Origin: Candidatus Nitrosocosmicus franklandus
GTDB lineage: Archaea > Thermoproteota > Nitrososphaeria > Nitrososphaerales > Nitrososphaeraceae
Assembly: GCF_900696045.1 (NCBI RefSeq)
Contig: NZ_LR216287.1
Coordinates: 2,027,854-2,091,853 of the forward strand
Direction: 5' to 3'
DNA: 64,000 bases
A program made the position numbers and the translations under genes. The number at the start of each line of letters is the position of its first letter. The first letter of the stretch is position 1. The notes under the pieces were generated by a model that was not told where the DNA came from, made no database searches, and saw nothing but the letters and a program-made list of their open reading frames with translations. Positions 1-64,000 of this stretch are shown here, piece by piece.

Positions 1-215
1 CGATAAGTAAAAGGCTTTTGTATGTCTCCCGGTGTTAAAGGTATCAGCGATATATAAGAACCCAAAAGTTTAATGAATGAAACTTAAGGAATTATATCAA
101 AATAATGCCACTTAATATGAATAACTGATTAAAAAGAACGCTAACTAGGTCTTGAAATGGAAGAGGCGCAATTCAAAAATTTCTAGGTTGTGAAATGACT
201 CTTTACTGATCCATC

Positions 216-491
216 TTATCTCATATTGATTTCTCTCTCTATCTCTTTTCCTTTTGCTTTTGAATTTTTTATATCAAATTGTTTCCAAATGCCATTTGTA
301 AAAGTAGAACTAGTAGTGCCTGCATTTGTTTCTAATGAAAATTCTTCTATTGTTTTTCTATATCTTCTCTTTAAGTCATTTGTATGAATCTCCATCATGT
401 TTTCTGTCATGGAGTTTAATGTCCTAATTTTTAATTCATCTCTTCTCCAACTTTGATTTGGTTTCTCTTTTTTATGTAGTAATATCTGCAA
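216..491 (-). CDS. hypothetical protein, 91 aa
   Basis: This is a charged, mostly helical small ORF with no domain I recognise and no signal peptide or membrane segment. It begins MQILLHKKEK and has a Lys/Arg/Glu-rich C-terminus. It stands alone, with no operon partner close on the same strand and no other long frame competing over the same bases. A chance ORF in AT-rich DNA cannot be excluded. Confidence 0.35.
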   Translation of the reverse strand: MQILLHKKEKPNQSWRRDELKIRTLNSMTENMMEIHTNDLKRRYRKTIEEFSLETNAGTTSSTFTNGIWKQFDIKNSKAKGKEIEREINMR

Positions 492-877
492 GAAACCATT
501 TATTTTCTGATATGATATATGATTCGGCTATCGGTTATGGCATATTGGATGGTGTCCTGTAAAAACCTTGTTTTAGGTGTTTCTAAATAAGTCATATGGT
601 CTAATTTACTTCCGCTTATACAGAACTTTATAGTTATGATATCTTAAGCACTAACTATATCTTCCATGAATTATTAGATCTAATTTATGTTATTACTGGT
701 CAACATTAGTATTTTATAGTAACAGATTTTTATCCGCTTCTCATACATTTCACCAGCTTAACATTTCCAATAATGAAATTACTATTGTATAGAATAACAG
801 AGATTTTCCCTTAAAAGAGTGATATGAAATGTCTTTAATATTTAGTTATTTTTCTAGCATGAACAAAATTACAAGTC
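492..877. other. intergenic region, no gene seen
   Basis: About 390 AT-rich bases separate two small hypothetical genes. I see no RNA gene, repeat array or conserved motif beyond ordinary TATA-like stretches that could serve as promoters on either side. Confidence 0.5.
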
Positions 878-1204
878 TTGAATGATGTGAACCATAATAA
901 AGACTATTGTATAATAGATAGGTTGCATATGAAGCCAATTAACGAGACGGTGGCCTGGAAATTATTAAAACCTGTTTGTAGAGAACTTGATGACTTAATC
1001 GAAAGGGAAGAAATTCAATTTCTTTCTGGTCATCATAATGAAAATAATAATACATATGTGTTAAATTTAAAGAGTAAACATTTGCACTTTGCATCAAGAG
1101 GTCTAAGAGATAGCATTGGAGATGTGGCATATGATGAAGGTGCTCTAAGAATCGGATTAAGATCAGCAGGGGTTCCTTTGAACGTCTTTGTTCAACTTGG
1201 ATGA
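878..1204 (+). CDS. hypothetical protein, 108 aa
   Basis: The ORF opens with TTG. An internal ATG at 929, giving a 91-residue protein starting MKPINETVAW, is an equally plausible start. The product looks like a small soluble alpha/beta protein with a well-mixed composition, which favours a real gene over a chance ORF. A 104-aa frame on the other strand (939-1253) is Cys/His/Tyr-rich and looks like a shadow. I do not recognise the family. It converges with the MFS transporter gene downstream. Confidence 0.5.
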   Translation: MNDVNHNKDYCIIDRLHMKPINETVAWKLLKPVCRELDDLIEREEIQFLSGHHNENNNTYVLNLKSKHLHFASRGLRDSIGDVAYDEGALRIGLRSAGVPLNVFVQLG

Positions 1205-1314
1205 AAAAGCAGCAGCTATTAATTTCTGTATTTACTTTTTTATGAGATTTCAACTCTATTATATGTTAAAATCTGTATTTTAGTGTTATCCTACAAAAAA
1301 TTGTTAATTCATTT

Positions 1315-2859
1315 TCATGATTTCCCTATTTTGCTTACTAAAGTATTCAGAGTTCGTTTTCTTAATAATATCATACATGGGAATGATGCTAATGATATAA
1401 TTGTAGCTGTCAAGAAGATCAAGTTATAGGAAAGTGGTGCTGGATAAGATTCTATATTTATTTCTGATGTAATTTCTTGGAATGTTTGCATAAATGTTGA
1501 TGCGATCACAGGTCCAATTGAACTGCCCATCAATACTAGCACAACCGAAATTCCTATAGATACCCCGCTAAATCGATGGGGAGTGTGTTGCAATGTAATA
1601 TTGAAGGCCCCCACCTGAGTAAGAGCCAATCCTGCAGATATCACAACCAAGTTTAATGCAATCGTTAGTTCGTTCACATGGAACAAAAATAAACTGGTAA
1701 AGCCTATTGTGGTAAGGATACTTCCAACTATAATTGGTTTAAAGTTGCCGATTTTTGATACAATAAATCCAGACGAAGGTGCAAATATTAAGAATACTAT
1801 CATGAATGGCAATTGCACCATTGCACTTTGGATGGCATCTCCACCAAATCCATATGGTGTTGGACTAGTTACTAGGATAGGAATGGTTTGATATACCATA
1901 AACATGGTGATACCAAAAACAAGTAAAATGATATTTGATGGGAGTAGTATCTTATCTGTAATTAACTTTAGAGGAATCAAGGGTTCTTTTACCCTCTTCT
2001 CGATCAATACAAATGACATAGTTGAGAGAATAGTCAAAGCAATCAAAGATGCCAAAATTATTCCATCAAGCGATGTAGAATCATGCGATTCGCTATTGAT
2101 GCTTGCAAAGTATGTTATCGTTAATAGAAAAGAGGAAATTGAAAAAGCCAGCGATAGTGCCCCTTTTATGTCAATATGTTGTTTTTCATGAATGTTGGTG
2201 GCATCTGAGGACTTTCTTAAAGTGTTGGAAGAATCCAGTCTTTTTTCGACCTCTGTCGCTTTGATGATCTGTATGTGATCATCATTTCTAATGCGTTTTT
2301 GAATTATGATCCAAAGTATAATTGCAATTGGGATGATAGTAAAGAATGTTGCTTGCCATCCAAAGTTCTTAATAATTGTGCCTCCTATTGCCATACCTAC
2401 AACTGAGCCTGCAGCAAACATGGAACTAAAAATACCTACTCCTATGGCAATCTTTGAAGATGGGAATTGGTCCTTGATTATTCCGAATGCAATTGGAAAC
2501 ATAGAGATACCTATACCTTGTATTACACGCGCCAGAATTAACATGTAAATATTGCTGGAAATTCCGCCTATAGCTATCCCTACTATGTAGATGACGAAAA
2601 TTATTAGAACCATTTTCTTCCTTCCGTAGATATCGGATAGTTTTCCAGCGATAGGAGTCATTACTGCTCCTGAAATCAAATAGGCAGTGAGTATCCACGA
2701 TGATGTACTGTAAGAAATATCAAACTCTTTTATTATGTCACCAATAGCAGGTAATAACATCGTTTCGCCGTACATTGTGATAAGGATGGTTGAACCCAGT
2801 ATCGCAAGAGTAATCCATGTCGATACGTGTATTCTCTCTGAGGATTCTGAATTTTTCAT
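1315..2859 (-). CDS. MFS drug/proton antiporter, DHA2-like (14 TM)
   Basis: This is a 514-residue, strongly hydrophobic protein whose segment count fits the 14-helix DHA2 (EmrB/QacA-like) branch of the major facilitator superfamily. MFS motif A, GKLSDIYGRKKM, sits at about residues 72-83 between helices 2 and 3. RVIQGIG at 111-117 matches motif B, and a glycine-rich motif C-like stretch (GSVVGMAIGG) lies near 151-160, typical of drug/proton antiporters. A hydrophilic loop spans about 188-235. The gene lies 51 bp downstream of the interrupted nucleotide-sugar dehydrogenase on the same strand. The TetR regulator diverges from that pair, an arrangement typical of a locally regulated efflux operon. 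The exported substrate cannot be told from sequence. Confidence 0.9.
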   Translation of the reverse strand: MKNSESSERIHVSTWITLAILGSTILITMYGETMLLPAIGDIIKEFDISYSTSSWILTAYLISGAVMTPIAGKLSDIYGRKKMVLIIFVIYIVGIAIGGISSNIYMLILARVIQGIGISMFPIAFGIIKDQFPSSKIAIGVGIFSSMFAAGSVVGMAIGGTIIKNFGWQATFFTIIPIAIILWIIIQKRIRNDDHIQIIKATEVEKRLDSSNTLRKSSDATNIHEKQHIDIKGALSLAFSISSFLLTITYFASINSESHDSTSLDGIILASLIALTILSTMSFVLIEKRVKEPLIPLKLITDKILLPSNIILLVFGITMFMVYQTIPILVTSPTPYGFGGDAIQSAMVQLPFMIVFLIFAPSSGFIVSKIGNFKPIIVGSILTTIGFTSLFLFHVNELTIALNLVVISAGLALTQVGAFNITLQHTPHRFSGVSIGISVVLVLMGSSIGPVIASTFMQTFQEITSEINIESYPAPLSYNLIFLTATIISLASFPCMILLRKRTLNTLVSKIGKS

Positions 2860-2910
2860 TGAATAGTAACCTGTAAATAATGAATTCGAAATTATGTTGT
2901 TAAAAAGAAT

Positions 2911-4071
2911 TTAGATTGCTGGTATGGTAATTTCTTTATCCTTTAGCTTTATGTATTGTCTATAGTCTTCATCTATCTCCATTGCTGCTTGTAAAATCTT
3001 GCTCTTTATTGTGTTTGATGAATTGATAAACATCTTTGTATCTTTGGGTAGGCAGTGACCTCCTATTCCATCTCTTGGTTCTAGTATCTCAACATTCCAT
3101 TTGGTGTTAAGAGATTCCCTCAACTCTGGAAAGCTTATGCCATTTGATTTACAGTAAAGATACAGTTCTTCTGCAAATGCTATCTGAAGGTATCTATGTG
3201 CGTTTTCAATTATTTTTGTTAATTCAGCTACTTCAACTGAAGATACTGGATGCATTGGTATACCTAGGCTTCTTTTTTTGTTTAATTTAGTAGTAATAGA
3301 GCTTGAAGTTTTTGTTTTGCTTTTTGCTTCCAAAGTTGTTGCTACTGACAAAGAGTTGTCTACCATTGTGGAGGAGGATGGTGATGAGGATGGTGATGAA
3401 GATGCATTTGGCATCATTGTTACTGCTTTATCTTCTTTGTCGAGTAGTCTTCCATCATAAAAGTTGAGTCCATGTTGCAGACAACATCTACTAACACCAC
3501 CTATTATTCGCAGCTGATTGACACCGTGAATGTCTTCTTCTAATGCATACCACCTGTGAGGTGCATGTACTACGTGAAGTCTGTGATCTAATTTCTCAAA
3601 TACTCTTTTTGATGTGCCTTTTGGAATTGTACTTTCAATTGATATGAGTGCACCGGTCTTTGCTTCCCTTGATATCTTTTCTACAACTGACATTAATCCC
3701 TCTACTTGGGGTGAGAACATGTCATCTGGTCTGTGTGTAGAAACACAGATAATAAGTACGTCAAAGTCACCAAAGTTTGTAGCAGGTTTTATCCCATATT
3801 TTGATTCAGCTGACTACATGGCTTTTTGATTAATATCGTAACCATAGGTATCAAATCCATGTTCTTTAACATATTTTGCAACTGGAAGACCAAGTTGACC
3901 AAGGCCGATAATAACTACCCTCCTTGGCTTAAATAAATATTGATTACTGCTTTGGGCAGGTTTATTTTTAAGAATAGATTGATCAATTTTACTAAGATTG
4001 TTATTATTTTTATTTAGCTCAAAACGCATTTCGTCTAAAGCTTTAATATTTTTTGTAGACATCGAATTCAT
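2911..4071 (-). pseudogene. UDP-glucose/GDP-mannose dehydrogenase family, interrupted by in-frame TAG
   Basis: The frame runs 386 codons from ATG at 4071, but codon 86 is TAG (3814-3816). It therefore appears as an 85-aa N-terminal piece and a 269-aa C-terminal piece in the same frame. The first holds the Rossmann glycine motif GLGQLG (residues 56-61). The second holds the Lys/Asn helix (KIIENAHRYLQIAFAEE) and the catalytic-Cys motif GIGGHCLPKD (Cys about 340 of the full frame). The bases between the pieces still translate sensibly (FDVLIICVSTHRPDD), so only one base need have changed. A Ser/Thr-rich insert of about 45 residues (about 222-267) is unusual for this family. Intact relatives oxidise nucleotide sugars to uronates for glycans. 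It is either a recent pseudogene or a sequencing error. Confidence 0.8.
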
Positions 4072-4105
4072 ACATTATCTTAAAATTACTCATTAATAAA
4101 TTAAA

Positions 4106-4117
4106 CTGACTGGTCAG
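4106..4117. promoter_or_regulatory. candidate TetR-family operator (CTGACTGGTCAG)
   Basis: This is an inverted repeat with 5-bp arms, CTGAC-TG-GTCAG, in the 287-bp region between the divergent dehydrogenase and TetR genes. It is 35 bp upstream of the dehydrogenase start. Its size and place suit an operator for the neighbouring TetR protein, but this is inference from position. Confidence 0.4.
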
Positions 4118-4358
4118 ACAGGTTTATTAATATCTTAATCGGTACATTTTGTAATGCATATAATGGATTGTATGATGTATTTTGGATTGCTTTCAATGAC
4201 CATGTCTATAGATAGAGATTTTGTATTTTCTTCGTTCGATAGATGTAATTATGATCCTTCAAAGTCCGTTGTTAACAATTTATCTAATACGAACTTCATC
4301 TAATCGTGAGGACGCAAATTATACTGTTGGTAAATGAAATAATAAGATAAATGGGTGA

Positions 4359-4979
4359 TTGTTTTTGTGTCCAAAGGTTACATCTCAACACAGAGAGGAA
4401 ATAAGGGGAAGAATCCTTCAATCTGCAATAGAGTGTTTTTCTAAAAACGGATTTGACAGGACAAGAATGGATGAAATATCGTTATCTGCAGATGTAAGTA
4501 AGGGTACTTTATACAACTATTTTAACAGCAAGGAGGATTTGTTTCATGCCTTATGTGATGATAGTCTTGAGTTGTTGAAGATACAATTGGATAAATTATT
4601 TATTAGTAGCAAAAATGACCTAATTTCTAATGCTGAGTTATTCTACGAAAACTTTCAGAAAATTCAGAAGGCGGGAACTACCGAGGTTTTTTTTGAAGCT
4701 ATATCAGAATCTCCACGTAATCCAAAATTACAAGAAATCTTGTTTAGGCATAGGATGAAAATTTTTAAGGTTGTCGAAAATTATTTACAACTTCAAATAG
4801 AAAAGGGATTTTTACGAGGTGATACAAATATAGAATTCGTCGCCTCTGGTTTGGTTTCTTTATTTGATGGTATTAGTGCCGGAAGCTTGTTGGGGATGCC
4901 TGAGGAATTTAATAAAAAGGTATGGGCAGTAACAATTAGAACAATTCTATCAACACTTCAAAAACACCAAACTAATTGA
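4359..4979 (+). CDS. TetR/AcrR-family transcriptional regulator
   Basis: The 206-residue protein has a standard N-terminal TetR helix-turn-helix at about 37-60: MDEISLSADVSKGTLYNYF followed by NSKEDLF. The C-terminal ligand-binding and dimerisation part is helical and variable, as usual. The start shown is TTG; codons slightly downstream are also possible. It diverges from the dehydrogenase-MFS pair, so it probably represses that efflux unit, perhaps through the inverted repeat at 4106-4117. The inducer cannot be predicted. Confidence 0.87.
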   Translation: MFLCPKVTSQHREEIRGRILQSAIECFSKNGFDRTRMDEISLSADVSKGTLYNYFNSKEDLFHALCDDSLELLKIQLDKLFISSKNDLISNAELFYENFQKIQKAGTTEVFFEAISESPRNPKLQEILFRHRMKIFKVVENYLQLQIEKGFLRGDTNIEFVASGLVSLFDGISAGSLLGMPEEFNKKVWAVTIRTILSTLQKHQTN

Positions 4980-5057
4980 ATGAATTTCAAACAGTTGCAT
5001 TACAGCTAATCTTTCATTCTCCTATAATTTATATCTGATCGACTAGGTATACTTGAT

Positions 5058-5570
5058 GTGTCCTTACTACCGTTTAAGAATAAGGTCCCAAAAATAAATT
5101 CTGACTGTTTTGTCGCACCAAATTCAATGGTAATTGGAGATGTAGAAATAGGTTCTCTATCATCTGTATGGTTTGGGACTATTGTAAGAGGAGATGTACA
5201 TTATATCCGAGTTGGATCTAGCACCAATATTCAGGATAATAGTGTGGTACATGTGACTTCTAACAAATATCCTACAATAATTGGAAATAATGTTACCGTC
5301 GGACATTCTGTTACATTGCATGGTTGTTCGATTTCTGACAATTCATTGATTGGAATTGGGTCTGTGATCATGGATCAATGCGAAGTAGGAGAGTGGTCAA
5401 TAGTGGCAGCAGGTTCCATGGTTAAACCTAATACCAAAATACCCTCTGGAAAATTGTGGGGTGGGCTTCCAGCAAAAGAAATCCGTGACATAAGTGAAGA
5501 GGAGAAAGATTGGATAAGGAATTTGTCAAATCATTATGTTGAATTATCAAAACAGTATTTGAGTATATAA
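5058..5570 (+). CDS. gamma-carbonic anhydrase-like hexapeptide-repeat protein
   Basis: The 170-residue left-handed beta-helix protein opens with GTG (MSLLPFKNK). Hexapeptide repeats run from about 20 to 130. Three histidines sit where the gamma-class zinc ligands belong: His65 (SVVHV), His83 and His88 (VGHSVTLHG). The compact length and His spacing resemble CamH-type proteins rather than the longer Cam enzyme, and no acidic proton-shuttle loop is evident. A role in CO2/bicarbonate interconversion fits an autotroph, but many members have no shown activity. It stands alone, 78 bp after the TetR gene. Confidence 0.85.
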   Translation: MSLLPFKNKVPKINSDCFVAPNSMVIGDVEIGSLSSVWFGTIVRGDVHYIRVGSSTNIQDNSVVHVTSNKYPTIIGNNVTVGHSVTLHGCSISDNSLIGIGSVIMDQCEVGEWSIVAAGSMVKPNTKIPSGKLWGGLPAKEIRDISEEEKDWIRNLSNHYVELSKQYLSI

Positions 5571-5968
5571 TTCCCTTCGCTATCATAATTCTGACGTAAA
5601 TACGCGCTATTTGAGACAAAATGTTATCCTGATGTATATTATCCAATATCGATTGAATATGATTTAGTTTTATTTCTACAATTTCTTTAACTTCAAGTTT
5701 TTTAATCATCTTTAATTCTTATTTTCATTCTAAATTTTTGTTCTATTGTTTTAGAGACAACTTTTCCATTATTTATCTGGAATTTTCGCATATATTGAAG
5801 TAAGCATATATTGAAGTAATCTAGTATTGAATGATTTCTAATAGAATTTGTTTATGCAATTATAAGAGATGTTTTTATTCCTAGCTTTTTTACTAAACAT
5901 CATGTTGTACCATTAATGAAGTAATGAGTTATCAAACTGCTTTATGACATAAAGTTGATTCTTCCCTG
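5571..5968. other. intergenic region, no gene seen
   Basis: About 400 AT-rich bases precede the secreted repeat protein. A short direct repeat (catatattgaagtaa) occurs twice near 5788-5820. I see no RNA gene. A reverse-strand ORF that overlaps the carbonic-anhydrase gene and runs in here looks like a shadow. Confidence 0.45.
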
Positions 5969-6643
5969 ATGATGAAGATTATACCATTTAATCTACTATC
6001 GATTTTTTTAGTGGTGGTAATATCAGGTACAATAACGACAACATTCATTGGTCAAGATGTGTTTGCTCAAAAGTCAGGCGGATCTAGTGGATTAAACTTC
6101 GATATTAATAGTCTGTTTGGAAGTGGCAGCGAAGGCTTTAGTTTCGATCAAATATTCCCCTTTGGCCAGTCTAGCTCTTCTGGTTCATCAGACGATGAGT
6201 CATCCGACAATGGAGATTCTTCTAGTTCAGATGAATCAACTGTAACTGATCCTCTTGGAGGAATTGATCTAGTATTTCCCTTAAACAGTGGTAATACCCC
6301 ACAAACTCAAACAACGCCATCAGAAGATGAGGATGCATCCAGCTCAAGCGACGATGAAAGTGCATCCAGCTCAAGCGACGATGAAAGTGCATCCAGCTCA
6401 AGCGACGATGAAAGTGCATCCAGCTCAAGCGACGATGAAAGTGCATCCAGCTCAAGCGACGATGAAAGTGCATCCAGCTCAAGCGACGATGAAAGTGCAT
6501 CCAGCTCAAGCGACGATGAAAGTGCATCCAGCTCAAGCGACGATGAAAGTGCATCCAGCTCAAGCGACGATGAAAGTGCATCCAGCTCAAGCGACGATGA
6601 AAGTGCATCCAGCTCAAGCGACGATGAAAGTGCATCCAGCTGA
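5969..6643 (+). CDS. secreted Ser/Asp-repeat protein, truncated by TGA in the repeats
   Basis: The N-terminus is a clear Sec signal (residues 1-34, hydrophobic core LLSIFLVVVISG, likely cleavage after VFA). A Ser/Gly/Asp-rich region follows, then tandem nonapeptides ESASSSSDD from about residue 121. TGA at 6641-6643 stops translation after 224 residues. Changing that one base (TGA to TCA, as in every other unit) would extend the frame to TAA at 6986-6988, for 339 residues ending in three 16-residue repeats. The acidic serine repeats recall Ser-Asp stalks of cell-surface proteins and would be highly charged and disordered. No enzyme domain is seen. A surface or matrix role is inference. Confidence 0.75.
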   Translation: MMKIIPFNLLSIFLVVVISGTITTTFIGQDVFAQKSGGSSGLNFDINSLFGSGSEGFSFDQIFPFGQSSSSGSSDDESSDNGDSSSSDESTVTDPLGGIDLVFPLNSGNTPQTQTTPSEDEDASSSSDDESASSSSDDESASSSSDDESASSSSDDESASSSSDDESASSSSDDESASSSSDDESASSSSDDESASSSSDDESASSSSDDESASSSSDDESASS

Positions 6644-6814
6644 AGCGACGATGAAAGTGCATCCAGCTCAAGCGACGATGAAAGTGCATCCAGCTCAAGC
6701 GACGATGAAAGTGCATCCAGCTCAAGCGACGATGAAAGTGCATCCAGCTCAAGCGACGATGAAAGTGCATCCAGCTCAAGCGACGATGAAAGTGCATCCA
6801 GCTCAAGCGACGAT
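6329..6814 (+). repeat. 27-bp tandem repeat, 18 units
   Basis: The unit is GAAAGTGCATCCAGCTCAAG plus CGACGAT, encoding ESASSSSDD. The first unit (6329) differs at its start; the next 17 (6356-6814) are otherwise identical apart from the C-to-G change making TGA at 6641. Near-perfect identity at the DNA level points to recent expansion or homogenisation. Confidence 0.95.
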
Positions 6815-6988
6815 GACTCTAGAATGATCGCTCCACAGAGTGGCTCATCTACTAGTACAGAAACAGGAAAACCAGTCGCTCCACAGAGTGGCTCATCTAC
6901 TAGTACAGAAACAGGAAAACCAGTCGCTCCACAGAGTGGCTCATCTACTAGTACAGAAACAGGAAAACCAGTCGCTCCACAGAGTTAA
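6644..6988 (+). pseudogene. detached C-terminal tail of the Ser/Asp-repeat protein
   Basis: This is the in-frame continuation after the TGA: six more ESASSSSDD units, then three copies of a 16-residue unit beginning APQSGSSTSTETGKPV and a final partial copy before TAA. It has no start codon of its own that makes sense, so it is expressed only if the TGA is read through or reverted. Confidence 0.65.
6830..6985 (+). repeat. 48-bp tandem repeat, 3 units plus partial
   Basis: Identical 48-bp units start at 6830, 6878 and 6926, with a 12-bp partial at 6974. Each encodes a Ser/Thr/Pro-containing 16-mer, a possible wall-spanning or glycosylated stalk at the end of the full-length protein. Confidence 0.9.
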
Positions 6989-7191
6989 TTAACTTACCTC
7001 TGTTGGGAAATTAAAGATTAGATCTAAATTCTAGTTTACTATATCCAATTTTTTTCTTGAAATTATCTTAAATTGATAGGAACTTTCAAAAATGCTTTCG
7101 ATCTTGTAATTATTGCATAGTAGTTTATTTTGTTAGTTTTCGTCTAAAGGACGTGGTCTATTCTTGCTATCCTAGCTCTACAGAAAGAAAA

Positions 7192-7410
7192 TCATCTATA
7201 CTCGAATATTTTTCTGATGTCTTCTTGCAATGCCTTGTACCTGTCTAATCTAGCTCTATCTTCTTCTGTGGATGGAATATTCTCCAATAATTTTCGTTGT
7301 TCTCTTTCAGTCATACATTCTACCGAATTTATTAGATCTACAAGCTCTGACTTTGAAAGTTCAATTGTTAATATACCATACTCCTTGTTCATTTTAACAA
7401 TTTTTGGCAT
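7192..7410 (-). CDS. hypothetical protein, 72 aa
   Basis: A small, highly charged, helical protein (MPKIVKMNKEYG start; ends KIFEYR). The central part, SKSELVDLINSVECMTEREQ, looks like an amphipathic coiled-coil segment. I do not recognise the family. The balanced composition favours this strand over the overlapping plus-strand frame. It has no close co-directional neighbour. Confidence 0.5.
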   Translation of the reverse strand: MPKIVKMNKEYGILTIELSKSELVDLINSVECMTEREQRKLLENIPSTEEDRARLDRYKALQEDIRKIFEYR

Positions 7411-7704
7411 AAAAATAAAAAATTGTCAGATTAATATGTTTTAAAATAATACCAAACTAAATCTTAAAGAAATATAAATAACTTGGCCAATCTGCTTTCG
7501 TTGGCTTGATAAAACAACTTCCAACTTATGTGTTATTTTTTTATCTTAAATCATGATTACGACTAGAATAAATCTATCCTTACGTTGCTATTTAAATTAT
7601 TTATCCACGTAACAACCATACTCTCAAGACTTTTCATAGCTAACGATCGTTGTTAAGATCATTGTAAAATTGTTACAAGTATTTATATCATCCATGCATG
7701 AAGA

Positions 7705-8382
7705 TCAAATCAGTTTTAGACTTATTTCTTCCCCATATCCGATAGGAACGGTTACGGATTGAACCTCTTTTTTTGCTCTAACATGATTTACATACTCGTC
7801 CATTGATGTCTTGTAATCCTCTGGTAGCAAAATATTATCTGTTACAATTAATCCGCCTTTTCTCACTAGTGGGAATACCAACTCAAAGTATCTTATCAAA
7901 TTTTCCTTATCTGCATCCAAAAAAACAAAGTCAAACGGTATATTTTTCCAGATTTTATCATTCGATATCTTTTCTGGGATGTGATCAAGAATATCTAAAG
8001 CATTCCCCTCAGCAATTTCTATCAAATTGATAACTCCTGCATCTTCAAAATTTTTTTTTGCTCTTTTAATTTTAGACGGACTTTTTTCTACCGTAAGAAT
8101 GCTTCTTTCTAAATTGTATAATCGTTCTTTATTCTGCACTAGAGTGAGGGCCATCCATAAAGTAGAGTACCCAACTGATGTTCCTATCTCTAAAATCCTG
8201 TTACAATTAATAGCCGTAAGTAATATGTTAAGGAACTTGCCAGTATCATTGGTAATAGCTAACATGGAGTCTTCATGAGAAATGTTTACCCTGCCCGAAC
8301 GTTCCAATTCTGATTGTGATTCCAGCTGAGACAGGATCCGAAAAATTCGAGTATGAGGCGATATTGTATCAGAATTTGTCAT
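7705..8382 (-). CDS. SAM-dependent O-methyltransferase (catechol/caffeoyl-CoA OMT family)
   Basis: The 225-residue Rossmann methyltransferase carries SAM motif I ILEIGTSVGYSTLWMA at about 63-78 and FLDADKENL at about 154-162, the metal-binding Asp motif of class I-like O-methyltransferases. A second metal-site Asp-Asn pair (VTDN) lies near 186. It probably uses Mg2+ to methylate a hydroxylated aromatic or similar small molecule; the substrate is unknown. Length matches the family. A complete IS element begins 52 bp upstream of its ATG and may have displaced distal promoter elements. Confidence 0.88.
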   Translation of the reverse strand: MTNSDTISPHTRIFRILSQLESQSELERSGRVNISHEDSMLAITNDTGKFLNILLTAINCNRILEIGTSVGYSTLWMALTLVQNKERLYNLERSILTVEKSPSKIKRAKKNFEDAGVINLIEIAEGNALDILDHIPEKISNDKIWKNIPFDFVFLDADKENLIRYFELVFPLVRKGGLIVTDNILLPEDYKTSMDEYVNHVRAKKEVQSVTVPIGYGEEISLKLI

Positions 8383-8434
8383 TTATTATAATTATTATTA
8401 TTACCGATATTAAAAGGGACTTCCCAGAGTTTTC

Positions 8435-9101
8435 GGCTCTGTTCATTTAACGATAAACCTATAGCTTGAAGATGTCCTATTTCTTTTATGATTAGCAGAA
8501 ACAGAACACCTTCAAGGTATGTGTATTATGGCTTACATTTGTACTTTTCAGGTTTATCTTTAAGAAAAGCCTCGGAAAGATTGTCTCAGATGTATAAAAG
8601 AAACCATGTCTCCATCTGGAATTGGATTCAAAAATACAGGCCTCAAAAATTGAAAGCATCAAGAAGAAGAATTCTAGAATATATTGTAGACGAGACAATG
8701 TTGAAGGTAGGGTCAGAATACATCTGGCTTTGGGTGGCGATAGAGCCTGCAAACAGACAGATCCTCGCACTTTCTATATCCAAAGAGAGAAACATGTTTG
8801 TTGCAGAAAGATATCTTTCTAATTTGATCAAAGTTCATGGAAAGCACCCAGTTTCTACAGATGGTGGGACTTGGTATCCCATGGCTTGTCAGTTTCTCAA
8901 ACTCGATCACCATATTCATTCCTCTTACGAGAAAAGTGTAATCGAAAGAACGATGCAATATATCAAGGATAGAACCGAAAGTTTCGATGATTACTTTCCT
9001 TGTAGAATAAAGAACTGCAAGTTAAAGCATGTACGGAATTGGCTGCGGCTCTTTGTAGACTATCATAACAATGAAATAAAACATGTTAACTGAACAGAGC
9101 C
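8435..9101 (+). mobile_element. IS6-like insertion sequence, copy 1 (667 bp)
   Basis: The element is bounded by perfect 11-bp inverted termini GGCTCTGTTCA (8435-8445) and TGAACAGAGCC (9091-9101), with further matches inward (TTAAC). It is flanked by an 8-bp target duplication GAGTTTTC at 8427-8434 and 9102-9109. It holds one transposase gene filling most of its length. Small size, single DDE gene and 8-bp duplication agree with the IS6 family. A second copy of exactly the same length lies at 30995-31661. Confidence 0.95.
8488..9093 (+). CDS. IS6-like DDE transposase, copy 1
   Basis: The 201-residue transposase has an N-terminal HTH-like region (SGLSLRKASERL near 25-36) followed by an RNase H-fold core. 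Acidic residues at the expected DDE places are in IVDETMLK (about 68), VSTDGGTWYP (about 123) and VIERTMQYIKDRTE (about 152). It is intact and ends a few bases before the right terminal repeat. It differs from the copy at 31003-31608 at about 41 of 201 positions, so the two insertions are not immediate duplicates of each other. Confidence 0.92.
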   Translation: MISRNRTPSRYVYYGLHLYFSGLSLRKASERLSQMYKRNHVSIWNWIQKYRPQKLKASRRRILEYIVDETMLKVGSEYIWLWVAIEPANRQILALSISKERNMFVAERYLSNLIKVHGKHPVSTDGGTWYPMACQFLKLDHHIHSSYEKSVIERTMQYIKDRTESFDDYFPCRIKNCKLKHVRNWLRLFVDYHNNEIKHVN

Positions 9102-9406
9102 GAGTTTTCTTTTTGATCGACTGAAATTTTTGTTATGTACAAATTGAATTCTAACTAAAATGATCTCATATATTATTACAGAATAAGGCGATAATAAATT
9201 AAGAATATGGATTCTTATGTAATTCCGTTTTTCAAATTATAGCAAATCTATGCGAAAGATATTGTATAAGCTATCAAGACGTTATCAGATTCTTGTTAAA
9301 TGCTGTCTCTTTCAGCTAATTTGACATGTCATAATTGATGGATCAAAAAATTTAATCGGTAAAAGGATATTGTTAGAGTAACATAAAATTTAATAACAAT
9401 AGCAAT

Positions 9407-9414
9407 AAAGGAGG
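9407..9414 (+). promoter_or_regulatory. strong Shine-Dalgarno sequence (AAAGGAGG)
   Basis: A near-perfect Shine-Dalgarno lies three bases before the ATG at 9418. It stands out because most genes in this window lack one and look leaderless or weakly led. Confidence 0.6.
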
Positions 9415-9417
9415 AAA

Positions 9418-10476
9418 ATGGATAAACACCCTAATTCATCACGAATATTTGATTTAGATGAAATAATGCCTCAAACTGAAAATCCGCTCGGTAGTATAAC
9501 TCGAATGGATGCAGATAATTTTCCAATTTTAAGAGGAATGGCTGGGTCACTGCTCCGGCTGAAAAAAAAAGGAAGTTTACAGATTCCGCATTGGCATATC
9601 AATTCAGTTGAGTTGAATTATTGTTTGTCTGGAAAAGCTAGAATGACTATGTATGGAAATGGGAAGAAAGATGCTTTTATCTTGAACCCGGGTCAATTGA
9701 CTTTTGTGCCCAAAGGTTATTGGCATGATATCGAAAACATAGGAGAAGAAGAATTGAAGGTAATCATGGTTCATGATGATGAACGTCCCACACAGATTAG
9801 TTTAACGGAATCCGTTCAATCCTTACCAAAGGATATTTTAAACAGCATTTTTGGTTTAAGCCAGCAAGCAGTGTTTTCTCAATTAGAAAACAATGGATTT
9901 TTTGATTACATCGTAGCTTCGCTTCATACGGATGAGACTGGAGGTAACATTACAAATGCAAAAAATAGTGAAAGTGAAACAAATCCGTATACCATTAATC
10001 TCAGAGCAATGGAACCTCAAATACAAACCCCTGGTGGTATTGCAAGACTAGGAAGTACTCCATACTTTCCAATTTTAAAGGGATTATCAGTCTTTGTACT
10101 AGATTTAGAACCAAGAGGGATCATCGAACCTCATACTCATCCAAATGCCGGAGAGTTGAATTATGTAATTGACGGCAAAGTACGATTTACAATTCTAGGA
10201 CCGAATAATGAGGTAGAAACAGGTGAGATGGGTAAAGGACAAGTGTTTTTCGTTCCTGCAGGATATTTTCATTATCTACAAAACTCTGATTATTCACGTC
10301 AAGGCATTGTGGCTTCCTTTTTTAGTAATGAAAGTCCTCAATTCATAGGTCTAGTTGGTGCCATGAGCTCATACTCTAATGAGGTTATTGAAGCAGTATT
10401 TAGCAAGGAGTCGGGCTTTTTTAAAGATTTTCCTCATGTGGTGAAAAATATATTTATTTCTGCCGAAACCAAGTGA
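9418..10476 (+). CDS. bicupin (oxalate decarboxylase-like cupin protein)
   Basis: The 352-residue protein has two cupin barrels, each with a full metal set. Domain 1 has His58, His60, Glu65 (HWHINSVELNY) and His103 (FVPKGYWHDI). Domain 2 has His239, His241, Glu246 (PHTHPNAGELNY) and His285 (VPAGYFHYL). This layout matches Mn-dependent oxalate decarboxylases and related bicupins; no signal peptide is seen, so it is probably cytoplasmic. The substrate is not certain because the family is broad. It has the clearest ribosome-binding site in the window and no operon partner. Confidence 0.85.
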   Translation: MDKHPNSSRIFDLDEIMPQTENPLGSITRMDADNFPILRGMAGSLLRLKKKGSLQIPHWHINSVELNYCLSGKARMTMYGNGKKDAFILNPGQLTFVPKGYWHDIENIGEEELKVIMVHDDERPTQISLTESVQSLPKDILNSIFGLSQQAVFSQLENNGFFDYIVASLHTDETGGNITNAKNSESETNPYTINLRAMEPQIQTPGGIARLGSTPYFPILKGLSVFVLDLEPRGIIEPHTHPNAGELNYVIDGKVRFTILGPNNEVETGEMGKGQVFFVPAGYFHYLQNSDYSRQGIVASFFSNESPQFIGLVGAMSSYSNEVIEAVFSKESGFFKDFPHVVKNIFISAETK

Positions 10477-10701
10477 TGCCTTAAAATTGGTGGTAGGCTA
10501 ACTCAGTTACTCAAAGTTATCCTTTCGTAATTTTGTTTACCTGGCTTTATTATTTATTTATGATTATTCGAGATGCCGCCTATAATTGAATAAACAATTT
10601 TTAAAATAATCCATTTGACCAAAGGTTAAATTGATTCTCGTATAACTCAATAATGTCTATTTTTTTATCGAACAAAATCCATTAAATCAATATATTTAAA
10701 G

Positions 10702-10805
10702 CGGGCCCGGAGGGATTTGAACCCTCGACCTGACGCTTAGGAGGCGTCCGCGCTATCCATTCTACACCCTCGTTAATAGTATAACGAGGTCTGCGCTACG
10801 AGCCC
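10702..10805 (-). tRNA. tRNA-Arg(CCT) with a 29-nt intron in the D-loop
   Basis: Read on the minus strand, the acceptor GGGCTCG pairs with CGGGCCC (one T-G pair), with discriminator G and no encoded CCA. The anticodon arm is GACGC-CTCCTAA-GCGTC, giving CCT. The T arm is GAGGG-TTCAAAT-CCCTC. The D stem GCGC/GCGC is split by about 29 extra bases (10762-10790) within the D-loop; removing them leaves a normal 75-nt tRNA. The insert contains an 8-bp hairpin CCTCGTTA/TAACGAGG. Archaea, including Nitrososphaeria, are known to carry introns at non-canonical tRNA positions removed by the splicing endonuclease. The exact cut points may shift by one base. Confidence 0.92.
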
Positions 10806-10847
10806 CGAAAAAGACTATTAATCTATGAATAAAAAACTTGCATAATA

Positions 10848-11522
10848 TTAATGCTGAGAAGAGTTCACGAGGTTGGAAGTTACCATTAGCTTACCTAAGG
10901 TAGTAATGTTTATTACCGTTTTTCCTCTGTCACCCTTGTCGACCTCTACCAATCCAAGATCGGCCAATCCTTTATTCTCTTTCCCTCCTTGAACATGATA
11001 GCTAAGCAGAGGTTTGCCATATCCAGATATTTGTTCTAATTCTTCTAAACTACTTACCATTCCACCAATACTATCTATGCTCTTTAGAATCTTAATCTTT
11101 GTGTCTGATATTATCTCGCTATAGCTGAATTTAAGGACGGGTAGCAGTAGTGGTACACTGTGATTATGATCCATTGCAAAGGCCTTGATACCATTAATAA
11201 AAGCAGAAGATAGTGCTGCGCAGCTTATTAGTTTATCTCCTGAACTAACGTTCATTAGTATTTGATGATATTCTAGACTTTTCTTTAACAATACTTCGTT
11301 GACTCTTTCGATAGTGTCTTTCACAACGTTTTCTTTCTCTACCAAAATAATTTCTGATCCTATTCCAATTATTGCTTCCATCTTTTTTGCATATTCAATA
11401 GCTTTTGCTTCATCGTTTGAATAACATATGAGTATGAGTTGATGAATTGGAAAGTTCCTGATCCCCAGTGCAATACCGTCTTGATCGTCATCACCGAATG
11501 TGGCTATCTGAAGGGTCTTCAT
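10848..11522 (-). CDS. CARF-like domain protein with C-terminal winged helix
   Basis: This 224-residue protein has an N-terminal Rossmann-like domain (about 1-135) with the NVSSGDK motif at 91-97, typical of CARF/DUF6293-type ligand-binding domains. A winged-helix region follows (about 140-220, with LLSYHVQGGKENKGLADLGL), as in Csa3-like regulators. Such proteins bind cyclic oligonucleotides or related nucleotides and regulate transcription. No cas gene or CRISPR array lies in the window, so any defence link is unproven. It begins 43 bp from the tRNA-Arg gene on the same strand and has no co-operonic partner. Confidence 0.7.
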   Translation of the reverse strand: MKTLQIATFGDDDQDGIALGIRNFPIHQLILICYSNDEAKAIEYAKKMEAIIGIGSEIILVEKENVVKDTIERVNEVLLKKSLEYHQILMNVSSGDKLISCAALSSAFINGIKAFAMDHNHSVPLLLPVLKFSYSEIISDTKIKILKSIDSIGGMVSSLEELEQISGYGKPLLSYHVQGGKENKGLADLGLVEVDKGDRGKTVINITTLGKLMVTSNLVNSSQH

Positions 11523-11885
11523 TCTATGATATTATTACTACTTACTTTATTAAAAATATTTGTAATTATTTATCCAAAATTTCTAATATACAAAGAATAT
11601 AAATTAAATATCAAAAATTTATCATAGTTACCTACTCACGTTATGATTGTTCTGGAAATTCATTTTTGTTATATGTTAAATGATTACTTTCCTGTCAAAC
11701 GTCTGTATAATTCTTAAATTATCTGTGTAATTGTCTCTTCTTTCCAAACTATTTGTTTTTCAAAAGTAGTGACTCAGATACGACCACAAACAAAAAGTAA
11801 ATTGATTGTCCGGTTATCATAATTAAATATCACTCAATATAGAATTCATCTATTAAAGCTAAATAAAGTTGACATGTTATCGAAG
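11523..11885. other. intergenic region, no gene seen
   Basis: About 360 AT-rich bases lie between the CARF gene start and the proteasome gene stop. A promoter for the CARF gene probably lies near its right end, where A/T-rich TATA-like stretches occur. I see no RNA gene or repeat. Confidence 0.45.
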
Positions 11886-12488
11886 CTACAAAGCCGGGAA
11901 AGTGTTTTCGTTGCTTCCTTTCTTGTTAATTATTAAAATATCTATCCCGTCTCCACTTGCCGAATCTCGTTGGATCGAAGATCGAATAGCTTTTAGTGCC
12001 AGATTTGTAGCTTTTTCTTCATCCATGTTTTCTTCATACTCGGCATCCATGACTCCTAGTGCCATTTCCGCTCCAGTACCTACAGCGGCATATCTGTCGG
12101 GTAAAACAGATCCTAAGGGATCGAGGGTGTAAATTTCTGGTTTTCCTGTAGTTATTCCGCCAACAACCACCTGAGTCAGCAGTGGGAAGTATCTTCTTTC
12201 AAACATTATTACGGACATAAGCTTTGCTACAGAGTTTGGCTCGACATCCCGTCGGGTCTCTAGCTTTCTTATTTTAGACAATGCACTTACCTGTCTAACT
12301 AAAACCTGCATATCCGCAACCATACCTGCACATGCGGCACCAACATAATCAGTTACATTAAAGGTTTTCTTAGTATTCTTATTAACAACAAAATTACCAT
12401 ACGAAACTCTCTTCTCAGCAGCCAACAGTACTCCATCATTATATGTAATACCTACTGCTGTTGCCCCTGGCATAAATTGAAAAGCCAT
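11886..12488 (-). CDS. psmB: 20S proteasome beta subunit, probably non-catalytic (Thr1 replaced)
   Basis: The 200-residue protein aligns by eye with archaeal beta subunits. MPG-ATAVGIT stands where active ones read G-TTTVGIT, so position 1 is Ala9 rather than Thr. The other active-site positions look conserved: Glu/Arg in AAEKR (25-27), Lys41 (equivalent to K33) and RDSASGDGIDI near the C-terminus. The propeptide is only eight residues. Several archaea pair one inactive with one active beta subunit, as in Sulfolobus, and this is probably the inactive partner; the active one must be elsewhere. It follows the GHKL ATPase gene by 45 bp on the same strand. Confidence 0.88.
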   Translation of the reverse strand: MAFQFMPGATAVGITYNDGVLLAAEKRVSYGNFVVNKNTKKTFNVTDYVGAACAGMVADMQVLVRQVSALSKIRKLETRRDVEPNSVAKLMSVIMFERRYFPLLTQVVVGGITTGKPEIYTLDPLGSVLPDRYAAVGTGAEMALGVMDAEYEENMDEEKATNLALKAIRSSIQRDSASGDGIDILIINKKGSNENTFPAL

Positions 12489-12533
12489 TTAATAATTAAA
12501 AAAAAAGAGTTAGATTTAGTCGTTTCTATGTGA

Positions 12534-14330
12534 TTATTTTTTCAACATGGAGTAGTCATGGATTTTTATTGCTTCAGAAATCAACTTATTCTGAATTTCC
12601 AAAATATCTTTAGCTTCTGGATATTTTGATCCTACAACTACCTCGGCAACTATGTTTGTTATGTGTCTAAAAAGAAATTCATCTCCTCTTTCTGCCTCTA
12701 CCTTATACGTCGAATGAGCTTTGTTGACAAAAACAATATTCTCGTTTGTAAAACTGTATCTAGGGTCTGTTTCATCTTCATATGGTATTACTTTATATCC
12801 AATTTTCTTGAGGGTAAATGTTTTCTTTAGAATGGGTTTTCTGACCGTTTTTTTAATATAATTGCCAGTTTCTCCGACTGCGCTGACTGATGATAATGAT
12901 TGATTGTTATTATGTCTTGATGATTCATTCGTTGAAGAATCTTGATTTAGGTACCCATAAGATGATGAAAGACTCGCTCTTTCCAAACCTTTATTTTCCC
13001 TTTCTGGATCCCATTTCCCATCATTTATTTTGTTTTGTGGATCAAGAACAGATATTGACTTTGTCACAAGAGTCGGATGGTTTAGACTATTTGAACCAGA
13101 AAAGTTTTCATCACTCAGCAAATTATTTCCTCTACCTTTTTCGTCCTTTGCTTTTTTAGTATAGTCTTCGCCTGAATCTTTGGACAAAAAATCATTTCTA
13201 TTTTCTTGATTTTGTTCTTCTAAACTCGAAACTGGATTTGTTAAATCTGTGTTCCCTGACTCTAGTTGATCAGAATTTACCTCCACTGATTCAAATCCTT
13301 GTATTTCCTCTACTGGTTCTAGGGTTTCCAATACTGCCTGACCCATGACTTTGTCTATCTCCTTATAGATTTTTGATTCTTCTCTTGTGATCAAAACATC
13401 CTCATATTCAGTTAAGCTCGGAAGAACTTGATCTACGATAAAGGATTTAACACTTTGATTAAAACTATGATAGATATCATTTTCAATTAATGCTGATTTG
13501 TCGGCGAATCTGGAAGTCAGTGCATCACATTTGACATATCCTGTAACTCGGTTTAATTTATTTTCAAATCCAAAATTACTTCTCAAAACTACGTGATTTC
13601 CTACCATGATTGCTATACCTTTTTCATCTGAACCAAGGGGCCTTCTCGCAATTACAATTTCCCCAGTAATTCTTGGATTGTCCATGTTAACATTAAGTTT
13701 GTAACCTTGGATATCGGGTGAACGTATTAACTGAGCGTTGCTCAAGTCCCACTCTTTAAAATCTTCTGCAGATTTGATATACACATCAAATAATGGATAC
13801 TTTAGAATCGATAGTTTTTTAATTTCCTTGGCTAGCTTGTTAATGTCGATGCTGATTTTTGGACCCTTTAGCAGAATTTCCGTACCATTTCTATTGAGTC
13901 TTGGTTCCTTTAATTCGCTTAATTTGGCGCGTCCATTTATAAGCTCCTCCAAGGTGTTTCCATCAATAACTGTTGATTTACTGAAACCATCCCTTCGTGT
14001 TTTTATTTTCATTTGATCAAACGAAGTTAGAAATGATAATCTACCAGTGCCATATCTCCCCGTTCTTAATCTTTTCAGATTGGGAGAAAGGGTTTCTTCG
14101 GCCTTATGCGGCGACCCGAGAATCAAAAATTTATCCATAGATTCGGAATTCATTCCTGCATTATCTTCGATTATGATATTTCCGTTATTCAATACTGTAA
14201 CTATGACGTTTGTTGCATCCTCATCAAAGGCGTTTTCGATTAATTCACGTACTATTTCATAGGGAGAAATCCAAGTTTTGGTAGCAAATTCTCTAAAAAA
14301 TGACGGGTGAACCTTTAATTCCATTGTCAA
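12534..14330 (-). CDS. GHKL-fold ATPase (Hsp90/MutL/MORC-like), 598 aa
   Basis: The N-terminal Bergerat ATPase is complete: ELIENAFDEDA (29-39), IEDNAGM (54-60) and GRYGTGRLS (91-99). A transducer-like region runs to about 300. About 340-500 is Ser/Asn/Glu-rich and disordered, and a conserved-looking C-terminal domain (about 505-598) ends the protein. The ATPase resembles HATPase_c_3 proteins such as MORC and Hsp90 more than histidine kinases; no phosphoacceptor domain is seen. ATP-driven dimer closure is expected, but the client is unknown. The proteasome beta gene lies 45 bp downstream on the same strand, which suggests co-transcription and possibly a protein-quality role (inference). Confidence 0.8.
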   Translation of the reverse strand: MTMELKVHPSFFREFATKTWISPYEIVRELIENAFDEDATNVIVTVLNNGNIIIEDNAGMNSESMDKFLILGSPHKAEETLSPNLKRLRTGRYGTGRLSFLTSFDQMKIKTRRDGFSKSTVIDGNTLEELINGRAKLSELKEPRLNRNGTEILLKGPKISIDINKLAKEIKKLSILKYPLFDVYIKSAEDFKEWDLSNAQLIRSPDIQGYKLNVNMDNPRITGEIVIARRPLGSDEKGIAIMVGNHVVLRSNFGFENKLNRVTGYVKCDALTSRFADKSALIENDIYHSFNQSVKSFIVDQVLPSLTEYEDVLITREESKIYKEIDKVMGQAVLETLEPVEEIQGFESVEVNSDQLESGNTDLTNPVSSLEEQNQENRNDFLSKDSGEDYTKKAKDEKGRGNNLLSDENFSGSNSLNHPTLVTKSISVLDPQNKINDGKWDPERENKGLERASLSSSYGYLNQDSSTNESSRHNNNQSLSSVSAVGETGNYIKKTVRKPILKKTFTLKKIGYKVIPYEDETDPRYSFTNENIVFVNKAHSTYKVEAERGDEFLFRHITNIVAEVVVGSKYPEAKDILEIQNKLISEAIKIHDYSMLKK

Positions 14331-14421
14331 GATATGTTAAGCTTGAAATATATTATTATTTAAATAAATATTTGGAATTTGTTGACAAAACAATAAACTT
14401 TTGTTGACTTTCAAAAATGAT

Positions 14422-14619
14422 TTACGAAACAGGCATACTAGTTAATTCCATACCTAGTACCTGAGGGATCAGATCAAATATGATCAATACCATCTGCGCA
14501 GGATGAGTTTCGATGAAGGGATGCACGGTGGTAAAATAAATCAACAAAACTGGTACTGCAGAACAACCTGCGATTGTTAATAGGATTAGCCAAGTTGCCG
14601 TCATCTTTCCCGTAAACAT
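14422..14619 (-). CDS. small membrane protein, 65 aa
   Basis: The short protein has two likely transmembrane helices (WLILLTIAGCSAVPVLLIYF and QMVLIIFDLIPQVLGM) separated by a His-containing loop, TVHPFIETHP. There is no recognised family. It sits between the GHKL and PUA genes on the same strand, but gaps of about 60-90 bp leave operon membership open. Confidence 0.55.
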   Translation of the reverse strand: MFTGKMTATWLILLTIAGCSAVPVLLIYFTTVHPFIETHPAQMVLIIFDLIPQVLGMELTSMPVS

Positions 14620-14681
14620 GTCATTTCTAAGATCGCATTGGCTATATAAAGATAAAGATAAGCATTCTAACGAAGACTGTT

Positions 14682-15170
14682 TTAAATTCGGAAGGAAATT
14701 TCTTTAAATGCATTCCAATACTTGTCTCCTACGAAATGAAGATTATTTATTATCTGTCCTTTTTCCATAGCTTGAGCACGATCGCTGTCTTCTAGTGCTA
14801 GCCCAATTGCCAGGTACTTTTTAAACTTTTCATCTTTTACCGTAACTATTTCATTTTTTTTAAAAGAATCGAAACCGACTATGCCTGGCCTTAAGATTTT
14901 TGCGCCATTGCAAATAAATTTAATGGATCCAGAATCTACAGTAACAGATGGAAATATATCAAGGATTTCGGTTTTCCCGAGAAATGGTAATATCGACTCA
15001 TTGGCAGTGAGAACTGCAACCATGCTATCAATTATCAAAATGCTTTTATTTTCTTCGATTTCAAAAATTTTTATATTCTTTGTCTTTGGGATGGTTACTT
15101 TTGCCCAACTCTTCTCTAAACCTTTTAAGATTCTTTCTGTATCTTTCTTGGACATCACATAAGTTTTCAA
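14682..15170 (-). CDS. PUA-domain RNA-binding protein (MCT-1/Tma20-like)
   Basis: The 162-residue protein has an N-terminal alpha/beta domain and a C-terminal PUA domain (about 80-155). PUA hallmarks are VTVDSGSIKFICNGAKILRP and the later AIGLALEDSDRAQAM stretch. Archaeal proteins of this size and order are related to the N-terminal half of eIF2D and MCT-1, and are thought to act in translation or ribosome recycling. That function is inferred from the family. Confidence 0.8.
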   Translation of the reverse strand: MKTYVMSKKDTERILKGLEKSWAKVTIPKTKNIKIFEIEENKSILIIDSMVAVLTANESILPFLGKTEILDIFPSVTVDSGSIKFICNGAKILRPGIVGFDSFKKNEIVTVKDEKFKKYLAIGLALEDSDRAQAMEKGQIINNLHFVGDKYWNAFKEISFRI

Positions 15171-15365
15171 GCATCTTTATTGAATTATTGATAGATAATA
15201 AAGATGTATTAATTCTTCTTCTTCTTTTTCTTCTAACAGAGGAAGTTTCTGACTCTTTATTTTACCTTAATTAATTGAATACCTCTTGACTGGATACCTA
15301 AACTGTGTTTATAACAAAAACGAATTCTTATAAATAATTATGCCGTACATAAAACCTAATTAGAG

Positions 15366-15656
15366 ATGAGTGAAATAGTCGGAACAAAATATGAAGTTCC
15401 TGTAAAGCCCGTCGAAAAATCCTTAAAAATTAGCGATAGAGCCAAGAGCGAGCTAAAAAGTTCTGGAATGATGGATGAAAAAGGAAAATTAAAATTGAAA
15501 GGTGTAAGTCCCAAAATGCTAAAAAGAATGAAACTCGAAGCAATAGATTGTCCTGTATATAATAAGGAACTTGGATTTGTGGAATGCTATGTATGTAGTA
15601 ATTTTCACAGTAGAATAAGCGGTATAGTATATTGCAAGGGTGATCCTCTGGAGTAA
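15366..15656 (+). CDS. small conserved-looking protein with four cysteines, 96 aa
   Basis: The first half is Lys-rich and basic. The second half has Cys62, Cys75, Cys78 and Cys90 plus His81 (DCPVYNK, ECYVCSNFH, IVYCKGD), a pattern suited to one structural zinc site. I do not recognise the family. The ATG start is five bases after a stop codon, with a TATA-like element upstream. The proS gene follows after 81 bp on the same strand. A role in RNA or protein binding is possible but unproven. Confidence 0.65.
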   Translation: MSEIVGTKYEVPVKPVEKSLKISDRAKSELKSSGMMDEKGKLKLKGVSPKMLKRMKLEAIDCPVYNKELGFVECYVCSNFHSRISGIVYCKGDPLE

Positions 15657-15737
15657 TAACATTAATTTAAATTACGAGTATTATATTCTGTTTGACAAAG
15701 CTTCATAAATAGAAAATTATAGCTATCTTTTGATTAA

Positions 15738-17231
15738 TTGAGTAAAAACATCAATAAGGAATTTGGTCTTACTGTTAAGAAGAATGAGAATTTCAGTGAA
15801 TGGTATTCACAAGTAATCGAAAAGGCTGGATTGGCAGATTATATCTCAGCAAAGGGATTCATTATTGTTAGACCATATGGATATGCCATATGGGAATTAA
15901 TTAAAGAATATCTCGACAAAAAGTTCAAAGAGACCGGTCACGTCAATGGATTCTTACCTTGTCTTATCCCCGAGGGTTTATTAAACAAGGAGGAAAAACA
16001 CTTTAGGGGATTCAATCCAGAAGTTTTTTGGGTTACTTCTTCTGGTGATACTCCCTTAGCTGAAAGATTGGCTCTGAGGCCTACTTCTGAAGCACTATTA
16101 TATTCAATTTTTCCCAAGTGGATTTCTAGTTACAGAGATCTGCCATTAAGAATAAATTTTTGGAATACTGCTTTGAGAGCAGAAATAAAGTCTACCAAGC
16201 CATTTATTAGAAATTCGGAATTCTTATGGCAAGAAGGTCATACTGCTCACATTGATAATGAGGGAGCCAAAGAACAAGTTATAAAAATATTATCTATTTA
16301 CAAGCAATTCATCGAAAATGTTCTCTTGATTCCTACAATTTCAGGATTTAAAAGTAATAAAGAAAAATTTGTTGGAGCGGATTATACAACTACGTTAGAA
16401 GGGATGATGCCTGATGGGAAGGCGCTACAGCTTGGAACCTCACACAATTTAGGCAGAAATTTTTCTCAACCTTTTGAAATAAAGTTTCTTAATAGTAATA
16501 ACAAAGAAGAGTTTGTTTGGCAAACATCTTGGGGAATATCCTGGAGATTGATTGGGGCGCTAATAATGGTACATGGTGATGATAAGGGTCTAATCCTCCC
16601 GCCTGTTGTTGCTCCGATTCAAATCATTATTATCCCAATATACAAAGATCAAAACCAAGAGTTGGTTAAGAAACATGCTAACAGTTTAAAAAATCAATTA
16701 AGTGATCTGGGGTACAGGGTGTTTGTAGATGAAAGGGATGAATTTACAGCGGGATGGAAATACAACGAATGGGAGATGAAAGGAGTTCCAATACGGATCA
16801 ATATAGGACAACGGGACATCGAAAAAAATACCATAGAGATAGTTAGAAGAGATAATCGACAAAAGAAATTGATCCCTTTAAACACTGTGTCAGCTGAAAT
16901 AAAAGAAACCTTTAAAATGCTGGAATCTGATTTGTACAAGAACGCACTAAGATTTCTTCAAGATATGACTCACCTTGTAGAAAATATTAACGATTTCAAG
17001 CTATTACTAGACAAGGGACGGGGTGGATTTTTGGTGACTAATTGGTGCGGTAATGAAGATTGTGAAGAGAGAATCAAAGAAGATACCGGAGCTGACATAC
17101 GTGTCTTGCCATTTGATATTCATGATTTGCCAATTAAAATAGGAAATGGCGCAGCATTTCTGACTCTAAGACAATGCGTATATTGTAGACAAGAATCTAA
17201 CCAAATTGCTGTCTTTGCTCGTGCTTATTAG
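15738..17231 (+). CDS. proS: prolyl-tRNA synthetase, archaeal/eukaryal type
   Basis: The 497-residue class II synthetase charges tRNA-Pro with proline. The catalytic core has RPTSEALLYSIFPKW and ALRAEIKSTKPFIRNSEF (motif 2 region) and a His-rich segment EGHTAH. The anticodon-binding domain starts near 290 (VVAPIQIIIIPIY). The C-terminal domain has the zinc cysteines CGNEDCEERIKE and CVYC and ends in Tyr, the hallmark of the archaeal/eukaryal form. The TTG start at 15738 fits the usual N-terminus. Confidence 0.96.
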   Translation: MSKNINKEFGLTVKKNENFSEWYSQVIEKAGLADYISAKGFIIVRPYGYAIWELIKEYLDKKFKETGHVNGFLPCLIPEGLLNKEEKHFRGFNPEVFWVTSSGDTPLAERLALRPTSEALLYSIFPKWISSYRDLPLRINFWNTALRAEIKSTKPFIRNSEFLWQEGHTAHIDNEGAKEQVIKILSIYKQFIENVLLIPTISGFKSNKEKFVGADYTTTLEGMMPDGKALQLGTSHNLGRNFSQPFEIKFLNSNNKEEFVWQTSWGISWRLIGALIMVHGDDKGLILPPVVAPIQIIIIPIYKDQNQELVKKHANSLKNQLSDLGYRVFVDERDEFTAGWKYNEWEMKGVPIRINIGQRDIEKNTIEIVRRDNRQKKLIPLNTVSAEIKETFKMLESDLYKNALRFLQDMTHLVENINDFKLLLDKGRGGFLVTNWCGNEDCEERIKEDTGADIRVLPFDIHDLPIKIGNGAAFLTLRQCVYCRQESNQIAVFARAY

Positions 17232-17328
17232 AGGAGAATGCTTTGTGAGTTAATGTTTTTTGCTGATCTTGAAGGGCTATTAACCAGAATGTTTATGTAA
17301 GGTTCAAATTCCAATCTCTTATTACAAG

Positions 17329-17949
17329 TTGTCTAAAAATCAAAAGGATAGAAAGAGAAGGGATATCAAGATAATCATTATTATAGTTGTCGTATTCGCT
17401 ATAGCCTTTATATCTATTAGAACGATTTTAGCCGATTCAAACCCTTTCTATGTAGTCGCAAGCGGTAGCATGATTCCTGTCTTAAATGTAAACGACCTTA
17501 TCATAGTATGGGCGAAGGACAATAACACATCTTTTGAGAGTGCAGATATCGGAGACATTATTGTCTTTAAGGCTCCTGATCCTAGTGAGGACAATAAGAC
17601 AATAGTTCATAGAGTTTCCGCTATAATTGAAAATGGAAACAACTTGACCGGTAATGTAATCCTCTGTGCACCCATTGCCATTAATGAGGTTATACAAGAA
17701 AAAACAATATTAACAAAAGGAGATGCTAACGAATGTTCTATTCCTGGAATCGATTTTCCAATAACTGAGGAAAATTACGTTGGAAAAGTAGTTCTTACAA
17801 TTCCACAGGTAGGAATAATACCACAGGTGTTAAAACCTCCGGTTAATTATGTAATAATAGCAATAATAGGGGGATTGCTAGCATATTCATTTATCCGTGG
17901 AAGTAACAAAGATAAAGAAGAAGAAAAAGAAAAACTAAAGGATGATTGA
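17329..17949 (+). CDS. signal peptidase I, archaeal/ER (Sec11) type
   Basis: The 206-residue protein has an N-terminal membrane anchor (about 13-33), catalytic Ser47 in the box ASGSMIP and His94 in TIVHRV in place of the bacterial Lys, which is diagnostic of Sec11-type enzymes. A conserved Asp box, LTKGDANE, lies near 135. A second membrane helix (about 172-192) precedes a charged tail. It cleaves Sec signal peptides at the outer membrane face, so it would mature the secreted proteins encoded in this window. TTG start; the next gene follows 5 bp later. Confidence 0.93.
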   Translation: MSKNQKDRKRRDIKIIIIIVVVFAIAFISIRTILADSNPFYVVASGSMIPVLNVNDLIIVWAKDNNTSFESADIGDIIVFKAPDPSEDNKTIVHRVSAIIENGNNLTGNVILCAPIAINEVIQEKTILTKGDANECSIPGIDFPITEENYVGKVVLTIPQVGIIPQVLKPPVNYVIIAIIGGLLAYSFIRGSNKDKEEEKEKLKDD

Positions 17950-17954
17950 CGTAG

Positions 17955-18473
17955 GTGTGTGCGGATCAGATTGAATTAGCTGTCTTGATGTATAGACAGG
18001 ATGATCCTCAAAAGTGCACCGCCTCCAGGCTGGTTAAATTTCGCTTAGCCAATGAAGTGCGACGGATTCCTAACTCGTTTGTAGTACTAAACCCTTATTC
18101 GGACAAACTCCTAACAGCGTCTGATGCAATGCGCTTTAAGGGGATCTGTGGAATCGATTGTTCATGGAATCTTGCTTCAAAAGTAATCCGGGGTTCAAAA
18201 AAATACACGAATAACAGGAAACTTCCCGCACTATTAGCTGGGAACCCTACAAATTACGCTAAATTAGGAATGCTTTCTACTGTTGAGGCTATATCTGCTG
18301 CTCTTTATATTATGGGTTATAAATCAAAATCTAACGACATTTTGAATAAATTCAAATGGGGTCATACTTTTATGGATCTAAATTTAGATATTCTGGAAGA
18401 TTATTCTAAAGCTTTTGATGAGGACGCGTTAAGAGTTATTGAGAAGGAATACTTTCCAAATTATTTTTTATAA
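17955..18473 (+). CDS. tsr3: Tsr3-like rRNA aminocarboxypropyltransferase
   Basis: The 172-residue protein matches the Tsr3/DUF367 family, which transfers an aminocarboxypropyl group from SAM to a hypermodified uridine of small-subunit rRNA. Signature segments are CTASRLVKF, RIPNSFVVLNPYSDKLLTA, GIDCSWNLA and LLAGNPTNYAKLGMLSTVEA. Length is as expected. It starts with GTG 5 bp after the signal peptidase stop, so the two are probably one operon. Confidence 0.92.
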   Translation: MCADQIELAVLMYRQDDPQKCTASRLVKFRLANEVRRIPNSFVVLNPYSDKLLTASDAMRFKGICGIDCSWNLASKVIRGSKKYTNNRKLPALLAGNPTNYAKLGMLSTVEAISAALYIMGYKSKSNDILNKFKWGHTFMDLNLDILEDYSKAFDEDALRVIEKEYFPNYFL

Positions 18474-18478
18474 TCTAA

Positions 18479-18504
18479 AAAAGCTATCCATATGACCAGC
18501 TTTT
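18479..18504 (+). terminator. stem-loop after tsr3, possible terminator
   Basis: AAAAGCT (18479-18485) and AGCTTTT (18498-18504) form a 7-bp stem with a 12-base loop six bases after the tsr3 stop, ending in a T run. Archaeal termination relies mainly on T tracts, so the role is tentative. Confidence 0.4.
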
Positions 18505-18681
18505 AGCTTATGAATAGGTGGTATTAAATAACTCATCTTAACCTGAAAATATGGAAATTCATAATATGTATCTCTCATTGTTTAATCAAATCATATTCGA
18601 ATAGTATGGATTGATAGAGATTTTTGACAATTTGCCTGATGCCAACAAGATTAATAAACCGTTTTGAACGAATTTTATATA

Positions 18682-18972
18682 TGTGAGCTAGCGGGCAAGT
18701 TACTTCATTATTACGAAGAGGAAACTCCTCCCTCACAACGGGTACCTGAATTAGCGATAATTAGAAGGAGACTTCTGGCAACGAAATAGAAAAGTATTCA
18801 GTAGAAATCTGAAGCGATGATGACTAATAATCTGAGTGATTTCTACTAGAAATGAAACTGTCGTCCCAGGTAGAGAAAGGCCAAACGGAGTAATATTCCC
18901 GTGTTTATACTCAGGTAGGCTGCTTAGCTGAATCTTGCCTAAAACAAAAGGAGGGTTACTACTAGCACACAA
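18682..18972 (+). ncRNA. rnpB: RNase P RNA
   Basis: The 5' core motif GAGGAAACTCC (from about 18718) matches the conserved GAGGAAAGTCC of RNase P RNA. The diagnostic P4 helix forms between AACTCCTCC (18723-18731) and GGAGGGTT (18950-18957), with the single bulged T in the expected place. The ends pair as well: TGTGAGCTAG (18682-18691) with CTAGCACACA (18962-18971). A TATA-like box (TTTATATA) lies just upstream. It is the catalytic RNA that trims tRNA 5' leaders. The exact 3' end is uncertain. An inverted repeat GGGATTCA/TGAATCCC (18977-18984, 19007-19014) follows and may be an end hairpin. Confidence 0.88.
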
Positions 18973-19082
18973 TTTGGGGATTCACACATAGTAAATATAC
19001 TAGGTCTGAATCCCATTATCTTTGGACTATGACAAACAAATAAACACCTAGGTGTGTTGATCATTTCTGCAAATATTTCAAG

Positions 19083-20246
19083 ATGTCTAAAGAAGCGGAA
19101 AAAAAGGACGACTGTAATTTGAATTATCCTGTACTGTTTCCTGGTAATGAATTATCTAAGAATTTGTCTAAAAAATATGGCTACAGGGAATGGATGATCT
19201 CTAGGTTTCTAAATTACATTCCCGAACCAAAGAAATTTTTGGAATATATTGATAACGAAGAAAATCTACATACTTACATAAGAGCAAACACGTTAAAGAT
19301 TGATCCATATGTTCTCAAAAAAAGACTGATTACTAAGGGCTTTCAATTAAAAGATACTCTGTTAGATGAAGTGTTTGAAGTAGTGACTACGCAACTTGAT
19401 CATTATCACAATTCATCATACAGATTCAATGAAAAAAGCGTTACTCGAAATGACGAAAATGTATGTTTTCAAAATTTATGTGATACTGTAAAAAATAACA
19501 ATATACAAAATCCTAAATTACCAAGCATTGGCTCAACAATTGAATATTTGAAAGGATATTACTACATCCAGGATTTAAGTTCGTGCATAGCCGTAAACGA
19601 ACTTGAGATTCCTTATTCAGAAAATCTTGCTGTATTGGATATGGCAGCAGCACCAGGTGGAAAAACTACTCATATTGCTCAAAAATTAAATAACAATGGA
19701 TTGATAGTAGCTTGTGAATCCAATCCCAAGAGACTTTCATCACTTGTCTATAATTTGTCTCGTTGTTTTGTAACAAATACCATGGTATTTAATTTACGTT
19801 CTGAAATGGTGGGAAATTTGGGAATAAAATTTGATAGAGTGCTTCTTGATGCACCATGTACTTGTGAAGGTATTATTCAAAAGGATGTTTCAAGAAAAAA
19901 AAGCCGGGAGCCCAAGGATCTAGAAATATGTAGTGAATTACAAAAAAAGTTGATCATTGCAGGATTCAATGTTCTAAAACCACATGGCCTAATGGTTTAC
20001 AGCACATGCTCTTTTGCACCAGAAGAAAATGAAGTGGTTATCCAATATTTGCTTGACAATTTCAATGATGCACTAATCGAACCAGTTCAGTTAGGATCAG
20101 ATGGACTAACAAATTTCAAGAATTTGGAGTTCACAGACAGGATGAACAAGACAAAAAGATTCTACCCCCATTTTCATGATACCAATGGTTTTTTTATAGC
20201 AAAAATAAGAAAGGAGTACGCCAATTCCAATGCCAACATATTATAG
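19083..20246 (+). CDS. NOL1/NOP2/Sun-family RNA (cytosine-5)-methyltransferase
   Basis: The 387-residue protein has an N-terminal RNA-binding part (about 1-150) and a SAM-dependent methyltransferase core. Motif I is DMAAAPGGKTTHIAQ (186-200). The catalytic cysteines of motifs IV and VI are in DAPCTCEG (Cys259) and YSTCSFAPEENE (Cys309). It should make m5C in tRNA or rRNA; which one cannot be told. The next gene, a PUA protein, overlaps its end by 17 bp, a pairing that suggests joint action on the same RNA. Confidence 0.93.
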   Translation: MSKEAEKKDDCNLNYPVLFPGNELSKNLSKKYGYREWMISRFLNYIPEPKKFLEYIDNEENLHTYIRANTLKIDPYVLKKRLITKGFQLKDTLLDEVFEVVTTQLDHYHNSSYRFNEKSVTRNDENVCFQNLCDTVKNNNIQNPKLPSIGSTIEYLKGYYYIQDLSSCIAVNELEIPYSENLAVLDMAAAPGGKTTHIAQKLNNNGLIVACESNPKRLSSLVYNLSRCFVTNTMVFNLRSEMVGNLGIKFDRVLLDAPCTCEGIIQKDVSRKKSREPKDLEICSELQKKLIIAGFNVLKPHGLMVYSTCSFAPEENEVVIQYLLDNFNDALIEPVQLGSDGLTNFKNLEFTDRMNKTKRFYPHFHDTNGFFIAKIRKEYANSNANIL

Positions 20247-20964
20247 ATCACCGAACGCTTTGGAAGAAACGATTCTAAAAAGAGCGTTTTCTCATTGGAG
20301 CATCTTTGACCTGTATAATAGAGAAAAATTAATTGTTTCGGATGTATCTGCAACTAATGCAAAAGAAGGGCTACCGGAAATTGAAAATATATCTATTTAC
20401 AATGCTGCCATATCTTCTGCCTATCGTTCTATGAATAAGAACAAAAAAATTAACAATAATTATAGTAATAGAAGTAGTGGTATCCGTCGTGACGACAATG
20501 GTACTGAATCTTTACTAAAGAGGGTTTTCCTTAGATCTAATCCTCAAGAAAGTGACAAATTGCTGTTAGAATTAGGTCCTGTTTCCGTGGGTATCCAAAT
20601 AGGTCTAATAAGAAAAAAGAAATTCTTGCCCGGATTAAATTTTGCAGAGCTTGTATTAAACCAACACAAAAGTAATAATAATACCGATCTTGAATTTCCT
20701 CATATAATTATCAATGAAAAAGCCGCCAACTTGGTTTGCTTTGGAAGGGATATAATGGGAAATTCTGTTATTTCTTTTTATGATGATGTTAAAGAAAACC
20801 AGTTGTTGATAATTTTAAATGAATACAAGGAGGTTTTGGGATTGGGTAGATCTAGATTTCCTGGACCATTGTTAAATCGTCCTAACATCGTTACTGTTGA
20901 TACTGTAGACAATATAGGTACCTTTTACTTACACAACGAAAACCAGAGCATAATAAAGAAATAA
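20230..20964 (+). CDS. PUA-domain protein (NIP7-like), partner of the NSUN methyltransferase
   Basis: The 244-residue protein has an N-terminal alpha/beta region with an Asn/Ser-rich loop (about 63-85) and a C-terminal PUA domain at about 155-240. Recognisable there are FPHIIINEKAANLVCFGRD and KEVLGLGRSRF. The architecture is like NIP7-type ribosome-biogenesis factors, which bind RNA through the PUA domain. The start overlaps the methyltransferase stop by 17 bp, so the two are translationally coupled. Confidence 0.8.
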   Translation: MPTYYRSPNALEETILKRAFSHWSIFDLYNREKLIVSDVSATNAKEGLPEIENISIYNAAISSAYRSMNKNKKINNNYSNRSSGIRRDDNGTESLLKRVFLRSNPQESDKLLLELGPVSVGIQIGLIRKKKFLPGLNFAELVLNQHKSNNNTDLEFPHIIINEKAANLVCFGRDIMGNSVISFYDDVKENQLLIILNEYKEVLGLGRSRFPGPLLNRPNIVTVDTVDNIGTFYLHNENQSIIKK

Positions 20965-21024
20965 AACTATTATTCTTGTTATGGCAAACTGAAAACAAAA
21001 ATGAAAGAAAAAATTTTTTCTTTC

Positions 21025-22086
21025 TTATTTTCGTGCTTTGAGCAATACAAGTACTGCAACACCGCCCATCATTGCTCCAAAAATTAAGAGTACCTGTATG
21101 GGAAAGCTTCCTGAGGAAGTAGCCACACCTTGAGGAGCATCTGCAGATACAAGGAGGTGCTCTGTTCCTGCTGAACCACCTGGCTGGATCTGAGAAAATC
21201 CGCCAATTTGAATCTGTCCACTTGGGGGTGCTGTTAAGCCATTTGCACTCACTGTTACTCCATCTATCTCTGATGATGCCGATGTTTCTTTTACTGTGTG
21301 TGTTCCCTCTCTAAAACTACTTTCGCCCAGAGAATAAATAGAAACTATTTCTGAATCTCCTTCTGACAAAGAAAATCCGTATCCTGCAGCGCCAGCCTGT
21401 GCTCCTGTAGCATCAAACAAAAAGTGCCAGTTATTCATAGAAACTCCAAATTCCTCAAAATCTAAGATAGGTGTGTTAAAAACTTCTGCTAAGGTAGTAT
21501 TTTGTATTTTTGATGCAACTTCTGGGACTAATTTTTCAAGACCACTCATTGGATGATTAACGTCAATTTGTCCATATTCCTGAGTATTTACAATCAGAGG
21601 TTCCTCCAATGCCATACCTCTCCAGTCAATATCAAGTAAAGATGATGAAGTTCCATTTGATTCTGTAACTAGATTAGTGATGGCTGGGTGCAATTCTACC
21701 TGATAAGAGATAGTTGCCGTGGTGGGTCCACCGTTGACCGTTGCACGATATTCCAAAGTTGCATTTGCGAACTCAACTAAACTTTGTTTTTGAGATAGCA
21801 AGTATTCATTTATCTTGTCTAAAACAGCAGTCATCCCATTGCTGCTATCTGAAGTATCCAGTGTAAATGAAATAGAATCTTTATTTCCAGCCAACATTTG
21901 TGCCAATGTACTATCTGCCGGATATCTCAATGTAATGATTCTGTCTCCAGTAAATGTTGCGTCAGCAGCATTTTTTGAAGGGGAAATTCCAGCTTCCAAC
22001 TGAATTGCAAAGCCTTGACCAAAAATTCCACTAAAAATAATGATTGCAGATACCAATACTGCGCAATGTAGAGAACTTAATTTCAA
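21025..22086 (-). CDS. secreted/cell-surface protein with C-terminal membrane anchor
   Basis: The 353-residue protein has a signal peptide (about 1-27, hydrophobic core AVLVSAIIIFSGIFG) and an extracellular beta-rich region with several N-glycosylation sequons. A Gly/Ser/Pro-rich stalk (about 285-330) and a C-terminal helix (about 332-350, LLIFGAMMGGVAVLVLL) followed by KARK complete it. The outside-facing topology and tail anchor suggest an envelope protein. I do not recognise a domain. It diverges from cofD. Confidence 0.8.
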   Translation of the reverse strand: MKLSSLHCAVLVSAIIIFSGIFGQGFAIQLEAGISPSKNAADATFTGDRIITLRYPADSTLAQMLAGNKDSISFTLDTSDSSNGMTAVLDKINEYLLSQKQSLVEFANATLEYRATVNGGPTTATISYQVELHPAITNLVTESNGTSSSLLDIDWRGMALEEPLIVNTQEYGQIDVNHPMSGLEKLVPEVASKIQNTTLAEVFNTPILDFEEFGVSMNNWHFLFDATGAQAGAAGYGFSLSEGDSEIVSIYSLGESSFREGTHTVKETSASSEIDGVTVSANGLTAPPSGQIQIGGFSQIQPGGSAGTEHLLVSADAPQGVATSSGSFPIQVLLIFGAMMGGVAVLVLLKARK

Positions 22087-22221
22087 TAATTACGAATTCC
22101 AATTTCCCTGTTTATAATCTTATTGAAATTTTCTCCTTAAAAGACAATTCGAAACAAATACCTTGTAATTAAAATAATTTTTTGAATTCTATTTGATAAA
22201 TTCGAAAAAAAATTATCAACT

Positions 22222-23223
22222 ATGTGTGAAGCACGTGAACAAGAAATAAAAAATGTGGAAAAGTATCCCCATTCATTGATTACCATTTTAGCAGGAGGAA
22301 CGGGTTCAGTAAAACTAGTTAGGGGATTATATAACGAATTTAAAAAAAATATCGGAGTCATATCAAACGTTGCCGACAATTTTTGGCATTACGGTCTGTA
22401 CATATGTCCTGATGTGGATACTATAATCTATGGACTAAGCAATCATTTAGACAAGAAAAGAGGCTGGGGTATAAAGAATGACACTTTTAATTTCCTTAAT
22501 CACATGAAATTACTTGGTGAAGAAGCCTGGTTTAATCTTGGTGACAAAGATCTTGCAACACATGTTCTTCGAACCCAGTTACTAAAAGAGGGCAAGAATC
22601 TCTCAGAAATTACTCGGTTACTATCACATAAATATGGTCTTGGAATTCCAATCGTGCCTGCATCCGATGTGCACTATGAAACAAACATGGTTACAAAAGA
22701 CGACCAAGTTTTTCATCTACAGGAATATTGGATTAAACATAAAGGAGCTTTGCCCCTCAAAGATATAGTTTACAAGAACGTTAAACTTGCTAAAATTAGC
22801 TTAGAATGCAAACGGATGCTTGAAAATTCAAAACTAATAGTTTTGGCACCCGGAAATCCCATATCTAGCATTGGTCCTATTATTGCGATCTCAGGGATGA
22901 AAAATATATTGCACAAACATAGAAACAAGGTTGTGATGGTATCCCCTCTTATCTCAAACAAGGCCTTTAGTGGACCAAGCGAAATATATATGAGAGCAAA
23001 AAATATTCAACCCGATATACGGGGATTAATTAATTTTTACTCAAAAATTTCTGCTAACATGATCTTTGATCGAGTTGACAAAAAAGAGGTTGAGGAAAAA
23101 ATAGGGACTACTTCTTATCCTCAGATAAATTTTTCCTATACTGACATACTAATGAATAATTCTCGTAAGGAACTGGCTTTGGCAAGTTATATTATTTCTG
23201 AATTTTGTCAAGACAGAAGATAA
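22222..23223 (+). CDS. cofD: 2-phospho-L-lactate transferase (CofD), F420 biosynthesis
   Basis: The 333-residue protein transfers the phospholactyl (or phosphoenolpyruvyl) moiety from its GDP-activated form to FO, giving F420-0 or its dehydro form. The N-terminal nucleotide-binding motif LAGGTGSVKLVRGL is at about 23-36. Other family segments are GDKDLATHVLRTQLL and VLAPGNPISSIGPI. Length is normal. The start codon of cofC lies 15 bp downstream, so these consecutive pathway genes form an operon. Confidence 0.95.
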   Translation: MCEAREQEIKNVEKYPHSLITILAGGTGSVKLVRGLYNEFKKNIGVISNVADNFWHYGLYICPDVDTIIYGLSNHLDKKRGWGIKNDTFNFLNHMKLLGEEAWFNLGDKDLATHVLRTQLLKEGKNLSEITRLLSHKYGLGIPIVPASDVHYETNMVTKDDQVFHLQEYWIKHKGALPLKDIVYKNVKLAKISLECKRMLENSKLIVLAPGNPISSIGPIIAISGMKNILHKHRNKVVMVSPLISNKAFSGPSEIYMRAKNIQPDIRGLINFYSKISANMIFDRVDKKEVEEKIGTTSYPQINFSYTDILMNNSRKELALASYIISEFCQDRR

Positions 23224-23238
23224 TAAAAGGTTGAATAA

Positions 23239-23982
23239 TTGGAAGATCCAAAAACTGCAATAATAATTCCAGTAAAGAGTTTTGAAAAGAGCAAGACACG
23301 TCTCAGTAGGTATCTAACGTTAGAACAACGAATAGAGCTTTGCCGTCATTTTGTAAATGATCTAGTCAAGAAAGTATCAAGACTTGAAAGGTGTCAAATC
23401 ATCTTTATTACAAATGAATTTATCAATCTACCGGATTCTCTTAGAGACAAATTTCTAACAATCGATGAAGGCATGAATTCGGGTGTAAACAAAGCTGTAT
23501 CGCTAGCAGATTCTTATATTACTAAAGCAGGATTTGACTCGTCTTTGGTGATTCCAATCGATATTCCTTTATTTAACCTCTCACAAATAAATGAAATTCT
23601 CCATTATTCTAAAGGTTTCAGAGAGGGAATTTGTATTGTCCCCTCGTATAGATATGACGGAACTAATATTCTATTAAGAAAACCTCACACAGTTATTGAG
23701 ACCAGCTATGATGACAATAGTTTTTTTAATCACTTAAGAAGAGGTATGGAAAAAGGCGTATCGGTTAAGGTTTTTGATTTTGAAAATCTAAAGACAGATG
23801 TCGATACAATTGAGGACATTATGCTCATTTTTAAAAAGTATGTGTTTACTACAAGTGAACAACTCAATAAAGTGGTAAATACTTCTCACCAGTCCAATTC
23901 AAAGATTATTTTGGAAAATAATAATAGTGCATTAAATTATCTCCTTGAAATTTTGAGCCAAAATCAAGATTTATGGTTATGA
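23239..23982 (+). CDS. cofC: 2-phospholactate guanylyltransferase (CofC)
   Basis: The 247-residue nucleotidyltransferase begins with TTG (MEDPKTAIIIPVKSFEKSK), and its N-terminus IIPVKSFEKSKTRLS is the family signature. A conserved Asp pair in VIPIDIPLF coordinates metal. SYRYDGTNILLRKP is the usual substrate loop. It activates 2-phospholactate (or PEP) with GTP for CofD, encoded directly upstream. The C-terminal 40 residues are extra and Asn/Ser-rich. Confidence 0.92.
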   Translation: MEDPKTAIIIPVKSFEKSKTRLSRYLTLEQRIELCRHFVNDLVKKVSRLERCQIIFITNEFINLPDSLRDKFLTIDEGMNSGVNKAVSLADSYITKAGFDSSLVIPIDIPLFNLSQINEILHYSKGFREGICIVPSYRYDGTNILLRKPHTVIETSYDDNSFFNHLRRGMEKGVSVKVFDFENLKTDVDTIEDIMLIFKKYVFTTSEQLNKVVNTSHQSNSKIILENNNSALNYLLEILSQNQDLWL

Positions 23983-24077
23983 TGAAAAGGATACAACTTT
24001 TGATTTATCATTCAAAATACTATCATTATATCTGTTGAAGATATTTATTAGTTGAAGGAGAATACTATTATCTACAA

Positions 24078-24458
24078 TTGTTAGCTAACATCATTGCAAT
24101 AGTTGTTATTTCGTTTATAGTTGTTGGATCCATGTGGGGAATTGGCAATTTATTGAACCCTCCTAGTGAAAATACTGTTCAAAAATCAAATGATACTATT
24201 TTGTTAGTGGCCCAGAATAACGCCTTTAACCAAACAAATCCCACTTTACATGTTAATGCTAATCAACCTACAAAACTCATAATCTTAAACAAGGATTTTG
24301 TAAAGCATGATTTCATTTCTGATGAATTAGGTATCAATACAGCCTATCTTAGTACAGAACAGGATTTTGTAACTGGAATTGCAAGCAATAAGACAGGCAA
24401 TTATACCTATTATTGTTCTTTTCATCCTGAAATGAGAGGAACAATTGAAATAGTATAA
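24078..24458 (+). CDS. membrane-anchored cupredoxin (type I copper protein)
   Basis: The 126-residue protein has an N-terminal transmembrane anchor (about 3-24) and a single blue-copper domain. Copper ligands are visible as His77 (KHDF), Cys113, His116 and Met119 (YYCSFHPEM). It faces the outside, where small copper proteins of ammonia-oxidising archaea are thought to carry electrons. TTG start. It lies 95 bp after cofC, too far to assume one operon. Confidence 0.9.
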   Translation: MLANIIAIVVISFIVVGSMWGIGNLLNPPSENTVQKSNDTILLVAQNNAFNQTNPTLHVNANQPTKLIILNKDFVKHDFISDELGINTAYLSTEQDFVTGIASNKTGNYTYYCSFHPEMRGTIEIV

Positions 24459-24947
24459 TCAACAATCACTTAGAGTAGTATCGTGAAGACTACTGGTTTC
24501 AAGCTAGATACGGTTTCTTCTGCCGTTGTTGCTGCCGCTGTTGATACTACTTGAGCCAACTACTCCATCCAACATGTCATGCCTTAGCATGCCCTTCTGT
24601 TTTGTATAGTTGCAATTATTTAACACCCTAAAATTTTTCTGACATGGTGGATACGATCCTTCTCTTGGAAGGGGGAACCTGGGCAGAGGTAAGGAGGTCA
24701 GAGGGGTGGACAAGCGAGTGAGCGAGTAAGCGAATGAATGAGTGACTGGATGAGTGAGTAAGAGAGATTGTTTGTTTATATGTACAAGCTAGTTGGATTT
24801 TTAGACCATGACAAATTATTGATTGCTTAAGCTAAAACAAATCTGTTTTCATATTACTTCCTTCATTCTTGAATCAAAGTTCAAATTACATCATTATTCT
24901 TACTAAGTAGCCTTTTAACTGTCTTAATATCATAATTGAATAATTCG
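24459..24947. other. intergenic region with tetranucleotide repeat
   Basis: Nearly 490 bases carry no gene I believe. The first part is G/C-richer than its surroundings; a reverse-strand 69-residue ORF there (24504-24713) is Pro/Leu/Arg-rich and looks like a chance frame. The middle holds an imperfect GAGT/GAGC repeat, and the right end should contain the promoter of the HemK-like gene. Confidence 0.5.
24713..24766. repeat. imperfect GAGT/GAGC tetranucleotide repeat
   Basis: About 54 bases are made of GAGT, GAGC, GAAT and GACT steps, a degenerate microsatellite in intergenic DNA. Confidence 0.75.
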
Positions 24948-25514
24948 ATGTACAAACCTGCGGAAGATACCTTTTTGATGGAAGATGTTGTAAAAAATTA
25001 CCGCGGAAATTTTGCTTTAGAAATTGGTATTGGTTCTGGATATTTGACTCGCAGATTGTGTTCTAACTTTGCCTTTGTAATCGGAACTGACCTCAATTTT
25101 GATTCAATTGTATATGCTAAAAACAATACGTTATTAACGAATAGTAATAAATTCCTTATTTGTACAGATCTCGGTTCCGCATTGAATTTTAAATTTGATC
25201 TAATAATTAGCAATCCTCCATACTTGCCTGCAGATACGGGATGGGGCTTTGAAGATAATACTGTACACGGCGGTAAAGAAGGGGTTGAATTAACCTTTCG
25301 AATAATATATTCTGCAAGGTCATTACTTCATGACGATGGCAAGATCTTGTTACTAAGATCGTCTCTTTCTAACATAAAAAAAATGGATAGTTTCATTGAT
25401 AAATTTTTTTTAAAAAAAAAAATTTTGGTTAGAAAAAATTTATTTTTCGAAATCTTGGAGGTAGTTGAGATAGCCGGAATAAAAAATATGTCTTCTGACA
25501 AGTACGAGGTTTAG
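24948..25514 (+). CDS. HemK/PrmC-like N5-glutamine methyltransferase
   Basis: The start MYKPAEDTFLM is the usual N-terminus of the archaeal/eukaryal Mtq2-HemK branch. A TTG four codons earlier (24936) is possible but less likely. SAM motif I is ALEIGIGSGYLTRR, and the glutamine-binding motif NPPY follows in LIISNPPYLPADTG. The approximately 188-residue single-domain length fits the archaeal form, which methylates the Gln of the GGQ motif in release factor aRF1. The target is inferred from the family. Confidence 0.88.
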   Translation: MYKPAEDTFLMEDVVKNYRGNFALEIGIGSGYLTRRLCSNFAFVIGTDLNFDSIVYAKNNTLLTNSNKFLICTDLGSALNFKFDLIISNPPYLPADTGWGFEDNTVHGGKEGVELTFRIIYSARSLLHDDGKILLLRSSLSNIKKMDSFIDKFFLKKKILVRKNLFFEILEVVEIAGIKNMSSDKYEV

Positions 25515-25653
25515 ATTGCTACGGCATCAATTAAAGTCATCTTAATAACAATAATAATAACGAATATGCAAATTAACTAACTAACTAACAAAGAAAGAAT
25601 GAAAGTTAATCAATGAAAAAGAAAAAAATCAAATTTCTTTTTTTTCACAAAGT

Positions 25654-26679
25654 TTATTTCTTGATTAGGGCCGCAGATTTTTGAGCTATTTCTTCAGCCA
25701 TTTTAGATAACGATGCTGAACCGCCCAGATCATATGTCAAATACTTGCCCTCATCGATGACTTGTTCTGTAGCTTTAAAAATCGCATCTGAAATATGTTT
25801 CTCTCCAAGATATTCGACCATCCATGCACCAGAGAGTATTGTTGCCGTTGGATTTACTTTGTCTTGTCTTGCATGTTTGGGCGCACTCCCGTGTGCCGGT
25901 TCAAACATGGCATAATTATCACCATAATTTCCAGAGTATACATTACCTATGGACCCTACATGACCTGAAGCACATTCCGAAATAATATCCATAAATAGGT
26001 TCGTACTAAGCAACAAACTGTCATTGAATCTTTCGGGATTTTTGACTAGTTGTTGTGTCATGTTGTCAATATAATATTCTTCAACTTCAATGTCTGGATA
26101 TTCCTTGTTTATTTCGGTGACCGCGTTCCAAAAAATACCATCGGTTTCCTTTAGAATATTGCGTTTTGTAATTGCAAATATTTTTTTAAACTCTTTTTGT
26201 TTTGCCAATTCGAATGCTTTCTTGACCACTCTCCTACAACCCTTTCCTGTGGTCTTTCTTATTGCTACGGCTGAATCATCACTCGTCTTAAATTCTATTC
26301 CTGCGTATAATCCTTCAGTTGATTCTCGCACACAAATGAAATTTAATTGTAATTTTGAAATCTTGTATGTTTTTATAGGACGAATATTTGCGTATAGTTG
26401 GAATTTCTGTCTTATGCTTACAGCTACGCTCCGGGGTGCATTGGGGTTTGGCACAGTAGTAGTCGGTCCTTTAAAACAAGCATCAGAATTTTTTAGAGTC
26501 TCCCACACCTCTTCTGAGATATATGAATTTCCTTTATTTTTTTCCCACCACTCAGAACCTGCGTCACATTTTATGAGTTCCACATTAGTATTACATGATT
26601 TCAGAACCTTGATCATTGCATCTACTAATTCAGGCCCAGTACCGTCACCATTAATTATAGCTGCTTTTTTATTGCTCAA
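25654..26679 (-). CDS. isocitrate/isopropylmalate dehydrogenase family protein
   Basis: The 341-residue beta-decarboxylating dehydrogenase has the substrate loop SVAVSIRQKFQLYANIRP, catalytic Tyr/Lys regions and the cofactor loop FEPAHGSAPKHARQDKVNP. The Lys-His after AP in that loop is closer to NADP-type isocitrate enzymes than to the Asp of LeuB. Length is compatible with either. Isocitrate dehydrogenase is my first choice, and 3-isopropylmalate or homoisocitrate dehydrogenase are alternatives; leuCD lie only 5 kb away. No signal peptide. Confidence 0.85.
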   Translation of the reverse strand: MSNKKAAIINGDGTGPELVDAMIKVLKSCNTNVELIKCDAGSEWWEKNKGNSYISEEVWETLKNSDACFKGPTTTVPNPNAPRSVAVSIRQKFQLYANIRPIKTYKISKLQLNFICVRESTEGLYAGIEFKTSDDSAVAIRKTTGKGCRRVVKKAFELAKQKEFKKIFAITKRNILKETDGIFWNAVTEINKEYPDIEVEEYYIDNMTQQLVKNPERFNDSLLLSTNLFMDIISECASGHVGSIGNVYSGNYGDNYAMFEPAHGSAPKHARQDKVNPTATILSGAWMVEYLGEKHISDAIFKATEQVIDEGKYLTYDLGGSASLSKMAEEIAQKSAALIKK

Positions 26680-26712
26680 ATAAATTCAAAAAGGATTTGA
26701 TGATATTCCTAT

Positions 26713-27315
26713 TTATTTTTTCAGTTCCTTTGAAACAAAATCAATTTTTCCAAAAAAAGTATTTGAGAATGGAGGGAACTGACTACTGTTAACTATTTTG
26801 GTAAATCCTCCTTTATCAGAATAATATGAGTATTGAATATCATAATCGGACAATTCCAAAGTGCTATTTACGTAATTACCTGCGGTAGTATTTTCTACTA
26901 ACGTAACTGTTTTGTTATCATATGCATAGATCTCCATCAGATCTGGGAGTGATAATTGGACCGGTCTAATGTATTGAACGTGCAATGTGTCTCCTACCGA
27001 GTCTGTATGGATAGGTTTCAAACATTCTTCACCTTTTTCATTTGGTTGTTTGCCTACGTTACCTGGAAGTAGATATTGTTTACCGTCTACAAATATCTGC
27101 ACCCTTGGATAAACATTGTAACTATCTAGTGAATGTGCTTTAAGGCAGACACTTAGTATCTCTGGAGGTGGTACTATCTGAGTAAATACTAATCCAAATA
27201 ATACTGCAGCACCTATAATTATCGGAGGTAATAACAGATCTTTTTTCCCCAACTTTTGAAAAAAATTCTTTCGTGGGGCCCCCTCTTTTATCTTCCTTTT
27301 GGGCACAAAAGTCAT
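26713..27315 (-). CDS. single-pass membrane protein of unknown function, 200 aa
   Basis: A basic N-terminus (PKRKIKEG, FFQKLGKK) precedes one transmembrane helix (about 28-47), so the remaining 150 residues face outside. That part is beta-rich, with two Cys (about 57 and 98) and several N-glycosylation sequons. I know no such family. It lies 33 bp upstream of the dehydrogenase gene on the same strand and may share its transcript. Confidence 0.75.
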   Translation of the reverse strand: MTFVPKRKIKEGAPRKNFFQKLGKKDLLLPPIIIGAAVLFGLVFTQIVPPPEILSVCLKAHSLDSYNVYPRVQIFVDGKQYLLPGNVGKQPNEKGEECLKPIHTDSVGDTLHVQYIRPVQLSLPDLMEIYAYDNKTVTLVENTTAGNYVNSTLELSDYDIQYSYYSDKGGFTKIVNSSQFPPFSNTFFGKIDFVSKELKK

Positions 27316-27419
27316 AATGTCCCTAATAATATAAATTCTTTAGAATGACTTTGATAGACGGATAAACAGACGGTAAAATAAAAACAATAAATGAATGTAC
27401 AGAGCTTAGAAGAACGCAG

Positions 27420-27845
27420 TTGCTCAATGTGCATATAGATGGGGCGAGCAGAGGTAATCCTGGTTTGTCTGCAATCGGTATCATAATAATGAAAGATGAT
27501 AAGGTGATTAAAGAACATGGGGAATTTATCGGTGTAAAGACCAATAATCAAGCAGAATATGAAGCTCTTCGAAGAGCATTAGAAATATGTTCTGACCTTG
27601 ATAGGGAAGTTAACATACTGTCAGATAGTGAATTGTTGATAAATCAGAGAAATCTAAAATACAGAATCAGAAGCCAAGAGCTTAAAATACTATCTCGCCA
27701 AATTGCAGCCTTGGAAAAAAATTACGACAAAATTACATACAAACATGTACCCAGGTCAAAGAATAGACGTGCTGATTATCTTGCGAACAAAGCTCTTGAT
27801 GAATATCAACGTTCCAACCAATTCGAATACATTGACCCAAATTAG
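27420..27845 (+). CDS. rnhA: ribonuclease HI, archaeal type
   Basis: The 141-residue RNase H-fold protein starts with TTG. The catalytic carboxylates are Asp7 (HIDGASRGNPG), Glu46 (NNQAEYEAL), Asp69 (LSDSELL) and Asp119 (RRADYLANKA), with His109 nearby. The small size without the basic protrusion of the E. coli enzyme matches archaeal and Sulfolobus-type RNase HI, which cleave RNA in RNA-DNA hybrids. It diverges from the membrane-protein gene. Confidence 0.93.
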   Translation: MLNVHIDGASRGNPGLSAIGIIIMKDDKVIKEHGEFIGVKTNNQAEYEALRRALEICSDLDREVNILSDSELLINQRNLKYRIRSQELKILSRQIAALEKNYDKITYKHVPRSKNRRADYLANKALDEYQRSNQFEYIDPN

Positions 27846-28172
27846 ATAATATTATTATCATTTGTTCGTTTGGTTATCTTATTTCTCATTACATTAGTAG
27901 TAGCAGCAGTGCAGCAACAGTAGTAGTAGCAGTAGTAGTAATATAATGCTTCTTGTAAAGTTACTTTAAATAGCGTTGTTACTTTGTTATGAAATCTAAG
28001 TTACTTATTTATTTTCTGGTACATGGTTGTGCTACGCTCTCACTTAACCTCATACAATCAAATACTTGTTAATACCATTATAACTTGAGCGGCTATGAGG
28101 AATCAGAGTTATCACGTACACAACATGAAGAAAAGGCATTTGACTGAGCCGCCTCAAAATATGCCATTAACA
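27846..28172. other. intergenic region with triplet repeat
   Basis: About 330 bases hold a degenerate AGT/AGC triplet repeat at roughly 27895-27940 between two convergent genes, rnhA and the DRG GTPase gene. I see no RNA gene or ORF worth calling. Confidence 0.5.
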
Positions 28173-29294
28173 TCAAAGAGCATTTATCTTTTTAACAATG
28201 GTAAGAATATCTTCATCATTAATCTTGTGTTCTAATCCCACCTTTTGACCTCCGTATTTCACACTCTTTCCCCAGATTTGGGCAAACTTAAAATCCCTTA
28301 CCATATTACGATGAATTTTGTTGCAAATGTTCTGAACAGTACTTCCACGTGGCATGATGAGCGGTTCAACCAAATCTGCTTCTTGTCCCTTGGGCTTCAT
28401 ATAGATTCTGATAAAGTCCAGCTTTTTGTAAATTTCTTCCTTTAGTATATCAATATTTTTGTTCGTGTCTGCTGAAACTGCTATGTAAGGAATTTTTAAT
28501 TTTGAAGTAACTGTTTTAAGATACTCTGGGTCAACAAGATCGATCTTATTTATCACCACCAGTGACGGAATGTACACTCGATTACCTGACATTACGTCGA
28601 TAAGCTGATCGATTGTTAGTCCCTTTTCTCTGATCGTTATTCGACCATTGTGTATACCATTAATACGCATGACATTTCTGATAAAGTTCTCATCGACTTG
28701 TGTGGGTACCTGGATACTAACAGATATGCCTCCAGATGAAGTTTTTTCAAGTGTAATGTCGGGAGGCTTTTCGTCCACCTTCACTCCAATCTCGAAAAGC
28801 TCTTTTTTTATAACATCTAGGTGATTAACCTGAAATACATCTAATACTATCAAAACAAGATTTGCATTTCTGGCCACTGACAATACTCTTTTTCCGAGGC
28901 CTTTTCCAGCAGCTGCCCCTTCTATAATTCCAGGTAAATCGAGAATCTGAATTCGAGCTCCCTTGTAGTCTAGCATACCCGGCACCGCAGTCAGGGTTGT
29001 AAACGAGTACGCACCTGTTTTTGATTTTGCATTAGTTAATGCATTTAACAGTGTTGATTTACCTACGCTTGGAAAACCAATCAAAACAACTGTTCCATCT
29101 CCTGCTTTTCTAACATCAAATCCTGTATTTCCGCCTCCTGAGGAGATGGTTTTACCATGGGTATTTTCTTCTTGTTCTCTTTTTAATTTTGCAATCTTTG
29201 CCTTTAGAAGGCCTATGTGAAATTCAGTAGCCTTATTTATCTGAGTCTTGTGAATCTCATCTTGGATTGCCTTAATTTTCTCTGGAATTCCCAT
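28173..29294 (-). CDS. DRG-family GTP-binding protein with TGS domain
   Basis: The 373-residue Obg/DRG GTPase has an N-terminal helical region with IHKTQINKATEFHIG, as in eukaryotic DRG1/2. The P-loop is GFPSVGKST (about 73-81), the G3 motif DLPGIIEGA (about 119) and the G4 motif NKIDL (about 250). A C-terminal TGS domain (about 295-373) ends the protein. DRG proteins associate with translating ribosomes. Length and order are typical of archaea. It is monocistronic. Confidence 0.95.
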   Translation of the reverse strand: MGIPEKIKAIQDEIHKTQINKATEFHIGLLKAKIAKLKREQEENTHGKTISSGGGNTGFDVRKAGDGTVVLIGFPSVGKSTLLNALTNAKSKTGAYSFTTLTAVPGMLDYKGARIQILDLPGIIEGAAAGKGLGKRVLSVARNANLVLIVLDVFQVNHLDVIKKELFEIGVKVDEKPPDITLEKTSSGGISVSIQVPTQVDENFIRNVMRINGIHNGRITIREKGLTIDQLIDVMSGNRVYIPSLVVINKIDLVDPEYLKTVTSKLKIPYIAVSADTNKNIDILKEEIYKKLDFIRIYMKPKGQEADLVEPLIMPRGSTVQNICNKIHRNMVRDFKFAQIWGKSVKYGGQKVGLEHKINDEDILTIVKKINAL

Positions 29295-29463
29295 TGGCTG
29301 TAATTTATTTAGAAAAATTATAATAAAAATTTTGTTGATGTCATATAGTCAATAAAGTTTGTGAAGAAGGGATAGTTAATGTGGTGTAACGTAATGTGAG
29401 TTTGATTCCTTATTTATTCTCGTACTGAGACTTTGAGTAACACATTCTAAAGTTCATGTTTTT

Positions 29464-29497
29464 CCTTCCATCCTTCCATCCTTCCATCCTACCTTCC
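29464..29497. repeat. CCTTCCAT short tandem repeat
   Basis: Three full 8-bp CCTTCCAT units and a degenerate remainder form a pyrimidine-rich tract between the DRG gene and the next gene. Confidence 0.75.
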
Positions 29498-29534
29498 TTT
29501 TTCTCTCCTATTATCTTCTCGATTCATTCTTTCT

Positions 29535-30089
29535 CTATTCTAAGATCATAAAGAATTTGAGGCCGTATAATATTGCAACGGTTGAGATAAATCCCAACAT
29601 GCCCAACCAAGGCAAAGCAGGTATTTTGGGAGATTTTAGCTTTATCTGATGGTCATCGACAATATTGGTGATATAGTCTTTAACGAATGAATGCCATAAC
29701 TGATACTCTATTCTATGTTTTTTAAGTATCGACTCGATTTCATACACAACAGGCACCCTGACTGACTTGATATGTTGAAAGTAATTTCTTGAAATCTCGA
29801 CTTCTGCATGAATTCCAATCATACCTTGGTTAAAATCGAGTAATCTAACATGCATTTCCCATGGTCTTTTGAGCTTTTTTGAAAATCCGCTACCAATTTG
29901 AGCAGGTTTTTTGTGTTCAAATTTGACCATCTTAAACCCCTCGGAAATCAAAGTATTGATAATTTCGTCCTTTCTTATTTTGACCATTAGGAAAAGATGA
30001 TCTAGTTCTACCTCTTCTCTCTTTATGAGGTTCTGGATTCCCTGTAATAGGTTTATCGTTCTGGGGTATAGAGTTGAAAATTCAGACAT
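29535..30089 (-). CDS. tail-anchored protein of unknown function, 184 aa
   Basis: A soluble N-terminal domain (about 1-150) with mixed alpha/beta character and many charged residues is followed by one C-terminal helix (about 158-180, WLGMLGFISTVAILYGLKFF). That predicts a tail-anchored protein facing the cytoplasm. No motif is recognised. It sits 91 bp downstream of cofE on the same strand; an operon is possible. Confidence 0.7.
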   Translation of the reverse strand: MSEFSTLYPRTINLLQGIQNLIKREEVELDHLFLMVKIRKDEIINTLISEGFKMVKFEHKKPAQIGSGFSKKLKRPWEMHVRLLDFNQGMIGIHAEVEISRNYFQHIKSVRVPVVYEIESILKKHRIEYQLWHSFVKDYITNIVDDHQIKLKSPKIPALPWLGMLGFISTVAILYGLKFFMILE

Positions 30090-30180
30090 GTATCTCCTCT
30101 GTCTCCAATTGTAATCTGATATATTATTCTTTGACTATTTATAATTTAAAAAATTAAAACTTTTGACTGCGAGTATTTGT

Positions 30181-30942
30181 CTAGTGAATTTTTCCTGATA
30201 GTCCTCGTACGTATATGTCAAATTTACTTTCGATACTTAGGGATTCACTCGATATGGGGTGGTTGGTAAATTTGACATTGAATCCTCTTAATATGACCAC
30301 CGGGGTTGAAGCATCGGATTCACCCATTATCATGGTCCCAATAGAAGCCAAACAGTCTGCTATATTCTGTGATGTGTATTTTAAGACATTTCCAAATAGA
30401 TCTTTTGTTCCTCTCAAATCTATAATTGGCTCAAATCCACTACAGGCAAGTGCTACACCTGTTGTTCCTCTTCTCATGGGTAAAATTCTGCTATCTGATA
30501 ATACTATTCCGATCCTTTTTCTGGAATTGATTAGAAATTTGTTTCTAAGAGTTTCCAAGGATTCATAGGGATTTTTTGGATACAGGACAACATGGTCTTT
30601 GGGAACATTTGACTTGTCAATCCCTGCGTTTGGAGCCAAAACTCTATGAACAGAGGTGAGAACGAATCCATATAGGCCCCCAAATATCTCATCCGATTCT
30701 CTTATTATCAACTCCATCATTTCTGGACTAATATGATATTTCTTGCTCAATAAAATGGCCTCTTCGGAAGGTTTAACATCGCTCAATTTCTTTATCCTGC
30801 CTTCACTAATGGATAAATATTTGCTTGATATGACTAGTATGTCAAAATCTTGAATTTGTATTTCGTCTTTATTGTTGATGATTTTATCGTATATGTCAAA
30901 CCTAGAAGATTCCTTTTCTAGATGAATTGGGATGATTTGCAA
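30181..30942 (-). CDS. cofE: coenzyme F420-0:L-glutamate ligase (CofE)
   Basis: The 253-residue protein adds glutamate to F420-0 using GTP. Family segments are VISSKYLSISEGR near the N-terminus, LTSVHRVLAPNAGIDKSN and VLSDSRILPMRRGTTGVAL, the last two holding metal and GTP-site residues. GESDAS is also conserved. TTG start. It completes a cofC/cofD/cofE set in this window, though 7 kb from the other two. An IS copy begins 52 bp upstream of its start codon. Confidence 0.95.
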   Translation of the reverse strand: MQIIPIHLEKESSRFDIYDKIINNKDEIQIQDFDILVISSKYLSISEGRIKKLSDVKPSEEAILLSKKYHISPEMMELIIRESDEIFGGLYGFVLTSVHRVLAPNAGIDKSNVPKDHVVLYPKNPYESLETLRNKFLINSRKRIGIVLSDSRILPMRRGTTGVALACSGFEPIIDLRGTKDLFGNVLKYTSQNIADCLASIGTMIMGESDASTPVVILRGFNVKFTNHPISSESLSIESKFDIYVRGLSGKIH

Positions 30943-30994
30943 ATACTGTTAGTTAGTCATCTTTGAACTTATTAATAGATTGATTCCTTTTGAA

Positions 30995-31661
30995 GGCTCT
31001 GTTCAGTTAACAGGTTTTAATTCCTTGTTGTGATAGTCGACAAACAGGTTCAACCAGTTTTTTACGTGTTTTAGTTTGCAGTTCTTTAGCCTGCAGGGAA
31101 AGTAATCATCGAAACTTTCAGTTCTGTCCTTGATATACTGCATTGTTCTTTCAATCAAGTTTTTTTCATAGGAGGAATGGAGATGGTGTTCTAATTTAAG
31201 GAATTGACAAGCCATGGGATACCAAGTACCACCATCTGTTGAAACTGGATGCTTTCCATAGTCTCTGACTATGTTTGACAGAAACCGTTCCGCAACAAAC
31301 ATGTTTCTCTCCTTAGAAATGGATAGTGAGAGAATTTCCTTACTTTTCGCATCTATTGCAACCCATAACCACGTGTATTCTGAACCAACCTTAAGCAATG
31401 TTTCATCTACAATGAATTCACATATCCTTCTTTGTTTTGTCTTGATAATCTTAGGTTGGTACTTTTGAATCCAGTTCCAGATAGTGACATGATTTCGTTT
31501 GATACAGTATGATAATCTTTCAGATGTTTTCCTAAGAGAAAGACCTGAAAAGTACAAATGTAAGCCATAATACACATACCTTGAAGGTGTTCTGTTTCTA
31601 GTATTCATAAAAGAGATAGGACATCTTCAAGCTATAGACTTGACGCTAAATGAACAGAGCC
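30995..31661 (-). mobile_element. IS6-like insertion sequence, copy 2 (667 bp)
   Basis: It has the same 11-bp terminal inverted repeats as copy 1 (GGCTCTGTTCA at 30995; TGAACAGAGCC ending 31661) and the same 667-bp length, but opposite orientation. The 8-bp target duplication CTTTTGAA is intact at 30987-30994 and 31662-31669. It sits in the divergent promoter region between cofE and leuC. Confidence 0.95.
31003..31608 (-). CDS. IS6-like DDE transposase, copy 2
   Basis: The 201-residue intact transposase is a homologue of the one at 8488-9093, with the same DDE positions (IVDETLLK, VSTDGGTWYP, LIERTMQYIKDRTE). About 20 percent of residues differ, mostly in the N-terminal third, so the two elements are separate lineages of one family. 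The gene is transcribed towards cofE. Confidence 0.92.
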   Translation of the reverse strand: MNTRNRTPSRYVYYGLHLYFSGLSLRKTSERLSYCIKRNHVTIWNWIQKYQPKIIKTKQRRICEFIVDETLLKVGSEYTWLWVAIDAKSKEILSLSISKERNMFVAERFLSNIVRDYGKHPVSTDGGTWYPMACQFLKLEHHLHSSYEKNLIERTMQYIKDRTESFDDYFPCRLKNCKLKHVKNWLNLFVDYHNKELKPVN

Positions 31662-31726
31662 CTTTTGAATGATGGCCCATATTCAAAAAGTATTAATCTT
31701 CAGATGTCGCAGTTTAGTATATTACC

Positions 31727-33001
31727 ATGGGAATGACTTTAACTGAGAAAATTCTTTCTCATTCCTCGCAATCAAAATCTGTAGTGCCAGGAGACATTGT
31801 CTTTTCAAACGTTGATAAAGTTATGATTCATGATGTCTCAGGACCTGGTGTCATAAAGGTCTTTAAAGAGTTAGAAAAAAAAGGTATCAAATTAGAAAAG
31901 GTCTGGGATCCAGATAGAGTTTGGATATCTGAAGATCATTTTGTCCCTGCTTCTGATAGAATTTCTGCAGATAATGTTATACAGCTTACGAATTGGGCTA
32001 AGAAGTACGGTATCAAGAGACATTACAAATATGGAATGGGGCAATATGGTATTTGTCATACAATCTCACATGAGGAGGGTTTGGTTTTACCTGGAGAAGT
32101 CTATGTAGGCGGTGATTCTCATACTAATACAACTGGTGCAGTCGGTGCATTTACCGCTGGCTTGGGTCACACAGATATTGCCTATGTACTAAAACATGGT
32201 AAAATTTGGTTTAAAGTACCAGAAACAATGTTGTTTAAGCTAAATGGGAAAAAACCCGATCATGTTATGGCTAAAGATATCATTTTGAATATTATATCTG
32301 ATATTGGAACTGATGGGGCAAATTATAAAACAATGCAATTTAGCGGTGATGTGATACATAATTTGGAAATGGAAGAAAGATTCACTTTGACTAACATGAC
32401 TACAGAGGCAGGTGCAAAAAATGGAATAATAGAACCAGATCAGATTACTGCAGACTATCTAAATGACAGAACCAATGCTCCAATTAAAATACAACGAGGT
32501 GATCCCGATGCTACATATAGTGAAATATTTGAGTATGATTGTGAAAAAATGGAACCATGTGTAGCAAAACCCTATTCTCCAGAAAATGTTGTCACAGTTA
32601 GAGAAGTTCCAAATACTGAAATAGATAAAGCTTACATAGGTTCATGCACAGGTGCCAAACTTTCTGACCTTAGATCTGCTGCGAAAATTCTTAAAGGAAG
32701 AAAAGTCAAAGTACGAACAGAGGTCCTTCCAGCTGCCCAATCAATATATATGAAAGCGATAAAAGAGGGCCTGGTCACTATTTTTATGGAATCGGGCGCA
32801 GTAATCGGCCCGCCTACATGCGGTGCTTGTTGTGGTGCGCATATGGGTGTATTGGGAAAGGATGAAATTTGCGTAAGCACTACAAATAGAAACTTTCCTG
32901 GTAGAATGGGGAATGTGACATCTCAAACCTACTTGGCATCGCCGATGGTTGTTGCAGCATCAGCTGTTACTGGAAAACTAACTGATCCGAGGGATCTATG
33001 A
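31727..33001 (+). CDS. leuC: 3-isopropylmalate dehydratase large subunit (LeuC/homoaconitase family)
   Basis: The 424-residue aconitase-superfamily large subunit has 4Fe-4S ligands in GSCTGAKL and PTCGACCG. Substrate and active-site segments are HDVSGPGV, SHTNTTGAVGAF and the C-terminal NRNFPGRMG. With the separately encoded small subunit it isomerises 2- to 3-isopropylmalate in leucine synthesis; homoaconitase is the alternative. The start is ATG at 31727, 65 bp from the IS end. The leuD start overlaps its stop by four bases. Confidence 0.93.
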   Translation: MGMTLTEKILSHSSQSKSVVPGDIVFSNVDKVMIHDVSGPGVIKVFKELEKKGIKLEKVWDPDRVWISEDHFVPASDRISADNVIQLTNWAKKYGIKRHYKYGMGQYGICHTISHEEGLVLPGEVYVGGDSHTNTTGAVGAFTAGLGHTDIAYVLKHGKIWFKVPETMLFKLNGKKPDHVMAKDIILNIISDIGTDGANYKTMQFSGDVIHNLEMEERFTLTNMTTEAGAKNGIIEPDQITADYLNDRTNAPIKIQRGDPDATYSEIFEYDCEKMEPCVAKPYSPENVVTVREVPNTEIDKAYIGSCTGAKLSDLRSAAKILKGRKVKVRTEVLPAAQSIYMKAIKEGLVTIFMESGAVIGPPTCGACCGAHMGVLGKDEICVSTTNRNFPGRMGNVTSQTYLASPMVVAASAVTGKLTDPRDL

Positions 33002-33498
33002 TCATGATGAAATTGAAAGGAACTGTTCATAAATACAATAAAGCAAATATCGATACCGATGTAATTATTCCTGGTCCTTATCTTAAAATTCATGATCACG
33101 ATGAACTAGCCAAACATGCAATGGAAGGACTCGATCCGGATTTTACAAAAAAAGTATCAGCAGGGGATTTCTTGTTGGTTGGACATAACTTTGGATGTGG
33201 TTCAAGCCGAGAGCATGCTCCCATAGCTCTTTCAAAAACCGGTATTAAAGCAATACTGGCTCCATCATTTGCAAGAATTTTCTATCGAAATTCTATTGAC
33301 GGGGGGTATTTGCTTCCAATAGAAATAGAAGAAAATATTCTGGAAAAAATTGGAGATAAAGAAATAATAGAAATTGATCTCGAACAGAATCTTATCACGA
33401 ATATTTCCAAAAATGAGACTTATCCTATAAGACCCTTTAGTAAGATAATTGCCGGGATAATTGAGGCAGGAGGATTGTTCAATTATAAGATTTCATAA
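32998..33498 (+). CDS. leuD: 3-isopropylmalate dehydratase small subunit
   Basis: The 166-residue swivel-domain protein has the family motif GCGSSREHAP, with NIDTDVIIPGPYL at the N-terminus and ARIFYRNSIDGGYLLPIE in the middle. It is the mobile domain of the two-subunit dehydratase. ATGA overlap with leuC implies translational coupling. Length is usual. Confidence 0.94.
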   Translation: MIMMKLKGTVHKYNKANIDTDVIIPGPYLKIHDHDELAKHAMEGLDPDFTKKVSAGDFLLVGHNFGCGSSREHAPIALSKTGIKAILAPSFARIFYRNSIDGGYLLPIEIEENILEKIGDKEIIEIDLEQNLITNISKNETYPIRPFSKIIAGIIEAGGLFNYKIS

Positions 33499-33630
33499 CC
33501 TTACCATATCTATCTATTATTCTGATCGAACCAATGGGTAAGAGAGTTGCAATTGCAAAGAAGTCAGTGTATGTATGTATGTATGTCCATACAAGTATCG
33601 TTCTTACCTGAGTTATTTGCATCCGGGTGT

Positions 33631-34170
33631 TCATTCCTTAGCAGCAGCAGCAGCATGGATAATTTCCTCCAAAGTCAAGTATTTCAAATCAAGACTTTGC
33701 TGAGAATGATAGAACATCATTTGATTCTTTGTATTTTCATCAATTGTGTTATTGCTTTTTGAATAATATACTACAAGTATAACAACATCGCCACCCTCGT
33801 TTGGTTTTTCTACATACGCAAATTGAATAGTGCCGTAGTAGGGGATGAGGCGTACTGCCAAAGAACATGCAAAACTATAATGCTTTCCTGTAAATTTTTC
33901 CACGATCAACTCCGGCGCATGGATTTCAATTACGTCTAATTCATCTTGTTGATTACTACTACTACTACTGCTGTTGCTGATCTTGAAATTATTCTGTATC
34001 GTATTGCCAACAACCTTGTTGGTGTACAAGACTTTTTTAATTTTACAGTCCTTAAAATTTGATTCTGCTACATTCTTGAAATTTTGCATGCAGAACTTGC
34101 TTAGATATATTGAGATATGACTCTTTACGTCTTGAAATTGTAAACTACATAATATAGTAGCAAATTTCAA
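33631..34170 (-). CDS. hypothetical protein, 179 aa
   Basis: No domain is recognised. The middle has a Ser run (about 67-74), then an alpha/beta region with ELDVIEIHAPELIVEKF and DVVILVVYYSKS, which could be a small ligand- or protein-binding fold. The C-terminus is Ala-rich (AAAAAKE) and encoded by a GCN repeat. There is no signal peptide or membrane helix. It converges with leuD. The start codon is uncertain because the N-terminus looks less conserved. Confidence 0.55.
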   Translation of the reverse strand: MKFATILCSLQFQDVKSHISIYLSKFCMQNFKNVAESNFKDCKIKKVLYTNKVVGNTIQNNFKISNSSSSSSNQQDELDVIEIHAPELIVEKFTGKHYSFACSLAVRLIPYYGTIQFAYVEKPNEGGDVVILVVYYSKSNNTIDENTKNQMMFYHSQQSLDLKYLTLEEIIHAAAAAKE

Positions 34171-34372
34171 CCATCACCTGCGTACTAATTGTTTAACCTG
34201 GTTCGAAGACTAGAGTGTGAGGTCATGTAGACACTCAAACGATAAATGTGATGGAGATCGCTTACTTGAAAAGGAATAGGGATACTGGAAATAAAATAAG
34301 CTACATACTTTGTGTAATACCAACTTGTTATGTTCTTTTAATCGGATCTAGAAATATAGATACCATAAACTT

Positions 34373-35173
34373 TCAGGATATTGTTCCTATCAATTTTCGG
34401 TAGGCTTCTAAACCGCTCTCAATATCGTTTTTTACAGCCGATTCTAACTGTTCTCCACTAAAAGAATAAGTTAGAAGGAAAGGCTCGTTTGCTATGAAAC
34501 GTAGACTATTACCAGAGAATGCAGCAGTGCCTGTAACCCTAGGTTCATCAAATAGGTTGCTGGTGATTATTATCGAATTGTTTAAAGGATATGTATACAG
34601 CGTTCCAAATTGAATTGGTAATTTAATGGTATTATTTAAGGTCAAAATGTTTATTGATTGTAGTTGAACAGGCTTGCTAGAAGTAAATGTGATCAGTCCC
34701 GAATATGTTTTCTCGCTGCTGTTGCTGTCAACAGAAAATATATAATATGATTGTTCAAGTCCGGTGCCTTGAATCGGATCACCTTTAGATGTAACTGTTC
34801 CCGTGATGGCCATCTTGTACAACGGCGAATAAGGCGATGTTGATGTTGATGTTGATGTTGGTGGTTCTGTAATCGTTGGTCCGGATGATTTTAGACCAGA
34901 AAGTTTAACATTGTCTGGAACTTTTGGGGTACTTGATATCTGATATTGACTTTCATATGAAACAAGGTAGTCGCCTGATGGCATTGACTTTTGGGCAGTT
35001 GCGGATTCGTATTGGAATTCAGGTGGTGACGCCAACGCTGTTGTTAAAGAGGGGTAAAAAAGCAATCCATGAGCTGAAATCAAAAGTATGCTAGAAGCAA
35101 AAATAAGAGTGCCTTTTAACCTTGACAGTGTACACTCTATTTGGCGAAGACTTTTTGCCGCTACTTCACACAT
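34373..35173 (-). CDS. membrane-anchored or secreted protein, 266 aa
   Basis: An N-terminal hydrophobic segment (about 22-42, LIFASSILLISAHGLLFYPS) with a basic flank (RLKG) acts as signal or anchor. A Ser/Thr/Pro linker (about 100-118) follows, then a beta-rich domain of about 140 residues containing ITGTVTSKGDPIQGTGLEQS. No family recognised. It lies directly downstream of the leader-like peptide gene on the same strand (37 bp gap), so it may belong to the YcaO/TfuA neighbourhood. Confidence 0.7.
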   Translation of the reverse strand: MCEVAAKSLRQIECTLSRLKGTLIFASSILLISAHGLLFYPSLTTALASPPEFQYESATAQKSMPSGDYLVSYESQYQISSTPKVPDNVKLSGLKSSGPTITEPPTSTSTSTSPYSPLYKMAITGTVTSKGDPIQGTGLEQSYYIFSVDSNSSEKTYSGLITFTSSKPVQLQSINILTLNNTIKLPIQFGTLYTYPLNNSIIITSNLFDEPRVTGTAAFSGNSLRFIANEPFLLTYSFSGEQLESAVKNDIESGLEAYRKLIGTIS

Positions 35174-35210
35174 GGGACTAGATTTTGTAATTGATGGGAT
35201 TTATACTATG

Positions 35211-35372
35211 TCATTGAACCAAATCGATTATACTCTTTTGTACTATTTTTTTAGCCTCAGATGAGATATCGTAACAATCTAGTATTTTCATGGGGTTTTT
35301 TATCAATTTTTTCCTGAATTCTGGTTCACTGGCTGCCTTTAGCAAAATTTCACTTATTACTTCAGCATCCAT
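35211..35372 (-). CDS. small leader-like peptide (NHLP/Os1-type), 53 aa
   Basis: From ATG at 35372 the product is 53 residues; a TTG nine codons earlier (35399) would give 62. The core, LLKAASEPEFRKKLIKNP followed by ILDCYDIS, resembles the A-x-x-PEFR-x-x-L-x-x-NP pattern of NHLP/Os1-type domains, which serve as leaders of modified peptides. A short Lys/Ile-rich tail follows, with no Cys/Ser/Thr-rich core; the only Cys is in LDCYD. It is divergent from the YcaO gene 234 bp away. It may be a precursor peptide or a stand-alone small protein. Confidence 0.6.
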   Translation of the reverse strand: MDAEVISEILLKAASEPEFRKKLIKNPMKILDCYDISSEAKKIVQKSIIDLVQ

Positions 35373-35606
35373 GTTAATAGAACTCAAGTAATTCCTCAAG
35401 TAAATTTTGAATATATATACTTTTTTGAATTAAAAATATTATCTTTAACGTTTCAATTCTGTGAAGCAGGTTCACATGGAACATAATTTATTCTTTTTTC
35501 AAATTGGTATAACCTAACCTACATAGTATGTCAGTTGATAGGATCTTTATATGTTAACCAATAATTAAAATAATATTCCAGACAAAAAATATCTTGTTTA
35601 TACTTA

Positions 35607-36956
35607 TTGAAAAGCGAACCTGTTTTATTACTAGAGTCCAGAAAAAAATGGAATAGGCAAGGAACATCGAGAATTCAGCCTGTAGAGGAGACATTAGCAA
35701 AAGTTCTTCCATTGGCCAAAGAAATAGGTGTTACAAGAATAGCCGATATTACGGAAATGGATAGGTTGCGAATTCCAAACTATTCAGCTGTGTTACCTGG
35801 AACAGAAGATTATATCTGGGTCTATAGTGGAAAGGGTCCTACAAAAAATCATGCAAAGGCAAGTGTCGTGATGGAGAGCATTGAAAGGTATTCTTCATTA
35901 CCTTCTAACTACGAAGGAACAATCATAAAAGGAACATACAAAGAACTATCAAAAAGCTATAATGTTTTAAAATACGACGATGTAATAGAACCGCTCTCAT
36001 TTCAATTAAATGATGAAATGATGATGGATTATTGTATTGGTTACGACCTTTTGAATCATAAAGATATCTTGGTACCAGCTCCTCTTGTTATATTTAGGTA
36101 CTCTCCTGTCCCGCCATCTATAAATCCGTACTCTTTTTTTCATACGAATGGATTGGCATCAGGAAATGTAATGGAAGAAGCAGTTTGTCATGCACTTTGT
36201 GAAGTTATCGAAAGGGATGCCGTTAGCATTGCTGAATTTTCCAGCAGTGCTTTTCAATATCATGTTCTTAAGACTATTGAAAATGAATTTCTAAAGTATG
36301 GAGTTGTGGGAGTAAAATCCCTTAATTCTAGAGATTTTATAGACGATAATTCTCTTTATCCTGATATTGATCTAAATGAAGTCGACTATTCTCCTGCAAA
36401 AAAACTAATCAGGCAGTTCAAAAAGTGTCATATTTCATTAATTGTTAAAGATGTTACTTCAGACATAGGAATACCCACCTTCATAGCAAGTAGCGTTGAG
36501 TGGGTAAATCATGATTATGGCTATCTGGTGGAGGGTCATGGAACTCATCCTGATTCTAGAATAGCTTTGATGCGAGCCATCACTGAAGTCTCCCAATCAA
36601 GAGCTGCTAATATTCAGGGATCTCGGGATGATCTGAGAAAGATGAAATACGATCCTCAGAACAGCGATGAACATAGATCATGGCAATTTATGGCCTCCAA
36701 AAACAAGAAAAATTTCTCTAAAGTCAATTCATTCTATCACGACGATATACTTGATGATATAAAACTAATCCTTGAGAACTTGAAAGATAGAGGTTTCAAA
36801 AACGCCATAGTGGTTAATATGACAAATTCTAAACTAAAAATACCGGTCGTTAGAGTTATTGTTCCTGGACTAGAAACTTTCAAGATAAACAAACTAACTG
36901 TAGGTCGCAGGGCACAGGAGAGTGCTTTAAAATGTCTTTTACAAAAAAGCCCATAA
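35607..36956 (+). CDS. YcaO-domain protein (ATP-dependent backbone cyclodehydratase/thioamidase)
   Basis: The 449-residue protein has the YcaO ATP-binding pattern: KASVVMESIERYS (84-96), NGLASG (181-186), EEAVCHALCEVIERDA (190-205) and ALMRAITEVSQSRAANI in the C-terminal half. YcaO enzymes phosphorylate a peptide backbone amide to form azolines or thioamides. It lacks an E1-like partner domain and overlaps tfuA by 25 bp, which is the arrangement of thioamide-forming TfuA-YcaO pairs. Those install thioglycine in methanogen McrA, a target not seen here. The substrate is unknown; the nearby leader-like peptide is a candidate. Confidence 0.9.
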   Translation: MKSEPVLLLESRKKWNRQGTSRIQPVEETLAKVLPLAKEIGVTRIADITEMDRLRIPNYSAVLPGTEDYIWVYSGKGPTKNHAKASVVMESIERYSSLPSNYEGTIIKGTYKELSKSYNVLKYDDVIEPLSFQLNDEMMMDYCIGYDLLNHKDILVPAPLVIFRYSPVPPSINPYSFFHTNGLASGNVMEEAVCHALCEVIERDAVSIAEFSSSAFQYHVLKTIENEFLKYGVVGVKSLNSRDFIDDNSLYPDIDLNEVDYSPAKKLIRQFKKCHISLIVKDVTSDIGIPTFIASSVEWVNHDYGYLVEGHGTHPDSRIALMRAITEVSQSRAANIQGSRDDLRKMKYDPQNSDEHRSWQFMASKNKKNFSKVNSFYHDDILDDIKLILENLKDRGFKNAIVVNMTNSKLKIPVVRVIVPGLETFKINKLTVGRRAQESALKCLLQKSP

Positions 36957-37600
36957 TTTTTCTTGGCCCATCTCTCTCAATAGAGAAAGCCAAAAAGATC
37001 CTAGATGCCGATTATAGAAAACCTGCCAAAAAAGGTGACATCTTGCAATTAGTATTCAAAGAGACTAGCATCGTTGGACTAATCGATGGATTTTTCCTAC
37101 AAGATTACCCTCCTACTCCAATCGAAGTGTACAACCTTTTAAAAAAGAAAGGAACGACAGTCTACGGTTCTTCAAGCTTGGGAGCACTTCGTGCGGTAGA
37201 GCTTTCTAAATTTGGTATGATAGGTGTGGGCAAGATATTTAACTTGTTTAGAAAGGGTATAATAGATTCTGATGATGAGGTAGCCGTTACTTTTACTGAT
37301 TATTCAAATTTTAAATCTGAAGCACTAATAGATATAAGGTATAACCTGTTCTTAGCCCATAAATCAAAGGTTATTGACAAAGAAGCCAAGAGGATTATAC
37401 TTAGAATATCCAAACAAACGTATTTTCCCTACAGGACCTATGATGATATTCTAGACAAGTGTAAAACAAAACATCCAGAGATCAGGTCACAGGTAGAACA
37501 GTTTAGAGAATATCTTAAAACAAATAGAAGGAGTTTGAAGGAAGAAGATGCAGTATTGCTATTAAAGCGAATAAAGAAGCATATCGAATCAATCAATTAA
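36932..37600 (+). CDS. TfuA-like protein, partner of YcaO
   Basis: The 222-residue protein carries the TfuA signature: IFLGPSLS at the N-terminus, KKGDIL, GLIDGFF, then VYGSSSLGALRAVEL and FGMIGVGKIF, ending with DDEVAV. A Lys/Arg-rich helical C-terminus completes it. TfuA proteins cooperate with YcaO enzymes in thioamide formation, thought to help supply sulfur. It overlaps the YcaO gene, so the two are translationally coupled. Confidence 0.92.
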   Translation: MSFTKKPIIFLGPSLSIEKAKKILDADYRKPAKKGDILQLVFKETSIVGLIDGFFLQDYPPTPIEVYNLLKKKGTTVYGSSSLGALRAVELSKFGMIGVGKIFNLFRKGIIDSDDEVAVTFTDYSNFKSEALIDIRYNLFLAHKSKVIDKEAKRIILRISKQTYFPYRTYDDILDKCKTKHPEIRSQVEQFREYLKTNRRSLKEEDAVLLLKRIKKHIESIN

Positions 37601-37656
37601 AAAATCAAAAAGTTAAGGTAATTTTATATCTACTCAAATTAATTAAAAAATTAATC

Positions 37657-38232
37657 ATGAATAACCGCCTGTCTCATTTTTTTTCGCGTGTAGATTCATA
37701 CCATATCTATGTGGTATTTTTTTACTTTTCGGCATTCATGATGCTGTATATCACGACCTTTGGAATGTACTGGAGTTGGGTGGAGTACAACGTAACTGGA
37801 ACAATCAATATTGGTGAAATAATCGTAAAAAACGATCTCCTTTTCGAAGGGGCGGGCAAATTAGTATCTTATCTTGCGGTGTTTTCTGTAATTACTTGGT
37901 ATTGTGTTACCAAAATTGGTTATAAGAGGGTTCAGAATACTCCAAAGATCGTACGATCTGTTTTGTCGGTTTTGGCACTAGTATTAATCACGGTATCAGC
38001 ATATGAATTTGTTTATAATTTTACGGTTTGGGGCTCTCTTATTACCGTAAACACTATGAATAATTATCTAAACGTTGACGATATTAACATCAACTACCCC
38101 AATCCGGAGACACCATGGAATCTTGTCTTTGCTACCAAAATGACCCTTGCCGCACTAATTATTTCATGTCATGCCTTTTTTGTGATTAATAGAGCAGGTA
38201 AGAAATCCACTATATATGTAAAAAAAAATTAG
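37657..38232 (+). CDS. four-helix membrane protein, 191 aa
   Basis: Likely transmembrane segments lie at about 18-40, 65-85, 100-120 and 160-178, with an outside loop containing NYLNVDDININYPNPETPW. I do not recognise the family. It begins 57 bp after the tfuA stop on the same strand, so it may be the third gene of the YcaO-TfuA unit. A transport or anchoring role for the modified product is only a guess. Confidence 0.7.
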   Translation: MNNRLSHFFSRVDSYHIYVVFFYFSAFMMLYITTFGMYWSWVEYNVTGTINIGEIIVKNDLLFEGAGKLVSYLAVFSVITWYCVTKIGYKRVQNTPKIVRSVLSVLALVLITVSAYEFVYNFTVWGSLITVNTMNNYLNVDDININYPNPETPWNLVFATKMTLAALIISCHAFFVINRAGKKSTIYVKKN

Positions 38233-38355
38233 TGATGTTTAGGCTTTGGCGGATTATCCAAGATATATTATTTTTAAAACTTTTAATATGACTCTATTTT
38301 GACTGACCGATAAAACACAAGAATTATTCCAGATGAAATACCCTCGCTTGCAAAA

Positions 38356-38377
38356 TACTACTACTACTACTACTACT
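38356..38377. repeat. TAC triplet repeat, 7 units
   Basis: Seven perfect TAC units occur in the intergenic DNA between the membrane-protein gene and the phosphodiesterase gene. Confidence 0.8.
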
Positions 38378-38494
38378 TCTCCTCATATTGTTGCATTTAA
38401 GGAGTGTGTATGTGTGTACCAGTATATCTAAAATTATCTAAGGTTTTGGATAAGGGCAAAGAATTTTTTTAGACAAGAGTAACAGTAAATACTA

Positions 38495-39097
38495 TTGAAG
38501 ATTGGAATTATTTCCGATACACATGACGATATTCAAAATACAAGAAAGGCGATTGAAATTTTCAATATGTTAAAAGTAGACCATGTATTTCATGCCGGTG
38601 ATTATATTTATCCAGGTATGATTGCATTATTTGGTGAATTAAGACAAAATACAAAATTTTATGGCGTGCGAGGAAACAACGATGGGGAATTGACCGGCTT
38701 AATTAATCAATTTAGTAAACTTGAAAACGCCTACTTCTTAAATGAATTTGGAAAGGTATCCATTGAAGGTAGGGAAGTTGGAATCTATCATGGAACAAAT
38801 TTACAACTTTGCAATGCCTTAATTGAAAGCCAGCTTTTTGACTTATTAATTCTGGGGCATACTCATATCAAAAGAATGGAAAAAATAGGCAAGACAATAG
38901 TACTGAATCCTGGTCCGTTAAATACTGGTTTTTTCCCTTCGTCATCCAACGATCTTCCATCCGTTATAATTTATGATCCAGATTACTCTGATTCAGAGAA
39001 GAATGAGGTGGTAAAGGAGAAGGAGGAGGAAGGTGCAGAAGAGGGTGAGGCCAAAGAACAATACCACGCCAGATTCATACCCATTCCTAGGAATTAA
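38495..39097 (+). CDS. YfcE/MJ0936-type metallophosphoesterase
   Basis: The 200-residue calcineurin-like enzyme has metal motifs ISDTHDD (about 5-11), HAGDYI, GVRGNNDGE, IYHGT and LGHTHIKRME, all in order. MJ0936-like proteins hydrolyse phosphodiesters with Ni or Mn; the physiological substrate is unknown. The last 35 residues are Glu-rich and probably disordered. It starts with TTG. Confidence 0.9.
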   Translation: MKIGIISDTHDDIQNTRKAIEIFNMLKVDHVFHAGDYIYPGMIALFGELRQNTKFYGVRGNNDGELTGLINQFSKLENAYFLNEFGKVSIEGREVGIYHGTNLQLCNALIESQLFDLLILGHTHIKRMEKIGKTIVLNPGPLNTGFFPSSSNDLPSVIIYDPDYSDSEKNEVVKEKEEEGAEEGEAKEQYHARFIPIPRN

Positions 39098-39272
39098 TTC
39101 TGACTTAACAGATAAAGAAGGATGTTAAATAATTTAGAAAAAGAAGAAAGTTGAATTTCGGCTTGCAAGCTAGAACTTTTTTTGACTGCCCGTCTGAACT
39201 TGTCTGTGTATTTTGTTTACTTTATCTAGTAAATAATATATAAAATCATGAATAAGATATTCTAGGTTTAAT

Positions 39273-39869
39273 ATGAGTGATAAGGACGAGGCCAAAGTAA
39301 ACGAATCTAAAGAATCAAGTGGTAGTAATAATAAATCTCACAAAAAAAATGATGGAACTATCGATGCAAAGAGCAGCAGTAGCAGCACCATCAGCGGCAA
39401 TAATAACGATAAAGGTAATAAAATTCAAAAGACCGAACCATCCCCATCATCAACAACCACTAAACCATCATCATCGTCCTCGCCATCATCCCCATCATCC
39501 CCATCATCCCCATCATCCCCATCATCAACAACCACTAAACCATCATCATCCTCCTCCTCCTCCTCGTCTTCCACTCAAACAAGAGCAGAAAAACCAGTAA
39601 GTGTCCCAACCTCTACTACAAATACCACCACAAATACGCAAACAGAAATTGATTCTGCCAATTCGCATACAGTTCAAAAATCAAATGTCATTAATCCTAT
39701 ACCCGAATACAACAATCTGAATAGAGAATCTCTGTCAGTTCCTAAAATTACATCAAATTATTTCTGTTTCGATTGCGGCGCTATAATGACTACTATTGAA
39801 GATAAAGAAGAGCACATGAAAATTGAATCCGAAAGGAAAAATAACTCAGAGCTGATTACTGAAGAATAA
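39273..39869 (+). CDS. low-complexity Ser/Thr/Pro protein with C-terminal Cys motif
   Basis: Of 198 residues, about 1-150 are disordered, rich in Ser, Pro, Thr and Asn with runs of SSP and PSS encoded by short DNA repeats. The C-terminal part (about 160-198) looks ordered and has YFCFDCGAIMTT and a following EEHMKIE, reminiscent of half a C2H2 zinc finger. There is no signal peptide, so it is likely cytoplasmic. The function is unknown. Confidence 0.65.
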   Translation: MSDKDEAKVNESKESSGSNNKSHKKNDGTIDAKSSSSSTISGNNNDKGNKIQKTEPSPSSTTTKPSSSSSPSSPSSPSSPSSPSSTTTKPSSSSSSSSSSTQTRAEKPVSVPTSTTNTTTNTQTEIDSANSHTVQKSNVINPIPEYNNLNRESLSVPKITSNYFCFDCGAIMTTIEDKEEHMKIESERKNNSELITEE

Positions 39870-39936
39870 TATTTTATTTTTGTTTCAATATTTTATCTGT
39901 TTCTTGGAATGATCGAAATCCTGAAGGTAGAAAAAA

Positions 39937-40269
39937 TTAGGTATCGTTTTGCTCGTATTTTTGAATATCTATGACTACTTTATCTCCTACTTTGATTTTT
40001 AGTTCCTCGTATTCTCTCATACTGACTTTAAATGTCGGTGAATCGCTCATTCCTCCTCCGCCAAACATATTTGTTATGTTAGACATTGCCTTTGGTAAAT
40101 TCTTCATTAGGTCCTCTGGAGAAGTAAATGCCATTACGTTTGGACCAAAAGGATTCATTTGTTTATCGCCAGATTTTAAATATTCATTCGGATCTTTGAA
40201 AGACACATAGATGTATGGAGATCCATCGGTTAATGCCTCGATTTTAGCAACTATGAATTCTTTTTTCAT
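39937..40269 (-). CDS. conserved-looking small protein, 110 aa
   Basis: A compact beta-rich protein. The N-terminal part MKKEFIVAKIEALTDG and the C-terminal MREYEELKIKVGDKVVIDI could form a small barrel. A Gly/Met-containing loop, TNMFGGGGMSDSP, lies in the middle. The family is not identified. The upstream region carries GACGT-type repeats at 40334-40385 that may regulate it. Confidence 0.65.
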   Translation of the reverse strand: MKKEFIVAKIEALTDGSPYIYVSFKDPNEYLKSGDKQMNPFGPNVMAFTSPEDLMKNLPKAMSNITNMFGGGGMSDSPTFKVSMREYEELKIKVGDKVVIDIQKYEQNDT

Positions 40270-40333
40270 TTATCATTTATAGTGGTAATCAATATAATAA
40301 ATATTTAATTCATCAAAAATTTTAGCAAATTTA

Positions 40334-40349
40334 GACGTTTTCAGACGTC
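40334..40349. promoter_or_regulatory. GACGT inverted repeat, possible operator
   Basis: GACGT (40334-40338) and ACGTC (40345-40349) form an inverted repeat about 65-80 bp upstream of the 110-aa gene. A third related sequence, TTGACGTTTC, lies 25 bp further on. Spacing and repetition suggest a regulator-binding site; nothing more can be said. Confidence 0.35.
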
Positions 40350-40551
40350 AAAAGCTTTAGCTTTAGAATCAAATTTGACGTTTCATTTTTTTCTTAATTA
40401 CCAATATAGTTCTTACTCAAGTAATGTAACTCACTTCTGCAGGTGGAGCAAATTGTCATAGCCTTTCTTTAGAACTGAGTTATTCTTGAACATGTGTAGT
40501 GATTATTTCAAATTATGCTATCGATGATCGTATCGCAATCATTCCGGTATC

Positions 40552-41289
40552 TCATGTTGCAATACGCTCCTCGCGTTCAATTTCGCCGTCCTTTAGATGT
40601 ATTATCCGGTCAGCCTTTTCTGCCAATTCGGGATTGTGAGTGACCATGATGATTGTTCTCCCGTATTTACTTGAGAGCATTTTTAAAAGATCAAATACCT
40701 CTTTTCCTGTTTTGGTATCCAAGTTCCCCGTGGGTTCGTCTGCCAGTATTATTGATGGATTATTCATTAGGGCTCTGGCAATGGCTACACGCTGCTGTTG
40801 ACCTCCGCTAAGATTATAGGGTTTAAAATTGCCTTTATCATTAATTCCAAGAAGACTCATGATTTTAGATGCTCTTTCTAGGCGTTCCCTCTTGCTCACT
40901 CCTGCTATTATGCAAGGGATTTCAATATTTTTCAATACTGATGCTCTGTTTATCAGATTATATGACTGAAAAATAAAACCTATGGCGTTATTGCGCAGAT
41001 AAGCTAGATGGCGATCGTCTAATGCAAAAACATCTTGCCCATTTATGAAAATGTCTCCATCTGTGGGTCGGTCCAACGTACCTATGATGTTTAACAATGT
41101 GGATTTTCCACTCCCTGATGGACCAACAATAGCTACAAACTCGCCCTTGATAACTTCAAAATTGATATTTTTGAGTACTGATATTTCCTCTGCTGATGAA
41201 TTATAGCTTTTATAGATATGTTTAACTCTCAGAATCGGAGGGGATTGATCAGACAACAACGATGATGTTAAATTTAACGAGTCTGTCAT
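40552..41289 (-). CDS. ABC transporter ATP-binding protein, MacB/LolD type
   Basis: The 245-residue ATPase has Walker [11 protein letters not shown]-loop FIFQSYNLI, signature [15 protein letters not shown], Walker [12 protein letters not shown] and the switch His in [11 protein letters not shown]. The EPTGNLD and FQSYNL forms are those of MacB/LolD/FtsE-type systems. No FtsX/MacB permease gene adjoins it, so it is an orphan in this window and its partner must be elsewhere. Confidence 0.93.
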
Positions 41290-41556
41290 ATTACTCTTTA
41301 AATTTGGTTTTGACGCTATTAATTCAAGGCAAGTTCCTTATGTTCTCTGATACTACAACAAATTTAATGTAACTAGGGTATACAAGTAGTCATTGTTCTT
41401 TCCTTTTTGAGATTTGATGACGATTCTTTCAGAAGATTATAAACTCTATATTATAAGGATATCTGGTTGCTTGCTTGATCGCTTTGTATACAAATACAAC
41501 TAAATGATTATCAAAACTTAAATATTATTTACAGTAAAATATAATATAATAATCTT

Positions 41557-41766
41557 ATGAAAAAAATTACCTTAATAATATTATCTACCTTTGTTAGCGG
41601 GGTAATGTTACTAAACATTGAGATTATTAATTTTAATATATATGGGCAAGGGAATATTGATAGAAGTATAATTCCACTCCTTACTCCACCTTACCAAATA
41701 GTCAGTGAATTTAAGACTACTGATATGAACAAATTTAACGTAAGCTTTGTTAATAATATGCCCTAA
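41557..41766 (+). CDS. small secreted protein, 69 aa
   Basis: A Sec-like N-terminus (KKITLIILSTFVSGVMLL) ends near a GQG sequence around residue 31, leaving a short mature part of about 38 residues. No family is recognised. It precedes another secreted protein gene by 86 bp on the same strand. The clear signal peptide argues for a real gene. Confidence 0.5.
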   Translation: MKKITLIILSTFVSGVMLLNIEIINFNIYGQGNIDRSIIPLLTPPYQIVSEFKTTDMNKFNVSFVNNMP

Positions 41767-41852
41767 TATACAATGCTTTTCATATAAAATAATAATATAG
41801 AAATATTTATCAAAATCCATTAATATGTAATTCTAATAAATCAATTAAACAT

Positions 41853-42341
41853 ATGAATCGCGGGTTGAAATATTATGGTATTATGCTTACAATGATTGCT
41901 ACGCTAGTTTTTACCCTTAATGATTTTGCGGTAGTAAATGCTACTACTGGCATTAATCAAAATAACTCTACTCAAATTAATCCGTTAAACGAATTACTTC
42001 CCGATTCTAGTGGTGTAAGCACCTGTGATGAATGTGCAGGCAATAATGGCGATGATAATGGCAACAATAGAAATGACGATAAAAGCGACGTAAGTAACAG
42101 AAATGACAACACCGATGACAATGATGGCCGCAGTAGCAGTAGTAGTAATAGTGATGATGATGATGATGATGACAACAAAGACAATGATGGCCGCAGTAGC
42201 AGTAGCAATGGAGACGATAGCAACAACAACAATAACAATAACGATGATGATGTACCTATGTCTTTACCATTCAACTCTAATGTAGCTGACGAATCAGACG
42301 ATGAAGAAAAAGATTATTCCAGTGCAATCCCATTTCCGTGA
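41853..42341 (+). CDS. secreted Asp/Asn/Ser-rich protein, 162 aa
   Basis: The signal peptide (about 1-31, cleavage near VNA) precedes a short ordered region with a Cys pair, TCDECAG. About 85 residues of Asp/Asn/Ser repeats follow (GRSSSS and poly-Asp blocks encoded by GAT/AGC/AAC triplets). The tail SAIPFP is hydrophobic. The acidic, disordered body resembles the Ser/Asp protein at 5969 in style, not sequence. It may be surface-exposed or bind cations (inference). Confidence 0.65.
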   Translation: MNRGLKYYGIMLTMIATLVFTLNDFAVVNATTGINQNNSTQINPLNELLPDSSGVSTCDECAGNNGDDNGNNRNDDKSDVSNRNDNTDDNDGRSSSSSNSDDDDDDDNKDNDGRSSSSNGDDSNNNNNNNDDDVPMSLPFNSNVADESDDEEKDYSSAIPFP

Positions 42342-42372
42342 TTGATTGATATTTAAATCCTAAATTTATTAT

Positions 42373-43857
42373 TTAGTAGACTTTGTCTAGACATAACTTT
42401 ACAAATTCTCCGTGACCTTTATTTTCATTGTACACATTTCCATTTTCCATTATTATCTTACCTCTTGATATGGTCAAAACTGGCCAACCCTGCAACTGAT
42501 AACCGTCATAGATAGTATAATCAGATGACGATTGCAAGATATCTGGGCTCACTTTTTTTGTAATATCTAAATCTATCACAACCAGGTCGGCGTCTGAACC
42601 TTTTTGTATAGTTCCCTTTTTTGGATAAAGTCCAAATATTCTTGAGGTATTATAACTGGTAATTTCTGCTAATCGAACAAGTGATAACTGTCTCATAATA
42701 ACACCATAATGTAACAAAACTGGCAACATTGTTGCAACACCTGGAAAGCCTGCTAATGCGGTCCAAACATCATTTTGATTTCCAAGCTTTAAATCCAATG
42801 TATTTGCAACATGATCAGTTCCTATGGTATCAATTAGACCATTCTTAATAGCGTTCCATAAACTGGCAACATCGTTTTTTGTCCGTAGAGGCGGTACTAC
42901 TTTTCCTATTAAATTATTGTAATCGACGGAATGAGTAAGATAATGGGGGCATGTTTCAACATATACGTTACATCCTCCTGCCTGTTTTTCATACAATATA
43001 GTATCTAATGCGTCATTTGAACCAATATGAACAAAATACAAATTTGTTCCATACTGTCTACCTATGTTCATTATTTTCTTTATTGCGGTAGATTCACTGG
43101 TGGTAGGTCTACATTCTGACCATGTTTTTAGTGGATTCTCATCCCGAGACTGTTTATTTTTATTATCATCAATCTTCTTTGCTGATTGTTCTTCTTTTTT
43201 TTCTTCGATTAATTTTGAACAAGTTTCATGATCTTCAGCATGAACCAGCACAACTGAATTCTTTAATTTTGAGGAGTGAAAGAGGACCTTTGAACAGAGA
43301 TCATCTGTAACATGAACATTTTCTGGCAAAAGCAGATTTTCAGAGGGATTCATGTCCATTAGTATTCTGTTATCTGTGGATCCCAAATTCATGTACAGCT
43401 TAAACGAGCGTATACCCATGTCATATAAGTAAGAGATCTCTTGAATCTGATTGGGATTTAGGATTGATGCATGAATGGAATAATCTATAAAATGATTTCC
43501 TGCACTGGCATGCAAATGTTTTGAGATTTTTTGAGTATAGGGTTCATAAACCCGTAGCATACGCATTATTGTTGTTACCCCCCCAACGGCAGCAGATCTG
43601 GACTCTGTCTCTGAAGCCAATTCGATTGGTGAAAAAACTCCATAATGTACGTGTGGATCGATTAGTCCCGGTAATACATATTTCTCGTTTACATCAATAG
43701 ATCTATCACATGAAACGTTGTCAATGGAGTTTGTCAATTCTTTTATTTTTCCGTTTTCAATCAAAATATTGCTTTTGATTATTCCCATTTTGGGAATCAC
43801 AATATTTGCATTTCTGATTAATAAATCACAACTACTATTACTACTATTACCGCCCAT
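42373..43857 (-). CDS. dihydroorotase/hydantoinase-family amidohydrolase
   Basis: The 494-residue cyclic-amidohydrolase has metal ligands in LIDPHVHYG, a candidate carboxylated Lys in IRSFKLYMN, His in VLVHAEDHE and YFVHIGS, and Asp in TIGTDHVANTL. Relatives are type I dihydroorotase, allantoinase and dihydropyrimidinase, and the sequence alone does not choose between them. A Lys/Glu-rich insert of about 30 residues near 225-250 is extra. It lies 38 bp downstream of rpiA on the same strand; both could be one transcript. Confidence 0.87.
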   Translation of the reverse strand: MGGNSSNSSCDLLIRNANIVIPKMGIIKSNILIENGKIKELTNSIDNVSCDRSIDVNEKYVLPGLIDPHVHYGVFSPIELASETESRSAAVGGVTTIMRMLRVYEPYTQKISKHLHASAGNHFIDYSIHASILNPNQIQEISYLYDMGIRSFKLYMNLGSTDNRILMDMNPSENLLLPENVHVTDDLCSKVLFHSSKLKNSVVLVHAEDHETCSKLIEEKKEEQSAKKIDDNKNKQSRDENPLKTWSECRPTTSESTAIKKIMNIGRQYGTNLYFVHIGSNDALDTILYEKQAGGCNVYVETCPHYLTHSVDYNNLIGKVVPPLRTKNDVASLWNAIKNGLIDTIGTDHVANTLDLKLGNQNDVWTALAGFPGVATMLPVLLHYGVIMRQLSLVRLAEITSYNTSRIFGLYPKKGTIQKGSDADLVVIDLDITKKVSPDILQSSSDYTIYDGYQLQGWPVLTISRGKIIMENGNVYNENKGHGEFVKLCLDKVY

Positions 43858-43895
43858 GATTTTCTACACTTTTTTAAATATTTCAGACAAACGAG

Positions 43896-44621
43896 TCATT
43901 TTGAACTGACATTTGTCTCATGCTTTTTAAATTGGTTGTCGTTGAGGGCACAGTAACAAAGGTCAGGGGCCGGGATAAATAATCCTGTTTCCATTATTCC
44001 TGGGATCTTTTTTAACTCTCTCTCAATTCCTAGAATGTCCGAATAGTCGTTAAACATGACATCCAAAATTAGGTTTCCATTCTCTGTTACATATGGGTAC
44101 CCTTTGTCCAAAGTTCTAAGCACTGGTGTACCACCAATCTTTTGAAGGAAAGGAATTACGGCAGTTCTACAAAATGGTAATATTTCAATTGGAACCGATC
44201 TGGAAAAACTGGAGACAAATTTCGTATAATCGGCGACAATTATCCTTTTTTTTGCAGAGAAATACAGAATTTTTTCACGAAGCAATGCTCCTCCACCACC
44301 TTTTATCAGGTGGAATCGGTCGTCAATTTGATCAGCTCCGTCTATGACAATATCGATGAGAGGTATTTGCGATTCGTCTATTATTTTCAAGTTTTTATTC
44401 TCTGCTTCAATTTTTATTTGCAAAGAAGTACATATGAATTCGCAATTTTCAGCCACCTCATCCGGTAATAATTTTACAATTTTAGTTACTGCTCTACCAC
44501 TTCCCAATCCCACGAGTAGCTGTTTTTCAGAAAGTTGATATCTTATGATATCTTTTGCAATGTTTTCGAAACTATTATCTAATGTGCCATTATTTTTAGT
44601 GCTTGCAGTAGAAACGGACAT
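43896..44621 (-). CDS. rpiA: ribose-5-phosphate isomerase A
   Basis: The 241-residue enzyme interconverts ribose-5-phosphate and ribulose-5-phosphate. Family motifs are VGLGSGRAVTKIV near the N-terminus, DGADQID (catalytic Asp), KGGGGALLREKI with its catalytic Glu/Lys, and the C-terminal PGIMETGLFI. Length is normal. Confidence 0.95.
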   Translation of the reverse strand: MSVSTASTKNNGTLDNSFENIAKDIIRYQLSEKQLLVGLGSGRAVTKIVKLLPDEVAENCEFICTSLQIKIEAENKNLKIIDESQIPLIDIVIDGADQIDDRFHLIKGGGGALLREKILYFSAKKRIIVADYTKFVSSFSRSVPIEILPFCRTAVIPFLQKIGGTPVLRTLDKGYPYVTENGNLILDVMFNDYSDILGIERELKKIPGIMETGLFIPAPDLCYCALNDNQFKKHETNVSSK

Positions 44622-44713
44622 AATTTCTTATGAATAAAGAGAAAATGAAGAATATTTAAATCGATTGAGACAGACAAAGGCACGACACAAATATTGCAAC
44701 AATGATCTGCTGT

Positions 44714-45697
44714 TTAAGACTCTTCTAATCGCTTTAACGTCTTTAGAATATCCCTCTGGATCTTGTCTATTTCCTTGACATCAACATTTACCTTTTCGGT
44801 CTTATTCGTGTCTTTGGATCGGGGTTCATTTGATATTGACTCTAAATCATGTTCTATTTTGTATATTGTTTGGTTGTTGATATCATTATGTTCGTTATCG
44901 GTATTACTTGTTGTACTGCTACTACTATTACTACTACTGCTGCTGTTACTGATGATTTTCTCTTCAGGACTTTTCTCATCTGTCATTGGAGAAGTGTCGT
45001 TATTACCTTGTGTTGTGTTCTCAGAAGACTTGTTCTTTTCGGAATTTTCCTCATTTTTGTCTTCATTAAATTTTCTAGGTTTAATTTTTAAGATAGACGA
45101 TTTAAGTCGACTAACCAGAGACCTTTGAGAACCGGTGTTTTCAAACACTAATGGCGATTTGACTGTGGGATTATTTACTGACATTGTTGTCAATGCCGTG
45201 TCTCTCGCTACTTCGATTCCTCTCCTGTGTTCTCCTACTACTTGCTCGGTTTTTGCTATTTTATTTACTGATCCTTTTTGCGGTTTGTTTTTGAATTCTG
45301 GATAACCCGTCATACTCGCCAGTTTCGAGTCTATTCGCTTTGTGTATTCTGTTAGCAGGGATTCTAATTGTTTCTTATATTCGTAAATTTCTTGAGCTTC
45401 GAGTATTGGATTGAGCTGAAAGACGCGTTTGTTATAGTTATCTAGCATATTGATATACTTGCGAGATAATCTGTCCCTTTCATACTCATCAATTCTCTTT
45501 TCATCAAAATATTGTTTTATTTTGCCAAGAGCATCTAAGGCAACTGCCTTTTCAAAATATAGATTATTTAGCTCATATTTTACATTGCCAAGCAAATTGT
45601 GTTTATCGTGTTTTCCCTTACTGATGTATCTGTAAAGAAAAATACCGCAAATTATGCCTAAAGCAGTAGAACTTGAAAATATGAGTATATCTAACAT
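44714..45697 (-). CDS. membrane-anchored coiled-coil protein with disordered middle, 327 aa
   Basis: There is one N-terminal transmembrane helix (about 2-24), then a charged helical region (about 35-140) likely to form coiled coil. A Ser/Asn/Glu-rich disordered stretch follows (about 170-300). The last 20 residues form an amphipathic helix, EIDKIQRDILKTLKRLEES. The protein should hang in the cytoplasm from the membrane. A closely similar end helix occurs in the protein at 59057-60211. No family is recognised. Confidence 0.7.
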   Translation of the reverse strand: MLDILIFSSSTALGIICGIFLYRYISKGKHDKHNLLGNVKYELNNLYFEKAVALDALGKIKQYFDEKRIDEYERDRLSRKYINMLDNYNKRVFQLNPILEAQEIYEYKKQLESLLTEYTKRIDSKLASMTGYPEFKNKPQKGSVNKIAKTEQVVGEHRRGIEVARDTALTTMSVNNPTVKSPLVFENTGSQRSLVSRLKSSILKIKPRKFNEDKNEENSEKNKSSENTTQGNNDTSPMTDEKSPEEKIISNSSSSSNSSSSTTSNTDNEHNDINNQTIYKIEHDLESISNEPRSKDTNKTEKVNVDVKEIDKIQRDILKTLKRLEES

Positions 45698-45768
45698 TCT
45701 TGCTGACTATGTGTATACGTGGATTGGAAATATAAAAATGGATTTTATTAACTGGTAAAGATTTTAAA

Positions 45769-45939
45769 TTATCTTACTCGTCTTTTGATCCACTTGTACT
45801 TTCTAATCTTTGGATCAGGATATCCGCATTTTGCACATTCTTTCCCTCGCCTATGGAATGAATTGTGACCACATCTTCTACACCTTATGTGGGTTTTCTT
45901 TCGGGTAAATTTACCCATAGAAGTTGTTCCTTTAGTCAA
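45769..45939 (-). CDS. rpl37e: ribosomal protein eL37
   Basis: This 56-residue gene starts [20 protein letters not shown]. It has the zinc cysteines CRRCG and CAKCGYP and the basic tail [13 protein letters not shown], all diagnostic of eL37 in the large subunit. The TTG start at 45939 matches the family N-terminus better than the internal ATG at 45918. It lies 53 bp downstream of the LSm gene, the usual archaeal pairing. Confidence 0.95.
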
Positions 45940-45992
45940 ACTACCTTGTTACCTCCTTCTCTCCCTTTTATTCTTATTTTACTACTACCTTG

Positions 45993-46226
45993 TTATTTGT
46001 ACTGTGGTGGAGATATGATAACTACATTATCCCCTCTAACCACAATATTTCCAATTTCATCAGTCTTACCTTCTTCCAAAATTTCGACGGAGCTTTCTAA
46101 TAATAGATTCATATGTTGATCAAAACCTTGTAAATTTCCTCTGATTACCTTGCCACCCTTTAATTTTATCAATACATCTTTACCGAGGCTTTCATCGAGG
46201 ACTTTAACTGCCATATCTACCGACAA
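45993..46226 (-). CDS. Sm-like (LSm) archaeal protein
   Basis: The 77-residue protein has Sm motif 1 (VLIKLKGGKVIRGNLQGFD followed by QHMNLLL) and Sm motif 2 (IVVRGDNVVIIS). It should form a heptameric ring that binds U-rich RNA. It is followed by eL37 on the same strand, an arrangement conserved in many archaea. Confidence 0.95.
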   Translation of the reverse strand: MSVDMAVKVLDESLGKDVLIKLKGGKVIRGNLQGFDQHMNLLLESSVEILEEGKTDEIGNIVVRGDNVVIISPPQYK

Positions 46227-46327
46227 ACTTATCTAACCTATTGTGTATCAAATCGATGTTCTATATTAAATTTAGTTTTTTACAATCCTAAGCACTGTTA
46301 TTGTCGTTTTTATCGTTGATATTGATA

Positions 46328-47059
46328 TTACACAAATCTTGGATCTGCAAACAATTTTAATGTGTTTTCGATTATTTGCACAAGCATTTTTTGACCCTTG
46401 TCTATAGTGGCATTTTGAGGATTCCCCCAGATACCGTTTTTTGTGAATTTAACAAATCCACCCGGACTATTAATGGACATGTTCAATCCCATCTTATATA
46501 GATCCTTGTCCTTTTCGTTTGTGATGTCAAAACCTTGTCTCGACACGTCCATTTTAACAAGCTCAGGATTAATGGCCAGCATAAGAGATGTCTCGATTTC
46601 TCCAGCATGATCAAATTTTTGATCGATCATTTGCCAATAATTAATGAAATAAAAAAAGTTCGATTCGATACCGTATTTAGTAAATAAATTCTGTCCTACA
46701 TATTGTAGCAAACCCAAATTTCCGTGGTGACCATTTATTACAAATACTCGTTTAATACCCTGTTTATATAACGAATTGCAAATATTTGAAATAAGGTCTA
46801 CTAATACGTTATAATCCAATGAAATATTAAACAATGGTTCGTGCTCGTAGGATACCCCATAGAAAATAGATGGCAAAAGAATCATTCTTGCTCTTTCAGA
46901 TAATATTTTTGAGATATGTTCTACTATCAGGGTATCTGTGGCAAGCGGTAGATGGTCTCCATGTTGTTCTGTGGAGCCAAGAGGCAAGATGGCTAAGTCA
47001 ATTTGCGAGTTTTGGAGCAGACTAGAAAAATTGCCTTGACTAATAAATTTAATATCCAT
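46328..47059 (-). CDS. creatininase-family amidohydrolase (possible ArfB-type deformylase)
   Basis: The 243-residue protein has the family metal motifs in order: LGSTEQHGDHLPLATD (about 27-42), INGHHGN (about 109-115) and DHAGEIETS (about 150-158). In archaea this fold includes ArfB, which removes formate from the GTP-derived intermediate of riboflavin and FO/F420 synthesis. That role would suit a genome with cof genes, but simple amidohydrolases share the motifs, so the assignment is tentative. Confidence 0.8.
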   Translation of the reverse strand: MDIKFISQGNFSSLLQNSQIDLAILPLGSTEQHGDHLPLATDTLIVEHISKILSERARMILLPSIFYGVSYEHEPLFNISLDYNVLVDLISNICNSLYKQGIKRVFVINGHHGNLGLLQYVGQNLFTKYGIESNFFYFINYWQMIDQKFDHAGEIETSLMLAINPELVKMDVSRQGFDITNEKDKDLYKMGLNMSINSPGGFVKFTKNGIWGNPQNATIDKGQKMLVQIIENTLKLFADPRFV

Positions 47060-47103
47060 GACCTATAAATAAAGTCTGGACAACGGATTAAAAAATGTGA
47101 TAT

Positions 47104-48060
47104 CTATTTGTAACTAACTTTTCCCCAATTTACTTCTAATCTGTCCTCCAAAAAGAGTTTTACAGCCTCAAGTAATGCAAACGCTTCTGCGCTCTGTCCT
47201 TTGGCCTTGATTGTTTCTAGTGTGTCATCTTGAGTGACTTTAAATGACTCTTGAATGATGATCGGACCTTGATCTAAGTCCTCGGTAACAAAATGTGCAG
47301 TACAGCCTATAATTCTTGCTCCCCTTTCATAAGCTTGGACATATGCGAAAGCACCCGGAAATGCAGGCAATAATGAAGGATGAATGTTTATAATTCTGTT
47401 AGGATAACGCCAAACAAAATTGGGGGTTAATATTCTCATATACCGTGCTAGGACAATTAGGTCAATGTCAAATCTTTCAATTAACTCTAAGATCTCCCTT
47501 TCGGCTACACTTTGTTCAGTATGATTAACAAAGAAAAAGGGAACAGCAAAGGATTCAGCAATAGACTTGAGTTTTTCATCGGAGCCGATTATCAATGAAA
47601 TATTGCATTTAATTTCACCTGCTTTATGGGCGTTTAATATCTTTAGTAGGCAATGATCTTCTTTACTAACCAATATTGCAACATTTTTTATTTTGTTTTC
47701 TTCATGGAAATGAACTTTAACTTCCATTTCAAGTTTCTTTCCTAGGACATCGAGCTCCCTTTTCATTCTAGTCTTGTCAATTACAGGAAAGGATGCCTCT
47801 AGGTGCATGCCAAAGAGCCCTTTGACTACATTCTGGTTAATTTTTTCAATGTTCCCTCCATTTTTGAAAATATAGCTAGTTGTATCAGCTACTATCCCCT
47901 TCTTATCTTTGCCAACTATAGTTACTTCCACAAAGGTTTTGGGTTTAGTTTTATCTTGATTACGTTCAAGGTTATTGTTATTTTCTTCTTCTTCTTTGTC
48001 TTCTTCTTCTTCTTTGTCTTCTTTCATGTCTTTTGCTTCACCTTGCTCACTCTTTGTCAT
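47104..48060 (-). CDS. purU: formyltetrahydrofolate deformylase (PurU-type)
   Basis: About 35 N-terminal residues are a Glu/Lys/Asp-rich extension encoded by a GAA/GAG-type repeat. An ACT domain follows (FVEVTIVGKDKKGIVADTTS), then a formyltransferase-fold domain with the catalytic Asn-His-Asp set in NIHPSLLPAFPGAFAY and TEDLDQGPI. PurU hydrolyses 10-formyl-THF to formate and THF. The true start could be further in, but no nearer ATG precedes the ACT domain. The creatininase-family gene is 44 bp downstream. Confidence 0.9.
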   Translation of the reverse strand: MTKSEQGEAKDMKEDKEEEEDKEEEENNNNLERNQDKTKPKTFVEVTIVGKDKKGIVADTTSYIFKNGGNIEKINQNVVKGLFGMHLEASFPVIDKTRMKRELDVLGKKLEMEVKVHFHEENKIKNVAILVSKEDHCLLKILNAHKAGEIKCNISLIIGSDEKLKSIAESFAVPFFFVNHTEQSVAEREILELIERFDIDLIVLARYMRILTPNFVWRYPNRIINIHPSLLPAFPGAFAYVQAYERGARIIGCTAHFVTEDLDQGPIIIQESFKVTQDDTLETIKAKGQSAEAFALLEAVKLFLEDRLEVNWGKVSYK

Positions 48061-48490
48061 TTACGTTCAAAGAGATCTGCAATCCAGGATAAATATGATA
48101 CACACAACGTTTCATGTACGAATTTATAGTATCTTTATTATCGCAATAAGAAATGGACCTTTATTGGTACTTGTTAGTTTTGTTTAACAGATATTTTTTG
48201 CGTCTATTTGCCACTTCTGATAGATACAAATATTGATCACTGGTAATACTTTTCCTCTCTTGTCTTTACTTTCTATACAACTATTCTAGAGATCCATCTC
48301 ACCCGTTTTTTCTGAAAAGGAGCCTCTGCAATTCTTACAAGCTATACTTTGTAATCAACCTGCATATATTGTGACTAGACTATTCTTTAGCAATAATTCA
48401 CCAGTTTCTTATTCAGTAAAATAATATACGAAAATTATAATGTGATCGTTTTAAGAATCATAAATATTATACACATTACCTTAAATTGTA
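48061..48490. other. intergenic region, no gene seen
   Basis: About 430 AT-rich bases separate divergent genes, purU and the Cys-pair repeat protein. The length allows separate promoters; TATA-like sequence near 48460 fits the latter. No RNA gene or repeat is seen. Confidence 0.5.
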
Positions 48491-49102
48491 ATGATTACAT
48501 TAAACAATAGGAAACCACTTATTTTAGCTGTGGTAGCTGTAGTCGCCTTTGTTATGTTATTGAGTCCCACTTTAGCAGTAAGTGATGTTTTGGCAAAAGA
48601 GAAGAAAAAGAAGGGTAACGATAGCGACCAAGAGATAGAGCAAGGGCAATCGTCTCGTCAAAATGCACAGTGTGTTTCTGGTGAAGATGTCGTACTTTCA
48701 TGTAACCAATTGAGCCTTCAAGATCAAGATGACGAAGGAAATAATGCAGCAGGACAACAAAATGGTAAAGGAAAGAAGGGTAACGATAGCGACCAAGAGA
48801 TAGAGCAAGACCAGGATAGCAGACAAAATAGCCAATGTGTTGCCGGCGATAGTATTCTAGCCTCATGTAACAACCTAAGCTTCCAAGATCAAGACAACGA
48901 CGGAAATAATGCAGCAGGACAACAAAGTGGAGATGGAAAGAAAGGAAAGAAAGGTAATGACGGAGATCAAGGTATTGAGCAAGAGCAAGAAAATAACCAA
49001 AATGCACAGTGTGTTTCTGGTGAAGAAGCAATAGTTTCATGTAACCAATTGAGCTTCCAAGGCCAAGATAACGAAGGAAATAACGCACTAGGACAGGATT
49101 AA
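48491..49102 (+). CDS. secreted protein with three Cys-pair repeats, 203 aa
   Basis: A signal peptide or N-terminal anchor (about 1-35, hydrophobic ILAVVAVVAFVMLLS) precedes three repeats of about 50-60 residues starting near 39, 93 and 150. Each contains KKGND-D, a Gln/Glu row (DQEIEQGQSSRQNAQC), two Cys about ten apart (QCVSGEDVVLSCNQLS) and a Gln/Asp/Asn row ending EGNNAAGQ. Regular Gln/Asn spacing and one Cys pair per unit suggest a stacked beta structure locked by disulfides, loosely like curli or adhesin repeats. The function is unknown. Confidence 0.75.
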   Translation: MITLNNRKPLILAVVAVVAFVMLLSPTLAVSDVLAKEKKKKGNDSDQEIEQGQSSRQNAQCVSGEDVVLSCNQLSLQDQDDEGNNAAGQQNGKGKKGNDSDQEIEQDQDSRQNSQCVAGDSILASCNNLSFQDQDNDGNNAAGQQSGDGKKGKKGNDGDQGIEQEQENNQNAQCVSGEEAIVSCNQLSFQGQDNEGNNALGQD

Positions 49103-49301
49103 TCATCCTTTTTTGTTTGTTATAATTATTCAATTCTAGTTAGTTTAGATATATCTATCCTACAGAACGAAAAAATATTTTTTGATTTTTGGCAATATCT
49201 GCCTATTTACATAATAGCTAATAATTATACCACATAATTATCAAAATTATTGGCTTAATTAAATTGATTTATTAGAAGGTAAAGATTAGTAAATATGTTA
49301 T

Positions 49302-49472
49302 ATGGGTAGTAGAAAAAGGAAGACTACACGACCTGTAAGAAAGACTAAATCTACTGAGGGAAGGTGTCCTAAATGCAAAACTATTGTAAGGTTCAACGTC
49401 TCCGGACAAGTTGGTAATGAGATTTATGAATGCGTGGGGTGCACAACCAAATATAAGATAGATGAATTGTGA
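49302..49472 (+). CDS. Elf1-like zinc-ribbon protein
   Basis: The 56-residue ORF starts MGSRKRKTTRPVRKTKSTEG, a basic tail like that of transcription elongation factor Elf1. A single zinc ribbon follows, with CPKC and CVGC pairs 25 residues apart. Archaeal Elf1 binds the RNA polymerase during elongation. It leads a run of three small genes on the plus strand. Confidence 0.85.
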   Translation: MGSRKRKTTRPVRKTKSTEGRCPKCKTIVRFNVSGQVGNEIYECVGCTTKYKIDEL

Positions 49473-49537
49473 ATTATTTCTAATTTTCTGCCAATTTAAG
49501 GGAACGTTTTTGTATTGCAGAATTTTTAAAGTAACTA

Positions 49538-49798
49538 GTGTCAAGTAAAATAGAGTACACCGATAAAGTCTATCTATACAGCAGTGGGATGCCTGCAGAA
49601 TTGATAGACAGAAGCAAGGAAAAATTAATTGAACATGGTGTCGACTTAAAAGATTTAGTTATAATCGAGTCTCCTGAAAATGTACCGGAAGGATCCATCA
49701 TGATTACCCTTTGGCCTCATTACTTATCTGTTGCAAAGGTAAAAAAAGTGAGGGAAGGTTCAATTTATGCACCACAACTATTTAATATAGATATCTAA
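49538..49798 (+). CDS. small conserved-looking protein, 86 aa
   Basis: GTG start, 65 bp after the Elf1-like gene. The product is a compact alpha/beta protein with SSGMPAELIDRSKEKL and IMITLWPHYLSVAKVKK. No metal site, signal peptide or known domain is seen. It is followed after one base by the Cys-rich ORF, so the two are probably co-translated. Confidence 0.65.
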   Translation: MSSKIEYTDKVYLYSSGMPAELIDRSKEKLIEHGVDLKDLVIIESPENVPEGSIMITLWPHYLSVAKVKKVREGSIYAPQLFNIDI

Positions 49799-49799
49799 A

Positions 49800-49964
49800 A
49801 TGACTAAACTAGACAATATGTTTCTTACATTCTTTTGCAAGAGAGAAAAACATTCTGACTGTCCTGGTAGCTGGCCGATGAATGAAACATGTGGTCCTGA
49901 TGAGGATTGTTCTTTTGATATGAAGATGGTTCAATGTGAGTGTCCTTGCCATTCATCAAATTAG
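49800..49964 (+). CDS. small Cys-rich protein, 54 aa
   Basis: The ATG lies one base after the preceding stop. The 54 residues contain seven Cys and several His: FFCKREKHSDC, ETCGPDEDC and a dense QCECPCHSS at the end. This could hold one or two metal ions. Tight spacing with the preceding gene supports a real gene. The family is unknown. Confidence 0.65.
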   Translation: MTKLDNMFLTFFCKREKHSDCPGSWPMNETCGPDEDCSFDMKMVQCECPCHSSN

Positions 49965-50301
49965 CTATTACTATTATTAGTACATCTACTTCTACTACCT
50001 ATCATCTTACATAGATCATTCCAAACGTCTGATTCCGCCGCCTGTTTTATGGAGTTGACAAACCGAACCGTTGATACTTTCTTTCGCTCTTTTTCTATCC
50101 GATCACCATTTCCTTATGAAGGTTGTTGGATATTTCTAATGAAAGTCATGTCAAATTCATTGGAAGCCAATCAACAAATAGACTAAGAGAACAGAACGTC
50201 GAATAATGTATGGCGATTCAAATCCTTGCCTCAATTACAATATGTGTGTCGATACCGATGGAACAGAATTCAGTTCGGATAATACGCTTTTTATATAAAC
50301 T
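49965..50301. other. intergenic region, no gene seen
   Basis: About 340 bases, somewhat G/C-richer than other gaps. I find no convincing ORF on either strand. The TTTTTATATAAA near 50288 looks like the TATA element of the next gene. Confidence 0.45.
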
Positions 50302-50739
50302 ATGATAAAGATCTATCAAATGGACAAGAACGATTCTAGTAATTCTTCTGCTTCCGCTACTGTAGCTGATGCTGAAAAATTAAACTTCCAGAATAAATGT
50401 GTGGATTTTTTAAATATTTCTGATAAAATTCGGTATGTTGGGATACTCAACAAGTTCGGTAGAACGATTGCTGGTAAGCTTAGAAAAGGAACAAGGCCTC
50501 TCTTGAATCCTGAGCAAGCAAGAGATGAACATTTCATTGAATCTGTAAGACAACAGCTGCGAAATTCATTTGATGCTTCTATAGGAAAAACTCTATTTTC
50601 AATTACCAAAAACGAACATGTTACATTGATACTAATTCCTTCACAAAGTCGAGAAGTGCTTTATTATATTACGACTGATAAAGAAGTCACACTTGATCGT
50701 GTAAATGATATAATTACAAAAGTCAAAGAATTAGAGTGA
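50302..50739 (+). CDS. hypothetical protein of a Nitrososphaeria-type family, 145 aa
   Basis: A Ser/Ala-rich N-terminus (about 8-25) precedes a single alpha/beta domain. It contains IRYVGILNKFGRTIAGKL, NPEQARDEHFIESV and a C-terminal EVLYYITTDKEVTLD, suggestive of a roadblock/profilin-like fold. It resembles a family (DUF6659-like) that I associate with soil Nitrososphaeria, from memory rather than a search. It converges with the eL15 gene. The function is unknown. Confidence 0.7.
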   Translation: MIKIYQMDKNDSSNSSASATVADAEKLNFQNKCVDFLNISDKIRYVGILNKFGRTIAGKLRKGTRPLLNPEQARDEHFIESVRQQLRNSFDASIGKTLFSITKNEHVTLILIPSQSREVLYYITTDKEVTLDRVNDIITKVKELE

Positions 50740-50755
50740 AAAGTAAAATGAAAAT

Positions 50756-51208
50756 CTAATTAAAGTTTATTCTACTGCGCATTTCCTTATCTTTTATTAT
50801 TGATGGATGATTCGGATCAACCAAAACTACCTCAAACCATGAATACATTCCATCCTGGTAAACCAAATAAGATCCCATTACTTTTAAATTGACATATTTT
50901 TCATTAACACGTCTTTCGGCCACTCTTTTCATGCTTATCTTTTGCTTTATCTTAACTACGCCTATGTGTTTGGGTCTTCTTCCTGCTACTGGACGTTGTT
51001 TTCTCATTCCTCCTCTGCCAACACGAATCCTTACAACAACGACACCTTGTTTAGCCTTGTACCCTAATGCTCTAGCTCTGTCAAGACGACTAGGATGTTC
51101 GATTCTCTTTACTGTGGATTCTCTTCTCCATTGATATGCTTTACTCTTTAATTCCTGAGGCCTTGTTTTCAACATTGACTTCCATGTTTCCGCAATATGG
51201 CTATACAT
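50756..51208 (-). CDS. rpl15e: ribosomal protein eL15
   Basis: The 150-residue basic protein has family features YSHIAETW, RIEHPSRLDRARALGYKAKQ, VRVGRGG-type VVVVRIRVGRGGMRKQRP and a C-terminal WFEVVLVDPNHPSI. It is part of the large subunit. Its length is that of the shorter archaeal version. Single gene. Confidence 0.96.
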   Translation of the reverse strand: MYSHIAETWKSMLKTRPQELKSKAYQWRRESTVKRIEHPSRLDRARALGYKAKQGVVVVRIRVGRGGMRKQRPVAGRRPKHIGVVKIKQKISMKRVAERRVNEKYVNLKVMGSYLVYQDGMYSWFEVVLVDPNHPSIIKDKEMRSRINFN

Positions 51209-51746
51209 TATATCCTTGAATTATTTCTACCCATTAATATTTTATTTGGGTGAGGCTAACACGCTGCTTCAAATAATGATGGATTTGAGTTGATATAAAA
51301 GGCTACTTTTATAGGGTGGTATATGGGGATTAGGAGGAAGTCGATCCACATGATGCGGTAATGACAATAATGACGAGCAAGCGGTAGCGGTTGTAAATAG
51401 ACTATTGACAAGGGGGAGCGGTAATGATGGTGATAGTGCTGGTGATGGTGCTGGTGGGATTAATATTAGTAGTATAGCTGTGGTGTTCGATACGATAGCA
51501 AGAGGATAATTGTTGTAAAAAGCACTCCCACAAATAAGATGTTTTTGATGTTGCCCCTGCATTTATCCAGATATTAAATTGAAAGTAAGGTTGGTTGATG
51601 AAAGACAGGAAGGGGATATATGAAGGTGATTGTAATGGATGGCAGTGGGCACAAGCAGAACAAGCGGAAATAGAAAGACAATCTAAGGAGCACAAAAAAA
51701 TTGAAGAAGAGATTGGATTATCTCTTTTTCTACTACTTGTATATTC
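51209..51746. other. low-complexity intergenic region
   Basis: About 540 bases, with a G/T-rich degenerate repeat (GGTGATAGTGCTGGTGATGG) near 51429-51450. Reverse-strand ORFs here are Pro/Ser/Leu-rich or Cys/Ser-rich and look like translations of that repeat. A plus-strand 50-residue ORF (51598-51750) runs three bases into the eS30 gene and has no supporting context. I call no gene. Confidence 0.5.
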
Positions 51747-51926
51747 CTAACGTCTACCCATTCTTTCAGGTTTTTTCTGACCGGGTTGAATCCTTTTTTC
51801 AAATCTTTTTACGAAATTATTCTTATTCCTAACCCTTGAAGGGGGACTGGTTCTTTCTCTTGCCTGAATTTTAGGGGTTTGTCCTCTAACTTTTCCAGCT
51901 TTTGTTAACGATCCGTGAGTCGGCAT
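51747..51926 (-). CDS. rps30e: ribosomal protein eS30
   Basis: The 59-residue, very basic protein starts [20 protein letters not shown] and ends KKPERMGRR. The internal [12 protein letters not shown] matches the eS30 family of the small subunit. It diverges from nadA. Confidence 0.93.
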
Positions 51927-52066
51927 AACTTATGTATGACGAATCTCATATTTATTGTATACAACTAGTACATTAGGATATAGGCAACTCTTACCATGAT
52001 TAAAAAATTCATGGCAATCAAATACTAAATCACCATTATTTAAATTGAAGAATCCCTCTATCTGTT

Positions 52067-53026
52067 ATGCAATTAATGTCAGTTCTGAATTTAGACCTTA
52101 CAAAAGAGATTCAAAGACTCAAAAAGGAGAAGAATGCTATCGTTCTAGCTCACAATTACCAGATTTCTCCTGTTCAGGATGTAGCTGACTTTGTAGGTGA
52201 CTCTCTAAAATTATCTCGATTGGCCGGAGAGACAGATGCTTCGTATATAATATTTTGTGGAGTTCATTTCATGGCTGAAACTGCTTCAATAATTAGTCCT
52301 GACAAGAAAGTGCTTATTCCGGATTTGGAAGCAGGGTGCTCATTGGCTTCATCTATTAATCCAAATGAACTTTTGAAATGGAAAAATGAAAACCCTGATG
52401 CTGTAGTAGTTAGTTATGTAAATACATCTGCAGAGGTAAAGGCGTTGTCAGATTATTGCTGCACGTCTTCTAATGCAGTAAAAGTAGTACAAAGTATACC
52501 TGAAAGTAACACTATTTTGTTTTTGCCTGACATGTTTTTGGGTGCTTATGTAGCAGAGGTTACCAAAAGAAAAAACATCAAGATTTGGCCTGGCGAATGT
52601 CATGTTCACGCTGGCATAACTGACAAAGATATTAACCGTATGTTAAACAAGTATGTAAATGCTGAATTCATGGTACATCCCGAATGTAGCTGTACTTCCT
52701 CTACACTTTACCATATTTCAAACGGAGATATTAACGGAGAAAGTAAGATACTTTCTACTGAAGGTATGATGAATGAGGCAAGGGTATCGAAAAATAATCA
52801 ATTTCTCGTAGCAACTGAGGTTGGAATATTATCTCGAATGCGTCAGGAAAATCCTTCCAAGGAATTCATTCCTGTAAAGGAGGATGCAATTTGCAAGTAC
52901 ATGAAAAAGATTACTATTGAAAAAGTATACAATTCACTAGTTAATGATGTATATGAGGTAAAGGTACCTGAAGATATTGCAAGAAAGGCTATTATACCAA
53001 TAGAGAGAATGCTTGCGATATCATAG
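52067..53026 (+). CDS. nadA: quinolinate synthase
   Basis: The 319-residue NadA condenses iminoaspartate with dihydroxyacetone phosphate. The three Fe-S cysteines are in LEAGCSLASS, GECHVHAG and HPECSCTS. Other landmarks are VLAHNYQ (with the family His), GDSLKLS and TEGMM. Length is standard. It converges with nadC, the next enzyme of the pathway, so the two are neighbours but not an operon. Confidence 0.96.
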   Translation: MQLMSVLNLDLTKEIQRLKKEKNAIVLAHNYQISPVQDVADFVGDSLKLSRLAGETDASYIIFCGVHFMAETASIISPDKKVLIPDLEAGCSLASSINPNELLKWKNENPDAVVVSYVNTSAEVKALSDYCCTSSNAVKVVQSIPESNTILFLPDMFLGAYVAEVTKRKNIKIWPGECHVHAGITDKDINRMLNKYVNAEFMVHPECSCTSSTLYHISNGDINGESKILSTEGMMNEARVSKNNQFLVATEVGILSRMRQENPSKEFIPVKEDAICKYMKKITIEKVYNSLVNDVYEVKVPEDIARKAIIPIERMLAIS

Positions 53027-53152
53027 TCGTTTTTCCTTTTTTTGTTATCTCTTTTTTTAAAACATAAAAATAGACTCTAAAGGTAGTTATCAACATAGAT
53101 AAAAACAATTTTTGTAACAATGATACTGATTTTTTGCTTTCAATTGATCTGT

Positions 53153-54076
53153 TTATCTGCTGGAAATCTCCAGACTGTAATCTATTGATTCAACAGAATG
53201 AGTTAATGAGCCAATGGAAATTACATCTGGACGCGAGGAGGCATAATCATAAATGTTATCGTAGTTGATACCTCCTGAAATCTCTATGATTATTTTATCT
53301 CGCAAACCGGCTTTCTTAACTTCCTCCAACGAACCTCTTACCCTTTCAGGAGTGAAATTGTCCAACATTACGATGTCGGCTCCAGACCTGATAGCTTCAA
53401 AGATGCCATTTTGGTCTACTACTTCGCATTCTATTATTCTATTATTTCCATATGCTCTTTTTGCTAATTCGATTGCCTTTCTTACTGATCCCACAATAGA
53501 TATGTGGTTATCTTTTATTAGTATCAATTGATCCATTCTTGTTCTGTGTGAAATTCCTCCACCTAGGATCACTGCCTTTTTGTCAAAGTATCTTAATCCT
53601 GGGGCCGTTTTTCTTGTCGACGCTATGCGAACCACCTGCGCCAAGTCATCAAGTTTATCTACAAACTGCCTGGTTTTGGTTGAAATACCGCTCATACGCA
53701 TTATTATGTTCAGTGCTGTTCGTTCAGCTTTTAAAATAGATCTGGCTGAACCATTAACTGACATTATTTCTGTACCTGTTGAAATAATTGAACCGTCTTC
53801 TACCAATGGTGTTGCCTTGCACCCACAAATTTCGAAAACTAGTATTGCTTCCTTAAGACCGCTTGCTACAATAGACTTGGTATTATCTTTTGTCTTACAT
53901 ACTATAGTTCCTGACGATTCTATTTCCTTTGGAATTAACAAATTACTAGTGATATCACCTGTCCCAATATCCTCTTTTAAAAAATTAGCTAAAATGGCTC
54001 TTAATTCTAATTCGGAATTGAAAAAAAAATTTCCCTTTAGGTTATCATAATTGTAAATAGTATCAAAATTTTTCAA
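53153..54076 (-). CDS. nadC: nicotinate-nucleotide pyrophosphorylase (QPRTase)
   Basis: The 307-residue enzyme turns quinolinate and PRPP into nicotinate mononucleotide. Family motifs are EDIGTGDITSNLLIP, SGISTKTRQFV, IASTRKTAPGLRYFDKKAV, GGISHRTRMDQLILIKDNH and EISGGINYDNI. An extra 18 N-terminal residues precede the usual start. It lies 11 bp after spt4, so NAD synthesis is tied to the rpo7-spt4 transcript. Confidence 0.96.
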   Translation of the reverse strand: MKNFDTIYNYDNLKGNFFFNSELELRAILANFLKEDIGTGDITSNLLIPKEIESSGTIVCKTKDNTKSIVASGLKEAILVFEICGCKATPLVEDGSIISTGTEIMSVNGSARSILKAERTALNIIMRMSGISTKTRQFVDKLDDLAQVVRIASTRKTAPGLRYFDKKAVILGGGISHRTRMDQLILIKDNHISIVGSVRKAIELAKRAYGNNRIIECEVVDQNGIFEAIRSGADIVMLDNFTPERVRGSLEEVKKAGLRDKIIIEISGGINYDNIYDYASSRPDVISIGSLTHSVESIDYSLEISSR

Positions 54077-54087
54077 TTCAAATTATG

Positions 54088-54276
54088 TTATGTTACTTTT
54101 AGAGCATATTTGTGGGGAACTGTTATTTCCAAAGTTGTTGCAACCTTTGATTTTTTGGGTTCGAGTATTAACATGATTCCAAACCAGTCTTTTGTTAGTT
54201 CTGTAGATTTACAAACCGGACACATTTTACCTGTTGTCAGTGCTTTACATTTCTTACATGCAACTTCTTTTACCAA
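54088..54276 (-). CDS. spt4: transcription elongation factor Spt4 (RpoE2)
   Basis: The 62-residue zinc protein has CKKC and CPVC pairs (ACKKCKALTTGKMCPVCKST), then DWFGIMLILEPKKS, typical of archaeal Spt4, the partner of Spt5. It follows rpo7 by 28 bp, the classical archaeal order. Confidence 0.95.
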   Translation of the reverse strand: MVKEVACKKCKALTTGKMCPVCKSTELTKDWFGIMLILEPKKSKVATTLEITVPHKYALKVT

Positions 54277-54304
54277 TACATATCACTATTTCAATATTGC
54301 TCTT

Positions 54305-54955
54305 TTATCTTTTGTCTTTTTTTCCTGATTTGGCCTCTGCAGTAGCTTTATTATCTCCTGTACTGCCGGAGCCTTCCTTGCTTTCCTTACTACTACTGCT
54401 TTCTCCCTGTGCACGTCTTATTTCTTTCTCTACCCATTCCAGGGCGCCCAAAAACGGCTGCCTACAAGTTATACCGATCTTACCCATAGATGCACTCTTG
54501 CCCAAACTTATCGCAGTTATCCTCGCACGGATTTTGGACCCAATCCGAAGCGTTTTTTCAGATTGGTTTGATAATATCAAACCCTGTTTTACATCACTTT
54601 TCAAATAATCGTCTGTAATTTGTGACAAATGTAGTAGTGCATCAGTAGGTCCTATCCTGACAAACGCACCAAAATCAGTAATTTCGACTACTTCACCCTC
54701 AACTACCTCGTGAAGCTTTGGATAAAATGTCAGGGCCGTGAAATTAACCTTGTGATAAGTAGCACCATCGCCCGCAATCACTTTTCCCACGGCATTGGTC
54801 TCTGCATCAATTATTTGAATAACATAACCGAGATCAGCGCTAACCATACTTTCATATTTTTCCTTTAAAATTCCAATAGCTGTTGATTTTAGAGAATTAG
54901 TTAGCTTACTTGGGGGGATTCTCACTACGTCGGACATATGTGCTATAGCAAACAT
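54305..54955 (-). CDS. rpo7: DNA-directed RNA polymerase subunit Rpo7 (RpoE)
   Basis: I place the start at MFAIAHMSDVVRIPP (54955); ten further upstream residues from 54985 look like leader sequence. The N-terminal tip domain (KEKYESMVSADLGYVIQI) is followed by an S1 OB-fold (EVVEITDFGAFVRIGPTDAL). The last 40 residues are a Ser/Lys/Glu-rich tail, longer than usual. Rpo7 with Rpo4 forms the polymerase stalk. Confidence 0.94.
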   Translation of the reverse strand: MFAIAHMSDVVRIPPSKLTNSLKSTAIGILKEKYESMVSADLGYVIQIIDAETNAVGKVIAGDGATYHKVNFTALTFYPKLHEVVEGEVVEITDFGAFVRIGPTDALLHLSQITDDYLKSDVKQGLILSNQSEKTLRIGSKIRARITAISLGKSASMGKIGITCRQPFLGALEWVEKEIRRAQGESSSSKESKEGSGSTGDNKATAEAKSGKKDKR

Positions 54956-55117
54956 AATAAAGATAAGACATATATCCAGAACCATCAGTTTATGAACTTT
55001 ATGTTTTTTTGGATAGTAGGTTATGGAAAGTTATGAGCCTAGTTTTTAATCTTTTGTTATTATTACTTTTGAGAATGAATGATTTAAATAGAATCGTAAC
55101 CCGATTTTTATATCATC

Positions 55118-56203
55118 ATGGTTACTGTGGATAAAGTCATTAGTGCTTTAAAAAATGTCAAAGATCCTGAGTTACACAAAGATATAGTATCTATGGGGAT
55201 GATTAAAGATATTACAATTAATGACGATAAACTTGCTTTTACATTAGAGTTGACTACTCCTGCCTGTCCTTTTAACAGTGAGATCGAACAAGATGTAAGA
55301 AATACGATTTCAAGTTTGGGTATCAAAGACCTGGATTTAAAGGTAACAGCCCGTGTTATGGAGGGTCGAACAATAACCATGGATCAAATTCTTCCAGGAG
55401 TCAAAAATATCTTGGCCGTAGCAAGCGGAAAAGGAGGTGTAGGTAAAACTACTGTTTCGGTAAACTTGGCCGTTGCTTTGGCAAAGACTGGGGCTAAAGT
55501 GGGTATTTTGGACGCTGATGTTTATGGACCAAGTGTGCCATTGATGTTGGGACTTAAGGATGTTCCCGAGGTCATTGAAGGCAAGATTCAGCCTCCAGTT
55601 GCTGAGAATGTTAAAGTAATGTCTATGGGATTTTTCTATGAACAGTCTCAGCAGGCTGGAATCTATCGTGGACCGATTATTGCTGGAATAGTCAAACAAT
55701 TTATTACAGATGTTAATTGGGGTGAGCTGGACTATTTGATCATCGATCTTCCGCCAGGTACAGGAGATGCGCCACTCACTATGGCTCAAACTATTCCAAT
55801 AACAGGAATTTTAATCGTTACTACCCCACAGGAAGTAGCCATGAATGTGGCAGTCAAATCTATAGGTATGTTCAACAAGTTAAACATTCCAATCATAGGT
55901 GTTATCGAAAACATGAGTTACTTAAAGTGCCCTAATTGCGACGAAAAAATCCACATCTTTGGTGAAGGAGGTGGTTTGAAGATAAGCGAGCAATTCAAGA
56001 TTCCATTTATAGGAGAAATACCTCTTACTTCTCAAATAATGAAAGGCAGTGATACCGGTACATCTGTTCTTATCTCCGATCCCGACTCCGAATATGCCCA
56101 AGCATTTAATAAAATATCAAAGATTACCGCTGGAAGAATTAGTGTTATTGCATCAGAACTGATGGAGCAGGAAAAGTCTCAAGAACAATCTCAAGAAAAG
56201 TAG
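55118..56203 (+). CDS. Mrp/Nbp35-type P-loop ATPase with N-terminal MIP18 domain
   Basis: An N-terminal MIP18/DUF59 domain (about 1-85, including VKDPELHKDIVSMGMI) is fused to an ApbC/Mrp ATPase. The deviant Walker A is ASGKGGVGKTT (about 103-113), followed by DADVYGPSVP. The C-terminal LKCPNCDEK holds the CxxC that can bridge a 4Fe-4S cluster between two subunits. These proteins act as iron-sulfur carriers. The Gln/Glu tail is low complexity. Single gene. Confidence 0.95.
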   Translation: MVTVDKVISALKNVKDPELHKDIVSMGMIKDITINDDKLAFTLELTTPACPFNSEIEQDVRNTISSLGIKDLDLKVTARVMEGRTITMDQILPGVKNILAVASGKGGVGKTTVSVNLAVALAKTGAKVGILDADVYGPSVPLMLGLKDVPEVIEGKIQPPVAENVKVMSMGFFYEQSQQAGIYRGPIIAGIVKQFITDVNWGELDYLIIDLPPGTGDAPLTMAQTIPITGILIVTTPQEVAMNVAVKSIGMFNKLNIPIIGVIENMSYLKCPNCDEKIHIFGEGGGLKISEQFKIPFIGEIPLTSQIMKGSDTGTSVLISDPDSEYAQAFNKISKITAGRISVIASELMEQEKSQEQSQEK

Positions 56204-56430
56204 CATGGTTTTATAAAAGAATAATAGTAACATCCAGAATAAATAATCGCGCACTCACACACAAAACCCTTCCGGATCAAACCAATACCTGATTATAAAT
56301 AAAAATAGCCATTTGTTTTGCCCTTTTTATCTAACAGAAAATCGTTCTTAAAAAAAATTAAATTAAAAAATGTCTGAATAGACTACTGATATATACACCC
56401 AGTCTACTACTATTACTATTAAATTAAAAA

Positions 56431-56949
56431 ATGATACTGGATCCAACAAAATTAGATGTACTAAAAAAGCCCTTTGGGATCTTGATAAAAGATGATGAAG
56501 TTACTGCTAAAACGGTAACAGAAATATTGAGCCAAGCACAACAGGTCGTAGCAGTTGGTGATACAACTACAGAAAGGTTGGTTGGATTTGGAATTATACC
56601 TTACATTTCAGTTACAGACTGTAAAGAAAAGAGGGTTGTAAAGACCTCAAAATTTGAATACCCTGTGGATAAAACAATCCGTTTTCAAAACAAACCCGGA
56701 GAATTATCAGAGCAGGTAGTCAGGGAGATAAGGGAATTAGTTTTGGCCAATGCCAATGATGATATGAAAACCAGAATTCGGATACTTATCGATGGAGAAG
56801 AGGATCTTGTAGCTCTTCCATTTTTTATGTATTCTCCAAACGATTGGATGATTTGTTACGGACAACCAAATGAGGGTTTGGTTATTGTTCACGTAACAGA
56901 GGATTCAAGGAAGAGGGCTGCGTCAATATTTAATAAAGTGTTTATTTAA
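56431..56949 (+). CDS. GTP-dependent dephospho-CoA kinase (DUF359)
   Basis: The 172-residue protein matches the archaeal DUF359 family that phosphorylates dephospho-CoA using GTP as last step of CoA synthesis. Conserved pieces are KKPFGILIKDD, VVAVGDTTTERL, SVTDCKEKRV, FQNKPGELSEQV and VDGEEDL-type LIDGEEDLVALP, with FGQP-like CYGQPNEGLV. Length is normal. Confidence 0.93.
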   Translation: MILDPTKLDVLKKPFGILIKDDEVTAKTVTEILSQAQQVVAVGDTTTERLVGFGIIPYISVTDCKEKRVVKTSKFEYPVDKTIRFQNKPGELSEQVVREIRELVLANANDDMKTRIRILIDGEEDLVALPFFMYSPNDWMICYGQPNEGLVIVHVTEDSRKRAASIFNKVFI

Positions 56950-57277
56950 AATTGTCTGACACAGGGTATGATGATACGGTGGCTGTATGATTCTAAAGGA
57001 GATGATTTGATTTTACCATTGTCTGACCCTGACCCTGACCCTGACCATGACCCTGCTGAAATACTGTATTAGTTTTCTGTTGTAACACGTGAATGTTAAA
57101 AATCCTCATAAAGGGCCAAAAGAGAAGAGAAGTGACCTGGTTGGGGCATAGTAAAGAAGCGATGATGATGATATTCAAGGCGCAGCAGCAAAAGCAGTAG
57201 TGGAAATGGCAATAGCAATATCGGTATTATCGATTAAAAAAGTTAGTCAGTCCCTCGATGTTTCAAAATTATAATCG
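56950..57277. other. intergenic region with TGACCC hexamer repeat
   Basis: About 330 bases with a short TGACCC repeat at roughly 57024-57055 (four full units, one of them altered). A reverse-strand ORF across it (56993-57178) is a translation of the repeat (HGQGQGQGQ) and not credible. Confidence 0.5.
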
Positions 57278-57409
57278 TTAGCTATCACATCCGCAGCCAT
57301 CTTTGCCCACATCGTGTGAAACTATTTTGTACTTTCTTCTGCAGTCTTCACATACACTATCTGATTCATTTGTCAGAGCAGCGTCACAGAATACACATAC
57401 CTTAGACAT
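57278..57409 (-). CDS. small zinc-binding protein, 43 aa
   Basis: The protein starts MSKVCVFCDAALTNESDSVC and has CVFC and CEDC pairs followed by a C-terminal CGC. The first four Cys form a rubredoxin-like zinc knuckle. Although tiny, regular zinc-ribbon spacing supports a real gene. The function is unknown. Confidence 0.6.
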   Translation of the reverse strand: MSKVCVFCDAALTNESDSVCEDCRRKYKIVSHDVGKDGCGCDS

Positions 57410-57747
57410 GAAATTGTATGGGGCTTTTTAAAATAAATCCTTATCTCTATTCTTGTGATCATATTCTAGCAAATGAATACGCATTCAAGGTCGGTCTATG
57501 CTGATGTAGTAGTGGCCACTTCGTTGTACCCTTTTACATTATCTTACTAATTACGTCAATATATGTGTGGTAACAAAGATCCTCATCATACCTATAGCTA
57601 TTCATATCATTAATAGATCAACAGCAACAACTATGCTAGACATTCTGATCCAGTAAGATGACAATCTGAATAATTTTTCAATTTAACATCCGTCAGGATC
57701 TTTTTTCTACATGTACTATTTGATGAGATCTAGATCTGGTTAGTTGA
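57410..57747. other. intergenic region, no gene seen
   Basis: About 340 AT-rich bases lie between the small zinc protein and the cyclase-like gene. No RNA, repeat array or ORF worth calling is visible. Confidence 0.45.
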
Positions 57748-58662
57748 TCATGCTCTGTTTTGGTATAGTTTGTAAACAGAACCTGTTACATCACTAATAT
57801 AGTTCCAATTTTCAGGATTGATATCCACTACAGAAAAGTATTCTTGTTCCTCTTTGGATAGAACGTCATATATGAGCTGACCAACAATTATGTGATTGAC
57901 TCGTGCATATGCTGTCATTTTTGAAGCAATACTAATGGTATACCCTAATATGTCGTAAACTGGTTTCTTTGCTGAAATTATGTCGCTGCTCTTTTGGATG
58001 GTTTTATAATCATATTTTGATAAATCATTTATCTTGTCTACATGTGGATAATACTTTACGATCACGTTCTCACCGTAATCTATTCCTATCCTAACTCCAA
58101 GCTCTGGATAATCGTATTGTGCAAACACTGGATTAAATCCTTGATTAATCACTTTTATCATTGTGCGAGCGCAATTAATAGCATTAATACAAAATGTGTA
58201 TAGATGATCCGAATTTACGTTGAAAAAACCAATTATTGCATCGCCTATGTATTTTAGCACATATCCACCATAAAGACGGATAATTTTTGTCATTTCTTGA
58301 GTAAATGTCTGTATGATTTTTGAAACTCGTTCGATGGGAAGGTTCATTGAGAGTTTTGTTGAGCCTACTATATCGATATTCAAAATTATCAGTTTGATTT
58401 TGTCATAATTATACTCACTTAGAATTTCTTGTGTTTCTTCGAAGGGGGCGGTGAAAATAGGATCTGCCCTTAGGGCCTTCCACATGCTTGATTGAGAAGC
58501 AGAAATAACCTTTTGAATATCGATCAGAGCATCAACGTGGAAAACGGAGAGGTCGTTTATTTTAGCTTTGCTTATTAATCTACTGTTGTTTTCTCTTTCT
58601 TTCTTATCATTTACATTCTTAATGACATCTGTGACTTCCTCTAGGTCAATATCTAGTTGCAA
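57748..58662 (-). CDS. class III nucleotidyl cyclase-like protein
   Basis: The catalytic-fold part (about 90-300) has both metal aspartates, in LNIDIVGST and YIGDAIIGFF, with the preceding Lys of YVLKYIGDA. The usual transition-state Asn and Arg (VNxAAR in active cyclases) are replaced: the segment reads GYTISIASKM. It may be a weak or degenerate cyclase or a nucleotide sensor. The TTG start at 58662 is doubtful. The same frame is open upstream to TAG at 58813-58815 and encodes NLFDSGIPPEIISLQLDIDL, which looks like real protein, but no ATG, GTG or TTG precedes it. Confidence 0.8.
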   Translation of the reverse strand: MQLDIDLEEVTDVIKNVNDKKERENNSRLISKAKINDLSVFHVDALIDIQKVISASQSSMWKALRADPIFTAPFEETQEILSEYNYDKIKLIILNIDIVGSTKLSMNLPIERVSKIIQTFTQEMTKIIRLYGGYVLKYIGDAIIGFFNVNSDHLYTFCINAINCARTMIKVINQGFNPVFAQYDYPELGVRIGIDYGENVIVKYYPHVDKINDLSKYDYKTIQKSSDIISAKKPVYDILGYTISIASKMTAYARVNHIIVGQLIYDVLSKEEQEYFSVVDINPENWNYISDVTGSVYKLYQNRA

Positions 58663-59056
58663 AGAAATAATTTCTGGGGGAATTCCTGAGTCAAAAAGGT
58701 TGATGATCGTCTGATGTTGTTCATATTTATCAATCTTGTTTGATTGTTGAATATCGTTATCGTTGCTTCCTATAGCGTCCTCATCTGAATTTGAAATTTC
58801 TTTCTCACCTGCCTACCTCTGTATCTCTACTACTACTACTACTAAATTAAATTCAAGACATCATTAAAATATCTATGGCAAATTATCATTGATAAATCCA
58901 TCAATATATCTTACTCCTTGTTTTTTTTGACTTGATAACTATCTATCCCATCTGATACCGTGGAGTCTTGTCTTTAGTTTGTTGATTGTGTTTGATGTTT
59001 GCATCCTCTCTTACGTTGTTCTAAAACTGTATCTTTTATTGTTCTTTTTTAAGTAA

Positions 59057-60211
59057 TTAGGTGACACTGGTATTGCTGTTGCTGCTATTATTGTTGTCGT
59101 CATCTTTATGAGTCAACTCGTCAATACCACCTAGTCTTTGAAGGGCATTTAAGATTTCTTTGTCTATTTTATCAAGTTCTGGATTGCTATTATTCTCTCT
59201 GGTTGCTGAGTGAAGTCCTTTATTGTCTGTCTGACTGTAATTTTGGTTTCGAAGAAGGTGGTCATCCTCTCCTCCTCCTCCTTCTTCTCCTCCGTAACTA
59301 TTGATATCGCTGTTATTTCTTTTAATATTTTGATCTACGCTCTGGAATTCACTACTCTGTTCTGAAGGAGCGTGCTTATCAGAACCTTGACGAAGCTTTA
59401 GGTAATCATGGGCTAGTGGGTAATAATTGTGACTTGTGTTAATTTCAGGGATATGAGGTGAATCGACATGATGTGCATTAGAAATAGATGATACGGTAGT
59501 GTTGGATATGCTAGACGGTGAATCAGTTACTGTGTGTCTGTCACCAATCGAGAAATTGTCATCACCTTGATATTGTAGCTTCGAATCTTGGTTGTCAGAA
59601 TTACCGTTTAGAGTGTCGTGCGCAACCTCATTGTCCCTTTCCAAATCTACATTTAGAGATTCTGATCCGGTTGAATTTCTGTCTCCACGTTCATCAAAAT
59701 GACTAGAGGTAAATCCTGTGGAGTTATTGTAAATTACAGAGGCCGTTGTTGACGCAAAAGAACCAAGTGTAGCAAGAGAGATAAAAGCATGTGAGTTGGG
59801 TAATGTAAAATAGGATGAACTGTTTACATATGGCACTGTTTTCGTGTTTCCTGTAATTGCTGAATTGATGAGAGATGTATTAGCAGCTGTGTGGGCTATA
59901 TGACCAGGATTAATTATACCTGCATCAACAGCACCTCCAGCAACTGATGAAACCATCTTTGAAAGTGCTTCCTTTTGCTCTTTGGTTGTGGTTGATATTT
60001 CTGTGAGAATATCACTGAGCCTAATTTGAATTGCCGTTAATCTTTTCTCTAACTTCTTGTCATACTCGGTATTTTTAATACTTGGAGAGGAAGATTCAAG
60101 ATTAATTTTGTTTAACTTTAAAAAGGTTGTAAGAATCAAAATAGCAATAATACCCATCTGCACAAAGACTGTAATTAACAGAATATCTGAAGACATTTCT
60201 ACACCGAACAA
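59057..60211 (-). CDS. membrane-anchored protein with disordered middle, 384 aa
   Basis: There is one N-terminal transmembrane helix (about 9-28, LLITVFVQMGIIAILILTTF), a short coiled-coil stretch (about 45-90), then about 230 Ser/Asn/His/Asp-rich disordered residues. Near the end comes a helix, ELDKIDKEILNALQRLGG, followed by an Asp/Asn-rich tail. Architecture and end helix match the protein at 44714-45697, though the middles share nothing obvious. No family is recognised. Confidence 0.65.
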   Translation of the reverse strand: MFGVEMSSDILLITVFVQMGIIAILILTTFLKLNKINLESSSPSIKNTEYDKKLEKRLTAIQIRLSDILTEISTTTKEQKEALSKMVSSVAGGAVDAGIINPGHIAHTAANTSLINSAITGNTKTVPYVNSSSYFTLPNSHAFISLATLGSFASTTASVIYNNSTGFTSSHFDERGDRNSTGSESLNVDLERDNEVAHDTLNGNSDNQDSKLQYQGDDNFSIGDRHTVTDSPSSISNTTVSSISNAHHVDSPHIPEINTSHNYYPLAHDYLKLRQGSDKHAPSEQSSEFQSVDQNIKRNNSDINSYGGEEGGGGEDDHLLRNQNYSQTDNKGLHSATRENNSNPELDKIDKEILNALQRLGGIDELTHKDDDNNNSSNSNTSVT

Positions 60212-60257
60212 TTAATAGAGTGTTAGAATTTTTCTCTCTTTTAAGTCTAATCTAGGG

Positions 60258-60710
60258 CTATTCTTGCAAACTCCAGCGTAGTGAATCAGAATTTTTAAGC
60301 AAATATTTGATACGCTTGGATATGCTACGTGGATCGTCACCACAGCCATATTGGGAATAAAAGTTATTTCCAATGTAGCATGCCTTAGAACACTTTTGGT
60401 CAACTAGGGTTGCCTGACTGTATTTAGATATACCTAGAATCATTTTCGGCAGGTCTCTTAAGATCTGTAGTAGTCCTGAACGTGAAGCATATGCTCTGTC
60501 TTCCTTGACGTACCAAAACATACGGGTAGGGTCTTTATGATAGTTCTTAAAGACTGAATTTTTTAGCCTTGTAGACCTTTCGGTATCATAATGGCCCATG
60601 ATTTCTATTCTTTTTCTGGAAATATGGTAGATTGCCATAGCAAATTTAGAGCATGAGGAGCAGTAATTATCATAGATGAGAGTGGGAAAATGAAATTCAG
60701 TTTCAGACAT
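60258..60710 (-). CDS. DCC-family (DUF393-like) thiol-disulfide protein
   Basis: The 150-residue protein has an N-terminal CxxC in IYDNYCSSCSKFA, the form of the DxxCxxC motif that defines the DCC/DUF393 thioredoxin-like family. A second Cys cluster (DQKCSKACYIGNN and YGCGDD) is unusual and could bind metal. It was probably a redox or cofactor-transfer protein in the cytoplasm. It lies 46 bp upstream of the membrane coiled-coil gene on the same strand. Confidence 0.72.
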   Translation of the reverse strand: MSETEFHFPTLIYDNYCSSCSKFAMAIYHISRKRIEIMGHYDTERSTRLKNSVFKNYHKDPTRMFWYVKEDRAYASRSGLLQILRDLPKMILGISKYSQATLVDQKCSKACYIGNNFYSQYGCGDDPRSISKRIKYLLKNSDSLRWSLQE

Positions 60711-60810
60711 CCTCTATTTATATTTGGATATACAACCATTTAATTATTAAAGGACAATCGATAGGGTCAGACTTTCTCGACTCAACTTGTTATTATGCTG
60801 ATATGTGGTG

Positions 60811-60904
60811 TCAAACCCTGGTCAAACCCTGGTCAAACCCTGGTCAAACCCTGGTCAAACCCTGGTCAAACCCTGGTCAAACCCTGGTCAAACCCTGGTC
60901 AAAC
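60811..60904. repeat. 11-bp tandem repeat TCAAACCCTGG, 8 units plus partial
   Basis: Eight perfect copies of TCAAACCCTGG run from 60811 to 60898, then a partial TCAAAC. The array ends 79 bp before the HTH gene. There are no spacers, so this is a minisatellite, not a CRISPR array. Confidence 0.95.
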
Positions 60905-60983
60905 AGCATTTCTCCATAGGTTGAGGTATTATTCTGATTTTTAATATAAGCAGTTTCACTTACAATTTATTTGAATAAATAAA

Positions 60984-61556
60984 ATGGGAAACAAAATTCC
61001 TCATGCTATAAGGATACAAGTGTTAAACGGATTGCTGTCTGGCACTTCACACAGCGATATAGCTTTTAGTTTAGGTATTTCGAAGGGGACAGTGTCCAAC
61101 ATCCTTAACGAGTGCAGAAAACAGGGCGTAGTAGACATAGATTTGTTAAGAAGCTTTGCACGTAAAATGAAAGATCAAGGTCTTGAGCTAAATGATCTTG
61201 CCTTCTCATTGCATCTAAGGAACATGTTAAAAATTTTGGAATTATCTGAGGAAAAACTGGACGAATTCTTACTGGCACTGAGTATATATAACTATAAAAA
61301 TAATATTCAAAACCCTGAAAAATTTATCAAAGAAGTGAAAAAAGTCTCTGACTATGTTGCTCGATTGGATGTATCCATTTTTGATCTTGTCGATTACATT
61401 GAAGAAAGAAAAGTTGAACTAAAGAAATTAGAAATAGAGATCTATTCCGCAAAAATGGATTTGGGAATGTTAAAGTATAGACAAAAGCAAATAGAGTCAC
61501 ATATCAAAAGAGCTAGTAATAACAAAACCATTGAAAATAATACAAGTATTCTATAA
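60984..61556 (+). CDS. HTH-domain protein with C-terminal coiled coil, 190 aa
   Basis: The N-terminal helix-turn-helix, SHSDIAFSLGISKGTVSNIL (about 22-41), resembles resolvase or sigma-like HTHs. The rest is helical, with a strong coiled coil (about 135-180, KVELKKLEIEIYSAKMDL). It probably forms dimers that bind DNA; I recall similar proteins as multi-copy in soil Nitrososphaeria. The 11-bp repeat array lies just upstream and may affect its expression. Confidence 0.75.
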   Translation: MGNKIPHAIRIQVLNGLLSGTSHSDIAFSLGISKGTVSNILNECRKQGVVDIDLLRSFARKMKDQGLELNDLAFSLHLRNMLKILELSEEKLDEFLLALSIYNYKNNIQNPEKFIKEVKKVSDYVARLDVSIFDLVDYIEERKVELKKLEIEIYSAKMDLGMLKYRQKQIESHIKRASNNKTIENNTSIL

Positions 61557-61731
61557 TATGAAATTGATATTGTCTACATTGTTTATAGAATACAAAAGAA
61601 CTAGTATTCACGGTTAACAAAAGTACTGTATGTTGATAAGGTTGATCTCTAAGAAATCTTTTGTATTTAGTCTTTAGGGCTTGAATTATGGAAGAAAATA
61701 TTTAAATTGAAAAAACATTTCAAGGGTTAAT

Positions 61732-62682
61732 GTGTGGAAGATTTTAATTCCAAAGAAAATTGCATACGGGGAAAATGCAGCAAAGGAGTTTGACTACCCT
61801 GACAACGCATTGATTATAACAACTACTGAAAGCAAGATTTACGAAAAATGGATAGAGTATATGGGCATAAAAAATTATACTATTTACGATAAGGTGACTC
61901 CAGACCCGGCTATAGAGACAATTGAATCTATCAAGGCAGAGTTTGAGGGGAAGAATATTTCTTGCTACATTGGATTGGGAGGAGGAAGCTCAATGGATGT
62001 CTGTAAATATCTAAGTAAATTAACCGGAATTCCTAAGATATTGATTCCAACTACTTTTGGAACTGGGGCTGAAATGACTACATATGCTGTCATTAGCTTT
62101 GATCATAAGAAAAAACTATTACAAGATGAGGCATTTTTGGCCGATGCAGCTATAGTTGATCCTTATTTCTTACCTGGTACACCTTTCAATATAATGCGCA
62201 ATTCTGCCTGTGATGCAGCTGCACAGGCATCTGAGGGATATGATAGTAAACTTGCAAATCCTTTAACCAAATTATTCTGCAAAGAAGCCTTTGACATATT
62301 GGAAGATGCTATAATTAACGACAAACCTGAATTGTTGCCATACGGTGCCATGTTGTCGGGCATCGGCTTTGGTAATTCATCGACCACTTTGGGACATGCA
62401 CTTTCTTATGTATTTTCCAATGAGGGGGTTCCTCATGGATACGCACTTTCTTCGTGTACAACTGTAGCCCACAAATTTAATAATTCTCAGTATACTGAGA
62501 GATTCAAGAAAATATGTCAAAAATTGAAATTTGAACCCTTGAAGCTAAAACTACCACTTGATGAGGCAGCCGATGTTATCATGCCCGATAGGGGACACCT
62601 AGACAATAATCCACGAGATGTTTCGAAGGAAGACATCATTAAATGCTTGGATGAGATAGTAAATAGCAATCCACTTGCATAA
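61732..62682 (+). CDS. iron-type alcohol dehydrogenase family protein
   Basis: The 316-residue protein has the NAD(P) motif GLGGGSSMDVCKY and IPTTFGTGAEMT of group III alcohol dehydrogenases. Metal ligands at the usual places are Asp in CDAAAQASEGY, His in TTLGHALSY and His in VPHGYALSS, but the second ligand (His in DAxxHAxE) is Gln here. Members reduce aldehydes. In ammonia-oxidising archaea a relative is proposed to reduce succinic/malonic semialdehyde in the hydroxypropionate/hydroxybutyrate cycle; assigning that role here is inference. The protein is shorter than the typical 380 residues. Confidence 0.82.
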   Translation: MWKILIPKKIAYGENAAKEFDYPDNALIITTTESKIYEKWIEYMGIKNYTIYDKVTPDPAIETIESIKAEFEGKNISCYIGLGGGSSMDVCKYLSKLTGIPKILIPTTFGTGAEMTTYAVISFDHKKKLLQDEAFLADAAIVDPYFLPGTPFNIMRNSACDAAAQASEGYDSKLANPLTKLFCKEAFDILEDAIINDKPELLPYGAMLSGIGFGNSSTTLGHALSYVFSNEGVPHGYALSSCTTVAHKFNNSQYTERFKKICQKLKFEPLKLKLPLDEAADVIMPDRGHLDNNPRDVSKEDIIKCLDEIVNSNPLA

Positions 62683-62743
62683 CTTTATTATTTTTAAATA
62701 GGAAAAACTATAAATTCATATTATTTCTTTATCAAGTTATCTT

Positions 62744-63343
62744 ATGACTACCATTAAGAAAAGTATGGAAATTGCCGCACCATTGAACGAGGTTTTTACT
62801 TATTTTGCAAGGCCAGAACACATGGCAGATCAATTTCCAGAAAATATGGGTCTAAATGTAATTCCCTTGGAAGTTAAAAATGGATTTGGAGTAGGAACAA
62901 TCTTCAGGATAAGTGGAGATTTTGACGGTAAAAAACTAGAATGGGATTGTGAAACTATCGATTATATTCCACATAAGAAAATAGTCGCTAAAATGATTGA
63001 GGGGCCTTTCAAACACTGGCAAATTACTGTGGACTTTGAAGAATTGGGAGAAAAAAAGACCAGAACTTCTCTTACAGTCGACTATGACATGCCTATGGGT
63101 CCATTAGGAGGCTTGATAGACAAGGTCAAATTAAAGAAAATAGCTGAAAGAGGTATGGAAAATGGTTTGTATCGTGTTAAAGCACTGTTAGAGGGAACCG
63201 GTTCAATTCCTGTATACATTACCCTCGAAGCCTATCGAAAGGTTTTGAAAGAAAAAGAGCTCAGAAAGTGTTCGGTTTCTGAAGCTATAGTTGCGATTAT
63301 CAATCAAAACGAAAAGGCAACAGCAACAGCAGCTCAAGTCTAG
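62744..63343 (+). CDS. SRPBCC (START-like) ligand-binding protein
   Basis: Residues 1-150 form an SRPBCC/polyketide-cyclase-like domain, with typical start KKSMEIAAPLNEVFTYFARP and later WDCETIDYIPHKKIVAKM. A C-terminal extension of about 50 residues (about 150-199) with YITLEAYRKVLKEKELRK may be a small helical or ribbon-helix-like module and ends in a Thr/Ala run. The ligand is unknown. It begins 61 bp after the dehydrogenase gene and may be co-transcribed. Confidence 0.82.
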   Translation: MTTIKKSMEIAAPLNEVFTYFARPEHMADQFPENMGLNVIPLEVKNGFGVGTIFRISGDFDGKKLEWDCETIDYIPHKKIVAKMIEGPFKHWQITVDFEELGEKKTRTSLTVDYDMPMGPLGGLIDKVKLKKIAERGMENGLYRVKALLEGTGSIPVYITLEAYRKVLKEKELRKCSVSEAIVAIINQNEKATATAAQV

Positions 63344-63425
63344 AAGACTAAACTTTCTTACCTTTGTGATTCAAGTTCTACGTAGTTTGATTTAAATAGT
63401 GTTTTATTGATTTCTTTTGATCGTA

Positions 63426-63514
63426 GGGTTCGTAGCTCAGCCAGGTAGAGCGTCTGGCTCTTAACCAGATCAAAAGAGGTTAAAATGTCGTGGGTCCGAA
63501 TCCCACCGAACCCG
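63426..63514 (+). tRNA. tRNA-Lys(CTT) with a 16-nt insertion after the anticodon stem
   Basis: Acceptor GGGTTCG pairs perfectly with CGAACCC; discriminator G; no encoded CCA. The D stem is GCTC/GAGC. The anticodon arm TCTGG-CTCTTAA-CCAGA gives CTT. The T arm is GTGGG-TCCGAAT-CCCAC. Sixteen extra bases (63470-63485) lie between the anticodon stem and the variable loop. Removing them gives a 73-nt tRNA with a normal short variable loop. A non-canonical intron near position 44 is the best reading; Lys tRNAs do not have long variable arms. Confidence 0.92.
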
Positions 63515-64000
63515 CTACTATGTTGGTCTTTTTATTCCACCCATTATACTATAATAGCATAATAAATGACGGAATCCGTTTATGAATGGAAGAAAAATGA
63601 TCTTTTTAATAACACTATGACCTGCGAGTTCAATATATATATGAATGATTTAACCTTTATCCTTCACATCCCGAAAACATCCTTATTATCGAACAATATC
63701 AAATACAATAGTTTGAACAATTAATTAGACAATCAAATTGCTCATATCTTTTGAAGTAGGATACCGAGCAAAAACTAAATTTGGAGGACAATTCTAATTT
63801 GATGCATTGATTCTACAGATTTGCATTAATTCAACTATCTTGGGTTTAATTTTCAGATATAAAATCGTATTCGCAAAGAAAATATCTTTGAATATATTTC
63901 CTCTGATTTGCTCCTTACGGGCTTAGATGGTCGATCGAGTGGTAAATCGGATGGGTAATTTAGAACGACCATCTTCTAGGATCTCTGATCGCAGTAGAGA
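63515..64000. other. window end, no gene supported
   Basis: About 490 bases follow the tRNA. An inverted pair GATGGTCG/CGACCATC (63927-63934 and 63965-63972) could form a hairpin. A reverse-strand frame open to the window edge is too short to judge; it could be the 3' end of a gene starting beyond the window. Confidence 0.4.

Follow-up and report, generated by a model that had tools for sequence, protein, structure and literature searches.

The nearest characterised sequence relatives of the YcaO and TfuA described here are methanogen proteins: in Methanosarcina acetivorans, Gly465 of McrA is thioamidated by a YcaO-TfuA pair (methanogenesis marker 1; PMC5589413), a backbone amide being activated with ATP and its oxygen replaced by sulfur (PMC5589413, PMC13174530). 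Archaeal thioamidation has been reported for MCR only (Malit 2021, PMC8120280). In E. coli, YcaO thioamidates ribosomal protein uL16 without a TfuA (PMC13063428). In thioamidated RiPP clusters a precursor-like gene usually adjoins the YcaO-TfuA genes (PMC8120280, PMC13174530). One group of RiPP precursors, the NHLP clan, is akin to nitrile hydratase, and some of its members serve YcaO-containing pathways (Haft 2010, PMC2887384); Os1348 is 85 aa long, and modification in the related pos/pfl pathways falls on the C-terminal part (PMC7726476, PMC12636437).

YcaO homologs of ammonia-oxidising archaea (AOA) were already placed with methanogen YcaOs by Nayak 2017 (PMC5589413), and the TfuA clusters tallied by Malit 2021 (PMC8120280) included eight from Thaumarchaeota, so a YcaO-TfuA pair without McrA was already known in AOA. 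Literature searches returned no paper linking either TfuA or RiPP precursors with Nitrososphaera. What is newly noticed here is a miniprotein that is kept with the pair.

Genes, domains and genome content

The window is the whole stretch of 64,000 nucleotides of the Candidatus Nitrosocosmicus franklandus genome that was analysed. Within it, ycaO (35607..36956, forward strand, TTG start) encodes an ATP-dependent backbone-activating enzyme of the AOA type (449 aa), and tfuA (36932..37600, forward strand, ATG start) its predicted sulfur-donor partner (222 aa). Both open reading frames are complete, they overlap by 25 bp, and the Pfam domains (PF02624 at 1e-70 for YcaO, PF07812 at 4e-34 for TfuA) bear out an earlier note on this DNA, in which a full YcaO and a full TfuA in overlapping genes had been read from the letters. 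The conserved motifs of YcaO are intact and invariant across the alignments, residues S82, D52 and K203 of TfuA are common to the aligned AOA, methanogen and bacterial TfuAs, and TfuA matches the TfuA of PDB entry 6xp8 at 1.4e-32. Neighbouring full-length YcaO and TfuA with intact motifs, by which a YcaO-TfuA pair is generally recognised, are thus both present. The nearest NCBIfam equivalogs both describe McrA-glycine thioamidation, and both proteins score below their cut-offs: 290 bits against 365 for YcaO (TIGR03266) and 218 bits (7.9e-65) against 235.2 for TfuA (NF033432).

The genome is a single contig of 2,836,447 bp (99.3% complete) and holds one YcaO, one TfuA and AmoA. No McrA was found in the whole genome by a profile search that was positive in M. 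jannaschii and M. acetivorans. A conserved block in the intergenic alignment of 10 Nitrosocosmicus genomes (35558..35576, forward strand, ccaataattaaaataatat) is a candidate promoter element of ycaO-tfuA. A transposase-like open reading frame of 201 aa (31003-31608, assigned by eye) is found some 4 kb ahead of the locus.

Phylogeny of the AOA YcaO

In a tree of 97 YcaOs, 39 AOA sequences and three AOA paralogs formed one clade (SH-aLRT 100, stem 1.38), which stands beside all McrA-associated YcaOs and outside their rows; the same tree neighbourhood was seen by Nayak et al. (PMC5589413). Whether this clade is called a sister group depends on the root, which is uncertain because the bacterial outgroup is long-branched. 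The YcaOs of McrA-bearing Methylarchaceae group with those of Nezhaarchaeota and Archaeoglobi and not with AOA. A private insertion of about 33 residues (218-252 of the window protein) is present in the AOA YcaOs and absent from the 83 McrA-associated and six bacterial YcaOs aligned; in the AlphaFold2 model (overall pLDDT 87.7) an extra helix (214-230) is predicted at this place. Fixed replacements in the AOA YcaOs are L63, T66, Y69, L98, R164, Y304 and L343. A separate clade, the insertion, the predicted helix and fixed substitutions are what would be expected of an enzyme whose substrate has changed. In total, the AOA and methanogen/ANME systems share the same two proteins, the gene order, the overlap and the motifs; the AOA pair differs in its lack of McrA, its scores under the equivalog cut-offs, its clade, the insertion and the miniprotein.

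A YcaO of the uL16-modifying type (EcYcaO, NF040716) was considered and set aside (38 bits against a cut-off of 700). The earlier note had named two findings that would speak against it, an mcrA gene in the genome and a grouping of this YcaO with a branch of known different target such as bacterial ribosomal-protein modifiers, and it had asked for the whole-genome mcrA search. Neither turned up: McrA is absent, the YcaO stands apart from the McrA-associated rows, and it gives no match to the model for ribosomal-protein modifiers.

Two further kinds of YcaO were encountered. Genomes of genus g8, in the same family as N. franklandus, have one or two additional AOA-type paralogs (G201:C110, L259; G276:C315, L260; G276:C339, L261), which form a branch of their own inside the AOA clade and have neither TfuA nor the miniprotein within a few kb. 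Some genomes of genus g5 encode an additional long YcaO-containing protein (frame of about 830 aa; G114:C67, L257; G139:C128, L258; G262:C326, L262), perhaps like the OsmC/YcaO fusion of TIGR03549; these were set apart as a different, long-branched group in the tree.

The miniprotein: gene, sequence and fold

Divergently from ycaO, with its start 219 bp ahead of it on the opposite strand, lies a gene for a miniprotein of 58 aa and about 6.6 kDa, probably of the NHLP/Os1348 clan type (35211..35387, reverse strand), a candidate substrate for thioamidation that the earlier note had missed. An in-frame TTG at 35399 would extend the protein to 62 aa (35211-35399); the TTG at 35387 is indicated as the start by the relatives and by a conserved TATA-like box about 28 nt upstream. 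This candidate TATA box (35410..35420, reverse strand) is kept in 10 Nitrosocosmicus genomes within an intergenic region that is otherwise mostly divergent. The gene is present in single copy, and its dN/dS of 0.07-0.2 shows that it encodes a real protein under purifying selection. The 48 distinct sequences of the family align almost free of internal gaps, with A18, F24, R25 and L36 invariant and P22, I14, S42 and K46 nearly so.

Matches to models of NHLP/Os1348/Franean1_4349-type RiPP precursors (NCBIfam, Pfam) are weak for the window sequence (TIGR03793 at 3e-4, NF038399 at 6e-4, PF14407 at 2.5e-3). Across the family, NF038399 matches 36 of 41 members (best 2.8e-6) and TIGR03793 35 of 41, likewise with weak scores; all scores seen are below the curated cut-offs, the window protein reaching 20 bits against 40 and 50.9 bits for these leader-domain models. 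When a profile of the family was compared with PDB sequences, matches were obtained to nitrile hydratase alpha (4e-8), to the NHLP leader peptides 9cjx (0.002) and 8tb1, and to gallate dioxygenase, in agreement with the known relation between the NHLP clan and nitrile hydratase (PMC2887384).

AlphaFold2 predicts four helices (3-20, 22-30, 32-37 and 43-57; pLDDT 84) and no loose tail. The best VIA-align match of this model is Os1348 (6lk7, residues 4-57; 52 residues, rmsd 2.4) with a modest Z of 5.7, since ordinary arrangements of small helical bundles can also give values below 8; the proteusin precursor 8tb1 (Z 4.4) and borosin precursors are also among the matches. Foldseek gave no significant match against the PDB (best E 0.73, DesB). 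The miniprotein stops about where the leader of Os1348 ends, and the core is absent. By profile and by predicted fold it probably belongs to the leader clan of RiPP precursors (TIGR03793, NF038399, PF14407; Os1348/PosA in 6lk7), which it resembles in a leader-like motif and a predicted helical fold, and like which it lies next to a YcaO. In contrast to those precursors it scores under the cut-offs, is archaeal and has only 58 aa, and its conservation extends to the very end, where the last helix is itself conserved. No Gly-Gly site, conserved Cys/Gly-rich stretch or hypervariable C-terminal core was found in the 48 distinct sequences; without a cleavable, variable core, the miniprotein is not an ordinary RiPP precursor.

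Conservation of the neighbourhood

The miniprotein gene lies divergently upstream of ycaO in 30 of 40 related-genome neighbourhoods (about 36-89% identity); in some Nitrosocaldaceae the two are separated by a single transporter gene. When 41 neighbourhoods were compared all against all, only ycaO, tfuA and the miniprotein gene recurred across families. Other conserved neighbours were rejected as confined to the window's genus, namely an exported protein (34373-35173) and a 191-aa membrane protein encoded right downstream of tfuA (37657-38232). In genus g4 and in genome G071 the miniprotein is kept far from ycaO-tfuA; since the new neighbourhood is common to both, its displacement was probably one relocation.

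Two arrangements were noted in passing. In genus g4 (L133-L139), the relocated gene lies, as judged by eye, between genes for an antiporter-like membrane protein, an Asn/Thr-rich exported protein and a DNA-glycosylase-like protein. In the Nitrosocaldaceae type, the miniprotein gene heads a same-strand run (L037, 11658-13963; L038, 2813-5104; L040, 5329-6793) that encodes a membrane-anchored protein of about 215 aa and/or a membrane-anchored BNR-repeat protein of about 465 aa, a possible clue to function.

Distribution of TfuA, McrA and the miniprotein

Three hundred genomes were drawn from the class Nitrososphaeria. TfuA was found in 54 of them: 45 of family f1 (Nitrososphaeraceae), six of f3 (inferred to be Nitrosocaldaceae), one of f5 and two of f9, which is Candidatus Methylarchaceae by its records. 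Families f1, f3 and f5 make up the 52 TfuA-bearing AOA, and AmoA is present in 50 of these. With the miniprotein profile (E<1e-20), 49 of the 52 gave a match, as did none of the genomes without TfuA; all other matches were marginal, with E no better than 4e-4, and most of them were pieces of long open reading frames. Two of the three misses (G223, G253) have the ycaO-tfuA locus at a contig edge, and in the third (G184, a MAG of about 520 contigs) there is no miniprotein in the roughly 400 bp available upstream of ycaO. Family f2 (inferred to be Nitrosopumilaceae) has AmoA and lacks both the pair and the miniprotein.

Within the class sample, McrA was confined to f9, where four genomes have it and two of these also have TfuA. 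All 52 TfuA-bearing AOA lack it, as the earlier note had expected of this lineage. Both TfuA-bearing Methylarchaceae, members of the same order as the AOA, carry McrA and lack the miniprotein, and in a phylum sample the same was true of 26 of 26 further TfuA-bearing genomes (f25, f54), that is, of all 28 sampled non-AOA TfuA-bearing Thermoproteota. The miniprotein was likewise absent within 7 kb of all 80 YcaO loci of methanogen, ANME or alkane-oxidiser type. By these counts, the sampled TfuA-bearing Thermoproteota carry either McrA or the miniprotein, with the exception of G223, G253 and G184. Much of the co-occurrence count is explained by vertical inheritance, and it is weighed down accordingly, because few independent events stand behind it: one joint absence (Nitrosopumilaceae), one relocation, and one or few alternations of McrA for the miniprotein.

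In the McrA-bearing Methylarchaceae (L033, 4433-8301; L034, 3335-7229), ycaO-tfuA is flanked by DUF2117 and radical SAM genes, which are candidates for MCR-related functions.

Candidate substrate and alternatives

The earlier note had concluded that the pair either modifies another protein or makes a peptide not yet described for AOA. The lack of an McrA target stands; the AOA homologs had already been published, and the miniprotein gene turns the open choice between protein and peptide into one specific candidate. A functional link of some kind among ycaO, tfuA and the miniprotein gene is very likely. No other candidate was found to go along with the pair, and the miniprotein is the best candidate for what the AOA YcaO-TfuA modifies; judged from sequence, the proposal that the pair thioamidates it has about an even chance of being right. 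A folded protein of 58 aa would be acceptable as a substrate, for in McrA and uL16, too, it is a protein that is modified. The proposed target resembles that of the E. coli enzyme in being a conserved folded protein instead of a linear natural-product precursor; the E. coli system differs in having no TfuA, a YcaO of a different group and a different substrate.

As we infer it, ycaO-tfuA and the divergent 58-aa gene would act together in thioamidation, as a single unit, in ammonia oxidisers of the Nitrososphaeraceae and Nitrosocaldaceae types. YcaO would use ATP to activate one amide in the backbone of the folded miniprotein, most plausibly within the conserved stretch L-x-x-Y-x-I/V-S (residues 36-42), which lies around the loop joining helices 3 and 4, and sulfide would be delivered by TfuA, presumably from a ThiS/MoaD-like carrier. 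The thioamide would then sit in the backbone of a small, conserved protein that is left unprocessed, and not in a natural product that is cleaved and secreted. The N. franklandus genome has genes for two ThiS-fold proteins. Liu et al. are said to have found in 2021 that TfuA frees sulfide from a thiocarboxylated ThiS-like carrier. A summary of such sulfide release is given in PMC13063428.

The miniprotein may instead be the recognition part and not the substrate, as it has no C-terminal core and corresponds to the leader part of Os1348. As a stand-alone leader or adaptor it would bind YcaO, perhaps at the extra helix, and present or license another substrate, with the thioamide on a different protein. 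Its alignment with residues 4-57 of 6lk7 only, and the leader-clan motif formed by A18, P22, F24, R25 and L36, speak for this. A separate core peptide was nevertheless sought among 106 small open reading frames around the locus in 10 congeneric genomes and rejected, the well-conserved ones being frames within or antisense to known genes or the miniprotein; and to our knowledge no free-standing leader acting in trans has been described for a YcaO-TfuA pair. This explanation is regarded as unlikely, though it is the strongest of the alternatives.

Somewhat further down stands a housekeeping target, for example a ribosomal or redox protein, with the miniprotein as a mere neighbour or regulator. 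Other YcaOs do modify large proteins, namely McrA and, in E. coli and with no TfuA involved, uL16 (PMC13063428). Against this reading, the Nitrosopumilaceae have AmoA and presumably share most housekeeping proteins with the other AOA, yet do without the pair and the miniprotein; and where the genes are unlinked, genomes with the pair still keep the miniprotein.

It is improbable that the product of the three genes is a secreted thioamide RiPP, serving as a signal, antibiotic or metal chelator, for which the miniprotein would be modified and cleaved. A small, precursor-like gene beside YcaO-TfuA is the usual layout of thioamidated clusters such as those of thioviridamide and thiovarsolin and the std cluster (PMC8120280, PMC13174530). 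The AOA locus differs from these in being a single-copy trait conserved over several AOA families, with no core motif and, among the 41 neighbourhoods, no export, transporter, protease (peptidase) or further tailoring gene conserved alongside; the conserved C-terminal helix in place of a hypervariable core and the strong purifying selection on the gene also argue against it.

An McrA-like target left over from methanogen ancestry deserves hardly any weight, and McrA itself was rejected: the closest characterised relatives are McrA thioamidation proteins (6pe3, MJ1094), but McrA is missing from the organism's own genome and from all 52 AOA genomes, the scores are under the equivalog cut-offs, and the AOA YcaO lies outside the McrA-associated rows, inside which the McrA-bearing Methylarchaceae of the same order fall.

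Significance

Thioamidation of the miniprotein by the pair can be placed in a wider, more tentative reading, which is possible but rather doubtful: AOA may have switched an McrA-modifying pair, or its sister, onto a coreless, folded miniprotein of RiPP-leader type that became a conserved part of their physiology, the leader-only precursor being itself the mature product and the first archaeal thioamidation target beyond McrA. With the miniprotein, the orphan YcaO-TfuA pairs of AOA gain a candidate substrate that is specific, small and easy to measure; these soil and hot-spring ammonia oxidisers are in culture and important for nitrification in soils. If the proposal is true, backbone thioamides in archaea would not be tied to methane metabolism, and RiPP-leader folds could be final modified proteins.
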